From Candidatus Nomurabacteria bacterium (GTDB lineage: Bacteria > Patescibacteriota > Minisyncoccia > Phycocordibacterales > UBA9973), in NCBI GenBank assembly GCA_026396065.1, contig JAPLXO010000010.1, positions 57,073 to 112,109 of the forward strand: DNA of 55,037 nt, given 5' to 3'. Each line of letters starts with the position of its first letter. The stretch's first letter is position 1. Under the pieces are notes generated by a model that saw nothing but the letters and a program-made list of their open reading frames with translations, did no database searches and was not told where the DNA came from. The position numbers and the translations under genes were made by a program. Shown here one piece after another: positions 1 through 55,037 of the stretch.

Positions 1-141
1 TAATAGAACTTAGCGGTTTCTTCGAAACCAAGGAATGGGCGTGCCGAAGGCACGCCCATTCTGTTTGCCCTGATTTTGCGGGGGAATTCAGAAATGCGGG
101 CGCGCTTGCGCGCACTGTTTTTTCGCCAAGGAGGAGGTTCG
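1..141 (+). repeat. Left arm of a perfect 141-bp inverted repeat (right arm 1681-1821)
   Basis: Reverse complement of 1-141 is identical to 1681-1821; identity breaks at 142/1680. The outer end coincides with the window start. Confidence 0.97.
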
Positions 142-317
142 GAATCCCGTGCGATACAAATTCAAAGTATTTGCTTTGGACACAAAAAGAATTTTTGATA
201 CAATATATTTGCTGTAACCATTTTATTAGTTAGTTAGCGGAAATGGCTATTTCAGATATCTTAACTAACGTTAAGGTTACAGCACTGGAGTAGCCATTTC
301 TGCTTTTAGAAAAATAT

Positions 318-1892
318 ATGTCACAAAAATTCTTTTTGTATGCTCGCAAGAGTACTGATGTCGAGGATAAGCAGGTTTTGAGTATTGAGGCACAATTAAC
401 GGAATTGCGCGCGTTTGCCCGTGAACAAAGTTTAGAAATAGTTGAGGAGTTAGTGGAGAAACAATCCGCCAAAATTCCAGGTCGTCCGATATTCAACAGT
501 ATGATGAAAAAAATTGAGCGTGGAGAAACTCAAGGAATTTTGGCTTGGCATCCCGACAGATTGGCGCGCAATTCTGTGGACGGCGGACAGATAGTGTATT
601 TTATCGACATCGGACATCTTGCGATGTTAAAATTTCCTACCTTTTGGTTTGAGAATACATCACAAGGGAAATTTTCACTTTCTATGGCATTTGTTCAAAG
701 CAAATACTATGTAGATTCTCTTTCCGAAAATACGAAACGCGGACTTCGCCAAAAAGTACGCATGGGAATATTTCCAAGCCAAGCGCCACTCGGATATATG
801 AATGACAGTCGTACTAAAACGATAATCGTAGACAAGAAAAAATCGAAAATTGTGCGCTTGGCTTTTGAAAAATACACGAAAGGAAATATGCGACTGGAAG
901 ATATTGCAAACTTTTTGGCGAAGTCCGGCGTTACTACAAGAACCGGAAAGAAAATCTCCAAAACAAAAGCATCTTTTATCCTCTCAAATCCTTTTTACAT
1001 CGGTTTGTTTAAATATGGTGGTGAAATCCACGAAGGTAAACACGAGCCAATCATAGTAAAGAAACTTTTTGATTCGGTGCAGTCAATGTTGAAATTTAGA
1101 GGACAACCCGATAGAAAACCAAAAAATGAACCCCAACCATATTGTGGATTACTTCACTGCGCCGAATGCGGAATGATGATAACTGCTGAAATCCAAAAAG
1201 GTCATACTTATTATCGTTGTTCCAAAAAATCTAAAACCATAAAATGTACACAAGGATATATCCGAAGCGAGATTTTGGATCAGCAGATATCATCCGAAAT
1301 CAAAAAAGTTTCTTTGCCCAAAGACTGGGCGAAAGAATTGTTGAAAATGGCGGAAAAAGATTTCAACAATTCTGCCAAGTCTAATTCTGTTTTTGTAGAA
1401 GAAGTGAAAAAAGATATTTTGAAAATCAATATTAAGTTGGAGCGACTTCTTAATGGATATTTAGACCAAGTGATTGAACAAGAAATATATCGTGTACAAA
1501 AAGCAAAGTTGTTATCCGAGAAGAAGTCGCTCGAGGGCAAAATATCTTCCGTTCTACAAAAACAGAATGATTGGCTCGAACCGATGAAAGAATGGATAAA
1601 AGACGCACAAACACTAGACGGAATCGCACGGGATACTGACCTTTTTAAGAAAAAGGTCTGCGCCAAAGAAATCTTTGGCTCGAACCTCCTCCTTGGCGAA
1701 AAAACAGTGCGCGCAAGCGCGCCCGCATTTCTGAATTCCCCCGCAAAATCAGGGCAAACAGAATGGGCGTGCCTTCGGCACGCCCATTCCTTGGTTTCGA
1801 AGAAACCGCTAAGTTCTATTATGGGGATTCGAACCCCAGTGCAAAAGGTGTTTGCAAAGAAATCTACATGCGTAGTTTACTTTTTTGTTTAA
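318..1892 (+). CDS. Large serine recombinase (resolvase N-terminal domain, recombinase domain, zinc ribbon)
   Basis: N-term YARKSTDVEDKQVLSIEAQ, HPDRLARN, GGQIVYFID; recombinase part APLGYMND, NPFYIGLFKYGGEIHEGKHEPII; zinc ribbon CAECGMMITAE...YYRCSKK. C-terminal tail reads antisense through the ssrA 3' end. Confidence 0.93.
   Translation: MSQKFFLYARKSTDVEDKQVLSIEAQLTELRAFAREQSLEIVEELVEKQSAKIPGRPIFNSMMKKIERGETQGILAWHPDRLARNSVDGGQIVYFIDIGHLAMLKFPTFWFENTSQGKFSLSMAFVQSKYYVDSLSENTKRGLRQKVRMGIFPSQAPLGYMNDSRTKTIIVDKKKSKIVRLAFEKYTKGNMRLEDIANFLAKSGVTTRTGKKISKTKASFILSNPFYIGLFKYGGEIHEGKHEPIIVKKLFDSVQSMLKFRGQPDRKPKNEPQPYCGLLHCAECGMMITAEIQKGHTYYRCSKKSKTIKCTQGYIRSEILDQQISSEIKKVSLPKDWAKELLKMAEKDFNNSAKSNSVFVEEVKKDILKINIKLERLLNGYLDQVIEQEIYRVQKAKLLSEKKSLEGKISSVLQKQNDWLEPMKEWIKDAQTLDGIARDTDLFKKKVCAKEIFGSNLLLGEKTVRASAPAFLNSPAKSGQTEWACLRHAHSLVSKKPLSSIMGIRTPVQKVFAKKSTCVVYFFV
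1681..1821 (-). repeat. Right arm of the 141-bp inverted repeat, inside the 3' end of the recombinase ORF
   Basis: Identical to the reverse complement of 1-141; contains hairpin AATGGGCGTGCC-ttc-GGCACGCCCATT and GCGCGC palindromes. Confidence 0.97.
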
Positions 1893-2215
1893 ATTAAAAA
1901 ATTCTTAAGTGAACGAAATATTTTTTAATCGATTTCCTTTGTTTTACTTTTACCTCGGATCATTCGTAAGAGCTATTCCGATTTTATTATGCCACTACTT
2001 ATATATCGGAAGTCTATAAGAGTGACACCAGACCGGCTCAGTTTATTAAGCGAGTGCTGGAACAAGTGAGAAATCAGCCATACTGAAGTATGGAGAAAGC
2101 TTCTTGCCTAGAGTCAATTTTGCAATTAACATTTGAACGAAGTTTTACGAGATTACGTCCATTCTCGGCATGCATCAATAGCAAATATACCTCTTGTCTA
2201 TGCCTTGCAGTCCCA
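1822..2215 (-). ncRNA. ssrA: tmRNA (ssrA); acceptor 3' strand not recognisable
   Basis: Minus strand contains TGGGACTGCAAGGCATAGACAAGAGG...GATGCATGCCGAG...CTCGTAAAAC, resume-like GCA, tag ORF ending PALA-TAA-TAA, ...CGCATGTAGA...TGGGGTTCGAATCCCCA. Resembles known tmRNA 5' and 3' domains and is directly downstream of smpB. Confidence 0.88.
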
Positions 2216-2216
2216 A

Positions 2217-2663
2217 TTATTTTTCTTTCAAAGTTCTTCGCACTTCGCGATCAGTATCACGTTTTTTTGTACTCTCGCGTTTATCAAATTGTTTCTTACC
2301 TTTCACCAAAGCAATATTTACTTTGATTTTGGAACCTTTATTATACACTGAAAGTGGCACTATAGTCAAACTCTTATTTTTCTCACTTGCTGCGAGCTCG
2401 GCAATTTCTTTTTTAGTTAAAAGTAATTTTCTATTGCGAAGTGGGTCATAGTTAGCAGGTGCATTGGCTGGTTGGTAGGGAGGAATGTTTGAGTTAATAA
2501 TATATGCTTCACCACCACGCACGATTACGAAAGCTCCTTCGAGAGACATTCGTCCACCACGTACAGACTTTACTTCCGTACCCAAAAGCTCAATACCTGT
2601 TTCGTATTTTTCCAAGATTTCATAATCAAATCGTGCTTTTCTATTTTCTGCATAGTTAGCCAT
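2217..2663 (-). CDS. smpB: SsrA-binding protein SmpB
   Basis: ENRKARFDYEILEKYETGIELLGTEVKSVRGGRMSLEGAFV...EAYIINSNIPPYQPAN...YDPLRNRKLLL; adjacent to ssrA. Confidence 0.97.
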   Translation of the reverse strand: MANYAENRKARFDYEILEKYETGIELLGTEVKSVRGGRMSLEGAFVIVRGGEAYIINSNIPPYQPANAPANYDPLRNRKLLLTKKEIAELAASEKNKSLTIVPLSVYNKGSKIKVNIALVKGKKQFDKRESTKKRDTDREVRRTLKEK

Positions 2664-2717
2664 ATTTTAATACTATCATATTTTTATTTTTCTGTTTTTT
2701 GTGCTATTGTTTTACAT

Positions 2718-4640
2718 ATGGATTTTAATTTTTTAAAGAAGAAAGATGAGTCAAATAGTGGTAAGAAAAAAGGTGGGGAGCAACCTAAGGGTCCTAATTT
2801 TACAAAGAGTATAGCTGGAATGTTGTTAATCTTTATGATTATCACGGCAGTATATTTGGCTGTATCTGGAAATATAAAAGATATAACAGAGGTTTCAATT
2901 TCTGATTTAGCAAAGAGTGTATCTCTAGGAGAAGTAAAGAGTATTGAAGTCTCAGGAGAGACTCTGACCGTTTCTTATAATAATGGAGATATAAAAGAAG
3001 CAAAAAAAGAAGTAGAATCATCTTTGTCTCAAACTTTATTTAATTATGGAGTAAAAGCCGATGTATTAGCAAAAACTGGCATTACAGTAAAAAATGAAAG
3101 TGGTATTGGTTATTGGCTTTTGAATATTTTACCTTTTGCATTACCAATTTTATTTATTATATTTTTCTTTTGGTATCTTTCTCGCCAAGTAAAAGGTGCA
3201 GGAATGCAAGCATTTTCTTTTGGTCAATCAAAAGCACGTATCACTGACCCAAATGATAAAAATAATAAAGTCACGTTTAAAGATGTAGCAGGAAATAAAG
3301 AAGCTAAGCAAGAACTTTCTGAAATTGTAGATTTTTTGAAAAATCCAAAAAAGTTTCTCGACATTGGCGCACGAATTCCAAAAGGTGTAATGCTCACAGG
3401 TGCACCGGGAACAGGAAAGACTTTACTCGCTCGAGCAGTAGCAGGTGAGGCAGGCGTGCCATTTTTCCATTTATCTGGATCTGAATTCGTTGAAATGTTT
3501 GTCGGTGTCGGAGCAAGCCGTGTACGTGATCTTTTCAAAATGGCAAAGAAAGCAGCTCCAGCAATTATTTTCGTAGATGAGATAGATGCAGTAGGGCGTG
3601 TGCGTGGTGGAGGTTTTGGTGGTGGAAATGACGAACGCGAACAAACATTAAACCAAATACTCGTGGAGATGGATGGTTTCGAACCAAATGAAAAAGTAAT
3701 TGTAATGGCTGCTACAAATCGCCCAGACGTCCTAGACCCAGCACTCCTTCGCCCAGGACGCTTTGATCGTCGTGTAATGCTCGATCTTCCTGATCGTGCA
3801 GACCGTGAAGAAATTTTAAAAATTCATTCTCTTAAAAAACCATTTGCTGAAGATGTGAACCTTACAGTAATTGCCGAACGCACACCTGGATTTTCTGGAG
3901 CAGATTTATATTCATTGATGAATGAAGGTGCAATCCTAGCTGCAAGGGAAGCTCGTAAAAAAGTACATCAATTTGATCTTATTCGCGCAATTGAAAAAGT
4001 AATGCTCGGTCCTGAAAGAAAAAGTCATTTACTTTCTAAAAAAGAAAAAGAGATTACTGCATATCACGAAGCAGGTCATGCTCTCGTAGCCTCTGTGCTT
4101 CCTTATGCTGACCCAGTACACAAAGTTTCAATCGTTGCTCGTGGCAGTGCTGGAGGTTATACATTGAAGCTTCCACTAGAAGATAGAAAACTTCAAAGCA
4201 AAAAAGAATTCATTGATGATATCGCTATGTCTATGGGTGGATATGTCGCTGAGAAAATGATTTTCGGAGATATTACTACAGGACCAAGTAGTGATTTACA
4301 AGTGGCATCACGACTCGCTCGTGCTATGGTAACTCGTTTTGGAATGTCTGACCTTATTGGCCCAGTGGTATTTGTCGAAGATGGTGGAAATTCAAAATGG
4401 GGAGGAAGTAGTGAAAAAGGATATTCTGAAGAAATTTCTGCACAAATTGATAATGAGGTAAATAGAATTGTTACTGACGGAATAAAATCTGCAGAAAAAG
4501 TTTTGACAGAAAATAGAAAAGCACTAGATGCTATAGCGAATGCCTTGATAGATGTAGAAACACTTGAGAGAGAAGATTATGAAAAGATAATTATTGCCAA
4601 CGGAATTTTGCCAAAGAAAAAAGATGAAGTAAAAGTTTAA
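2718..4640 (+). CDS. ftsH: ATP-dependent zinc metalloprotease FtsH
   Basis: Walker [22 protein letters not shown] region, HEAGH zinc motif, N-terminal TM helices. Confidence 0.98.
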
Positions 4641-4757
4641 CAAAACATTGTTTTTAATTAAAAAATAAGATAATGTTTTTATATGCGCCCTTAGCTGTTT
4701 TGGCTAGGCGAAAAGTGTTAGAATAGTTTTAGTTGTTTTCTATAATAAACAACATTT

Positions 4758-4831
4758 GCGCCCTTAGCTCAGTTGGTTAGAGCACAGAGCTTATACCTCT
4801 GGGGTCCATGGTTCGAATCCATGAGGGCGCA
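4758..4831 (+). tRNA. tRNA-Ile with UAU anticodon
   Basis: Cloverleaf: GCGCCCT-TA-GCTC-AGTTGGTTA-GAGC-A-CAGAG-CTTATAC-CTCTG-GGGTC-CATGG-TTCGAAT-CCATG-AGGGCGC-A; loop CTTATAC gives anticodon TAT. CCA not encoded. Confidence 0.93.
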
Positions 4832-4876
4832 CACGTTCAAAAAAGCAGACTGCTCTGCTTTTTTGAACGTGTGCGC
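4827..4876 (+). repeat. Perfect 23-bp inverted repeat (hairpin, 4-nt loop) overlapping the tRNA 3' end
   Basis: GCGCACACGTTCAAAAAAGCAGA-ctgc-TCTGCTTTTTTGAACGTGTGCGC. Confidence 0.95.
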
Positions 4877-5132
4877 AGACGCAGGCATGTTTCGCCAGCA
4901 AGCGAAACGGCCGAGTCGGGGCTGAGAAATTTTATGAGCGACGGCGAGTAAAATATTCGTGGCGCACAATATATAGTTGACAAAACTTATTTTAATATGT
5001 TAATGTAAAACTAATTTCGTACATTGAAAAGTATTTTTGAGTGCTGGTGTTCTTCACTTTTTTCGTAATACAGTTGCGAGTAAAGCGAAGAATATCATCA
5101 ATAAATTAATTATTAATTTCAAAAACAATACC

Positions 5133-5501
5133 ATGTATTTAACAGAAGAAAAAATCAAACCAAATTCTTTCATAATGATAGAATTTGAAGATGGTACCAA
5201 AGAACCATATTTTGTAAATCGAAAAGGAGTTGGGTGCATTACTGAAGCAACTATGTTGCTAGGCAGAAGGCTAACTGACCTTGTAGCAGATCCTTCACTT
5301 TTTAAACCTTTAAACAAGACATCAGATCGTGTATGGTGTCCGGAAAGGTTTTATATTGAAAACAAAAAAAGAACAGGAAAGCACACCGGGGTAAATGGTT
5401 ACAGAAAGCTAAGGAAATCAGAAAAGAAACAATTAGCCCGAAAGGTCAGATTAATCCCTGAATTAAAAGTATTAGCAAAGGTAATTTATTCTGTAAATTA
5501 G
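5133..5501 (+). CDS. Hypothetical protein (start uncertain; longest ORF from 5037)
   Basis: ORF MYLTEEKIKPNSFIMIEFEDGTKEPYF...; followed by a strong terminator. No family recognised. Confidence 0.6.
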   Translation: MYLTEEKIKPNSFIMIEFEDGTKEPYFVNRKGVGCITEATMLLGRRLTDLVADPSLFKPLNKTSDRVWCPERFYIENKKRTGKHTGVNGYRKLRKSEKKQLARKVRLIPELKVLAKVIYSVN

Positions 5502-5519
5502 CCACAGGAATTATTAAAC

Positions 5520-5557
5520 AAAAAGCCCCATTTATTTTTTGAATGGGGCTTTTTTAT
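5520..5557 (+). terminator. Rho-independent terminator
   Basis: AAAAGCCCCATT-tattttttg-AATGGGGCTTTTTT. Confidence 0.9.
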
Positions 5558-5603
5558 TTTTCTATAAATTCCAGCTAGCGATACAACGTGCTATAATCTA
5601 AAA

Positions 5604-7253
5604 ATGCAAAAAGTTCAGAAAAATGCATCAGATGTATTTGTAGAATGCCTTGAAAACGAAGGAGTTCAGTATGTTTTTGGTGTTCCGGGTGAAGAAAATC
5701 TCACTTTTCTAGAGGCAATTCGAAATTCAAAAATTACTTTTATTACTACTCGTCATGAGCAAGGAGCAGTTTTTATGGCGGCGACAATTGGCCGGCTCAC
5801 AGGAAAAGTCGGCGTAGCACTTTCTACGCTTGGTCCCGGAGCAACTAATCTTTTTACTGGAGTAGCGTATGCGCAACTTGCTGGAATCCCACTTCTCGTA
5901 ATTACAGGACAAAAGCCAATTAAAAAAAGTAAACAAGGGAAATTTCAAATTATTGATGTAGTAGAAATGATGAAGCCAGTTACAAAATTTTCTGAAACAA
6001 TTATTTCAGGCGACAAAGTACCTAGTCTTGTACGCGAAGCGATTCGTCTCGCCGAAGCAGAACGTCCTGGAGCTGTGCATTTAGAATTACCAGAAGATAT
6101 TGCGCTAGAATCTTGTAAAGTAGATCCAATTATTCCTTATAATGCTCGTCGTCCTGTTGCAGATGCGAAATCAATCACAATGGCCCTAGAAGTAATTGAA
6201 AATTCTAAAAATCCTTTGATAGTAGTAGCTTCTGGGGGTAACCGTAAACTTGTCCGTAAGCAGTTGCAAATATTTTTAGAAAAGACTGGTATTCCTTTTG
6301 TCTCAACACAAATGGGTAAAGGTGTTGAGAATGAAAATTCAAAACTTTATATTGGCACTACTTCTCTTTCTGATGGAGACTACGTACACCAAGTGCTTCG
6401 TAAAGCAGATACGATAATAATGATAGGTCATGATATTAGTGAAAAACCACCAATAGTTTTGACACCAGAAAATTGTAAAGTAATTCATATAAATTTTTAT
6501 CCAGCATTTTTGGATGATGTTTATATTCCTACTCTTGAAGTGGTAGGAGATATTTCACATACACTTTGGGCATTTTCAGAAAATATAAAAAATAATCCTG
6601 CTTGGGATTTTAATTACTTTTTTAAAGTTCGAGATATGTTGAAAAAAGATATTGCAACTTTTTCAAATTCAAAAGATTTTCCAATGCGACCAGAGCGTAT
6701 TGTTTCTGATATTAGTAAAGTTTTACCAGACGATGGTATGCTCGCACTAGATAATGGCATGTACAAAATTTGGATTGCTAGAAATTTTGTGAGTAAAGAA
6801 CAAAATAGTATTTTATTAGACAATGCTTTAGCTACTATGGGCGCAGGATTACCATCTGGTATTGCATCAAAAATTCTTTATCCCAATAAAAAAGTGCTCG
6901 TTGTGGCAGGAGATGGAGGTTTTATGATGAATATAGCAGAGCTGGAAACTGCTGTGCGCCTAGGTGTTAATTTAACCGTTTTAATTTTAGATGATTCTGG
7001 TTTTGGTATGATTCGTTGGAAGCAGAAAGATATGAATTTGTCTGAATTTGGGCTTTCTTTTAAGAATCCAGACTTCGTTGTATTAGCAAAAAGTTTTGGA
7101 GCTATTGGTCACTTGGTTAAAAAAGCTGATGATTTAGTTACACTTTTAAAGAAAACGTTAAATGCAAAAGGTGTGCATATTATCGCTTGTCCTATTAATT
7201 ATAAAGATGCAAATAAAATATTAGGTCTTATTAAAAGTAAAACAACCAAATAA
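5604..7253 (+). CDS. Thiamine-pyrophosphate enzyme, acetolactate synthase large subunit/AlsS-like
   Basis: FGVPGEENLTFLEAI, RHEQGAVFMAATIGRLTGKVGVALSTLGPGATNLFTGVAYA, C-term GDGGFMMNIAELETAVRLG TPP-binding motif. Confidence 0.88.
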   Translation: MQKVQKNASDVFVECLENEGVQYVFGVPGEENLTFLEAIRNSKITFITTRHEQGAVFMAATIGRLTGKVGVALSTLGPGATNLFTGVAYAQLAGIPLLVITGQKPIKKSKQGKFQIIDVVEMMKPVTKFSETIISGDKVPSLVREAIRLAEAERPGAVHLELPEDIALESCKVDPIIPYNARRPVADAKSITMALEVIENSKNPLIVVASGGNRKLVRKQLQIFLEKTGIPFVSTQMGKGVENENSKLYIGTTSLSDGDYVHQVLRKADTIIMIGHDISEKPPIVLTPENCKVIHINFYPAFLDDVYIPTLEVVGDISHTLWAFSENIKNNPAWDFNYFFKVRDMLKKDIATFSNSKDFPMRPERIVSDISKVLPDDGMLALDNGMYKIWIARNFVSKEQNSILLDNALATMGAGLPSGIASKILYPNKKVLVVAGDGGFMMNIAELETAVRLGVNLTVLILDDSGFGMIRWKQKDMNLSEFGLSFKNPDFVVLAKSFGAIGHLVKKADDLVTLLKKTLNAKGVHIIACPINYKDANKILGLIKSKTTK

Positions 7254-7256
7254 TTT

Positions 7257-8624
7257 ATGGCAATACAATCAAAAAATCCAGCTACAGAAGAAGTAATAAA
7301 AGATTATAAAGAATTATCTAACGAAGAGTTAGAGCAAAAAATACAAAATGCAAAAGAGTCTTTTCTTTCTTGGAAAGAAACTTCTTTTTTTGAACGTTCA
7401 AAATTAATGCATGCTCATGCTACATATTTAAGACTTCATGCAGAAGAAATGGCGATACTTGCAAGTATAGAAATGGGTAAAACAAAAAATGCAGCGCTTA
7501 CTGAAATTGAAAAATGTGCATTTACTTGTGATTATTATGCTGAAAATGCAGAGCGTATTTTATCTCCAGAAAAACTAGACACACCTGCACAAGAAAATTA
7601 TGCATCTTTTGAACCACTAGGTATTGTATTTGCTGTTATGCCTTGGAACTTTCCATATTGGCAAGTGTACCGCTTTGCTGTACCTGCATTAATGGCTGGT
7701 AACGTAGGACTTTTAAAACATGCATCAAATGTGCCAGGATGTGCTGAAGCAATGGAAAAAGCATTTTTGGAAACAGGTTTTCCTTCAGGGGTTTTTCAAA
7801 ACTTATTTTTAAGTTCTTCTCGTGTTGAAAATGTAATTCGTGATTCACGTATAATAGCTGTCACTTTAACAGGTAGTGAAAAAGCTGGAAGAAGTGTAGC
7901 CTCTATTGCTGGAGATGAAATTAAAAAAACAGTTTTAGAGCTAGGTGGCAGTGATCCATTTATCGTTTTAGATGATGCTGATATTGAAGCAGCTGCTGAC
8001 AGCGCAATGATTGGTAGAATGCAAAATAATGCAGGCCAAAGTTGTATTTCTGCAAAAAGATTTATTGTGATTGATTCTATTGCTGAAAAATTTACTAAAG
8101 CTTTTGTTTCTCGTTTTGAAAAATTAATAATTGGTGATCCGCTTTCATCTGAAACAAATGTCGGACCTTTAGCAAATGAACAGGGGCTTTTGGAAATTGA
8201 AAGACAAGTCAATGAATCAGTTTCTCTGGGCGCAAAAGTTTTATATGGAGGTAAAAGATTTGGAGATAAGGGATATTTTTATATGCCGACAATTTTATCT
8301 AATGTAGCAAAAGGAATGCCAGTTTATGATGAAGAAGTATTTGGGCCTGTGGCACCTATAATAGTAGTATCTTCAGAAGAAGATGCTATACGTATTGCTA
8401 ATGATACTCCTTTTGGTTTAGGGTCTACTATATTTACTAAAGATTTAGAAAAAGCCAAAAAATTAGCAAAAAAAATAGAGGCTGGAAATGTATTTATTAA
8501 TGGTTTTGTTCGCTCTGATCCACGTGCACCATTTGGTGGTATTAAGCGTTCTGGTTATGGACGTGAACTTTCTGACTATGGTATAAAAGAATTTGTGAAT
8601 ATTAAAAATGTGTGGATTGTCTAA
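7257..8624 (+). CDS. NAD(P)-dependent aldehyde dehydrogenase, succinate-semialdehyde dehydrogenase-like
   Basis: VMPWNFPYWQVYRFAVPALMAGN, TLTGSEKAGRSVA, LELGGSDPFIVL, NAGQSCISAKR catalytic Cys, EEVFGPVAPI. Confidence 0.92.
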   Translation: MAIQSKNPATEEVIKDYKELSNEELEQKIQNAKESFLSWKETSFFERSKLMHAHATYLRLHAEEMAILASIEMGKTKNAALTEIEKCAFTCDYYAENAERILSPEKLDTPAQENYASFEPLGIVFAVMPWNFPYWQVYRFAVPALMAGNVGLLKHASNVPGCAEAMEKAFLETGFPSGVFQNLFLSSSRVENVIRDSRIIAVTLTGSEKAGRSVASIAGDEIKKTVLELGGSDPFIVLDDADIEAAADSAMIGRMQNNAGQSCISAKRFIVIDSIAEKFTKAFVSRFEKLIIGDPLSSETNVGPLANEQGLLEIERQVNESVSLGAKVLYGGKRFGDKGYFYMPTILSNVAKGMPVYDEEVFGPVAPIIVVSSEEDAIRIANDTPFGLGSTIFTKDLEKAKKLAKKIEAGNVFINGFVRSDPRAPFGGIKRSGYGRELSDYGIKEFVNIKNVWIV

Positions 8625-8636
8625 ATATTAAATAAT

Positions 8637-9248
8637 ATGAAAAAAATAGTACTTTTTGATTTTGATGGAGTGCTCGTAGATACATTGCTTATTTATTATG
8701 GAATAAGTAAACAAGTTAACAGTGACATGTCACTCGAAGAGTATAAAACTTTTTTTGAAGGAAATATTCATGATGCGATAAGGCAAGATGGAAGTATGAG
8801 AAAACCACATAAGGATTTTCATAGAGAATTTGAACCATTTATACGAGAAATAAAAATACCACAAATATTAAAAGACATTTTAAATAATTTAGCTCACAAA
8901 TACACTTTAATTATAGTGTCTTCAACACCTACAAATGCTATTAAACAAATTTTAAAAAATGAACGAGTTGAAAATTGTTTTACAGATGTATTGGGCGCAG
9001 ATGTACATACGTCAAAAATAGTAAAAATAAATAGTTTACTTGAAGAATATAAAATAGAACCAAAAAATGTATTATTTATTACTGACACATTGGGGGATAT
9101 ACGAGAAGGAGAAAAATGTAATGTTCAATCTATCGCTGTATCTTGGGGTTTCCATGAAAAGGAAGTGCTCGAAAAAGGGAAGCCATTTGCAATTATTGAT
9201 AATCCTATAGATTTAGAAAATAAAGTAGATGAATTTTTTGTAGTATAA
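8637..9248 (+). CDS. HAD-family hydrolase (phosphatase-like)
   Basis: LFDFDGVLVDT motif I, IVSSTPTNAI, FITDTLGDIREG. Confidence 0.85.
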   Translation: MKKIVLFDFDGVLVDTLLIYYGISKQVNSDMSLEEYKTFFEGNIHDAIRQDGSMRKPHKDFHREFEPFIREIKIPQILKDILNNLAHKYTLIIVSSTPTNAIKQILKNERVENCFTDVLGADVHTSKIVKINSLLEEYKIEPKNVLFITDTLGDIREGEKCNVQSIAVSWGFHEKEVLEKGKPFAIIDNPIDLENKVDEFFVV

Positions 9249-9256
9249 TTAGTTTA

Positions 9257-9841
9257 ATGCATCATAAATATCACACAGAAGGAATAATACTAGGAAGTAA
9301 TGATTTCGGAGAGACTGGAAAGTTTTACTCTATTTTTACGCGTGAATTGGGAATGATAAATGCTACAGCTCAAGGTGTGAGGAAGATGTCTTCAAAATTG
9401 CGCTATGTTTTGCAGGACTTTAATTATGTGAAAGTCGACTTAGTTCGTGGTAAAGAATTGTGGAGAATTACTAGTGCTTCAAAAACAAATGAGTTAGAGA
9501 AAATTTCTAAGACAAAAATTGGGTTGATAACTCTTGCAAATATTTCACGTCTATTAAAAAGACTTCTTTCTGGAGAAGAACAAAATGAGGCTTTATTTGC
9601 AGATTTAATTGATGGTTTGCGTATTTTAGAGATAAAAGTAGAAAAAGGGGAAAATTTAAATAATATTGAGACTGTATTAGTTTTAAGAATTTTATATAAT
9701 CTTGGATATTTTAGTAATGATAAAAATATTTCAAGTTTGATACTTTCTCCTTTCACAGAAGATGTATTATTATATGCAGAAAAAAATCGTTCTATTATTT
9801 TGTCACAAATAAACAAGGCTTTAGGTGAAACACAAATGTAA
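9257..9841 (+). CDS. recO: DNA repair protein RecO
   Basis: HTEGIILGSNDFGETGKFYSIFTRELGMINATAQGVRK...SKLRYVLQDF is the RecO N-terminal OB-fold pattern. Confidence 0.85.
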   Translation: MHHKYHTEGIILGSNDFGETGKFYSIFTRELGMINATAQGVRKMSSKLRYVLQDFNYVKVDLVRGKELWRITSASKTNELEKISKTKIGLITLANISRLLKRLLSGEEQNEALFADLIDGLRILEIKVEKGENLNNIETVLVLRILYNLGYFSNDKNISSLILSPFTEDVLLYAEKNRSIILSQINKALGETQM

Positions 9842-9894
9842 CACCTGCCCCATAAAAGATTTTAAAATCTTGTTCGGGGTGTTATAATTAAACA

Positions 9895-11823
9895 ATGGAA
9901 ACAGACGAAGAAAAAGAAAAACTTCATCGCTTGGAAGATATGAAAACAAAGCTTTTCAGCAAGAGTTATAAATCTATTCTTGCCAAGCGTTCTGGGATTT
10001 TACATAGAACACATTATGACATCGCAGATGAATGGCAAAATGAAGAGCATGCTGAAAATTTAACAAGTAAGATATTTATGAAAACTTCTTTATTTAAAAA
10101 ATTCTTTATTTTTTCGATAGGTTTTTTCCTAATAGCACTTATTTTTGCTGGATATACTTTTTTCGGTGGAGGAAATACTGTTTCAAATGAAAATATAGAT
10201 ATACAAATTTTAGGAAATACCTTTACAGCAGGAGGAGAAGAATTACCGTTACAAATTGAAATTACAAATAAAAATAGTGCTGCTCTTGAGCTCGCTGATT
10301 TAATTGTAGAATATCCAAAAGGTTCATCTACTGATTTATCTCAAGATGTTAATCGTATTCGTGATTCTCTGGGTACTATTCCAGCAGGAAAGGTGCAGAC
10401 AGATAATGTAAAAGTTGTTTTATTTGGTGAACAAGGAAGTACACGACCAGTAAAAATTTCTATCGAATATCGTGTAGAAGGAAGCAACGCAATTTTTGTT
10501 AAAGAAAAAGATTATTCTGTTTCTATTAGTTCTGCGCCAATAGATCTTTCTATAAATGCACCTGATGAAATGAGTCCAAATCAAGATGTTACTTTTATTG
10601 TTAAAACAAATTTAAATGCAACGAAACCAATTTCAGGTTTATTGCTAAAAGTAGATTATCCAACTGGTTTTCAAATTACGACATCTAATCCTACACCAAC
10701 AAATGGTTCCAATATTTGGGATTTAGGTGATCTTTCTCCTGGAGCAGAAAGAGACATTAGTATTACTGGAAAAATAATTGGAGCAGGTGAAGGTGAACAA
10801 AAAAGTTTTCATTTTTTTGTAGGATCTCCAAATGCTTCCGATAAATCATCTATTGGTGTAATTTTTAATTCTGTTGGGCATACTGTATTAATTAAAAAAC
10901 CTTTTATTCAAGCAAGGCTTTTGGTTAATGGAGTTTATCAGAGTGAGTATGCATCTGATTCAAATACAAATATTTCTGGATCTATTGAATGGGTTAATAA
11001 TTTAACAACAAAATTAAATGATGTTTCTATTGTCGCTAAAATTTCTGGTAGTGCTTTAGATAAAAATAAAATAATTAGCCAAAATGGTTTTTATAATTCA
11101 CTAGATAATACTATTACTTGGGACAGAAATTCTCTTTCTCAGTTTACTCAGGTTGATCCTGGAGATACTGGAACTGTAGATTTTTCTTTACATCCAGTTT
11201 CACTTTTTTCTTCCGGAGGATTAGTTAGTGATCCATTAATACATATTGATGTTTCTATTAGTGGTAAACAACCACAAGAAGGAAATACTGTAAGTATGTT
11301 GACTGATTCTGAATCTAAAACAATTAAAATAATTTCTGATCTTGGTTTTATAAATAAAGCACTTTATTATTCTGGAGCGTTTCCAAATACTGGACCTATT
11401 CCTCCAAAAGTAGGACAAGAGACCACTTATACAGTAGTTTGGTCTATTTCAAATACTTCAAATAATATTTCTAAAGCAAAAATAAGTTCTACTCTTCCTT
11501 CGTGGGCTAGATTTGTAGGGCCTGTTTCTCCTGCTGCTGAAGATTTGCAATATAATGCAAATACAAAAGAAATTGCTTGGAACATCGGCATAATACCAAA
11601 AGGCACTGGTATTGCTGGAGGTACAAAAGAAGTTTCATTTCAAATTGCCTTCACTCCATCTTTGTCACAAGTGGGTACCGCACCAATTTTGATAAATGAC
11701 TCTGCTTTGACTGCTCACGATGATTTTGCTAATGTAGACTTGAGAGTAAATAAATCGTCTCTTACTACAAATCTTGCTAGTGATTCAGCGTTGCCTTCTG
11801 GTGGTGCTAGAGTAGTACAATAA
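9895..11823 (+). CDS. Membrane-anchored protein with repeated beta-sandwich (DUF11/CARDB-like) ectodomain
   Basis: Single TM near residue 75 (FFIFSIGFFLIALIFAGYTFF) followed by repeats such as LDLSINAPDEMSPNQDVTF and NIWDLGDLSPGAERDISITGKI. Confidence 0.6.
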   Translation: METDEEKEKLHRLEDMKTKLFSKSYKSILAKRSGILHRTHYDIADEWQNEEHAENLTSKIFMKTSLFKKFFIFSIGFFLIALIFAGYTFFGGGNTVSNENIDIQILGNTFTAGGEELPLQIEITNKNSAALELADLIVEYPKGSSTDLSQDVNRIRDSLGTIPAGKVQTDNVKVVLFGEQGSTRPVKISIEYRVEGSNAIFVKEKDYSVSISSAPIDLSINAPDEMSPNQDVTFIVKTNLNATKPISGLLLKVDYPTGFQITTSNPTPTNGSNIWDLGDLSPGAERDISITGKIIGAGEGEQKSFHFFVGSPNASDKSSIGVIFNSVGHTVLIKKPFIQARLLVNGVYQSEYASDSNTNISGSIEWVNNLTTKLNDVSIVAKISGSALDKNKIISQNGFYNSLDNTITWDRNSLSQFTQVDPGDTGTVDFSLHPVSLFSSGGLVSDPLIHIDVSISGKQPQEGNTVSMLTDSESKTIKIISDLGFINKALYYSGAFPNTGPIPPKVGQETTYTVVWSISNTSNNISKAKISSTLPSWARFVGPVSPAAEDLQYNANTKEIAWNIGIIPKGTGIAGGTKEVSFQIAFTPSLSQVGTAPILINDSALTAHDDFANVDLRVNKSSLTTNLASDSALPSGGARVVQ

Positions 11824-11837
11824 TTTTAACTAAAAAA

Positions 11838-13163
11838 ATGCAGAAAGAAAACAAAAAAGAAAATGAGTTGATGGAAAAAATAGTGAGCCTTTGTAAAAGA
11901 CGCGGTTTTATTTTTCAAGGTTCAGAAATTTATGGTGGAATGGCCGGTTTTTATGATTATGGTCCACTCGGTACACTTCTTAAAAGAAATATTGAGAAAT
12001 CGTGGATAAAGCAGTTTGTCGAGTTTAAAGAAAATGTATATTTGATTGATACGCCGATACTCATGCATCCTCGTGTATGGGAAGCATCAGGGCATACGGC
12101 AGAATTCGCGGATCCTCTTGTGGAGTGTAAAAAGTGTAAAAACAAGTTTCGCGCTGATCAGTTAGATAGTGACAAATGCCCAAATGATGGAGAAACACTT
12201 GGTGCTATTTCAAAATTCAATCTAATGCTTGAAACAAAAGTAGGAGCGTCAGAAGATACATCAATAAAAACATATCTTCGACCAGAAGAAGCACAAAATA
12301 TTTTTATTGATTTCAAAAATATTGTAGATTCTTTTTCACCGAAACTTCCTTTTGGCGTGGCTCAAATCGGTAAAGCATTTCGAAACGAAATTACCCCGCG
12401 AGATTTTATTTATCGTTTGCGTGAATTTCAAATAATGGAAATGGAATATTTTATTCACCCAGACATCGCATGGGAACCGATTTTCGATTCATTTTTGGCA
12501 GAACAAAAAGATTGGCTTGGCAGTATTGGAGTGGATATAGAAAAATTGCATCCAATGGAACATCCAGAATCTGGACGGGCGCATTATAGTAAAAAGACAG
12601 TTGATCTCGAATTCGAATACCCATTTGGGATAAAAGAACTCACTGGCCTCGCACATCGTGGAGATTTTGATTTAAAAAAACACGAAGAATTTTCTGGAGA
12701 AAAAATGGGAATTATGGATGAGGAGAAAGGAGAAAGAGTTGTTCCTCACGTGATTGAACCGACAATCAGTGTTGATCGAGCAATTTTAGCGCTTATGGTT
12801 TCTGCTTATCGTGAAGAAATAATAGGAGAAGATACTCGTGTATATCTCAAATTTCCACCACACATCGCACCATATAAAGCGTGTGTTTCTCCGTTATTAA
12901 AAAATAAACCAGAATTACAAACAAAAGCGCGTGAAGTTTTTTCTATTCTCAAAAAAGAATTTGGTTGGATTACATATGATGACAACGGCAACATCGGCAA
13001 ACGCTACCGCCGACAAGACGAAATCGGTACACCTTGGTGTATCGTCGTCGATTTCGACACACTCACAGATGATACTGTCACTGTCCGTGATCGTGATACT
13101 GGAACTCAAGAGAGAGTGAAAGTAATTGATTTAGTTTCTTATATAAAAGAGAAGTTGAATTAA
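11838..13163 (+). CDS. glyS: Glycyl-tRNA synthetase (dimeric class II)
   Basis: CKRRGFIFQGSEIYGGMAGFYDYGPLGTLLKRNI, REFQIMEMEYF, LAHRGDFDLKKH, C-terminal anticodon-binding domain. Confidence 0.96.
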   Translation: MQKENKKENELMEKIVSLCKRRGFIFQGSEIYGGMAGFYDYGPLGTLLKRNIEKSWIKQFVEFKENVYLIDTPILMHPRVWEASGHTAEFADPLVECKKCKNKFRADQLDSDKCPNDGETLGAISKFNLMLETKVGASEDTSIKTYLRPEEAQNIFIDFKNIVDSFSPKLPFGVAQIGKAFRNEITPRDFIYRLREFQIMEMEYFIHPDIAWEPIFDSFLAEQKDWLGSIGVDIEKLHPMEHPESGRAHYSKKTVDLEFEYPFGIKELTGLAHRGDFDLKKHEEFSGEKMGIMDEEKGERVVPHVIEPTISVDRAILALMVSAYREEIIGEDTRVYLKFPPHIAPYKACVSPLLKNKPELQTKAREVFSILKKEFGWITYDDNGNIGKRYRRQDEIGTPWCIVVDFDTLTDDTVTVRDRDTGTQERVKVIDLVSYIKEKLN

Positions 13164-13169
13164 AACTGA

Positions 13170-13628
13170 ATGAAAACCCTCACCCTCGCATTATTATTCC
13201 GTGACGAAAAAATTCTTCTCGCGATGAAGAAAAGGAAGTTTGGTGTAGGGAAGTGGAATGGGTATGGAGGAAAACTCGATGAAGGGGAAATGCCGATTGA
13301 TGGACTCGTGCGGGAAATAAAAGAAGAAAGTAATTTAAATATACCGAAAGAACTTTGCAAAGAGTTAGGATATATCGATTTTTATTTTAATGACAAAGAA
13401 GAATGGAATCAAAGAGTGATTATTTATCGTATTGATAATTTTGTTGGTGAGCCAGAAGAAACAGAGGAAATGATGCCGAAGTGGTTTCCAATTTCAGAGA
13501 TTCCTTGGCATGAAATGTGGAAAGGGGACGACCAATGGATTCCATACGTAATTACAAATAAAAAATTCAAAGGAGAAGTTCATTTTTCTGAAGGTGGAGA
13601 GAAATTGGTAAGTTGTGTAGTGAAATAA
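13170..13628 (+). CDS. NUDIX hydrolase (MutT/8-oxo-dGTP diphosphatase-like)
   Basis: Nudix box GGKLDEGEMPIDGLVREIKEESNL. Confidence 0.9.
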   Translation: MKTLTLALLFRDEKILLAMKKRKFGVGKWNGYGGKLDEGEMPIDGLVREIKEESNLNIPKELCKELGYIDFYFNDKEEWNQRVIIYRIDNFVGEPEETEEMMPKWFPISEIPWHEMWKGDDQWIPYVITNKKFKGEVHFSEGGEKLVSCVVK

Positions 13629-13630
13629 AA

Positions 13631-13660
13631 AAATCAGACTATTTTTCAATAGCCTGATTA
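13631..13660. terminator. Bidirectional terminator-like hairpin between NUDIX and RT genes
   Basis: AATCAG-a-CTATT-tttc-AATAG-c-CTGATT between convergent genes, covering the RT stop codon. Confidence 0.65.
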
Positions 13661-15057
13661 TAGAATTTAATGAGTGCATCTGGATTTATTTTTTCATATT
13701 TTTCCAATGCTTTTTTGAGTTGTGAAGGAATATTCGCATATGTTTTATACACAAGTAAAATATAACCTATGTATCCTTTTGCTTTTCCTTGGATACTACT
13801 ATCTTGTAGTGATACATCTTGTTGTGCGTCAATGCAAGCATGATGCAAAGCAGAACGAATTTTCCTCTGTAATTTTTTAGGAATTGTTGGTCTAAAATAA
13901 TACCAGGGCGTCCATGCTTTTAAGCAATGTCTCGCTCCAGCTATTTTGTCATCCACCATTTCTTTTAGTTCTGCTCGAGTTTTTCTGTGCCTCACTAAAC
14001 GTAACCCCGTAACAAGTGGTACTTCAACTCCTACTTCGTAGATATGAATTTTCTTTTTATTGAATTTCCATATAGTAGTTTTTTCTATCGTAGCGATCAC
14101 TTTACGCAATTCTTTAGAAAGCTTAACCTTGGAGAGATAAGAGTCAGTGCTAATAGTTATGTTATCAACATATACTGAAATACATTGATGTGTGTCTGGG
14201 TAAGATTTTGGAGTTCTATATCTTAAAAAAGATTTGAAACTCGAAATCATTTTTGTGTGTGACAATACAAGTGCCATCGCAATTGGTGATGTGGGGGACC
14301 CCTGCACTAATTTGTTTTGATATGTAAGTACTTTGGACAAAATTTCAGCCATGTCATTACACAATTCGTACATTTCCTCTAGTCCGTTTGGTTTACGTAT
14401 TTGAGCACGTAATGCCTTGTTTGCCTTGTTTGTGAACAATAAACGCCTTTTTTTGAATCGCAGATCTAGATAAGTTAAATCGTACCGATTCTTACTTTCC
14501 CAGGCTTCAAAAATTGAATCGTTAGAGGTAATTTCACTTACTTTTTTGTCGACAAGTCCGTTGATTACTTCCTCGTCAACGGTGTCGTGTTTCTTTTTTA
14601 AGAACTCCCTGTGGTTTTTACTTCTCAGAAACTTTTTATATCTGAATTTGTAAAAACATAGTTCATCATATAGTAAATCTACTAGAGCATTTTTTAGTGA
14701 GAGCGAATCTACACAATGAAACGCATCTTTTAAGTCAACATCTATGATGAAGTTTGGAGTAGTGAAGACATGCGATTCTATACCTCCTAGTGTCGAGCGT
14801 TTCGGTACACCACCATAACAGTAATCGGCTATCATTGGACCTGTTGAGATCTTTGATAGGAAATTTTTGTAAATACTTTGTTGAACTAATTTTGTTGTTT
14901 CTTTTGGTGCGTGAATAGTTCTTTTCCCGCCTGAACGTTTTGGTATCGTAAAAATTCGATATTTTTGATTCGAATATACTTCTTCCAAATGTTCGACTTT
15001 TGTGTTTGTAGCATCTGCAAGTATGCGAAATGCTTCCATAGATAGCTGTTTTTCCAT
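13639..15057 (-). CDS. Reverse transcriptase, retron/UG-like (RNA-directed DNA polymerase)
   Basis: FTIPKRSGGKRTIHAPKETTKLVQQSIYKNFL (RT1), YCYGGVPKRSTLGGIESHV, VDLKDAF (motif A), QGSPTSPIAMAL (motif B-like), YVDN (motif C), VTGLRLVRHRK (VTG motif), SIQGKAKGYIGYI (thumb). Confidence 0.92.
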   Translation of the reverse strand: MEKQLSMEAFRILADATNTKVEHLEEVYSNQKYRIFTIPKRSGGKRTIHAPKETTKLVQQSIYKNFLSKISTGPMIADYCYGGVPKRSTLGGIESHVFTTPNFIIDVDLKDAFHCVDSLSLKNALVDLLYDELCFYKFRYKKFLRSKNHREFLKKKHDTVDEEVINGLVDKKVSEITSNDSIFEAWESKNRYDLTYLDLRFKKRRLLFTNKANKALRAQIRKPNGLEEMYELCNDMAEILSKVLTYQNKLVQGSPTSPIAMALVLSHTKMISSFKSFLRYRTPKSYPDTHQCISVYVDNITISTDSYLSKVKLSKELRKVIATIEKTTIWKFNKKKIHIYEVGVEVPLVTGLRLVRHRKTRAELKEMVDDKIAGARHCLKAWTPWYYFRPTIPKKLQRKIRSALHHACIDAQQDVSLQDSSIQGKAKGYIGYILLVYKTYANIPSQLKKALEKYEKINPDALIKFYNQAIEK

Positions 15058-15107
15058 TTATTTGGGTTTTACATATTTGTTTATTTATTTTTCAAAGAAA
15101 ACCGGTC

Positions 15108-15132
15108 GCCGCAGATGTAGAACACCTGCGGC
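15108..15132 (-). other. Stem-loop upstream of the RT gene
   Basis: GCCGCAGaTGT-aga-ACAcCTGCGGC (11-bp stem with one mismatch); a second hairpin ATGCAC-gta-GTGCAT lies at 15145-15159. Confidence 0.7.
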
Positions 15133-15350
15133 TCAATTCATTCTATGCACGTAGTGCATGCCTTGGTTAATATGGCATCATACCACAACCATCTGACGTT
15201 CAAATCCATAGCTAGAAACTAACTACTTGAAATAAAGAACTATTCAATGAAATGTTCATTAATAGAAACCGGGTTGTTTTTACAATAAACTTTTTTATAT
15301 TATTTGTCAATATTATATAATAAAGAAAATTTTATGATAGAATAGTCAGC

Positions 15351-16619
15351 ATGAAAGCTAAAAAAACAATTTTAAAAAATGGTTTGCGAGTGATAACTAT
15401 ACCAATGAAAGAAAGCCCGACGGTAACAGCTTTGGTATTAGTGGAAACAGGTAGTAAATATGAAACAAAAGAGATAAATGGTTTATCTCACTTTTTGGAG
15501 CATATGTGCTTCAAAGGGACAGTGAAGCGTCCTACTGCTCGTGATATTACTACAGAGCTCGATACCATGGGCGCACAATACAACGCTTTTACTGGTCAAG
15601 AATACACAGGCTACTATGCGAAAAGTGATGCGAAACATTTCAAAAAGATTTTTGATGTAGTGAGCGATGTGTATTTAAATTCCACTTTTCCAGAAACTGA
15701 AATGGAAAAAGAAAAAGGTGTGATTATAGAAGAAATAAATATGTATGAAGACTTACCAATGCGTCATGTGCAAGATATGATAATGGAAGTTTTGTATGGT
15801 GACCAGCCAGCCGGATGGAATATAGCAGGTCCAATAGAAAATATTAAAAAAATGAAACGCGATGATTTTGTAAAATACAAAAAAGAACAATATGTGCCGA
15901 AAGCTACGACTGTCGTCATTGCAGGTGGGGTTAGTGAGAAAGATATGATGACTGAAGTTAAAAAATATTTTAACCATTTAAAAAATGATAAAAAATCTGG
16001 AAAAATAAAAACTATCGAGAAACAAACTACACCAAATGCAAAAATAAAATTTAAACAAACAGACCAAACACATTTTGTTTTAGGTTTTCGTTCGCTCAAT
16101 GCTTTTGATAAAAAAAATGCAGTGAATTCCATGATGGCTGGGGTCCTCGGGGCAGGGATGAGCTCAAGACTTTTCCATAAACTTCGTGAAGAAATGGGTG
16201 TGTGTTATTACGTGCGTGCGAATACTGACCTGTACACTGACCATGGAGTTTTTCAAATTTCTTCTGGCGTAGACAATAAAAGAGTAAAAGAAGTTATCAC
16301 TGCAATTCTTAAAGAATGTGAAAAATTAAAAAATGAACTTGTCGGAGATAAAGAATTAGCGAAAGTAAAAGAGATTTTTATTTCTGGAATGAAAATGGGG
16401 TTGGAAGCGACAGATGATGTAGCAAATTTCTACGGGGGACAAGAAGTAATGGTAAAAAAGATTGAAAGTCCTGAAGACAAAGCAAAGAAAATAAAAGCTG
16501 TAACATCCAAGCAAATCCAAGCAATGGCAAAACAAATATTCCAAAACAATAAGCTAAACCTTGCACTAATTGGTCCGTTTAATGATCAAAAAGAATTTTT
16601 GCCGATTTTAAAGATCTAG
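15351..16619 (+). CDS. M16-family zinc metallopeptidase (processing-peptidase-like)
   Basis: Inverted zinc motif HFLEHMCFKGT, ARDITTELDTMGAQYNAFTGQEYTGYYAK, IIEEINMYEDLP. Confidence 0.94.
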   Translation: MKAKKTILKNGLRVITIPMKESPTVTALVLVETGSKYETKEINGLSHFLEHMCFKGTVKRPTARDITTELDTMGAQYNAFTGQEYTGYYAKSDAKHFKKIFDVVSDVYLNSTFPETEMEKEKGVIIEEINMYEDLPMRHVQDMIMEVLYGDQPAGWNIAGPIENIKKMKRDDFVKYKKEQYVPKATTVVIAGGVSEKDMMTEVKKYFNHLKNDKKSGKIKTIEKQTTPNAKIKFKQTDQTHFVLGFRSLNAFDKKNAVNSMMAGVLGAGMSSRLFHKLREEMGVCYYVRANTDLYTDHGVFQISSGVDNKRVKEVITAILKECEKLKNELVGDKELAKVKEIFISGMKMGLEATDDVANFYGGQEVMVKKIESPEDKAKKIKAVTSKQIQAMAKQIFQNNKLNLALIGPFNDQKEFLPILKI

Positions 16620-16626
16620 TTATATA

Positions 16627-16675
16627 TAAATCCCCCCTCTCCTTATTAAGGAGAGGGGGTTAGGGGGTGAGGTGA
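16627..16675 (-). repeat. Interspersed C-rich palindromic repeat
   Basis: CCCCCTCTCCTTATTAAGGAGAGGGGG core followed by TTAGGGGGTGAGGTG; related copies at about 27721 and 27781. Confidence 0.8.
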
Positions 16676-16705
16676 ATTTTGAGCTCTCTATGCTATAATA
16701 TTCTC

Positions 16706-17785
16706 ATGCAAGAAAACAACAAAAGTATGGCTATTTCTATTACTACCAGCACGATGATTCGCATTGTTTTGGTTTTACTTGGTTTCTTTTTACTTTATTA
16801 TTTAAGAGATTTAGTGCTTGTGATTTTGACATCTATTGTAATAGCTTCTTTTATCGGGTCTGCAAGTATTCGTATGAAAAGAATTGGTATTGGAAGGGTT
16901 TTTGGTGTAATTTTGCTGTATGTAGTAGGCCTTACTTTTCTATCGGGAGTGTTTTATCTTTTTGCACCGTTGCTCATTACAGAAATTTATAATTTTTCTG
17001 CATTAATTTCAAATTATTTCCCAGATTCAGGTATTTTGAATTTCTTCCATAGTGATACATTTTCTGGAGCAAAAGACGTAGTGGCTAATCTTCAAAATAA
17101 TTTATCTATTAGTACATTACTTACTACTTCTAAAGCTTTTGTTTCAAATTTATCTAGTGGATTTTTTAGTACATTATCTTATGCTTTTGGAAGTATTTTC
17201 AACGTAGTATTAATTGTCATAATTTCTTTTTATCTTTCTATACAAGAAAATGGTATTGAAGGATTTTTACGTGTAGTTGTACCACAATCACATGAAGATT
17301 ATGCAGTAGAACTTTGGGAACGTGTTCGCCATAAAATTGCTCTTTGGATAAAAGGACAAATGGTATTAGGTTTTATTGTAGCTATTTTAGTCTATCTTGT
17401 GCTTTCAATTATGGGTATAAAATATGCTTTGCTTTTGGCTGTTCTTACAGGGCTTTTTGAAATCGTACCTTATGGAATGATCGTATCTATGGTGCCGGCT
17501 ATTGGCCTTGGTTATCTCTCTAGTGGATTTTCAGGGGCATTAATGGTAGGTGGTGCCTATTTTATAATTCATCAATTTGAAGCTTATCTTTTAGCCCCAC
17601 TTATTGTGAAGCGTGTTACAGGTCTTTCACCTCTACTTGTTATTTTATCTCTTTTGGTTGGTTTTGAATTGGCTGGTTTTTGGGGAGTAATACTCGCTGT
17701 TCCAGCTGCCGTATTTACAATGGAGCTCGTTAACGATATTGAAAAAAGAAAAGTATTTCTTCGAACTAGTCATGAGCAAAAATAA
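16706..17785 (+). CDS. AI-2E family transporter (PerM/YdiK-like)
   Basis: Multi-TM; QENGIEGFLRVVVPQSHEDYAVELWERVRHKIALWIKGQMVLGFIVAIL...LTGLFEIVPYGM. Start taken at MQENNKS; longest ORF starts 16679. Confidence 0.88.
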   Translation: MQENNKSMAISITTSTMIRIVLVLLGFFLLYYLRDLVLVILTSIVIASFIGSASIRMKRIGIGRVFGVILLYVVGLTFLSGVFYLFAPLLITEIYNFSALISNYFPDSGILNFFHSDTFSGAKDVVANLQNNLSISTLLTTSKAFVSNLSSGFFSTLSYAFGSIFNVVLIVIISFYLSIQENGIEGFLRVVVPQSHEDYAVELWERVRHKIALWIKGQMVLGFIVAILVYLVLSIMGIKYALLLAVLTGLFEIVPYGMIVSMVPAIGLGYLSSGFSGALMVGGAYFIIHQFEAYLLAPLIVKRVTGLSPLLVILSLLVGFELAGFWGVILAVPAAVFTMELVNDIEKRKVFLRTSHEQK

Positions 17786-19226
17786 TTTTTACATTACTAC
17801 TACTCTTCCATATGTAAATGCAGATCTTCATATGGGCCATGCACTAGAATTTGTGCGTGCAGATATTATTGCGCGATATAAAAAATTGCAGAGTTTTGAT
17901 GTATTTTTTAATACTGGTACAGATGAACATGGAATGAAAATATATGAGAAGGCTGTGGCTGAAGGGAAGACGGCTCAAGAATTTGTAGACCAAAAATTTT
18001 TACATTTCAAAGATTCAGTAAAAATTTTTGGCATGTACGAAAGTACTTTACATTTTGCTCGCACGACAAATGAAAATCATATTCTCGCAGCGCAAGAATT
18101 TTGGAAAAGAGTTTATGACAATGGTTATATTTATAAAAAGAATTATGAAGCGAAATATTGCGTAGGTTGCGAAGAGACAAAAAGTGATTCTGAATTAGTA
18201 AACAATGAATGTCCTATCCACCCTGGGCGAGCACTCGAGACTATTGCTGAAGAAAATTATTTTTTCAAATATTCTGAATTCACAGATAAACTTTTGGATT
18301 TCTATAAAAAGAATCCAAATTTCGTCGTTCCTGATTTTAGATATAACGAAATAAAATCTTTCGTAGAAAGAGGATTGCATGATTTTTCTATTTCTCGTTT
18401 GAAAGAAAAAATGCCATGGGGCATACCTGTGCCAGGAGACGAAAACCATGTGATGTATGTATGGTTCGATGCTTTGACAAATTATATTTCTACACTTGGG
18501 TGGCCAGAAACTTCAGGAGATTTTGAAAAATATTGGGTAAATGGAAATCCTACACAATATTGTGGTAAAGATAATCTTCGTTTTCAATCTGCAATGTGGC
18601 AAGCGATGCTAATGGCTGCCGATTTGCCAAATTCTCATCAAATAGTGATCAATGGTTTTATCACAGCTGATGGAGGAATAAAAATGTCCAAGACATTAGG
18701 TAACGTAGTTGACCCGAAAGAAATTGTAGCTGAATATAGCACAGACGCGCTTCGATTTTTCCTTGCTAAAGAAATTTCTTCTTTTGAAGATTCACCCTTT
18801 ACTATGGAGCGTTTTAAAGATTCTTATAATGCAGGACTTGCGAATGGAATAGGAAATCTCACTAGTCGTATTATGAAAATGGCAGAGACAAATTTGGAAA
18901 GCCCTACTGAAATTCCAGAAATGAAAATCTCTGAAGATTGGGAGCCAGCAATAATTGCCATGGAGAATTTTAATATTCAAGAAGCGATGAGTGTGATATT
19001 TAAACATGTGTCCGAACTCGATGAAACTATTCAAAGTAAACAACCATTTAAACTTGTAAAAACAAATAAAGAAGAAGCTGTAGAAATTATAAAAGATTTA
19101 GTTATAAAACTTCACAATATTGCAGTGATGCTCACACCTGTGCTTCCAGAAACAAGTAAAAAAATTATCGAAATTACAAAATCCGGCAAAATGCCAGAAC
19201 AACCACTCTTTTTGAGAAAAGACTAA
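17772..19226 (+). CDS. metG: Methionyl-tRNA synthetase
   Basis: FYITTTLPYVNADLHMGHALEFVRADIIAR, GTDEHGMKI, KMSKTLGNVVDP. Start assigned at MSKNNFY; overlaps the previous gene by 14 bp. Confidence 0.96.
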   Translation: MSKNNFYITTTLPYVNADLHMGHALEFVRADIIARYKKLQSFDVFFNTGTDEHGMKIYEKAVAEGKTAQEFVDQKFLHFKDSVKIFGMYESTLHFARTTNENHILAAQEFWKRVYDNGYIYKKNYEAKYCVGCEETKSDSELVNNECPIHPGRALETIAEENYFFKYSEFTDKLLDFYKKNPNFVVPDFRYNEIKSFVERGLHDFSISRLKEKMPWGIPVPGDENHVMYVWFDALTNYISTLGWPETSGDFEKYWVNGNPTQYCGKDNLRFQSAMWQAMLMAADLPNSHQIVINGFITADGGIKMSKTLGNVVDPKEIVAEYSTDALRFFLAKEISSFEDSPFTMERFKDSYNAGLANGIGNLTSRIMKMAETNLESPTEIPEMKISEDWEPAIIAMENFNIQEAMSVIFKHVSELDETIQSKQPFKLVKTNKEEAVEIIKDLVIKLHNIAVMLTPVLPETSKKIIEITKSGKMPEQPLFLRKD

Positions 19227-20011
19227 TGAAGTATATAGATATACATTCACATTTGAATTTGGAACAGCTAAAAGTTGATCATGAGAGTGTAGTTTTTCGT
19301 ATGGTAGAAAATAATGTTAGCACTATCACTATCGGTGTGGATTACGAGACTTCGAAGGAAGCTATAGAAATAGCAGGGAAATATGATTTCATTTGGGCTG
19401 GAGTAGGACTTCATCCTACAGATAATGCGAATGAAGATTTTGATATAGAAAAATATGAAGTATTAGCACAACATAAAAAAGTCGTTTGTATTGGCGAATG
19501 TGGACTAGATTATTTTCGTGTAGTAGATGAAGCTACAAAAGAAAAACAAAAAGAGTTATTTAAGAGTCATATTGAAATTGCATTAAAAGTAGGGAAGCCA
19601 CTCATGATTCACGCACGTCCATCAAAAGGAAGCCAAGATGCATATGAAGATGCACTTGAAATTTTAGAAAATTATAAAAAAGAAAATAATTCTTTGAGTG
19701 GTAATTTTCATTTCTTTGTAGGAGATATCCCTATTGCAACACGAGTACTCGCTATTAATTTTACGATGTCTTTTGATGGACCCATCACATTTACTAGTGA
19801 TTATGATGAAGTAATAAGGTTTATACCAATAGAGTCTATAATGTCTGAGACGGATTCACCATTCGCTGCACCAGCACCATATAGAGGTAAAACTTGTGAA
19901 CCATATATGGTTAGGGAAGTAGTAAAAAAAATCGCTATTTTAAAAAATTTAACCGAACACGAAGCCTCTGAAGTTATTTTTACTAACGCAAAGCGCACCT
20001 TTCACATTTGA
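19226..20011 (+). CDS. tatD: TatD-family metal-dependent hydrolase (DNase)
   Basis: YIDIHSHLN, WAGVGLHPTD, CIGECGLDYFR, MIHARPS, ETDSPFAAPAPYRGKTCEP. Confidence 0.92.
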   Translation: MKYIDIHSHLNLEQLKVDHESVVFRMVENNVSTITIGVDYETSKEAIEIAGKYDFIWAGVGLHPTDNANEDFDIEKYEVLAQHKKVVCIGECGLDYFRVVDEATKEKQKELFKSHIEIALKVGKPLMIHARPSKGSQDAYEDALEILENYKKENNSLSGNFHFFVGDIPIATRVLAINFTMSFDGPITFTSDYDEVIRFIPIESIMSETDSPFAAPAPYRGKTCEPYMVREVVKKIAILKNLTEHEASEVIFTNAKRTFHI

Positions 20012-20134
20012 CAATAAGGCTTTTTCTTGCTAATTTGAATAGGTATGTTCGATATGGCGGTCATCCATATCGCATTTGCCACATTATTATTAAAGGCAAT
20101 TGTCCACAATATACATTAATTATAAATATTAAAA

Positions 20135-20620
20135 ATGGAAGAAAAAAACATTGATGTTGAAGTAGCAGAACCTCGTGTCTACGAAGTTGGCTATCTTTTG
20201 AGTAATGCTATAGAAGAAGCAGAAGTTCCAGTCGAATATGGTAATTTAAAAGATTTTGTCGCTTCTTTTGGGGGAGTGATTATTTCTGATGAAATGCCAA
20301 AAAAGATTGATCTCGCTTACACTATCGAAAAAGTTATAAAAAATATAAAACATAAATTTGACTCTGCATATTTTGGTTGGATTAAATTTGAAATGACTCC
20401 TGAAAAAGTGCTTGAGCTTAAAAAGAAATTGGATCTAGATATTAAGATTGTTCGATTTATTATTATAAAGACTGTCCGTGAGAATACTCTCGCTGTTAAA
20501 AAGTTTGTTCGTAGTGATATCAAGAGACACACTCCAAAACTTCGCGCAGAAGGTGAAGAAGCTCCAGAAATAAATAAAGAAGAAATCGATAAAGAAATCG
20601 ATGCTATGGTGGAAGTTTAA
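20135..20620 (+). CDS. rpsF: 30S ribosomal protein S6
   Basis: YEVGYLLSNAI...GGVI...KIDLAYTIEKVI...YFGWIKFEM...VRFIIIKT; followed by ssb and rpsR. Confidence 0.9.
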   Translation: MEEKNIDVEVAEPRVYEVGYLLSNAIEEAEVPVEYGNLKDFVASFGGVIISDEMPKKIDLAYTIEKVIKNIKHKFDSAYFGWIKFEMTPEKVLELKKKLDLDIKIVRFIIIKTVRENTLAVKKFVRSDIKRHTPKLRAEGEEAPEINKEEIDKEIDAMVEV

Positions 20621-20673
20621 TATTATAAGTTAATTAAACTACATCTCAGATGTAGTTTTACTAAAACAAACAT

Positions 20674-21123
20674 ATGTATTTAAACAAAGCAATCGTCATA
20701 GGAAATTTAACAAGAGAGCCAGAACTTAAATCATTACCATCTGGTATGAAAGTTTGTTCATTCTCTCTAGCTACAAATCGCGTTTGGAAAGATAAAAATG
20801 GTGCAAAACAAGAAGCTGCAGACTTTCACAATATTGTAGTATTCGGCCGACAAGCTGAAACTACTGCTCAATATCTTCACAAAGGAAATAGTGCACTTGT
20901 AGAAGGCAGAATGCAGACACGAAGTTGGGATGATAAAGAAGGTGTTAAAAAATACCGCACTGAAGTCATTGCTGATCGTGTGCAATTCGGACCAAAAGGT
21001 GGAAGTGGAGGTGAAGCACCTTCGACAGGGAAAATAGCCACAGGACCAAAAGGTGACGAAAATGAAGCAGATATGATCGATTACCCAGAGGAAGATATTA
21101 ACCCAGAAGACATTCCATTCTAA
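20674..21123 (+). CDS. ssb: Single-stranded DNA-binding protein
   Basis: NKAIVIGNLTREPELKSLPSGMKVCSFSLATNRVWKDKNG...FHNIVVFGRQAETTAQYLHKG; acidic C-terminal tip DIPF. Confidence 0.97.
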   Translation: MYLNKAIVIGNLTREPELKSLPSGMKVCSFSLATNRVWKDKNGAKQEAADFHNIVVFGRQAETTAQYLHKGNSALVEGRMQTRSWDDKEGVKKYRTEVIADRVQFGPKGGSGGEAPSTGKIATGPKGDENEADMIDYPEEDINPEDIPF

Positions 21124-21151
21124 ATTAAAAATTAACTAATAATAAATTAAA

Positions 21152-21352
21152 ATGAAACAAGATTACTTTTCATCAAACAATATAAAATTCATCGATTATA
21201 AGGATATTGAAATTTTAAAGAAATTCATTAATCCTAATGGCAAAATAATGAACCACAAGCGCACAGGTGTGACTTCAAAGAACCAACGTTCTCTAGAAGA
21301 AGCTATTAAACGTGCTCGTTTTATGGGTCTATTACCATTCGTAGCTAGATAA
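21152..21352 (+). CDS. rpsR: 30S ribosomal protein S18
   Basis: IDYKDIEILKKFINPNGKIMNHKRTGVTSKNQRSLEEAIKRARFMGLLPFV. Confidence 0.97.
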   Translation: MKQDYFSSNNIKFIDYKDIEILKKFINPNGKIMNHKRTGVTSKNQRSLEEAIKRARFMGLLPFVAR

Positions 21353-21356
21353 AAAT

Positions 21357-22115
21357 ATGGAAAATATAAATAACAATGTAGAAGTAACACCAAAGGTAAT
21401 TACTTTTAGTTCTCTTTTTATGGAAAGTTTACAGGTCTGTAAATCTTTGTTTAAAGATTATACTTCAAATGTATTACTTTTGTTGATATTACTTATGGTA
21501 CCAATTGTAAATCTTTTTGTTGCACCATTTATCATGTTTATAATTGGTAGAAAAATACAAGGAGAAAATAATCCATTTACTGGATCTGTTAAATTATATT
21601 TTAGTAAATTTTGGAATATAGTTTCACTTATGTTTGTTTATTTAGGAATGATATTTTGGAAGACAATTATTTGGATTTTATTACCAATAGTATTTTGGGG
21701 ATTATTAAAAGTTATAGGTGTACATTCTGCAATCATGAGTAGTATCCTAAATACATTGATACCAATACTTATTATAGTATTTCCTCTTATCTTTATGTTG
21801 AAGTATTTCTGTGGTTGGAGATTTGCTGTAAATGTATTACTCTTTGAAGATAAAAAAAATAAAGATGCATTAAATAGAAGTTGGGAACTTACTGACAATC
21901 GTAAATGGGATATCTTTTTTTATTTTTTAATATTAGGACTTATTGCTGTTATTTATTCTGTTATTCTAATAGTAACTATTAGTTCTATATTTAGATTGGA
22001 TTCTGTTTTAGATAAACATACTCTCTCTATTATTAGATCAGTAATAACTTCTCCAATATCATTTATAATTACTACCTTCTTTACTATTTTATATTTTAAA
22101 TTTAAAAATAAGTAA
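21357..22115 (+). CDS. Multi-pass membrane protein, unknown
   Basis: Several hydrophobic segments; LNRSWELTDNRKWDIFFYFLILGLIAVIYSVILIV. Confidence 0.65.
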   Translation: MENINNNVEVTPKVITFSSLFMESLQVCKSLFKDYTSNVLLLLILLMVPIVNLFVAPFIMFIIGRKIQGENNPFTGSVKLYFSKFWNIVSLMFVYLGMIFWKTIIWILLPIVFWGLLKVIGVHSAIMSSILNTLIPILIIVFPLIFMLKYFCGWRFAVNVLLFEDKKNKDALNRSWELTDNRKWDIFFYFLILGLIAVIYSVILIVTISSIFRLDSVLDKHTLSIIRSVITSPISFIITTFFTILYFKFKNK

Positions 22116-22144
22116 TATTTATTAAATTAATTTATAAAATTCAC

Positions 22145-22188
22145 AAAAAAATCCCTTTCAGCTTGTTTAGAGCTAAAAGGGATTTTTA
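22145..22188. terminator. Terminator hairpin between convergent genes
   Basis: AAAAATCCCTTT-cAGCTtgtttagAGCTaa-AAGGGATTTTT. Confidence 0.85.
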
Positions 22189-22209
22189 TTTTTGATAGGA
22201 GAGGTTAAT

Positions 22210-22731
22210 TTAATTCTCCTCCTGTTTTTCCATGAAAACATGGCTACCTATTAAGAGCAAATGCCCCATATTTAATTGCAAAACCACAATTACCAATTTA
22301 CTTTGGGAATCTGTGATTAATGATAAACGGTGAAGTTTCTCGTTTATTAAAACATAAACATGAGCATTGGTATTATTCTTGTTCATACCTTTTTTCACGA
22401 AATTTTTAATAATTGATATTCCTTCAAAATAATTGTAAAGTTTGTGCACTCCTTTGTCTTTAGATTCTTCTATCACTGTCCTGTGTGATACACCATCTAC
22501 AACTGGGCTGTAGCTGTCAGTTACAAAACCATCAAATTTTGGAATTATCTGACCATCAAATGGTTCGTACACATTCTCTGCAATAAAGAGATCGTATTGC
22601 TCAGATACCTCTTTGAAGAAGCAATGAACGTTTTCTTTACTAATTTTAAAGTCTTTAGTTTGACCTTCGATCCTTAGTTGTCCTATGGGAACTAAAGTAC
22701 CAGTTTCTGGGGAAAAGATTTCTTCTGCCAT
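22210..22731 (-). CDS. Hypothetical protein
   Basis: ORF MAEEIFSPETGTLVPIGQLRIEG...; no family recognised. Confidence 0.55.
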   Translation of the reverse strand: MAEEIFSPETGTLVPIGQLRIEGQTKDFKISKENVHCFFKEVSEQYDLFIAENVYEPFDGQIIPKFDGFVTDSYSPVVDGVSHRTVIEESKDKGVHKLYNYFEGISIIKNFVKKGMNKNNTNAHVYVLINEKLHRLSLITDSQSKLVIVVLQLNMGHLLLIGSHVFMEKQEEN

Positions 22732-22991
22732 GATTTTTGCTTGTTAAATTTGTTTTTAATTATTAGTATTTATCAACCTTAACTAAGGTAAACAGCTTCT
22801 ATAATACAAATATAGGGGAGCACACTGGAAAGAATTTTTCCATCCAAAGTGCTCACCATATTTGAAAACAAATTATTTTTCAAAGTTCTTTATTTTACGT
22901 TATTATATAGATAAAATGGAAAAAGTCAATGTATCTTAAAAACAAAAAAACTCCCAACTGAGAGTTTTTTTTGTTTACTTTTTTATATAAT

Positions 22992-23570
22992 TTATGCTCT
23001 TTCTACGTAGTCTCCAGTTTCGGTATTTATTACAATAGTATCACCTTCATTTATAAACATTGGAGCAGTGACTGATGCGCCGTTTTCTAGAGTAATATAT
23101 TTATTTCCACCTTTTGAAGTATCTCCGCGGACTGCAGGAGGGGCTTCTTTGACTTTGAAATTCATTTTGATAGGAAGCTTCAAACCAATTGTTTGCTCTT
23201 CGCCATCATTATCCCAAACCAAAGCTGTGACATTTTCATTTTCTTTTAAAAATTTAGTTGTGTTGCCAAGGAGTGTTTCATCGAGTTTGAAACGATTTGC
23301 TTTGTTACCAATTTCACAAAACCAATATTCACCTTTATTGTGATAAAGGAAAGTGACTTCACGTTTTTCGATTTCAGCTTCGTCTGCTTTATCAGAGACG
23401 TGATAAGTAGCAGGGAAGACCTTACCAGAAATGAGACTACGAAGCTTCACTTGGTTTTGAGGTTTTCTTTGTTGAGTACGAGCTACGTGTGATTCTACCA
23501 CTTCACATGGTTCATCATCATGTAATATTATCTTTTTCTCTCTTATTTCACTGTATTCTAGTGTTGCCAT
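22992..23570 (-). CDS. efp: Elongation factor P
   Basis: KOW/OB arrangement; VKLRSLISGKVFPATYHVSDKADEAEIEKREVTFLYHN...ITLENGASVTAPMFINEGDTIVINTETGDYVERA. Confidence 0.93.
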   Translation of the reverse strand: MATLEYSEIREKKIILHDDEPCEVVESHVARTQQRKPQNQVKLRSLISGKVFPATYHVSDKADEAEIEKREVTFLYHNKGEYWFCEIGNKANRFKLDETLLGNTTKFLKENENVTALVWDNDGEEQTIGLKLPIKMNFKVKEAPPAVRGDTSKGGNKYITLENGASVTAPMFINEGDTIVINTETGDYVERA

Positions 23571-23587
23571 AAATGTATTTACCCCAA

Positions 23588-23637
23588 AACCCCACCCCTA
23601 GCCCCTCCCCAAATTTGAAGATTTTAGAGAGGGGAAT
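23588..23637 (+). repeat. C-rich palindromic repeat, copy 1 (inverted partner of 23998-24047)
   Basis: AACCCCACCCCTAGCCCCTCCCCAAATTTGAAGATTTTAGAGAGGGGAATA aligns to the reverse complement of copy 2. Confidence 0.9.
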
Positions 23638-23643
23638 ATTGTG

Positions 23644-23982
23644 TTAACATTTTTTAATTTCAATTTTTATTTTTGCTAAAACTTTTTTTAGATTATTTTC
23701 TACTTCAGAATTCCAGAATCTAATAACTTTTATATTTTTTGAATTCAAGTATTCTGTACGCATTTTGTCGTATTCTTGATTTTCTTTATGAATTTCACCA
23801 TCTAGTTCTATTGCGAGTTTTATTTTCGGTGCATAAAAATCTAAGATAAATTTATCTATTGGGTGCTGTCTTCTGAATGTTATTCCAATTTTATCTTTAC
23901 GTAATTCTTCCCAAAGAATTTTTTCTGCTTCAGTTGCTTCTTTTCGTAAGTAACGAGCCTTTGGAACTATTGTCACTTTCAT
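23644..23982 (-). CDS. DUF559 domain endonuclease-like protein
   Basis: ARYLRKEATEAEKILWEELRKDKIGITFRRQHPIDKFILDFYAPKIKLAIELDGEIH...DKMRTEYLNSKNIKVIRFWNSEV matches the DUF559 pattern. Confidence 0.93.
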   Translation of the reverse strand: MKVTIVPKARYLRKEATEAEKILWEELRKDKIGITFRRQHPIDKFILDFYAPKIKLAIELDGEIHKENQEYDKMRTEYLNSKNIKVIRFWNSEVENNLKKVLAKIKIEIKKC

Positions 23983-23997
23983 GATTTAATTATAGCA

Positions 23998-24047
23998 TTC
24001 ACCCCTCTCTATTTTTACAAAAAATGGGGAGGGGCAGGGGTGGGGTT
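23998..24047 (-). repeat. C-rich palindromic repeat, copy 2 (inverted relative to copy 1)
   Basis: Reverse complement AACCCCACCCCTGCCCCTCCCCATTTTTTGTAAAAATAGAGAGGGGTGAA. Confidence 0.9.
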
Positions 24048-24059
24048 GAATGCGTTGGG

Positions 24060-25115
24060 TTATTCCCCAGCACTAGTGACTTGGATTTCTCCGAAGCGGT
24101 GTTCGATTTCTTTCTTGATTTCTTTAGCTACTTTAGTATTTTCTTTTAGCCATGTGCGTGTAGCATCATAACCACGTCCCATTGAAATTTTATTTCCTTC
24201 TTTATCTTTCATACTGTATGAAGCTCCGGACTTTTCAATAATGCCGAGCTTTTCACCGAGAGCCATAAGTTCACCTTCGTGTGAAATACCTTCACCGTAT
24301 ATAATATCAAATTCTGTTTGCTTGAATGGAGCTGCTACTTTATTCTTCACTACTTTCACACGAGTGCGTCCGCCGACTACTTCTTCACCTTTTTTAATTT
24401 GCGCAATTCTGCGAATATCCATACGCACTGATGTGTAGAATTTTAACGCCTTTCCTCCTGGTGTAGTTTCAGGATTTCCGAACATCACACCGATTTGCAT
24501 ACGAATTTGGTTTATGAAGATTACGACAGTTTTAGATTTTGCGACGATAGCAGTGAGTTTGCGAAGCGCGTGACTCATCAATCGAGCTTGTCTTCCTACA
24601 TGAGCTTGGCCCATATCACCCTCTATTTCATCTTTTGGAGTAAGTGCTGCTACGGAGTCGATGACGATGACATCGATTTTTCCAGAGCGGACTAATGATT
24701 CAGTAATTTCTAAACCTTGTTCACCTGTGTCTGGTTGAGACAGGAGTAGATCATCAATTTTTACACCGAGTGCACGAGCATATACAGGATCCATTGCATG
24801 TTCTGCATCAATATACGCACATACACCACCTTTTTTTTGTGCTTCAGCTACGATGTGTAGGGCTAGTGTAGTTTTTCCAGATGATTCTGGACCAAAGATT
24901 TCAAGGATTCTTCCACGAGGTACTCCACCGATACCGAGAGCCATATCGAGGCCGAGAGAACCAGTAGGGATGACGTCTACATCTACTTTTGGCTTTTCAC
25001 CAAGCTTCATTATAGAACCTTCACCGAATTTTGCTTGAATCGCTTTGAGTGTATCATCGAGTCCTCGGTCGTTCATTGTCTCACTATTGCCTGCTTTTTT
25101 TGGTTTTTTTATCAT
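24060..25115 (-). CDS. recA: Recombinase RecA
   Basis: [58 protein letters not shown]. Confidence 0.98.
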
Positions 25116-25122
25116 TTGATTT

Positions 25123-25479
25123 TTAATAAATTAACTTATAAATTTTCTCATCACTATGCCCAAACTTGTCGACTGCTTTTATCTCTATTATATTATAACC
25201 AGAAAGTAAGGCAATTGTTTCATTAAAATCACCTTTTTGATCGACTGAAATTTCTCTACCGTCTAGTATTACTTGGGTAGCATTTTTTGCGTTTCCTGTA
25301 ATGTTTACTATGTTATTTTCTACTTTTGCACCATCTACTAAATTCACATTTCTAATTTTTACTCCAAAAATCAAGTCTTTTGACCGAAAAAAAACAAAAA
25401 TAAGTATAAAAACAAATAATAGTACAAGAGAGCTAATTTTTAATATTTTTTTTACACCTTGTTTCATATTACATATCAC
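25123..25479 (-). CDS. Membrane-anchored small protein with Ig-like fold (Glucodextran_B-like)
   Basis: N-terminal TM then [56 protein letters not shown]. Confidence 0.6.
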
Positions 25480-27694
25480 TCATACTATTATTTCCATCAG
25501 AATCTCTATTTATTTTCTCTAAAATTTCTCTAGGTTTTGCTCCATCTCCAGCGCTGATTACTCCTCGTTCTTCAAGTATATCCATTAGTCGTGCTGCACG
25601 AGCATAACCAAGTTTTAATTTTCTTTGTAAATATGAAGTACTTGCTTTTCCAGCTTCTATGACACAAGCTCGTGCTTCTTCATACATTTCGTCTTCATCA
25701 GCATTATCATCTAGACTACTTTCAAAAATGCTTTTATCGTGATTAATACTTTCAGAAGATAAAGAAATTTCATTTGTTATTTCATCAGAATAACTATCTG
25801 CTAAGTATTTTACTACTTTTTTCACTTCACTTTCTGAAATAAAAGCAGATTGCAGACGTTCTGGTTGGGCATCACCTGAAGAGTAAAGCATATCTCCTTG
25901 ACCTAAAAGTTTTTCTGCGCCTGTAGCATCTAATATAGTACGTGAATCAATACCAGAAGAAACTTTTAGCGCAATACGTGCAGGAATGTTTGCTTTGATT
26001 AGACCAGTAATGACATTTACTTCAGGACGTTGAGTAGAAAGAATAATATGAATACCGACAGCACGAGACATTTGTGCGAGACGTACGATAGCACTTTCAA
26101 GCTCACGAGGGTAAGCAGTCATAATATCTGCAAGTTCATCTATAATTATGACTATATATGGTAGTCTGTCTGGCATTTTCGCCGTCACATCTTCTTTTTC
26201 TTGTGTTTTATCGTAAGTTTTTCTTAATTTTGGTAGTACGGTCTCATGGTATGAGGTAATATCACGCACCGATTCTTCTTGGAGGATGTCATATCGTCTG
26301 TCCATTTCTTTTGCTGCCCATTTGAGTGCAAGAATAGATTTTTTTGCATCTGTAATAACTGGAGTGAGTAAATGAGGAATTTTATTGTACAAAGTTAGCT
26401 CCACACGTTTTGGATCAACCATAATAAATTTCAAATCGTCTGGTCCATTTCTATATAGAAGGGAAGTAATGACAGAGTGAATGGTGACAGATTTTCCAGA
26501 TCCAGTAGTACCAGCTATGAGTGCGTGTGGCATCTTTGCTAGGTTCGCGAATGTGGCCTTGCCAGAGATTCCACGACCGAGTGCTATAGTGAGTGGCTTT
26601 GCAGAGTTTTCAAATTTTTCATCAGCTAGGAGTGTCGCTAGTCCGACTGTAGATTTTACTTTATTTGGAATTTCAATACCGACGAGTGATTTACCTGGTA
26701 TAGGAGCCTCGATACGTATAGGGTGTGCAGCAAGAGCTAAAGCCAAGTCTGGTTGTAGTGCAACAATACGAGAGAGTTTCATTCCTTCGGCTGGTTTCAA
26801 AGCATAACGTGTGATACTTGGTCCTACTGTGATCTCATCCATTTCTACTTCGATACCGAAATTTTGCAGAGTCCTTTTTATGATATTTGCATTTGCTTTT
26901 ATATCTCCAGTATTTGGTTTTCCTTTGTCTTCCTCAAGGAGTGAAAGTGGTGGTGGTACGTATGCATGAGACACATATTTTTTACCTACTGGTGGTGGTA
27001 GGTCTTCATCTGCTACTTTTAGTTTTTTTGTGCTCTTTTTTTCTTGAATTTCTTCCTCTTCATCCTCATCGTTTTCATCTATTTCTTCCGGCTCTCCCTC
27101 ATCTATATTATCTGTCTCAAATTCTTCATTAATATCTTCGATTATCTTTTCACTATAACCAAATAATTTTCTTATACCATTCCAAATTTTTTCTAAATAG
27201 GGAAGTAGTACTGGTTTCGCATCAAACATTACTAAAAGAGAAATTATTAAAATTGCTCCTAGAAAAATTATACTTGCATAAATATCAAAAAGTCCTACGA
27301 ATGGTTTTGCTACAAATTCTCCTAAAAGTCCTCCCGCGTGTTTTTTTGAAGCAATTTCAAAAAGCCCGAGTCCAGATAATAGAAAAAAAGTTCCAGAAAT
27401 TGATCTAGTAAGACCGATATCAGGACGTTCAGATTTTATAAAAGAAGACCCAAGTAATACTAAAAGAATTGGTAATAAAATATATCCAACCCCTAGTAAA
27501 AAATAAAAGAAATCATAAAAAAATTTTCCTACGACACCCGCTGATCCAAATGCAGACATTATCAAAAATAATGCTAATACAAAAAATATGACTGCCCATA
27601 TTCCGTGTTTTGTTTCTGTTTTTAATTTTCTTTTTCCACCCTCTTTATCTTCTTTTCTTTTTGAATTGTTTTTAGAATTTTTTTCGTTTGCCAT
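25469..27694 (-). CDS. ftsK: DNA translocase FtsK/SpoIIIE
   Basis: N-terminal TMs, LIAGTTGSGKSVTIHSVITSLLY Walker A, IIIDELADIM, C-terminal gamma-like winged helix. Confidence 0.96.
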   Translation of the reverse strand: MANEKNSKNNSKRKEDKEGGKRKLKTETKHGIWAVIFFVLALFLIMSAFGSAGVVGKFFYDFFYFLLGVGYILLPILLVLLGSSFIKSERPDIGLTRSISGTFFLLSGLGLFEIASKKHAGGLLGEFVAKPFVGLFDIYASIIFLGAILIISLLVMFDAKPVLLPYLEKIWNGIRKLFGYSEKIIEDINEEFETDNIDEGEPEEIDENDEDEEEEIQEKKSTKKLKVADEDLPPPVGKKYVSHAYVPPPLSLLEEDKGKPNTGDIKANANIIKRTLQNFGIEVEMDEITVGPSITRYALKPAEGMKLSRIVALQPDLALALAAHPIRIEAPIPGKSLVGIEIPNKVKSTVGLATLLADEKFENSAKPLTIALGRGISGKATFANLAKMPHALIAGTTGSGKSVTIHSVITSLLYRNGPDDLKFIMVDPKRVELTLYNKIPHLLTPVITDAKKSILALKWAAKEMDRRYDILQEESVRDITSYHETVLPKLRKTYDKTQEKEDVTAKMPDRLPYIVIIIDELADIMTAYPRELESAIVRLAQMSRAVGIHIILSTQRPEVNVITGLIKANIPARIALKVSSGIDSRTILDATGAEKLLGQGDMLYSSGDAQPERLQSAFISESEVKKVVKYLADSYSDEITNEISLSSESINHDKSIFESSLDDNADEDEMYEEARACVIEAGKASTSYLQRKLKLGYARAARLMDILEERGVISAGDGAKPREILEKINRDSDGNNSMSDM

Positions 27695-27720
27695 TCTTGT
27701 ATTTTAGCATAATTTTTTTT

Positions 27721-27825
27721 ATTTACCCTCTCATTAATAAGGAGAGGGTAAGGGTAAGCGTGAGGTAAATTTAATTAAGAACCTAATCCCAGCCTTCTCC
27801 TTGTAAAGGAGAAGGGGAAGAAATA
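27721..27825. repeat. Two divergent copies of the palindromic repeat family between ftsK and the next gene
   Basis: ACCCTCTCATTAATAAGGAGAGGGTAAGGGTAAGCGTGAGG and CCTAATCCCAGCCTTCTCCTTGTAAAGGAGAAGGGG. Confidence 0.7.
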
Positions 27826-27867
27826 CCCTATTGCATTTCTTTGTCCTTTATATATAATGGACTCATC

Positions 27868-28725
27868 ATGTTAGATGAAAATAATAATCTAAAAGACTCC
27901 ACTTCAGACGTTGCAAATTCATATAGGACAGATGTTTCTTTATCTGTTTTTAACTTGTCCTATAAAAAGACAAACAAGCTAATAAGCGCATTGTATATGG
28001 TTACAGACATAATGGACAGAGAAGAGCCATTAAGAAATAAATTAAGAAACATTGGTAGTAATATTGTATCAGACATCCATACTTTATCATTAAAAACATT
28101 TACCGAAGCAGTACAGGCAGTCTCTGTTACAAAAGAAAGAATCTCTGAAATTGTGTCTTTTTTAGATATAGCATCTTCTGTAGGAATGATTTCGGAAATG
28201 AACTGCAATATCTTAAAAAAAGAATTTTTTGAATTAAAACAATCAATTATAGACCACTCACAAAACAATAACATATCTCTTTCTAATTTTTTTGCTCAAA
28301 CAGAATCGATCTCTGATTTACCTGCTGTTTCTGATAAAAAAATAGACCACTCTAACGGACAACTTTTTAAAAGACACACTCCAATAATACCACCAGTAAA
28401 TAGCCAGACTTCTACTAGGATTGGTGTCCAAAAGGGAAGCACTTTACTTAGAGCTATTTCAGAAAAAATTCCAGTTGTTCATAATAATCAAAATTTCGAT
28501 TCTCTTAAAAAAGAAAGAAGAGATATCATACTTAAAATAATAAAGGACATGAAGGATGTTCACCCAGAAGCAGGCAGAGCTACTATCAAGGACATCAAAG
28601 ACAAGGCATTTGGATCACTACTTTCTTGTGGAGAAAAGACTTTGCAACGTGAGCTTGTCTCTATGATAAAGGACAAGCTTCTCACTAGAAAAGGGGAAAA
28701 AAGATGGTGCAAATATTCTATTTAA
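27868..28725 (+). CDS. Hypothetical, helical N-terminal domain plus C-terminal winged-helix-like domain
   Basis: YKKTNKLISALYMVTDIMDREEPLRNKLRNIGSNIVSDI and C-term RATIKDIKDKAFGSLLSCGEKTLQRELVSMIKDKLLTRKGEKRWCKYSI. Confidence 0.6.
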   Translation: MLDENNNLKDSTSDVANSYRTDVSLSVFNLSYKKTNKLISALYMVTDIMDREEPLRNKLRNIGSNIVSDIHTLSLKTFTEAVQAVSVTKERISEIVSFLDIASSVGMISEMNCNILKKEFFELKQSIIDHSQNNNISLSNFFAQTESISDLPAVSDKKIDHSNGQLFKRHTPIIPPVNSQTSTRIGVQKGSTLLRAISEKIPVVHNNQNFDSLKKERRDIILKIIKDMKDVHPEAGRATIKDIKDKAFGSLLSCGEKTLQRELVSMIKDKLLTRKGEKRWCKYSI

Positions 28726-28864
28726 ATTCTCTTTTGTGCATCATTTCAATGCTCTACGTTCTATAATCTTTGCCAGAAAATTTTATTGCATTTTAGACTA
28801 AAACATGATAAGATTTACCGAGTGGATTTATTGCCTTTTAATAGGGTTTATCCACAGTAATATT

Positions 28865-28893
28865 TTGATGTTTCATACGTCAGATATTATAAT
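28865..28893 (+). promoter_or_regulatory. Sigma-70-type promoter for the S-layer-like gene
   Basis: TTGATG-N17-TATAAT. Confidence 0.65.
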
Positions 28894-29280
28894 ACTAGTA
28901 TAGATTTGTATTCACGATTATTTCGTGTAATTACGTATCTATATATTGTATTTGTTTCGCTCACAATTTCGTCGAAAAAATTTTGAGTAAAACAAGGAAA
29001 GGTCATTGAAAACTAAATATATAGATTCTTACGGATTTAATTCTGTAAGAAAAAAATGTTTACGTTTTCAGTTTTTTTATTGAGAGTTTTGTCTCTTAAT
29101 AAAAGTTTAAAGTATATCTGTCCACTGTTTTTATTTTCGTTAAAAAGGAGATGAGAATAGTGATAGAAAAAAATTGTATAGTTCTTAGTTTTGTCGAAAC
29201 TAATTAATGACTATACGAACCTGATAAATAATTTTTTAAATAAAAAATAAAAAACTTTTATCAGAATTAAAATTAATTTT

Positions 29281-31176
29281 ATGAGTAATTTATTCAAAAC
29301 AAAAATCTTTCTTGGAATGATGATTGTTGCAATAATGTTCGTAGGTGTTTTTGCTCTTAATACAGCAAAGGCTACAACAGATTGTACAGTCGTAGCTACA
29401 ATGAATATCGGTTCTAGAGGAGCAAGTGTTACTTGTCTTCAAAACAAACTTGGAATGACACAAGTAACTGGTTATTACGGTTCTATTACAAAGGCAGCTG
29501 TTACTGCTTACCAAGCAGCACACAGTCTTCCTACAGTAGGAATCGTAGGACCACTTACAGCAGCTTCATTAAACGCTAACACAACTACAACTACAACTAC
29601 AACTACAACTACAGGTGCGCTTTGTCCAAATGGCAACTTGCTATCAAACAACTGTGCAGCTTCTACTACTACAACAACTACAGTAGCACTTTGTCCAAAT
29701 GGAATGACATTGGCAAGTAACTGTATGACTGGTGCAGGTACAGTAAGTACAAGTGGTGAAGGTGCAGTAACAGTAACTTTTGATGCTACTCCTATAAACT
29801 CTACTACTGTTAACAGAGGAGAGAATAAGGCAGTTATGGGTATCAAAGTAAAAGCTACTGGTTCTGATATGAAAGTAACTCGTCTTTGGTTAGACATCGG
29901 CACTCGTGTCTGGTTGTCTGCTGATTCTGTTACTTTGATGGATGGATCAACAGTTCTTGCTACTCTTCCATTGACATCTTCTACAGTTACTGAAGTTACT
30001 GTAGGTTCTGCATGGAGATTAGAATTCAACGGTCTAAACGTTACTGTTCCAAAAGATACTACAAAAGTATTGACAGTAAAGGTTGGACGTCCAACAGCTA
30101 CAGTAGCTGATACAGATGTTGTTGTTGCAACAACAAGTTCACTACGTGCTGTTGATATGGCTGGTATTACAGATACATACACATTTTCTGCTCTAGGAAC
30201 TCGTACTTGGGATCTTGCTGCTTCTAACGCTGCACAAGGTACACTTACAGCTACTTTGAGTTCAACTTCACCAGTAGCTCAATCAGTTTCTGGCCTTAGT
30301 GCTACAGCTGGTACTACAACAGATGTTAAGCTTATGGATTTCGATCTTAAAGCAACAGATGGAGCTATCAATGTTACTGACATCTCTGGTTTAATTACTA
30401 CAGACGCTGGTACATGTACACAAGCACAATGTTTATCAACAGTTGAACTTCGTGATGGTACAACCGTCCTTGATTCAGTTGTTGGTGCTTCTACTTTTGA
30501 CTTCGCTGAACAAGATATTACTATTGCTGCTGGTGCGACAAAGACATTGTCAATCTGGGCTAAAGTAAATCATGTTGCTGGTTCATTCGTAGTTGCTGGT
30601 GATGCTCTTCACGCTGTTATAAACAACGTGGACGGTACAACTGGTACTAGTTACACTGATGCAAGTATTACTCCTACAGTTACAGGAAACGCACAATACT
30701 TCTTCCGTTACGCTCCTACTATTACAGTAGCAGCTGGAACTATTGGAACTAGAGTATCAGATGGTACTTCTACAACTCCAAACTTCGGAGGTGATTACAG
30801 TTTAGTATTTACAGTTGCTGCTCCGTCAACTAGTGATATTTTTGTTAAGACTCCAGCATTTGCTGTCGGTCAACCAACAGTACCTACTAAGACTACAGTA
30901 GCATTAGGAGGAGTTCTTACAAATTCTACAGCTGTATCAGGAGCAACTCTAAAAGGTTCAACTCTTACAACTTGGGATAAGATTCCTGCTGGTCAATCTA
31001 GAACATTCACTATCACTTCTAACATTCCACATGGTGGAACTGCTGGATATGTAGGTGTTACTCTAGCTACAAATGGTATTAACTGGTCATCATCTGAATC
31101 AGATAGTACAGGTACTACACAAACTTGGGGTCTTTCAGAAATAAAGACAAATACTGTTCTAGTAACAGCTAACTAA
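29281..31176 (+). CDS. S-layer-like secreted protein with peptidoglycan-binding domain and Thr-rich linkers
   Basis: Signal peptide MSNLFKTKIFLGMMIVAIMFVGVFALNTAKA, PG_binding_1-like NIGSRGASVTCLQNKLGMTQVTGYYGSITKAAVTAYQAAH, poly-Thr tracts, beta-rich repeats. Confidence 0.78.
   Translation: MSNLFKTKIFLGMMIVAIMFVGVFALNTAKATTDCTVVATMNIGSRGASVTCLQNKLGMTQVTGYYGSITKAAVTAYQAAHSLPTVGIVGPLTAASLNANTTTTTTTTTTTGALCPNGNLLSNNCAASTTTTTTVALCPNGMTLASNCMTGAGTVSTSGEGAVTVTFDATPINSTTVNRGENKAVMGIKVKATGSDMKVTRLWLDIGTRVWLSADSVTLMDGSTVLATLPLTSSTVTEVTVGSAWRLEFNGLNVTVPKDTTKVLTVKVGRPTATVADTDVVVATTSSLRAVDMAGITDTYTFSALGTRTWDLAASNAAQGTLTATLSSTSPVAQSVSGLSATAGTTTDVKLMDFDLKATDGAINVTDISGLITTDAGTCTQAQCLSTVELRDGTTVLDSVVGASTFDFAEQDITIAAGATKTLSIWAKVNHVAGSFVVAGDALHAVINNVDGTTGTSYTDASITPTVTGNAQYFFRYAPTITVAAGTIGTRVSDGTSTTPNFGGDYSLVFTVAAPSTSDIFVKTPAFAVGQPTVPTKTTVALGGVLTNSTAVSGATLKGSTLTTWDKIPAGQSRTFTITSNIPHGGTAGYVGVTLATNGINWSSSESDSTGTTQTWGLSEIKTNTVLVTAN
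29578..29614 (+). repeat. In-frame hexanucleotide (ACAACT)n tract encoding poly-Thr
   Basis: ACACAACTACAACTACAACTACAACTACAACTACA. Confidence 0.95.
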
Positions 31177-31214
31177 CCCAATAATTCTGGTCTAATACGC
31201 CTTAAAAAGTATTC

Positions 31215-31246
31215 AAAAAACCACTCCCGAAAGGGGTGGTTTTTTG
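31215..31246 (+). terminator. Rho-independent terminator after the S-layer-like gene
   Basis: AAAAAACCACTCCcgaaaGGGGTGGTTTTTTG. Confidence 0.92.
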
Positions 31247-31283
31247 TTTTTATTTTTTTATATTAATGTATAATATGTATTAT

Positions 31284-33302
31284 ATGAATAAATATATTAA
31301 TAATATATTAAATTATTTTAGTTACTTTTTAGTATTTCTTTTGCCAATTTTTTATATTGGTCACACATTTGTTCCGTATATTAGCTCAAGAACTTTTCTA
31401 TTTTATGGTTTTGTAGAAATTATGACAGCTTTTTGGATTTATGCTCTAGTTACAGATCCATCATATAGATTAAGTAAAAAAACATTATTATATTTTTTAC
31501 CAGTATTTTCTTTTGTATTTTGGATGATTATTTCAGGAATGTTAGCAATTAGCCCAATGCTTTCATTTTGGTCGTCAATAACTAGAGGGACAGGATTACT
31601 CACTTTATTCCACTGTGTATCACTTTCTTTAATAATTACATCTTTAATAAAACATAGTGGATTTCAGTATCTTTATAGATTAATGCACTGGTTTATTAAT
31701 GGTGGTGTTATTTTAGCTATTTCTATTTGGCTTAGTGCTATATTTAATATCTTTCAAGACAGTGTAGGAGGTGGTTTAATTGGTAACTCTTCTTTTGCAG
31801 GAGCGTATTTACTTTTTGTTATAGCTTTTATTTTGTTTCTTTTTGTATCTAAAACTAATAATAAAAAAGAAAAGATGTGGCTTGGAATTAAGACTGCAAT
31901 TATATTATTTTCACCAGTTTTTATAAATATTTATGGATTATTTACTGGAAGTGGAATCTTGGGTACTGCTCGTGGAGCAATTATTGGAGTCATTGTAGGT
32001 TTGATTACTGCTTTTGTATTTTATTTACTACTTTCTGTTAAGAAGCGTATTCGTATTTTTGCAATTATATTAATTATTCTTGGTGGAATAATTTTTTCTA
32101 TTGGTTGGTCAAAACTAATGAATCCAAATACAGTATTACATAAATCATTTGTGCAAGTTGCTGGTGGTGCAAGATTTATTTTTATGGATGTAGCACAAAC
32201 CTCGATGGATAAGCATCCATATTTTGGTTATGGTCCAGAGAATTATCCAATTGCATTTCAAGAAAATTTTAATCCAAAAATATTACTTCCAGAATATCAT
32301 GGTGAAGTTTGGTCAGATCGTTCACATAATATATATTATGATATTGGTGTATCTGGTGGTTATCCTGCTATATTTCTATATATATTATTTATTTTATCTA
32401 TAATATATGGTCTTTATAATTTGAAAAATAAAGAGATATTTAGTCGTACACAAATTTCTATTTTAGCTGGTTTAGTCGTTGGATATATCTTTCAAAATTT
32501 ATTTGTTTTCGACTCATTAGTATCATTGATGGGGTTGTTTATTTTAGCTAGTATTATTTTTGAATCTCAAGATTATTTAATTAAACAACAAAAAGACATT
32601 TCTTTCCAAGTTGGTGATTTTGTTAAGAATATTACTATAATTGTTTTAATTATATGTTGCTCTACTTCTTTGATATTTTTTGTTTTTATGCCATTAAAAA
32701 AAGTATCTAATTATTACAGAATTGTACAAATGCCTATAGACATTCGTGTTAAACATTACAATGATTTATTGAATGGGTCATCAATAGGGAATCAACTAGA
32801 TGTAAGTGAAATATCTGATGCAATGTATAATCTTTATAATGCCAATTTAGTTGATATAAAAAATGACCCTAAATTGTTACTAGATGTTGAAAGTGATATA
32901 AAAGGATTAATTGTCTACCTTGAAAGAAGTAGAGAAAAAAATAAATTTATAGATGTTAGATTAAATACAGGTATTGTTTTTTTATATAATACACTTCATT
33001 TCTTAAATGAAGAACCTTACGACCCAGTTACAGGAGATCATTTATTTAATCTTTTAGACAATACAAAAACATTCTCACCTAAAAATCCAGAAATTTATTG
33101 GGCAATGGCTCAGATATATTATTGGAAGAAAGACTCTTATGGAATGATAGATTCTTACAAAAAAGTGATTGATATAGAGCCAGGTATTCCTGAGTCATAT
33201 AACTTTTTACTTAGACTAGCAAAGATTACACAAGATAGTAAATTGTATAATGAATTCTTAGAGAAGGCCAAAATTCATATTCCAGATTTTGTTCCGAATT
33301 AA
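31284..33302 (+). CDS. O-antigen ligase/Wzy/PglL-like multi-pass membrane protein with C-terminal TPR-like region
   Basis: Multiple TMs; FMDVAQTSMDKHPYFGYGPENYPIAFQENFNP...WSDRSHNIYYDIGVSGGYPAIFLYILF; C-term NPEIYWAMAQIYYWKKD. The track start at 31236 lies in the terminator, so a downstream ATG is preferred. Confidence 0.82.
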   Translation: MNKYINNILNYFSYFLVFLLPIFYIGHTFVPYISSRTFLFYGFVEIMTAFWIYALVTDPSYRLSKKTLLYFLPVFSFVFWMIISGMLAISPMLSFWSSITRGTGLLTLFHCVSLSLIITSLIKHSGFQYLYRLMHWFINGGVILAISIWLSAIFNIFQDSVGGGLIGNSSFAGAYLLFVIAFILFLFVSKTNNKKEKMWLGIKTAIILFSPVFINIYGLFTGSGILGTARGAIIGVIVGLITAFVFYLLLSVKKRIRIFAIILIILGGIIFSIGWSKLMNPNTVLHKSFVQVAGGARFIFMDVAQTSMDKHPYFGYGPENYPIAFQENFNPKILLPEYHGEVWSDRSHNIYYDIGVSGGYPAIFLYILFILSIIYGLYNLKNKEIFSRTQISILAGLVVGYIFQNLFVFDSLVSLMGLFILASIIFESQDYLIKQQKDISFQVGDFVKNITIIVLIICCSTSLIFFVFMPLKKVSNYYRIVQMPIDIRVKHYNDLLNGSSIGNQLDVSEISDAMYNLYNANLVDIKNDPKLLLDVESDIKGLIVYLERSREKNKFIDVRLNTGIVFLYNTLHFLNEEPYDPVTGDHLFNLLDNTKTFSPKNPEIYWAMAQIYYWKKDSYGMIDSYKKVIDIEPGIPESYNFLLRLAKITQDSKLYNEFLEKAKIHIPDFVPN

Positions 33303-33308
33303 TATATA

Positions 33309-35396
33309 TTGTTGTTAAATAAAATGAAAAAAGTATTAAAAATATGTTTATTAGCACTTGCGTTTACCCCTGTTATAACAGATAACTCTATTTTTTATGC
33401 TTCCAATAGCACAGAAAGTATTTTTCTTAGGTCAATTATCCTTCTAGTTAGTGTTCTTTTTTTGTTCAACTTTTTTTATAAAAAAAGTTTTAAAGATGAA
33501 ATAATTCAAAAAGTTAATAAATATATTAAAGACCCTATTAGTATTTCTATTATTTTTTTTATTTGTACTTTAATCATAAGTACAATTTTTGCAGTAGATA
33601 AATATAGTGCTTTTTGGGGTACAGTAGAAAGGTCTGAAGGGCTAATAGGCATAATCTATATTTTTTCTTTTTTTGTTTTTAGTTTACTTATTTTTGAAAA
33701 AGAAGATTGGATTTGGTTTTTCAAGTTAAGTTTGTTTGCTTCTTTGATTTTAATCTTTAAAGAATTTTTTGATATATTTGGTGGAATTGGTAAAAGAGGT
33801 TCTTTTTTGGGTAATTCTGCATTTCTATCTGGATATTTATTGTTTGCAATCTTTTCTTCCATTATTGTTTTTAGTGAAATAAAAAAGAATTTTTGGAGAT
33901 ATTTTTCTTCTATTATTTTTATTTTATCTATTTTATCTATTTTTATTATGGAGACGAGAGGAACAATTGTGGCTTTGGCGATTTCTTTTGTTTTTTTACT
34001 AATCTTTTTTATTATAAAAGGTAAAAATATTTCGTACAAGAAATTAAATTTACGGATCATAGCAATTATTACTTTATGTTTAATTATTGTTTTTTCAATT
34101 TTCTTTATTTCCACAAGAAAAAGTGAGATATGGCAAAAGGTTCCAGGACTATCTAGATTGGCTGTTATAGGCCGTAATAACGCCTCTACAGAGACTAGAT
34201 TGATTATGGTAGGGGTAAGTATGAATGCTGTTAATCCTATACAAAATGGCTGGAAGAAGTTTTTAATAGGCTGGGGACCAGAAAATTTTCGACTTGCTTA
34301 TGGACAATATTTCAACCCACAGCAGTTTAATTATGAAGTTGGTTGGTTTGATAGGGCACATAATAAACTTCTAGACCTATTGGTTATGAATGGTTTATTT
34401 GGGCTTTTAGCATATTTATCTATATATTTCTTTTTATTTAATACAATATTAAAAAGAATTAATAATAAAAAAGAAGACGAATTTTCTTTAATTAATACAG
34501 GTTTACTTTTTTTTGGAATTTCACTGTTCATACATCTTTTATTTATTTTTGATCAAATAACAACATATATTTCCCTTTTCTCTGTATTAGCTTTTGGTCT
34601 ATATTTAAAGTTTTATGATCACGATTCTTTTAATAAAGAATATAAAATATACAAGCTAAGCTATATTTTTATAGCTACATTTTTTTCAATCTTGATCTTA
34701 TTTTTAACTTTTGTTTTTTTAAAAAATGATTTGTTTTCTTATATAGAATTAAAAAGGTATGCAAGTTTAAGAGAGAAGAGTGAAGTTCCTGTAATGGTAA
34801 ATAGAATAGGTGAAGTGTTTGAACCATTTACCATTGCCCAAGAAAGAATTCGATATGATTTTTTGTCTTTTGTGATTAAAAATTATGATGCAAAAAACGA
34901 AGAAATAGTAAAGTTGTCAGACATAGCTATTTCAAAAGGGGAAGATTATATAAATAAAAGACCTGATAACTTACAATTTATTAATTTATTAGCTTTAACT
35001 TATACAAATCAGGGACATAAAATAGAAAATTTTGAATTCTTAAAAAGAGGAGAAGGTTATTTCAATAAAATTCTTTTAATCGCACCAAATAAACAAGATT
35101 TTAATTATGGATTAGCTTTAAATTATCTTTATCAAAAAAGATTTAATGAATCTTTTGTTAAGTTTGAAAATATCTTTGATGTAAATCCAAAATATTTCTC
35201 ACAAGAGGGTGGTGGACCTGAAGGAATCTATACTCTTTTTATAAAACATTTTTATGAAGTAAGAGATAAAGATAATTTTATTAAAACAACTAAAAGATTA
35301 AAAGATAATAATTATTTTGATTCAAATAAATTAGATCAGATTCTTAACTTAATACAAAAGTATAATGTTTGGCCAAACATTAACTTTAAACAATAA
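33309..35396 (+). CDS. Second O-antigen ligase/Wzy/PglL-like membrane protein with TPR-like region
   Basis: Same architecture: KKFLIGWGPENFRLAYGQYFNPQQFNYEVGWFDRAHNKLLDLLVMNGLFGLLAYLSIYFF; first likely Met at 33324 (MKKVLK). Confidence 0.82.
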   Translation: MLLNKMKKVLKICLLALAFTPVITDNSIFYASNSTESIFLRSIILLVSVLFLFNFFYKKSFKDEIIQKVNKYIKDPISISIIFFICTLIISTIFAVDKYSAFWGTVERSEGLIGIIYIFSFFVFSLLIFEKEDWIWFFKLSLFASLILIFKEFFDIFGGIGKRGSFLGNSAFLSGYLLFAIFSSIIVFSEIKKNFWRYFSSIIFILSILSIFIMETRGTIVALAISFVFLLIFFIIKGKNISYKKLNLRIIAIITLCLIIVFSIFFISTRKSEIWQKVPGLSRLAVIGRNNASTETRLIMVGVSMNAVNPIQNGWKKFLIGWGPENFRLAYGQYFNPQQFNYEVGWFDRAHNKLLDLLVMNGLFGLLAYLSIYFFLFNTILKRINNKKEDEFSLINTGLLFFGISLFIHLLFIFDQITTYISLFSVLAFGLYLKFYDHDSFNKEYKIYKLSYIFIATFFSILILFLTFVFLKNDLFSYIELKRYASLREKSEVPVMVNRIGEVFEPFTIAQERIRYDFLSFVIKNYDAKNEEIVKLSDIAISKGEDYINKRPDNLQFINLLALTYTNQGHKIENFEFLKRGEGYFNKILLIAPNKQDFNYGLALNYLYQKRFNESFVKFENIFDVNPKYFSQEGGGPEGIYTLFIKHFYEVRDKDNFIKTTKRLKDNNYFDSNKLDQILNLIQKYNVWPNINFKQ

Positions 35397-35540
35397 TATT
35401 TATTAATTATTATTTGATTACAAAAAAGTGTATAGTAAATAAAATTTATGTTTTTATGATATAAATCGGTGTTAAGCTGATTCAAAAATTGATTAATTCA
35501 TATTTATGGTGTATTATTATGTACAGTTTCAAAAGAATTT

Positions 35541-36395
35541 ATGAAAAATAAAGTAGAAAAAATCAAATGGATTTATAGAGAAGAAGGATTGAGATCAGTC
35601 ATATCCTATAGTGCCAACTTTGTACTTGCAAAAATGGGATGGTTTCGTGATCAATGGATATTTGGGAGATTGGTGGAAATCTTTGGCAATAAAGTCCACT
35701 TAAATGGATGCACTTTTAGTGTAGACAGCCCTTTTATTTTAACTGTATTTAAATGTCGTTTTATTTTAGGTAGATATGAAACAAAAGAAAGACAAACTGT
35801 AGTACGTTTTTTAGATCCTTCTTTACCTGTTGTTGAGTTGGGTTCATCTATTGGTATAGTCTCCTGTATAACAAACAAAAAGCTAATAAACCCTAAAAAT
35901 CATGTAGTAGTTGAAGCAAATCCAAACCTAATTTCTTTATTGAAAACTAATCGTGATTTAAATAATTGTCAGTTTAAAATAATAAACAAAGCATCAGGTT
36001 ACGGAAGCAAAGAGGTAATTTTTTATCAACATGATAGATTTACAAGTGGAGGGTTACAAAGACCGACCAACAAGCCTATATCAGTAGAGTCAATTAGTTT
36101 AGAAGAAATTTTAACTGATAATAATTTTGAATATTCTAATCTTATTTGTGATATTGAGGGTGGAGAAATAGATTTGATTGCACATGAAAAAGATTTTATA
36201 GCAAAAAGGATTTATCAAATTATTTTTGATTTACATCCTTCAATAGTCGGTGAAGAAAAAATACATTTAATGTGTGAAGAACTAAAAGCTGCTGGTTTTA
36301 ATCAGATAAAGACATATATTTATGGTGGTGTAACTTACGGTGATGTTTTATTGTTTGAAAATAGTAATATTAAAAAAATATTACATAAAAAATGA
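35541..36395 (+). CDS. FkbM-family methyltransferase
   Basis: VVELGSSIGIVSCITNKKL, VVEANPNLISLLKTNRDLN, ESISLEEIL...LICDIEGGEIDLI. Confidence 0.85.
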   Translation: MKNKVEKIKWIYREEGLRSVISYSANFVLAKMGWFRDQWIFGRLVEIFGNKVHLNGCTFSVDSPFILTVFKCRFILGRYETKERQTVVRFLDPSLPVVELGSSIGIVSCITNKKLINPKNHVVVEANPNLISLLKTNRDLNNCQFKIINKASGYGSKEVIFYQHDRFTSGGLQRPTNKPISVESISLEEILTDNNFEYSNLICDIEGGEIDLIAHEKDFIAKRIYQIIFDLHPSIVGEEKIHLMCEELKAAGFNQIKTYIYGGVTYGDVLLFENSNIKKILHKK

Positions 36396-36401
36396 TTTTC
36401 T

Positions 36402-37697
36402 ATGGTAGATAAAAACTATTTTTTAAAGTCTAAAATTAAAAATTTTTTAAGGAAAACAGAAAAATATACTAAAACTGATATGGTTTATATTGCCCAAGGA
36501 GGATTTTGGACATTATTTAGTCAAGTTATTGGTAGTCTGTCTTCTTTTGCAGTGGTTGTAATTTTGGCAAATATATTAACGAAAGAAGATTTTGGTCAAT
36601 ACCGCTTTGTTATTTCAATAGTTTCCATACTTATAATTTTTACTTTACCAGGTTTAAGCACTTCTATTACAAGATCTGTTGCCAGGAAACAAATTATTGA
36701 TTTTAGTAAAATCATAAAAGCCAAAATTTATTGGGGTTTTATTGGATCACTTGCGACTCTTTTGGTAGCAGGATATTATTTTTATAATAGTAATATAGAA
36801 ATAACTTATGCATTAATATTGTCAGCATTATTTTTACCTTTTATTGAACCGTTTGCTATTTATTCAGCTTATTTTAAAGGTAAACAGGATTTTAAAACTA
36901 CAGCAATATATGAATCAATTTCTAGAGTATTTCAAGCACTGGTTATTATAGCTATTGCTCTTATTACACATAGTATATTAGCTTTACTTTCTGCTTATTT
37001 CATTGGGCAAATAATCGCGCGTTTATTTTTTTACAGAAAGACATTAAAGGATGAAAAAACACAAAATATAGAAAAAGTTATTCTTGAAAATAAGTCTGAT
37101 GATACCATTAAATATGGTAAGCATTTATCAGCAACACAAATAATAAATACTATTACAGCTAACATAGACAAATTACTTGTTTGGCATTTTCTTGGGGCAG
37201 AGATTCTAGCTATTTATTATATTGCTCTTACAATACCCAAAAATATTGTATTACTATGTAATATTATACCCAGAATTGCACTCCCAAAATTTTCTCAAAA
37301 TACATGGGATCAAGAAGAGCGAACAAAAGTTATTAAAAAATTATTTAAATTTTTCTATATACTTATAATACCAGCCCTAATGTATTTCTTTTTGGTACCA
37401 TTTGTTTTACCATTTATATTTAAGAATTACAGCACTTCAGTTTCAATTGCAATTATACTATCATTCTTAATTATTTTAGCTCCAATGAATACAATGATAG
37501 GTCAAATTCTTCAGTCTATGAAATCTATTAAAAAAATAATTTGTTTACAAATTATTTCCCTGATTACTTTTATAGCCACATTCTTTATATTATATATAGT
37601 CTTTGGAGCTAGCCCTGTAGTTGCAGCAACAGCACTTGTTGCAAGTGAAGCAAGTGCTGTTCTTGTTGGTGTCTTTTTAATAAAAAAAGAATTATAA
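36402..37697 (+). CDS. Oligosaccharide flippase (Wzx/MATE-like)
   Basis: GGFWTLFSQVIGSLSSFAVVVILANILTKEDFGQYRFV; repeated TM segments. Confidence 0.87.
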   Translation: MVDKNYFLKSKIKNFLRKTEKYTKTDMVYIAQGGFWTLFSQVIGSLSSFAVVVILANILTKEDFGQYRFVISIVSILIIFTLPGLSTSITRSVARKQIIDFSKIIKAKIYWGFIGSLATLLVAGYYFYNSNIEITYALILSALFLPFIEPFAIYSAYFKGKQDFKTTAIYESISRVFQALVIIAIALITHSILALLSAYFIGQIIARLFFYRKTLKDEKTQNIEKVILENKSDDTIKYGKHLSATQIINTITANIDKLLVWHFLGAEILAIYYIALTIPKNIVLLCNIIPRIALPKFSQNTWDQEERTKVIKKLFKFFYILIIPALMYFFLVPFVLPFIFKNYSTSVSIAIILSFLIILAPMNTMIGQILQSMKSIKKIICLQIISLITFIATFFILYIVFGASPVVAATALVASEASAVLVGVFLIKKEL

Positions 37698-38765
37698 AGT
37701 TTTATATAAATCATTAATTATTTTTAAAAATGAATTTAAATAAGCCTGACTTGTGTAATTAATCGCAATTTCTTTTGAGATTTTTGATCCATTTTTTAAT
37801 AAATCTTCAGATAAATTTTCAAAATAGAAAAATGTTTTTTGTAATTCTACAGCATCAATATTTTCAAGGGTGATACCATTAATATTACTTTGCACAATAT
37901 CAAAACTTGCACCAACTTTTTTTGATGTTATAAGCTGCATTCCGCACGCTGCGGCCTCACATACCACAGTGCCCCAGTTATCATCTCGACTTGGTAGTAC
38001 CAATACCTTTGCTCTATTCATCTTGTCTGTAATTTTTTCTGGTTGATCAAAATCTTCAAGTATAATTCCATCTCCATGGCAGATACTTTGTAATGGTCCA
38101 CTTCCTACAATTCTTATGTTCCAAGTTCCACCTGCATTTCGATAGCTTCTAAAAGCTTGTAATAATAAATCAACGGATTTTCGATGTATAAGTTGTCCAA
38201 CAAACAAAAATTCATTATTTCTTTTTTCAATTGGAGTAGTCTCTTTAAATATACCTTCATATGCACCATATAAACCAGTATAAATTCTATTTTCTTTCAT
38301 TCCTAAAAATTTCATTAATTTCTTGCCTTGTTTACCTGGTACAAGGGCACCATCAAAAAATTTTCTTAAATAGATTCTGAACCATAATGCTCCAAAGTAT
38401 TGTCGTAAATCTCCTCTATATCTATTGTCTACTTGAACAATTGTTTTAGCATTGCAATGTTTTTTCATATAGCGGTCATATTTGAGCCACCCACTATATT
38501 TCCAACCTGTATGTATTATTAGATTTCTATAGCCAAATTCATCTTTCCTATTCCAAATATCATTTGCATTATCAAGCCAAATAATATTATGACCTAAAAT
38601 CTTTTCTAGGTTCTCATAAGGAACTTTTGATTTTGTTGCAACAACGACAATATCATCTTTATATTTTTCTACTACTTTTTTTATTAGAAGTCCACAAGCA
38701 GGGAATCCATCCCAAAAAAGCAGTATTCTAATATTAGGAATATTTTTTATATTCAAATCGTTCAT
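37692..38765 (-). CDS. Glycosyltransferase family 4-like
   Basis: NNEFLFVGQLIHRKSVDLLLQAF, WNIRIVGSGPLQ, VLVLPSRDDNWGTVVCEAAACGMQLI. Confidence 0.88.
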   Translation of the reverse strand: MNDLNIKNIPNIRILLFWDGFPACGLLIKKVVEKYKDDIVVVATKSKVPYENLEKILGHNIIWLDNANDIWNRKDEFGYRNLIIHTGWKYSGWLKYDRYMKKHCNAKTIVQVDNRYRGDLRQYFGALWFRIYLRKFFDGALVPGKQGKKLMKFLGMKENRIYTGLYGAYEGIFKETTPIEKRNNEFLFVGQLIHRKSVDLLLQAFRSYRNAGGTWNIRIVGSGPLQSICHGDGIILEDFDQPEKITDKMNRAKVLVLPSRDDNWGTVVCEAAACGMQLITSKKVGASFDIVQSNINGITLENIDAVELQKTFFYFENLSEDLLKNGSKISKEIAINYTSQAYLNSFLKIINDLYKTL

Positions 38766-38769
38766 AAAA

Positions 38770-40296
38770 TTATTGTGTTGCCCACTTTCCTTTTGCTATA
38801 TTTATTGCGGTATCAATTATTTTTAAAATAAAAGTAACCCCAAATTTAAATCCTGGTCTATTTATCATTATTTCTGTTTTTGCTGGTAGTTGAATAATTC
38901 GTCTCCATGTAGATTTTCCAATTCTTTTTCCTGCTACAAAATAATTTCCTTTTTCTAGAATTTTAAATTCTGGTAAGTCATCTTCATAAGCAATACAATA
39001 ATTACCCCAAATAATCGAGCCTAAAATTGGCTTCGGCTCTATACCGTTTTTAATTAAATTACCAGCATCTTCTCCAGAATATAATTTATGAGCAATATTT
39101 AAATTTCCCCATGTAGTATCTCCTATAAGTACGACAGGTTTTCCTGCATACGACGCTTCTACACCGATAAGAGAAGCAAATACCACTACTACATCAGCTC
39201 TTAGCATTAATGCATAGGTGTCTCTTGAAGACAGAGGTTTTTCCACTTCAACATGAGTATACTTATTTGCAAGGCTCGTATATCTACCAATCGTGTCTTC
39301 TGCTGTATGTTCTTGATTTGGATGCATTTTTACTATTATTAAATATTCTTCTGGAGGTAGAGCAATTGCTATTTTTTCAATTTCAGCAACTTGGTCCTCT
39401 GGGACATGTCCATCCCATTCCTTGCCGATAAATTTATACTCATCATCTGTAGTAGGGTACACAGTTATAACTTTTTTTGTAGTATTTTTAACCCTTTCTG
39501 ACAAGCTACCTTTTTTTTGTTTTATTGTATAAAGAGGATCACCAGTTTCTTTGTTTGCAAATTTTTTTGCGAAAAAAATCTTAGCATTATTTTCTGCCAA
39601 TTTCTTATCTTTCTCGTAAGAAGCAATAGCCCTTTTTGTATTTCCCGCAATAGAGTGAACGAGCTCATTTACAAAGACTACTTCGAGGGTTGTTCTTTTT
39701 AATTCACTTAGTCCAAATCCAATTTCTGAATCTTTTGTTGCTTGAAGTACTGGTTTTACATCTCCAAATCTACCATTAAACATAAAAACAAAATCATATT
39801 TCTCTTTTTTTATTTCATCGATAAAAAAATTATAAAGTTTTTTTGCGCTTAAAAACATATTATCATACGCGGCAAGCCATTTTTGGCTTAATTCTTCTTT
39901 TGATTGAGCTTTTAGTATTGAAGCAAAAGAAGACATTACTGCCATTTCTAAAATAGATAATATTGTTTTTGAAACGTTAGTAGATATTTTTTCTAAATTT
40001 ATAATTTTTAATTCTACATCTAACCCCTTTAATGCATCTTTTGCTCTAAACATTTTAAATCGTTCTATTGAACGACGGTTAAATGGGTTATCCATTGGAG
40101 AAGAAAAAGAGCTATCACAAATATATGCTGTAACCTTATTTCCACGTTTTAGTAAATCTCGAACTAATGCCAAATGAAGTTCTAATGGAGGAGATATTGA
40201 TGCCATGTTGAAATAAATAGCTACGTTTCTGTCAATTATTTCATTCTTATCTTTTATATCTTTTGAGTGTTTTGTTTTTGTGTTAATTGTAAGCAT
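38770..40296 (-). CDS. Surface polysaccharide biosynthesis protein (capsule-synthesis/GT-B-like)
   Basis: GT-B-like C-terminal features: LIIVKMHPNQEHTAEDTIGRY, LMLRADVVVVFASLIGVEASYAGKPVVLIG. Confidence 0.6.
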   Translation of the reverse strand: MLTINTKTKHSKDIKDKNEIIDRNVAIYFNMASISPPLELHLALVRDLLKRGNKVTAYICDSSFSSPMDNPFNRRSIERFKMFRAKDALKGLDVELKIINLEKISTNVSKTILSILEMAVMSSFASILKAQSKEELSQKWLAAYDNMFLSAKKLYNFFIDEIKKEKYDFVFMFNGRFGDVKPVLQATKDSEIGFGLSELKRTTLEVVFVNELVHSIAGNTKRAIASYEKDKKLAENNAKIFFAKKFANKETGDPLYTIKQKKGSLSERVKNTTKKVITVYPTTDDEYKFIGKEWDGHVPEDQVAEIEKIAIALPPEEYLIIVKMHPNQEHTAEDTIGRYTSLANKYTHVEVEKPLSSRDTYALMLRADVVVVFASLIGVEASYAGKPVVLIGDTTWGNLNIAHKLYSGEDAGNLIKNGIEPKPILGSIIWGNYCIAYEDDLPEFKILEKGNYFVAGKRIGKSTWRRIIQLPAKTEIMINRPGFKFGVTFILKIIDTAINIAKGKWATQ

Positions 40297-40304
40297 ACTT
40301 TTTA

Positions 40305-41237
40305 TTATACTAAAGAACGTATTTGACCGAAAGGGAATAGATTACAATCGTATCTAGGCAGGGAATGTTTGTTGTATTTTATATCTTTTTTACTTACATC
40401 TCTTGGTTTTACATCTAAAGAAAATAAAGATCCAGATTTTTTTAAAATTTTTAAAGTTGTTTTGTTAAAAGATAAGGATCCACCATATGGATGGCAATAA
40501 GTTCTTATATTATTATCTAAAATGTCTTCCAAGAATTTAAAACATGGGTATATTTCTTTTTCTTGAGCTTTTTCGGATAGTTTGCTCATAACTGGGTGAT
40601 TTACCGTATGAGCTCCAAATATCATACCAGCAAATTGCATTTTTTTAATTTCTTTACTGTTTAAATAGTATTTTTTTACAAGTTTTTTTTCATTCGGATA
40701 GTATTTTTGCATAAGCTTATCTACTAGACCCTCACGATATTTTTCAGAAATATAGTAATTTAAAATACGTTTTGTTTCAGTGGCAGAATCTTCATCTTTG
40801 AAATCTTTGTATGTTTTTGTTTCAAATTTTTTCTGGTATTCTTTAACTATCATTTTTTTTAATACTATTTTTGTAAGTGATGTAAAGATTTTTTTACCAC
40901 CAAATTTACCAAGTAACATGTGTATACGATGTGGACCAAGAAGCTTATTTCTTTCACTTGGATTGTAATTTATGTAAAATATACCCCAAAGACCCCTTTT
41001 TTTTAGTTCTGGTAATACGTATTTATAGTGATCTTTTAATCCATCATCAAAAGTGAGAACAACACCATTAGGAATTTTTCCATTTTTAAATGTATTTAAA
41101 AATTCATCTTTTTTAACGAAACCAAATTTTTTTTCGAAATAATCTAGTTGTTTTTTAAAGTCCTCAATATGAAGATATTTTAAATATGGTAAATTACTAG
41201 AGTTTTTTCTGACATAATGATACATTATTATTTTCAT
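40305..41237 (-). CDS. Polysaccharide deacetylase (NodB-like)
   Basis: VVLTFDDGLKDHYKYVLPELKKRG, FGAHTVNHPVMSKLS, YCHPYGGSLSFN. Confidence 0.88.
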   Translation of the reverse strand: MKIIMYHYVRKNSSNLPYLKYLHIEDFKKQLDYFEKKFGFVKKDEFLNTFKNGKIPNGVVLTFDDGLKDHYKYVLPELKKRGLWGIFYINYNPSERNKLLGPHRIHMLLGKFGGKKIFTSLTKIVLKKMIVKEYQKKFETKTYKDFKDEDSATETKRILNYYISEKYREGLVDKLMQKYYPNEKKLVKKYYLNSKEIKKMQFAGMIFGAHTVNHPVMSKLSEKAQEKEIYPCFKFLEDILDNNIRTYCHPYGGSLSFNKTTLKILKKSGSLFSLDVKPRDVSKKDIKYNKHSLPRYDCNLFPFGQIRSLV

Positions 41238-42085
41238 TTTAATAAATCAGTTAAACTTGGGTTTTCTACAATTGGTGATTTTTGCAACCTTTCATTAATT
41301 TCGGATAAATATTTTTCTACCATCCCATTGTTAAAATTATTATAAAGTTTTTCAACCGATTTTTCATCATAATCTTTTTGCTTGCAAACTTTTTCATCAT
41401 CTGGAACTTTTGGCTGAGGCATAGTGCGAAGGGAATCAACATTTTTTACTATTGCTTGATAGGTAGGTATTATATCTTTAATTAGACGATTACCAATAGA
41501 AGAAGGTGTATCACCCCAAGTTATTCTAGCTCTGATTTGATGTATAATATCACCAGTATCAATTCCTGCATCAATATACATAAAAGTTGCACCGACAAAC
41601 TCTGGCTCATTGTTTACAAGTGGCCAATAATTTGTACCGCTACCTCTATAGTAAGGAGAAAGACCAAGATGAACATTTAAAAATCTTTTTGGAAAAGCAG
41701 AAAGAAGTGGTTCTTTTATTAATGAACAGCCGTAAGCTATAATTAAGTCTGGCTTCAAGTTAATTATTTTTTCAGTATATCTTAAGTTATTAATTTCTCC
41801 TTTTGGTAAAAAAACAGGATTAGAAAGATCTTTAGATGTTTTTACAAATACATTAAAAAAATCTTTTTCAGATTCTTCTCTCGCTTTTAAGTGTTTTAAA
41901 CGCATTACTGTGTCTGTCTCTTTTTCGATAAAAGCACTTAGACTTTTCTCAGTTCCTTCGCAGAATGTTTGAATTACGTCTATTTCAGGATCTAAGGCAA
42001 AAAGTTTTCTAAAAAAGTCATGTCTTAGTTCACTTCCTGTTAGTATTATTACCCTTTTTTTCATTACTACAGAATAACAAATCAT
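41234..42085 (-). CDS. Formyltransferase (methionyl-tRNA/sugar formyltransferase fold)
   Basis: PDLIIAYGCSLIKEPLLSAFPKRFLNVHLGLSPYYRGSGTNYWPLVNNEPEFVGATFMYIDAGIDTGDII. Confidence 0.85.
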   Translation of the reverse strand: MICYSVVMKKRVIILTGSELRHDFFRKLFALDPEIDVIQTFCEGTEKSLSAFIEKETDTVMRLKHLKAREESEKDFFNVFVKTSKDLSNPVFLPKGEINNLRYTEKIINLKPDLIIAYGCSLIKEPLLSAFPKRFLNVHLGLSPYYRGSGTNYWPLVNNEPEFVGATFMYIDAGIDTGDIIHQIRARITWGDTPSSIGNRLIKDIIPTYQAIVKNVDSLRTMPQPKVPDDEKVCKQKDYDEKSVEKLYNNFNNGMVEKYLSEINERLQKSPIVENPSLTDLLK

Positions 42086-42167
42086 GCTTACAATGGCAAA
42101 TTTGATAGGTTTGTGTTATTATAGCGATATTAATCAATGATATATTTAAGATATAATTATTATTTTT

Positions 42168-43211
42168 ATGAAACCCTATATTCAAATTGGAAAAAGAAAA
42201 ATTGGTTCTGATTTTCCACCTTTTGTAATCGCAGAAATTGGCATAAACCACGAGGGAAACTTTCAGAAAGCTAAAAAAATGATTAAAGACGCTGCCCTTG
42301 CTGGAGCTGAATGTGTTAAATTCCAATCTCATATTGTAAGTGACGAGATGGTCCCTATAGCCAAAAAAATAATACCAGGACATACAAATAAATCTATCTG
42401 GGATATTATGGAGCGTTGCTCTTTTACTGAGAAAGAAGACAGAGACTTAAAAAAATATGTTGAAAGTTTTGGAATGATATATCTATCAACCCCATTTTCT
42501 CGAGCAGGAGCTGATCATTTAAACAAAATGGGTGTCCAAGCCTTTAAAATTGGATCTGGTGAATGTAATAATTATCCATTAATAGAGCACATAGCTAAAT
42601 TTGGAAAACCAATTATAATTTCTACTGGAATGAATGATGTATCTTCTGTAAAAAAAACAGTTGCAATTTTTCGTAAATATAAAGTACCTTATGCACTTTT
42701 AAATTGCACATCAATGTATCCAACTCCATATGACAGAGTGCGATTAGGTGGAATAAACGAGCTACAAAAAGCTTTCCCTGATGCTGTAATTGGTCAAAGC
42801 GATCATTCACTTAGAAATTATACGTGTTTTGCTGCTGTTGCACTTGGTGCTTCAATACTAGAAAAACATTTTACTTCAGATAAAAAATGGAAAGGCCCAG
42901 ACATTTTTATTTCTATTGATCCATATGAATTAAAAGAACTTATTACTGGAACTAAAGCCATAAAACAGGCCATCGGAGGGAAAAGGACAATTCTAAAAGA
43001 AGAGGGTGATATCATAAATTTTGCTTATGCTTGTGTTGTCTCTATCAAGGATATTAAAAAAGGTGAAAAATTTACTAAGGATAATATATGGGTTAAACGT
43101 CCGGGAAATGGAGAAATTAAAGCTGTTCAGTATAATTCGATTTTAGGGAAAGAAGCATCTTGTGATATTGTAGCGAATGTACAAATTAAGATTAAGGACA
43201 TAAAAAAATAA
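42168..43211 (+). CDS. neuB: N-acetylneuraminate/legionaminate-type synthase (NeuB family, C-terminal SAF domain)
   Basis: FVIAEIGINHEGNFQKAKKMIKDAALAGAECVKFQ, FKIGSGECNNYPLIEHI, STGMND, SDHSLRNYTCFAAVALGASILEKHFTSD. Confidence 0.93.
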   Translation: MKPYIQIGKRKIGSDFPPFVIAEIGINHEGNFQKAKKMIKDAALAGAECVKFQSHIVSDEMVPIAKKIIPGHTNKSIWDIMERCSFTEKEDRDLKKYVESFGMIYLSTPFSRAGADHLNKMGVQAFKIGSGECNNYPLIEHIAKFGKPIIISTGMNDVSSVKKTVAIFRKYKVPYALLNCTSMYPTPYDRVRLGGINELQKAFPDAVIGQSDHSLRNYTCFAAVALGASILEKHFTSDKKWKGPDIFISIDPYELKELITGTKAIKQAIGGKRTILKEEGDIINFAYACVVSIKDIKKGEKFTKDNIWVKRPGNGEIKAVQYNSILGKEASCDIVANVQIKIKDIKK

Positions 43212-43212
43212 A

Positions 43213-44379
43213 ATGAAAATAAACAAAATTAAAAAAAGAAAAATACTTTTTGTTACAGAACGACGAGCTGACTATAGTCGCTTAAAACCAATTATGAAAC
43301 TTGTAAAAGAGAGCAATAAACTCACATTGCAATTGGTAATTACTGGACTTCACTTATCAAAGGAATTTGGGGACACTAGCCAAGTAATTGAAAAAGATGG
43401 TTTTCATGTGGATGCTTTTTTGCCTGTTTATAAAAAAGGAGATGCAGATGATGGTGTGGCAATGTCACATTCTTTTGGTTCCTTTGTTCATGTGTTGACA
43501 GATGCAATCTCCAAATTAAAACCAGATGTTGTTTTTTGTGGTTTTGATTTAGGGGCACATTTAGCAGCAGCAATTGTCGGTATGCACTTAAATATTCCTG
43601 TTGCTCATATACAAGGAGGTGAAAGAAGCGGTACAATTGATGAAGTAATTCGTCACGCAACAACAAAATTTTCACATATTCATTTTGTGGCAACAAAAGA
43701 AAGCAAGAAGAGAGTAATCAAATTAGGAGAAGATCCAAAATATGTTTTCCTAGTCGGAAGCCCAAGTTTAGATACTATACATTCAATTAAATATCAATCT
43801 CGTAATAAAGTTTTTAAAAAATATGGAATTAATCCTAAGAAATTACTTATAATATTTTCGCAACATCCTGTAACTACTGAAGTAGATGAAGTAGTAAAAC
43901 AAATAAAAGAAAGTGTTGAGGCACTTAGTTACTTCAAGAAAGAATATAATGCAGAAGTTATTGCTATATATTCTAATAATGATAGTGGTGGAAAAAGGAT
44001 TGTTAAAGAATTACAAAAATCAGATTTTAAAGTTTTCCCTCATATTGTTTACGAAGACTATCTTAGACTGTTAAAAGTAGCAGATGTTTTAGTCGGAAAT
44101 TCTAGTGCCGGTATTCACGAAGCTCCATCTTTTGGTTTACCTGTTGTAAATATTGGTACTCGTCAACAATTTAGAGAAAGAGGTGTTAATGTTATAGATG
44201 TTTCTTGTAATAAAAATGAAATAAAAAATGCAATTACAAAAGCACTCCTCGATAAGAAATTTATTGTAAAAGTTAAAAAAGGTAAAAACCCTTATGATTT
44301 TGGAAAAGCTGCACCTAAAATTATAAATGTTTTAGAGAAAGTAGTTTTGCCTTCTGTTCAGAAGGTTATATATTATTAA
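43213..44379 (+). CDS. neuC: UDP-N-acetylglucosamine 2-epimerase, hydrolysing (NeuC/LegG-like)
   Basis: LFVTERRADYSRLKPIMK, VITGLHLSKEFGDT, AHIQGGERSGTIDEVIRHATTKFSHIHFVAT, GNSSAGIHEAPSFGLPVVNIGTRQ. Confidence 0.92.
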   Translation: MKINKIKKRKILFVTERRADYSRLKPIMKLVKESNKLTLQLVITGLHLSKEFGDTSQVIEKDGFHVDAFLPVYKKGDADDGVAMSHSFGSFVHVLTDAISKLKPDVVFCGFDLGAHLAAAIVGMHLNIPVAHIQGGERSGTIDEVIRHATTKFSHIHFVATKESKKRVIKLGEDPKYVFLVGSPSLDTIHSIKYQSRNKVFKKYGINPKKLLIIFSQHPVTTEVDEVVKQIKESVEALSYFKKEYNAEVIAIYSNNDSGGKRIVKELQKSDFKVFPHIVYEDYLRLLKVADVLVGNSSAGIHEAPSFGLPVVNIGTRQQFRERGVNVIDVSCNKNEIKNAITKALLDKKFIVKVKKGKNPYDFGKAAPKIINVLEKVVLPSVQKVIYY

Positions 44380-44382
44380 TAT

Positions 44383-45207
44383 ATGAAAAAAGATAAAATA
44401 ATTGTAATTGGTGGAAATGGTTTTATTGGTGGATACTTAGTCAAAGAGCTTAAAAGGCAAGGCAAAAATGTTTACATTTTTGATAAAAATTCTAAGAACA
44501 CTCTTGAATTAGAAATATCTGGTTCCTCATTCGTTGCTTATTTAGCATCACCAGATCAAAACCTACTCAAAAATACACTTAAGGTTATTTCAAAAGAAAA
44601 AAATATAACTTTTTTATATACCTCAACTTTACTACTCTATAAAGAAAAAAAAGAAGCAATAAAAGAAGATCATAAGTTGTCGCCGGCCACTCTTTATGCA
44701 AAAAACAAACTAAAAGAAGAAGAATTAATAATTAATTTCAAAAAAAAATATCCAAAAGTAAATATAATTATAGCTCGTTTGGCTAATGTATATGGAGATC
44801 CTAAAAATAAAGGATTTATTGGTATTGTGTTAGAAAAAATCTTAACTAAAGATAATAAAAAAACATTTATAATTAATGGTGATGGTACACAAATACGAGA
44901 TTATATTTTTGTTGATGATGTTGCTAAAATATTAGCTAGACTTCTTTTTAGTAATTTAAAATTTAACATTATCAATGTATCGACTGGTATAGGCACTACG
45001 CTTATTCAATTAATTCAATATATAGAAAAAATAACACACAAAAAACTTACTTATAATTTTGGATCTAAAATCCCAGAAGCATATTCATTAATAGGTGATA
45101 AAACAAAACTTAGTAAATTTTTTAAATTAACAGAGCAAACTCCTCTATTAAAAGGTTTGCTAAAAACATATAAACGTTATATTATAAAGCTTAGTAGTAA
45201 TAAATAA
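44383..45207 (+). CDS. NAD-dependent epimerase/dehydratase
   Basis: IIVIGGNGFIGGYLVKELKRQG Rossmann motif; LYAKNKLKEEELI; ARLANVYGDP. Confidence 0.88.
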   Translation: MKKDKIIVIGGNGFIGGYLVKELKRQGKNVYIFDKNSKNTLELEISGSSFVAYLASPDQNLLKNTLKVISKEKNITFLYTSTLLLYKEKKEAIKEDHKLSPATLYAKNKLKEEELIINFKKKYPKVNIIIARLANVYGDPKNKGFIGIVLEKILTKDNKKTFIINGDGTQIRDYIFVDDVAKILARLLFSNLKFNIINVSTGIGTTLIQLIQYIEKITHKKLTYNFGSKIPEAYSLIGDKTKLSKFFKLTEQTPLLKGLLKTYKRYIIKLSSNK

Positions 45208-45213
45208 ACTTAA

Positions 45214-46257
45214 ATGAGTATTCTTAAAGGTAAAAATATATTAATAACTGGTGGAACTGGATCGATCGGTACAAATATTATAAAGGAGCTTTTGGCTTTT
45301 CATAAACCAAAACAAATTCGGATTTTTAGTCGTGACGATACAAAACAATTTGATTTAATGCAACAACTTCCAAAAGATGCACCAGTAAATTTTTTAATTG
45401 GAGATATAAGAGATAAAAACAGGCTTATGATGGCCATGGAGGATATTGATATTGTTTTTCATGCTGCTGCTATGAAACATGTCTCGCTTTGTGAAAGAAA
45501 TCCTTTTGAAGCTATGAATACAAATATAAATGGAACACAGAATGTGATAGAGTGTGCTCTTTCTGCTGGTGTTGATCGTGTAGTTTATGTTTCGACTGAT
45601 AAAGCTGCCAACCCAACAAATATTATGGGAACAACAAAACTCATGGCAGAACGTTTAATGCTTACAAGTTATTTTTATAAAGGTAAAAAGAAAACAAAAT
45701 TTTGTTGTGTACGATTTGGAAATGTATTATGGAGTAGGGGATCAGTCTTACCACTTTTTTTAAAGCAGATATATGAAGGTGGACCAGTCACACTTACTGA
45801 TCCTTTAATGACTCGTTTTTTTATGTCTCTTCGTCAAGCTGCAAGTTTGGTTATAAAAGCTGCAGAAATAACTAAAGAAAATGAAATTTTTGTTTTAAAA
45901 ATGCCAGCAGTTAGAATGGGGGATGTGGTTGATGTTATTCAAGAAATAATGGTTGAAGAAAAACTTATAAAAAAAACAGTACCTATAGTGATCATAGGTC
46001 CAAAAGAGGGTGAAAGAACTCACGAAAAACTTCTTACACAAGAAGAATCTGAAAATGCTCTTGAAACAGAAAAACTTTTTATTATTAAACCAAATAGTAA
46101 TATTATTCCTTTTAAAAAATCTAATATTTTACATTATGATGGAGCAAAAAAAGCAAAAGTTGGAGAGTATAATACTACTACAACAACCTTATTAAATAAG
46201 AAAGAACTTAAAAAACTTATAAAAGAAGGAGAATTTTACAAAAATTTTAAGAAATAA
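45214..46257 (+). CDS. UDP-N-acetylglucosamine 4,6-dehydratase-like SDR (PseB/LegB/CapD family)
   Basis: NILITGGTGSIGTNIIKELL, FHAAAMKHVSLCERNPFEAMNTNINGTQNVI, STDKAANPTNIMGTTKLMAERL. Confidence 0.9.
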   Translation: MSILKGKNILITGGTGSIGTNIIKELLAFHKPKQIRIFSRDDTKQFDLMQQLPKDAPVNFLIGDIRDKNRLMMAMEDIDIVFHAAAMKHVSLCERNPFEAMNTNINGTQNVIECALSAGVDRVVYVSTDKAANPTNIMGTTKLMAERLMLTSYFYKGKKKTKFCCVRFGNVLWSRGSVLPLFLKQIYEGGPVTLTDPLMTRFFMSLRQAASLVIKAAEITKENEIFVLKMPAVRMGDVVDVIQEIMVEEKLIKKTVPIVIIGPKEGERTHEKLLTQEESENALETEKLFIIKPNSNIIPFKKSNILHYDGAKKAKVGEYNTTTTTLLNKKELKKLIKEGEFYKNFKK

Positions 46258-46262
46258 ATTTT

Positions 46263-46940
46263 ATGAAAATACTTGCTATTATTCCAGCACGTGGTGGTTC
46301 AAAGGGGATTCCTCATAAAAATAAAATTAATATTGCGGGGAAACCACTTATAGGATGGACTATAGAAGCTGCAAAAAACTCTAAGTTCTTAAATAAAATA
46401 GTCGTTTCTTCTGATGATTTAGAAATTTTATCTACTGCTCAAAAATACAAGGTAGATGTCATTAAAAGACCTAAAAAATACGCCTTGGATAATGCACCAT
46501 CTGACGTTGTAATATTTCATGCGATAGATCATTTAAAAAATAAAGAAAACTATGTTCCAAATATAATAGTTATATTACAACCAACTTCTCCACTTAGAAC
46601 TTCTGAGGATATTGATAAGGCTATAGAACTTTTTTTAAAAAACAAAGCAGGTGCCGTGATTAGTGTTATGGAGGGGGACAATAAACACTTGAAATCCTTT
46701 TTTATTGAAAAAGGATTTTTACAAGGAATTGTGAATAATGAATTTCCATTTACTAATCGTCAAGCACTTCCAAAAATTTATATGCCGAATGGCGCACTCT
46801 ACGTCATCTACGAAAAAGAATTTCGAAAAGAAAAAAAGTTATTTTCAAAAAAAACTATAGGATTTCTAATGAAAAAAGAGCGAAGTATTGATTTGGATAC
46901 ACCTGACGATATACCTATAATAGAGAGTTATTTAAAATAA
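46263..46940 (+). CDS. neuA: CMP-acylneuraminate (nonulosonate) cytidylyltransferase
   Basis: AIIPARGGSKGIPHKNKINIAGKPLIGWTIEAAKNS, ILQPTSPLRTSEDIDKAI. Confidence 0.92.
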   Translation: MKILAIIPARGGSKGIPHKNKINIAGKPLIGWTIEAAKNSKFLNKIVVSSDDLEILSTAQKYKVDVIKRPKKYALDNAPSDVVIFHAIDHLKNKENYVPNIIVILQPTSPLRTSEDIDKAIELFLKNKAGAVISVMEGDNKHLKSFFIEKGFLQGIVNNEFPFTNRQALPKIYMPNGALYVIYEKEFRKEKKLFSKKTIGFLMKKERSIDLDTPDDIPIIESYLK

Positions 46941-46997
46941 TTCTTTTGTTAAAATATTTATATGGCGGTTCAATTAGCTTGATGATATGATAGATTT

Positions 46998-48212
46998 ATG
47001 GCCAAAAAGATTTTATTAATAAATACGACATTTACAAATGGTGGTGCTTCGGGTGTGGCACGGTCTTTGTTTTTTGATTTAAAAGATCAAAATATAAGTA
47101 TGTATTTTGCGTATGGCAGAGGAGAAAAATCATTAGAAAAAAATACTTTTAAATTTGGTAATAGTTTTGAAACTATTTTACATATTTTATTTGTCCGTTT
47201 TTTAGGGCTCGAAGGATACGGTAGTTATTTCTCTACTAGAAAATTAATTAACTATATTAAAAAGGAAAAGTTTGATGCTGTTAATTTGCACAACTTACAT
47301 GGGTATTATTTGAATTATTTTTATTTTTTTAAATTTTTAAATAAATCTGGTATTCCTATTATTTGGACACTTCACGATGAATGGCCTCTCACTTGGCTTC
47401 CAGCACATAGTATGGGTTGTAATCATTGCAAGACCGGTGTTGGTAATTGCACAAATTCATATTCATATCCTAAAACCTACAACAAGCTTTTTTTAAAATT
47501 CTTCTTAAGAAGAAAACAAAATTTACTTTCATCAATTAATAATATTATTTTTACACCAACACCAAAATGGCTTAAAGATGAAATTAGTAAATCATATTTA
47601 AAAGATAAAGAGACTCGGGTTATTTATTATGGTGTAAATCCCGATTTATTTTCACCAAGTAATAGAAAAATAGAAATTAGAAAAAAATATAATATTCCAA
47701 ATAATAAAAAAGTTATTTTGTTTTCTGCCGCTAATTTAAATGATGAAAATAAGGGTGTTGGGGATGTCTTAAAAGTTGCTGATATATTGGTCAGCAGGGA
47801 GTATTTTTTTATTGGTATTGGTAAGGGGGTGTTGCCTAAAAAAGAAAATGTTATTACTGTTGGCTATATAGATAACAATAAATCATTATCAGAACTATTT
47901 GCCATAGCCGATTTATTTTGTATTACTTCTCGTGCAGAGACTCAGCCACTTGTGGTCTTGGAAGCTTTTTCTTCCGGTGTACCTGTAGTAGGTTTTGATA
48001 TTGTTGCCTTGCGTGAACTTGTAAATAATAATGTAGGAGATTTGGCGTCTTTTAGTGATATACAAAAACTTTCAGATATTATTGTTTCTAACTTAGTAGA
48101 ATCAGTACATAAAGAAAAATCTCAAAATGCAAGAAATCTATCAACCACCACATTTTCTAAAGATATATTTTTAAAAAATTATTTGGAAATATATAACGAA
48201 ATATTAAGATGA
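46998..48212 (+). CDS. Glycosyltransferase family 4
   Basis: WTLHDEWPLTWLPAHSMGCNHCKTGVGNC, ADLFCITSRAETQPLVVLEAFSSGVPVVGFDI. Confidence 0.9.
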   Translation: MAKKILLINTTFTNGGASGVARSLFFDLKDQNISMYFAYGRGEKSLEKNTFKFGNSFETILHILFVRFLGLEGYGSYFSTRKLINYIKKEKFDAVNLHNLHGYYLNYFYFFKFLNKSGIPIIWTLHDEWPLTWLPAHSMGCNHCKTGVGNCTNSYSYPKTYNKLFLKFFLRRKQNLLSSINNIIFTPTPKWLKDEISKSYLKDKETRVIYYGVNPDLFSPSNRKIEIRKKYNIPNNKKVILFSAANLNDENKGVGDVLKVADILVSREYFFIGIGKGVLPKKENVITVGYIDNNKSLSELFAIADLFCITSRAETQPLVVLEAFSSGVPVVGFDIVALRELVNNNVGDLASFSDIQKLSDIIVSNLVESVHKEKSQNARNLSTTTFSKDIFLKNYLEIYNEILR

Positions 48213-48949
48213 AAATCTCTATAATAACTACATCTTTAAATAGTGAAAAGACTATTGAAAATACTATAAAAAGTGTATTATCTCAAAACTATTCTAATAT
48301 TGAATATATTGTTGTCGATGGTGGATCTACCGATAAGACTTTGGAAATAGTCAAAAAATATGAAAATAAAATAATAAAAATTATCTCTGAAAAAGATAAT
48401 GGATTGTATGATGCAATGAATAAAGGTATTAAATTGGCTACTGGTGACATTATTAGTATTTTAAATTCAGATGATTTTTTTAATAATGATAAGGTATTGT
48501 CTGTAATAGCTGAGTCATTTAAAGATGAAAAAATTGATGCCGTGTATGGTGATATTAGTTATTTTTCTGATGATATAAGTAAAGTTACTAGGTATTGGCA
48601 TGTAGGTGAGTATAGTGAAAAGAAGTTAAGTAATGGATGGATTGTTCCACATCCAGCATTATTCCTACGAAAAGTTGTCTATGACAAATGTAGTTATTTT
48701 AATATAGATTTCAAAATTGCAGCTGATTATGAATTTATTTTGAGACTTTTAAAAATTTATCATATAAAAGTAAAATATATTCCTATTATTCTAGTCAGAA
48801 TGTATAATGGTGGAATTTCAGCTAGTAGTTTACATCAAAGAATCAATGGTTGGAAAGAATTAAAAAGGGCGTGGATTGTTAACAATTTAAAGATACCACT
48901 TTTTTTTATTTTTCGGAGAATATTTTTTAAATTGTCTCAGTTTTTTTAA
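48209..48949 (+). CDS. Glycosyltransferase family 2
   Basis: ISIITTSLNSEKTIENTIKSVLSQNYSNIEYIVVDGGSTDKTLEIVKKY, DNGLYDAMNKGIKLATGDIISILNSDDFF. Confidence 0.95.
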   Translation: MKISIITTSLNSEKTIENTIKSVLSQNYSNIEYIVVDGGSTDKTLEIVKKYENKIIKIISEKDNGLYDAMNKGIKLATGDIISILNSDDFFNNDKVLSVIAESFKDEKIDAVYGDISYFSDDISKVTRYWHVGEYSEKKLSNGWIVPHPALFLRKVVYDKCSYFNIDFKIAADYEFILRLLKIYHIKVKYIPIILVRMYNGGISASSLHQRINGWKELKRAWIVNNLKIPLFFIFRRIFFKLSQFF

Positions 48950-50238
48950 TGCGTAAAAATTATTTGAATTGTTTTTAATATGATACCAAAGTCTAGAAAA
49001 ATATTTCTATTCTTTATGTAATATAGGTCATATTCAAATTTTTCTTTTGAAGATTCTATTGTATTTGCATAACGGTATTTTATTTGTGCCCAGCCGGTGA
49101 ATCCTGGGCGGATGATATGGCGGAGTTCATAATGGGGGATGGATTGCTCGAGGGGGGTGACGAATTCTGGCCGTTCAGGACGAGGGCCTACAAGAGTAAT
49201 ATCTCCTTTTATAATATTTATCATTTGTGGAATTTCGTCGATGTGTAATTTTCTAATTATTTTTCCAATTGGTGTAATGCGAGAGTCATTTGTGTGTGAC
49301 CACATTGCTCCATCTTTTTCCGACTCTATTATCATTGATCTTAATTTATGAAGTTTAAATATTTTTCCGTTTAAGCCTACTCTTTCTTGGGAATAAAAAA
49401 TTTGTTTATGATCATATAAGTAAATACAAATTGCACTGATAATTAAAAATGGAGATGTAAGTACTAGTATAGTTATTGCTATTATTATAGATATAATCCT
49501 AGAGATTACATCATACAATAAATCCTTTTTAGTATTTATATTTTTCACTATCCAAGATTGTGAGATATATCCTACAGGAATTTTTACTAAATATCTTTCA
49601 TAAGCTTCAGCGACGTCTATGATTTCCGTTTTATTTTCATAAAGCTTCACTATATCTTTTTTTGGTATTTCTTGCTCAATGCTTTCAAAAATAAACACAG
49701 CATTTTGTGTTTCAGAATATTTTTCTAATGCTTCGTGTAAGTTCGGTGTGTATGAAATAATCACAAGTCCTAATTGTGGATTTGTTGTTATTGTATTATA
49801 TAGTTCTTCTGCATATTTTGTTTTTCCTACAATTATTACTGGTCTGGTAATTTGTTTTGAAAAAAGAATGTAAACAATTCTTCTCAATACAAAAGATATT
49901 ATTCCAAATCCTAATATTTGGAATAATAGGTTTGTTTTTGGGGCGATTCCAAAAATTGGAATAAGGTAGAAAAATAATGCACCGACAATAAAACAAATTA
50001 GTAAAGCAAGACCAAAACGTTTAATATGGGGAAGAGTTGGTTTTATATTTAACAAATCGTAAAGTCCAAATAAGAAAAAAGTTAGAACCCAAGAAATGTA
50101 TAAAATTATAAAAGGAAGAGTATGTGTTTGTGCAGTGTTTGAGTTTAGCAACCCTCCAAATCTTAAATCAAGTATTATAAAAAATGATACCCAAAAGGAT
50201 ATAAGGTCCCCAAAAACGATAAGCCAAGTTCTATTCAT
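48946..50238 (-). CDS. Undecaprenyl-phosphate sugar phosphotransferase (polyprenyl glycosylphosphotransferase)
   Basis: N-terminal TMs, CoA-binding-like domain, C-terminal YSQERVGLNGKIFKLHKLRSM...KLHIDEIPQMINIIKGDITLVGPRPERPEF...RPGFTGWAQIKYRYANT. Confidence 0.94.
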   Translation of the reverse strand: MNRTWLIVFGDLISFWVSFFIILDLRFGGLLNSNTAQTHTLPFIILYISWVLTFFLFGLYDLLNIKPTLPHIKRFGLALLICFIVGALFFYLIPIFGIAPKTNLLFQILGFGIISFVLRRIVYILFSKQITRPVIIVGKTKYAEELYNTITTNPQLGLVIISYTPNLHEALEKYSETQNAVFIFESIEQEIPKKDIVKLYENKTEIIDVAEAYERYLVKIPVGYISQSWIVKNINTKKDLLYDVISRIISIIIAITILVLTSPFLIISAICIYLYDHKQIFYSQERVGLNGKIFKLHKLRSMIIESEKDGAMWSHTNDSRITPIGKIIRKLHIDEIPQMINIIKGDITLVGPRPERPEFVTPLEQSIPHYELRHIIRPGFTGWAQIKYRYANTIESSKEKFEYDLYYIKNRNIFLDFGIILKTIQIIFTH

Positions 50239-50316
50239 ATACTATAGTATAGTACTTAAATATTTTGTTATAGTAAAGTCTTTTTATTTTTGATTTATAA
50301 ATGTTATAATAAATTT

Positions 50317-50439
50317 GTGAGTCACTTTTTTAAAATATTATTTACTTTTATATTTATCATATTTATCGGCCTTTTAGGGGTGTTTTTAAGTGGGGATTCT
50401 GATGCTGTGAATTCTATAAAGTCGGTATTTGCAAAATAA
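50317..50439 (+). CDS. Small single-TM peptide (40 aa), GTG start; not in the ORF track
   Basis: VSHFFKILFTFIFIIFIGLLGVFLSGDSDAVNSIKSVFAK*, with -10-like TTATAAT 50303-50309 just upstream. Confidence 0.4.
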   Translation: MSHFFKILFTFIFIIFIGLLGVFLSGDSDAVNSIKSVFAK

Positions 50440-50561
50440 GATCTTTGTGATATAGTATATCTGCTGCAAAGAAGATAGGGGAGGAGTGAAAACCTCATAA
50501 TTCCTGTCTAGTGGTCGATTCCTATTCAATTAGGAAGCAACGCGGCGTAAGCCGCTTTTTT
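50440..50561 (+). promoter_or_regulatory. Ribosomal protein L10 leader with attenuator terminator
   Basis: Structured leader GGGGAGGAGTGAAAACCTC...CCTATTCAATTAGG followed by GCGGC-gtaa-GCCGC-TTTTTT directly upstream of rplJ. Confidence 0.75.
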
Positions 50562-50583
50562 AGTTAAAAAAATAAAAACAAAT

Positions 50584-51066
50584 ATGTTATTAAAATCAAA
50601 AAAAGCAGAAATAATAAAAGATTTGGAAGGTGCTATAAAAGGCTCTGAATCTGTAGTTTTTGTAAACTTTCATGGTTTAACTGCTCAAAACGAAACAATG
50701 TTACGACGCAGTTTACGTGATGGTGGAGTAAATTACAAAGTATCAAGAAAGACATTATTAAAGCGTGCTCTAGCTGGAAAAGCAGAAGGAGAAATCCCAG
50801 AGCTTTCCGGAGAAGTAGCTCTTGCTTATAGTACTGACATGATAGCTCCAGCTCGTGAAGTATATAACTTCGCAAAAACAAATAAAATCAGTCTGAACAT
50901 TTTAGGTGGAATTTTTGAAAGTCATTTCGTTGACGCTCAAAAGATGATGACTATCGCTACTATTCCTCCACGAGAAGTTCTTCTTGCTCAATTTGTTAAT
51001 CTTATCAATTCTCCTATACAACGCTTTGCTGTCGTATTGAATGCAATTGCTGAGAAAAAAAGTTAA
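50584..51066 (+). CDS. rplJ: 50S ribosomal protein L10
   Basis: KKAEIIKDLEGAIKGSESVVFVNFHGLTAQNETMLRRSLRDGGVNYKVSRKTLLKRAL. Confidence 0.96.
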   Translation: MLLKSKKAEIIKDLEGAIKGSESVVFVNFHGLTAQNETMLRRSLRDGGVNYKVSRKTLLKRALAGKAEGEIPELSGEVALAYSTDMIAPAREVYNFAKTNKISLNILGGIFESHFVDAQKMMTIATIPPREVLLAQFVNLINSPIQRFAVVLNAIAEKKS

Positions 51067-51092
51067 TTATTAGAATTTAATTAAAAATTATT

Positions 51093-51455
51093 ATGGAAAA
51101 ATTTAAAGATCTTATAGAAAAAATAGATAGTATGTCAGTATTAGATCTTCACGAGCTCGTGAAGGCATTAGAAGAAAAGTTCGGAGTATCTGCTGCAGCA
51201 GTTGCAGTAGCTGGTCCTGCTGCAGGCCCAGCGGCTGAAGAAAAGGATTCATTTACAGTTATGCTTACATCAGCTGGTGAACAAAAAATCGCAGTTATGA
51301 AAGTAGTAAAAGAAGCTCTAGGTCTAGGACTTAAAGAAGCTAAAGATTTAGTGGACGGTGCTCCAAGTAAATTAAAGGATGGAGTAAAGAAGGCTGAAGC
51401 TGACGAAATGAAAAAGAAAATCGAAGAAGCTGGTGGTAAAGTAGAACTTCAATAA
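51093..51455 (+). CDS. rplL: 50S ribosomal protein L7/L12
   Basis: [78 protein letters not shown]. Confidence 0.98.
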
Positions 51456-51480
51456 TTTGAAGATAAAAATACTTTAAAAA

Positions 51481-51510
51481 GCGCCCCGACGAAAGTCGGG
51501 GCGCTTTTGT
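51481..51510 (+). terminator. Rho-independent terminator after rplL
   Basis: GCGCCCCGAC-gaaa-GTCGGGGCGC-TTTTG. Confidence 0.93.
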
Positions 51511-51565
51511 TTTTAATGCTGAATAACCACTTGTCTTTTGTTTTAAAAACACTATAATAACGTTT

Positions 51566-52147
51566 ATGGAAATTCTTGGGAAAATATTAGGTAATCCGGC
51601 ACGAGTAAAGATTATGCGCCTTTTTATGTTGAATAATTCTAATGTTTTTGAAAATAAAGACATAGTAAAAAGAAGCCGGGTTAACCCAGAAACAGTGCGT
51701 AAAGAAATAAAACTTTTAGCTTCTGTCGGTTTTGTTAAAAGCAAAAAAACAGGTTGGAGTTTTAATCAATCTTTTAAATATGTTTCAGAATTTGAAAATC
51801 TTTTAGTCGGTGCTGATACGTTAGACAAAAATGCTATAGCTGAAATTTTCAAGAAATCTGGCAAGGTAAAGCTATTGGCCGTAGCTGGTACATTTATAAA
51901 AAATAAAGAAAGCCGTGTAGACCTATTAATAGTAGGAGATAAAATTAAAAAAACTATTGTAGAGGAGGGGATTAGAAAATTGGAAGCTGAGATGGGTTCC
52001 GAGATTTCATATGCTATTTTTGAGACTGCTGAATTCCTTTATCGTTTAAATATGTATGATAAATTGGTTCGCGACATACTTGACTTTCCACATGAAGTTG
52101 TTATTGAATCTAAAGAGTTATCCACACATTCTTTAAAAAAGAACTAG
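51566..52147 (+). CDS. HTH transcriptional regulator with C-terminal nucleotidyltransferase-like region
   Basis: ILGNPARVKIMRLFMLNNSNVFENKDIVKRSRVNPETVRKEIKLLASVGFVKSKKTGW; C-term KVKLLAVAGTF...RVDLLIVGDKI. Confidence 0.75.
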   Translation: MEILGKILGNPARVKIMRLFMLNNSNVFENKDIVKRSRVNPETVRKEIKLLASVGFVKSKKTGWSFNQSFKYVSEFENLLVGADTLDKNAIAEIFKKSGKVKLLAVAGTFIKNKESRVDLLIVGDKIKKTIVEEGIRKLEAEMGSEISYAIFETAEFLYRLNMYDKLVRDILDFPHEVVIESKELSTHSLKKN

Positions 52148-52228
52148 AAATTGCTATAATCTAAATAGAGCTTTACAAGGTCGAAACTTTAAAGTCTTTA
52201 TTAATATTAGTTTAAGTAATTATAATTT

Positions 52229-52921
52229 ATGAGTAATATTTGGCTTACATGGGGTGACGTTTTTAATGCATCACTTCAAAGTTTATGGTGGGGATTTATT
52301 CAATTCGCTCCAAAATTAATTTTGGCGATTGTATTTTTTATCATCGGTTGGGTTTTAGGTAATTTGGTTGCAAAGGCATTTGATAATGTAATCGCTACTT
52401 TAAAACTTGATAGACTTTTTCAATCTATTGGTTTAGAAGGAATGCTTATGAAAATGGGCCTCAAGCTAAACGTTGGATATTTTATTGGACAAATTGTAAA
52501 GTGGTTTATTTTAATCGCTTTCCTTTTGCCTTCATTATCTTTGATGGGTCTAGACACAGTTACATCTTTCTTGAAAGACGACGTCTTGGCATTTTTGCCT
52601 AGAGTAATAGTAGCTGCATTTATTCTTATTATTGCTACTGTAGTAGCTGAAGCTATTTCTCGAGCAATTTCAGGAGGTGCAAAGGCTATGAACTTACGTT
52701 CAGCTAATATGCTTGCTTCAATCGCTCGCTATGCTATTTGGATCTTTGCTTTCATTATTGCACTTGGTCAACTAGGAGTTGCACCAGCTTATATGCAAAT
52801 AATGTTTACAGGGGTAGTAGGTATGCTTGCAATAGCCGGAGCTTTGGCTTTCGGTTTGGGTGGTAAGGATGCAGCAGCCCGACTTATTGAAAATATTCGT
52901 AATGACACTCGCCACGAATAA
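52229..52921 (+). CDS. Mechanosensitive ion channel-like membrane protein (conserved TM helix family)
   Basis: FAPKLILAIVFFIIGWVLGNLVAKAFDNVI, FLPRVIVAAFILIIATVVAEAISRA, AFGLGGKDAAARLIENIR. Confidence 0.82.
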   Translation: MSNIWLTWGDVFNASLQSLWWGFIQFAPKLILAIVFFIIGWVLGNLVAKAFDNVIATLKLDRLFQSIGLEGMLMKMGLKLNVGYFIGQIVKWFILIAFLLPSLSLMGLDTVTSFLKDDVLAFLPRVIVAAFILIIATVVAEAISRAISGGAKAMNLRSANMLASIARYAIWIFAFIIALGQLGVAPAYMQIMFTGVVGMLAIAGALAFGLGGKDAAARLIENIRNDTRHE

Positions 52922-52943
52922 CTAATTTAAAAAAGTTATTTTA

Positions 52944-52979
52944 AAATCAGCCCCGCCTTCGGCGGGGCTGATTTGTTTT
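52944..52979 (+). terminator. Rho-independent terminator
   Basis: AAATCAGCCCCGCC-ttc-GGCGGGGCTGATTTG. Confidence 0.93.
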
Positions 52980-53031
52980 TACCTCTGCATAACTAATTAG
53001 TCAAATTGTCTAGGGGCTGTATTGTTTTGCA

Positions 53032-53079
53032 CCCCCCCCCCAACCCCTCCCCATTTTTTATAAAAATAGAGAGGGGAGA
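53032..53079 (+). repeat. C-rich palindromic repeat, copy 3, with a C10 homopolymer at its start
   Basis: CCCCCCCCCCAACCCCTCCCCATTTTTTATAAAAATAGAGAGGGGAGAA; near-identical core to the copy flanking the DUF559 gene. Confidence 0.88.
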
Positions 53080-53118
53080 ATCTTGACAATAAGTATTCAT
53101 TTGTATATACTTTTGAAT

Positions 53119-53346
53119 ATGGATACAACAATATTAATTAAAACTAAAAAGGACATAAAATTACAAGCTCAAAGTTTAGCGCATGATCTCGGGCTTTCTT
53201 TGGCTGATGTGGTGAATGCATCCTTGCGACAATTTGTGATAAATCAAGGTATCACTATTTCTAAATTGCCGACTGAAAGTATTGATGCTTATATCAATAA
53301 AAAAGAAATTCTTTCTGCTTATGAGCAATCTCTAAAAGAATTTTAA
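53119..53346 (+). CDS. Type II antitoxin, RelB/DinJ-like (start likely MDTTILIK)
   Basis: MDTTILIKTKKDIKLQAQSLAHDLGLSLADVVNASLRQFV; 5 bp upstream of a toxin-like ORF. Confidence 0.75.
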   Translation: MDTTILIKTKKDIKLQAQSLAHDLGLSLADVVNASLRQFVINQGITISKLPTESIDAYINKKEILSAYEQSLKEF

Positions 53347-53350
53347 ATTT

Positions 53351-53563
53351 ATGATTTTATTAAAGACAAAGAATTATAAGAAAAGTATAATTTCTTTACC
53401 AAAAAAAGATAAAGAACTTCTTTTGAAACAAGAAAAGTTTTTAATAAAAGATATATTTTCTTTTAGAATTACCAGAGCCTACAGAGGCATTTTTCGCTTA
53501 AATGGCGAAAATGTTATTTTATTTGCCATTGGCCATAGAAAGGATATTTACCAAAATCTATAG
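53351..53563 (+). CDS. Type II toxin, RelE/ParE-like
   Basis: KFLIKDIFSFRITRAYRGIFRLNGENVILFAIGHRKDIYQNL. Confidence 0.75.
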   Translation: MILLKTKNYKKSIISLPKKDKELLLKQEKFLIKDIFSFRITRAYRGIFRLNGENVILFAIGHRKDIYQNL

Positions 53564-53703
53564 ATGTGCATAACTAATTAGCAAAAACCTTGCGGGGGGG
53601 GGGGTATACTTATCTGTAAGATATAGGAGTATAATACGCCTATATAAGTATCGGCAATTTATTAGGTTTATTAACATATTGAGATCAATCTCAATACAAA
53701 TTT

Positions 53704-54813
53704 ATGAAAAAAATATTAGTTAGTTTAATGGTTTTAGGTTTTATGTTTAGTTTTGCAGCGAATATTAGTGCCATGGGCGCTGATCATGGTCAAGAAATTA
53801 CTCCAGTTTTAATTACAAGAACTTTAATTGCTGGCCAAAAAGGTAACGATATAAAATATCTTCAACAACTTTTAATTCAAAAAGGTTTTCTCGTTGGTAA
53901 TGCTGACGGAAGTTTTGGTCCAAAAACAAAATTAGCAGTTATGGCTTTCCAAAAAGCCAATAATCTTTTTGCTGATGGAAAATTTGGAATGAAATCTCGT
54001 GCATTCATACAACCTATTTCTTCAGAAAATTGTGGTTTCAATGGAGAGCTTTGTGCACAAAATAACCGTCCTTTAGTTTCTTGTTCTCCTACCAACCCAG
54101 CTTCAATAATAGTTACATCTCCAACAGCTGGACAAACTTTTAATCCAGGACAACATGTAAATGTTACATGGACAAATTGTAATATACCAACAAATACACA
54201 TATTAGTATATTTTTGGATGGTTTTGAAAGTGCAAACAGTCCTTATGTATGGAATTCATTTGCTTCTACTGGTTCATATAATTGGACTGTTCCAAGTAGA
54301 CCAATGGCTAGTATTTCATCTTATGCTTTAGGTTTTAATGCAAATGGAGTTATTGGACATAGTGGTGCTTTTATAATAAATTCTACTTCTGCAAATAATA
54401 ATCGTTCAGCAGTTTCTACTTGTTTGCCGACAGACCCAGCTTCGGTACATTTAATTTATCCAAATGGAGTAGAAAGTTTCGATGTAAATCAAAACTTACC
54501 ATCTCTTACTATAAAAATCTCTTGGTCAATGTGTAATATTCCTACACATCAAGCTAAGGTTGAACTTAAGCAGGGTTCACATACATATCTATTTAATAGT
54601 AACAGTAATATAGTTCTTGATACTCCAGCAGCTGGGCCAAATGAATATGCTAATCTAGATGAAATAAATAATGCTTTATCAACATTATCTTCATTAGGCT
54701 TTACATCAGGTGGTGGATATAAAATATTCATTACAGATAGTATGAACCCAACTCTTAATGATTCAAGTGATAATGCTTTTTCGATTAATTTTGATTCTTT
54801 TATAAAATCTTAA
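53704..54813 (+). CDS. Secreted protein with peptidoglycan-binding domain
   Basis: Signal peptide MKKILVSLMVLGFMFSFAANISA; GQKGNDIKYLQQLLIQKGFLVGNADGSFGPKTKLAVMAFQKANNL PG_binding_1; Ig-like repeats. Confidence 0.82.
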   Translation: MKKILVSLMVLGFMFSFAANISAMGADHGQEITPVLITRTLIAGQKGNDIKYLQQLLIQKGFLVGNADGSFGPKTKLAVMAFQKANNLFADGKFGMKSRAFIQPISSENCGFNGELCAQNNRPLVSCSPTNPASIIVTSPTAGQTFNPGQHVNVTWTNCNIPTNTHISIFLDGFESANSPYVWNSFASTGSYNWTVPSRPMASISSYALGFNANGVIGHSGAFIINSTSANNNRSAVSTCLPTDPASVHLIYPNGVESFDVNQNLPSLTIKISWSMCNIPTHQAKVELKQGSHTYLFNSNSNIVLDTPAAGPNEYANLDEINNALSTLSSLGFTSGGGYKIFITDSMNPTLNDSSDNAFSINFDSFIKS

Positions 54814-54833
54814 AAAGTATCATATAAAAATTT

Positions 54834-55037
54834 ATGCAAAACAAAAATACAATCGTCATAATTCTGTTAGTAATAATAATTTTAATTCTTGGCTACGTGG
54901 CTTTTTTGAAACCACAAAATGCGAATAAAAATGATGTTAGTGATACGCAAATTCCTGTAACAAATATTCCAGTACAAAATCCTGTTGTTACAAATTCTCC
55001 ACAAAATAATTTACCAGTAAATACAAATAATCCTGTT
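54834..55037 (+). CDS. Partial membrane/secreted protein, truncated by window end
   Basis: MQNKNTIVIILLVIIILILGYVAFLKPQNANKN... open to the window edge with a Pro/Asn/Thr-rich linker. Confidence 0.55.
   Translation, partial: MQNKNTIVIILLVIIILILGYVAFLKPQNANKNDVSDTQIPVTNIPVQNPVVTNSPQNNLPVNTNNPV

Follow-up and report, generated by a model that had tools for sequence, protein, structure and literature searches.

Genomic context of the reverse transcriptase gene

We analysed a DNA stretch of 55,037 nucleotides (hereafter the window), whose minus strand carries an intact open reading frame of 472 amino acids encoding a reverse transcriptase (RT). As the initial annotation had described, the RT gene is convergent with a NUDIX hydrolase gene (13170-13628) and divergent from an M16 peptidase gene (15351-16619). 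With glyS (11838-13163) on the other side, the M16 gene delimits a slot (13164-15350) of variable content within the genus. In four relatives glyS and the M16 gene are directly adjacent; in another (L255) the slot contains a NUDIX gene, a toxin-antitoxin-like pair and a second NUDIX gene, and in the closest relative (L252) a kinase, a Cas2-like protein and an unknown protein. Since the slot is empty or differently filled among relatives, the retron described below is a cassette in a variable slot. No part of 15058-15347, between the RT and M16 genes, was conserved in the relatives sharing the glyS/M16 slot.

Two side observations were made. No CRISPR genes were seen next to the Cas2-like protein of L252 (2020-2397). 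In the window, the gene of a large serine recombinase (318-1892, plus strand) overlaps a tmRNA gene (1821-2198, minus strand), as would be expected of an element inserted into the tmRNA gene (318-2198).

Table 1 Features of the retron locus in the window.
Feature	Position	Strand	Basis
Sigma70-like promoter, TTGACA-17-TATTGT (10/12), predicted start near 15275	15282-15310	-	Consensus match only; region not richer in matches than shuffles
Predicted non-coding RNA, about 171 nt	15102-15272	-	Folding
msr-type hairpin A	15240-15265	-	Fold; position 5' of hairpin B and relatives
msr-type hairpin B, GUUAG-UUU-CUAGC, conserved hairpin of the family	15205-15229	-	Hairpin model from other genomes
Candidate msd, three more hairpins	15108-15204	-	Fold; order a1-A-B-msd-a2
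Retron-lineage RT, 472 aa	13639-15057	-	Family models, profile, fold, tree
GIESH, aa 92-96, at the NAXXH position of canonical retron RTs	14770-14784	-	Alignment
Motif A, VDLKDAF, aa 107-113	14719-14739	-	ORF translation and family alignment
A-to-B insertion, about aa 118-244, predicted helix set	14326-14706	-	Alignment and AlphaFold model
Motif B, QGSPTSP, aa 252-258	14284-14304	-	ORF translation and family alignment
Motif C, YVDN, aa 296-299, replacing YxDD	14161-14172	-	ORF translation and family alignment
VTG triplet, aa 349-351, start of region Y	14005-14013	-	ORF translation and alignment
Second insertion, following VTG (near aa 354-390)	13888-13998	-	Alignment
Terminator-like hairpin (predicted), overlapping the end of the RT gene	13632-13659	-	Prediction

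A reverse transcriptase of the retron lineage

The protein matched RVT_1 above the family cut-off (Pfam, 6.1e-10), and its translation contains, as initially claimed, the VDLKDAF, QGSPTSP, VTG and YVDN motifs, with 138 aa separating the first two. It was the sole match within its own 0.8-Mb genome, and a search of 56 congeneric genomes did not find the gene. Scanning genome and viral collections with the single protein retrieved no relatives, nor did tblastn against phages and plasmids; relatives were recovered by whole-genome searches only. A Shine-Dalgarno-like site was sought before the start codon and not found.

First described as retron/UG-like, the window RT is of the retron lineage according to family models, a profile search of solved structures, fold search and phylogeny. 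Its best PADLOC models were those of retrons (RT_III-A, 2.7e-26; RT_VI, 3.9e-25; RT_II-A, 4.3e-24), yet the match is broken in two by an insertion and no accessory gene was recognised near the RT. Among solved structures, a profile of 22 relatives matched best Ec86 (4.5e-53), Ec67 (6e-48) and Kva2 (1.1e-44), then Ec83 and Ec78, against 2.5e-20 for the best group II RT and about 1e-7 for UG/DRT RTs. The AlphaFold model (pLDDT 81.5, pTM 0.79, with pLDDT >90 over most of the RT core) had retron RTs as all 11 of its best PDB matches. The UG-like part of the description did not hold: profile and fold matches to UG/DRT structures were weaker, and no UG/DRT model occurred among the 25 best PADLOC hits. 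DRT2 and DRT9 resemble the window system in combining an RT and a structured RNA with no additional protein, but DRT9- and DRT2-type chains scored only 1.3e-7 to 8.1e-7 with the same profile. A group II maturase was rejected (TIGR04416, 39.9 bits vs. a cut-off of 300); the maturase (X) domain is absent, in line with the initial annotation, and the Rfam scan revealed no intron families. We also rejected a diversity-generating retroelement, having found no template/variable repeat pair near the RT. The phylogeny also placed the window RT in the retron lineage. It belongs to no characterised retron or UG type: it reached none of the curated NCBIfam retron cut-offs, with 81.8 bits for the St85/Ec86 model (NF038233) against a curated cut-off of 235.

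Ec86 (Eco1; type II-A/St85), the best solved-structure match, shares with the window system the RT fold and motifs, including VTG/region Y, and a same-strand upstream RNA with paired msr hairpins. However, it has YADD, a D-to-Q spacing of 42 residues in the family alignment, long a1/a2 repeats and an adjacent effector, whereas the window locus combines YVDN and GIESH (not NAXXH) with a spacing of 144, a 6-bp closing helix and no effector beside it; nor do the two RTs group in the tree. The catalytic tetrad of retron RTs is given as YADD (YxDD) (PMC6868368) and is absent here. At the NAXXH motif of region X, GIESH retains the His alone; the Asn also deviates in two validated retron RTs (PMC6868368). 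Because both of these hallmarks fail, 'retron' refers here to lineage and RNA plan as read from sequence, and not to a proven msDNA producer. In motif A, DxxxA[FY] is the mark of the clade of the window RT, canonical retrons having DxxDFF. The motif A Asp (D108) and the first motif C Asp (D298) are invariant across the clade alignment.

The large insertion reported in the initial annotation lies between motifs A and B, at the position of the telomerase IFD and the group II RT3a. Long A-to-B spacing (81-144) characterises a subclade of eight rows (L010, the window RT, L171, L172, L057, L002, L167 and L168; support 87/87), and the C-terminal part of the insertion can be aligned with L171 and L172 (RRLLFTNKANKALRAQIRK vs. 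RPLFPNKRVQWFRKLLRD), but some 55 residues (around aa 150-205) occur in the window copy only. The insertion is modelled as helices, with low confidence mid-way (pLDDT 53-75, aa 131-210). A weak Mago_nashi (Pfam) match within it (0.0043, short of the cut-off) was rejected. The second insertion, absent from the initial annotation, is shared with L171 and L172 only, at the same position and with partly similar sequence; its pLDDT is low at aa 363-385.

A predicted retron-type RNA upstream of the gene

The initial annotation had presented the RT as stand-alone. Although it has no partner gene, the RT is not alone, as a structured retron-type RNA and a promoter-like site, both absent from that annotation, lie directly upstream. 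The 180 nt from 15098 to 15277 fold at -60.6 kcal/mol (z -5.53, 0/200 shuffles), and the predicted RNA consists of a closing helix (CCGGUU/GACCGG) that encloses five triloop hairpins. The promoter-like site ends 10 nt ahead of this helix. The RNA had no match in Rfam.

The structured region 5' of the RTs of the clade contains a hairpin of the form GNCAG-N3/4-CUGNC, corresponding to hairpin B. From 16 loci of other genomes, with the window excluded, we built a covariance model of this hairpin (R1), in which 93.8% of the cells are paired and 27 two-sided changes occur (covariation 0.66 vs. 0.25 shuffled, 0/500). Its best match in the entire window was hairpin B of Table 1 (17.4 bits, the next match having 12.2; E 0.067 over the whole window). 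A GC-rich hairpin at 15108-15132 was rejected as the conserved msr hairpin, with 9.4 bits for the same model.

The a1/a2 repeats were scored with a strict helix scorer and shuffles; RNA duplex prediction, in which gaps are allowed, was dropped as uninformative. In the window locus, no long a1/a2 exceeded the shuffles. Since, in addition, the closing helix is short, the msd limits in Table 1 are those that we infer from the fold and the order of elements. Several relatives display the full plan of a1, hairpin A, hairpin B, msd and a2: L174 (16 bp, YVDD), L181 (18 bp, YVDN), L085 (15 bp, YADN), L057 (11 bp, YGDN), L168 (about 17 pairs, YVDG) and L083 (YADD), the a1/a2 being clear by the strict scorer in the first five. 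The canonical YADD retrons L180, L182 and L184, from the same phylum, also have an upstream RNA with an msr hairpin, but differ in their DxxDFF motif A, YADD, A-to-B spacing of 44, clear a1/a2 and position in a separate clade.

A YADN retron occurs at the equivalent position, before an FtsZ-like gene, in two genomes representing two genera of one family (G113 and G171). Their RTs share 54% protein identity and both retain YADN; the a1/a2 arms (TGCCGCCAGTCA/TGATTGGCGGCA) are kept between them, and the flanks diverge. Synonymous sites were saturated in the dN/dS analysis, which gave no value. Vertical inheritance of this retron in two genera, together with conservation of its RNA, would hardly be expected of dead genes.

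Repeated replacement of the second aspartate of motif C

Whole-genome searches of the host's small-genome phylum (probably Patescibacteria), covering genomes of 0.4-2.0 Mb, yielded 47 distinct RT ORFs. The naming of the phylum follows from these genome sizes, taken with the presence of bacterial genes and a tmRNA. The residue following the invariant motif C Asp was D in 32 of them, N in 12, G in two and A in one. Thus, the second Asp is missing from 15/47 phylum RTs vs. 0/80 named-genome relatives, a contrast that is descriptive only because the two samples were gathered differently. Among viral-contig RTs, 1/32 had N at this place. A viral contig (IMGVR_UViG_3300034152_001291) encodes an RT (L044, 2956-4095) with YCDN together with the canonical DIKDFF; it falls outside the clade, and its Asn therefore arose independently.

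We built the phylogeny with IQ-TREE on an alignment from which the column of the second motif C Asp had been removed. The non-canonical RTs of the phylum formed a set of 32 rows, all of them from the sampled phylum (support 95/93), leaving out the canonical L180, L182 and L184, and the window RT fell within a set of 18 rows (95/81). On the tree, the residue in place of the second Asp switched at least six times, YADD members of the same architecture being interleaved with the variants. The branch of the window RT itself is long (1.54); nearest to this RT are L171 and L172, both YADD, through a weak join (86/61). Given these YADD neighbours, its Asn probably arose separately from that of L002, which also has YVDN, as does L181. 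The homologues do not all have YxDD with this copy as the exception: YxDN, YxDG and YxDA recur in the phylum, though YADD is found in both L171 and L172.

Reverse transcriptases are regarded as having the second Asp of YxDD almost without exception. A lineage that has repeatedly exchanged this metal-binding residue for Asn, Gly or Ala is apparently undescribed: in the open-access literature searched, which included few subscription papers or preprints, we found nothing on retrons of Patescibacteria or on YxDN retron RTs. The initial annotation had put the system forward as a candidate for an undescribed one, and the support for this is its absence from this literature and from the model libraries.

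Proposed mode of action and alternative explanations

The locus is, with fair probability, a stand-alone retron that is complete in itself and belongs to a lineage known only from a small-genome phylum (probably Patescibacteria). Comprising promoter, msr-msd-like RNA, RT and terminator, this retron is probably active. The promoter would drive a single transcript comprising the msr-msd-like RNA and the RT message; the RT would then bind msr hairpin B through VTG/region Y and copy the msd part, from 15204 to 15108, yielding a small DNA linked to RNA. For catalysis, the enzyme would rely on Asp108 and Asp298, with Asn299 replacing the second motif C Asp, at a position where the lineage appears to tolerate D, N, G or A. 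The helical insertion between motifs A and B probably provides extra RNA contacts. The resulting RT-RNA-DNA particle may act alone or together with a host protein encoded elsewhere; its likeliest role would be defence against phages or other mobile elements. On a broader and more tentative reading, which we hold to be possible rather than likely, a retron lineage restricted to this phylum would have altered metal-site chemistry (D/N/G/A) and form effector-less RT-RNA particles, possibly with a product or fidelity unlike that of known retrons.

The main rival explanation is that of a dead or crippled retron RT which has lost DNA synthesis, has kept RNA binding and has been co-opted for binding RNA or for a structural role. 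The frequent loss of the second motif C Asp in the phylum and the lack of a nearby effector would fit, and the corresponding change severely weakens the HIV-1 RT. However, several observations make this explanation rather unlikely. Both D108 and D298 are invariant, and in the tree the variants are mixed with YADD members of the same architecture. The RNAs behind variant RTs are complete down to a1/a2 and the msd loops, for which a dead enzyme would have no use. In addition, Asn is standard at this place of motif C in the active polymerases of Mononegavirales (GDN; PMC4634563); these are unrelated RNA-dependent RNA polymerases and the analogy would indicate only that Asn chemistry is possible.

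Alternatively, the window RT might be one component of a three-part retron, with an effector encoded at another place in the genome or supplied by the NUDIX hydrolase next to it. To our knowledge, every well-studied retron defence system has an effector, and the NUDIX protein matches a PADLOC candidate defence family (PDC-S07, 1.1e-11). Nevertheless, this gene is poorly supported as a partner, as it is convergent with the RT gene and has an orthologue of 64% identity in G384, at the same place but with no RT there. As noted initially, no effector gene was recognised adjoining the RT. Moreover, the 24 clade loci revealed no recurrent neighbour family beyond a single pair related by vertical descent and occasional housekeeping genes, so that no linked effector is evident and a three-part system appears improbable. 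Last, a newly acquired, decaying copy with YVDN and a ragged insertion as early pseudogene changes would agree with the sole copy in the genus, the long branch, the YADD sisters L171 and L172, the short a1/a2 and the lack of a Shine-Dalgarno-like site, but is very improbable given 472 open codons with the other invariant residues retained, YVDN also in L002 and L181, a confidently modelled RT core, a significant RNA fold and the promoter- and terminator-like sites.

The locus also suggests that retrons without an effector occur in ultra-small bacteria, about whose defences little is known. The changes at the second Asp in a lineage that has kept its retron RNAs make the requirement for this residue directly testable, and these natural RTs with unusual active sites are on offer for retron biotechnology.

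The phylum also contains a further group of RTs (L061, L067, L071, L186 and L189) with GxP[AS][SA]P in motif B and Y[LIV]DD in motif C, unlike those of retrons.
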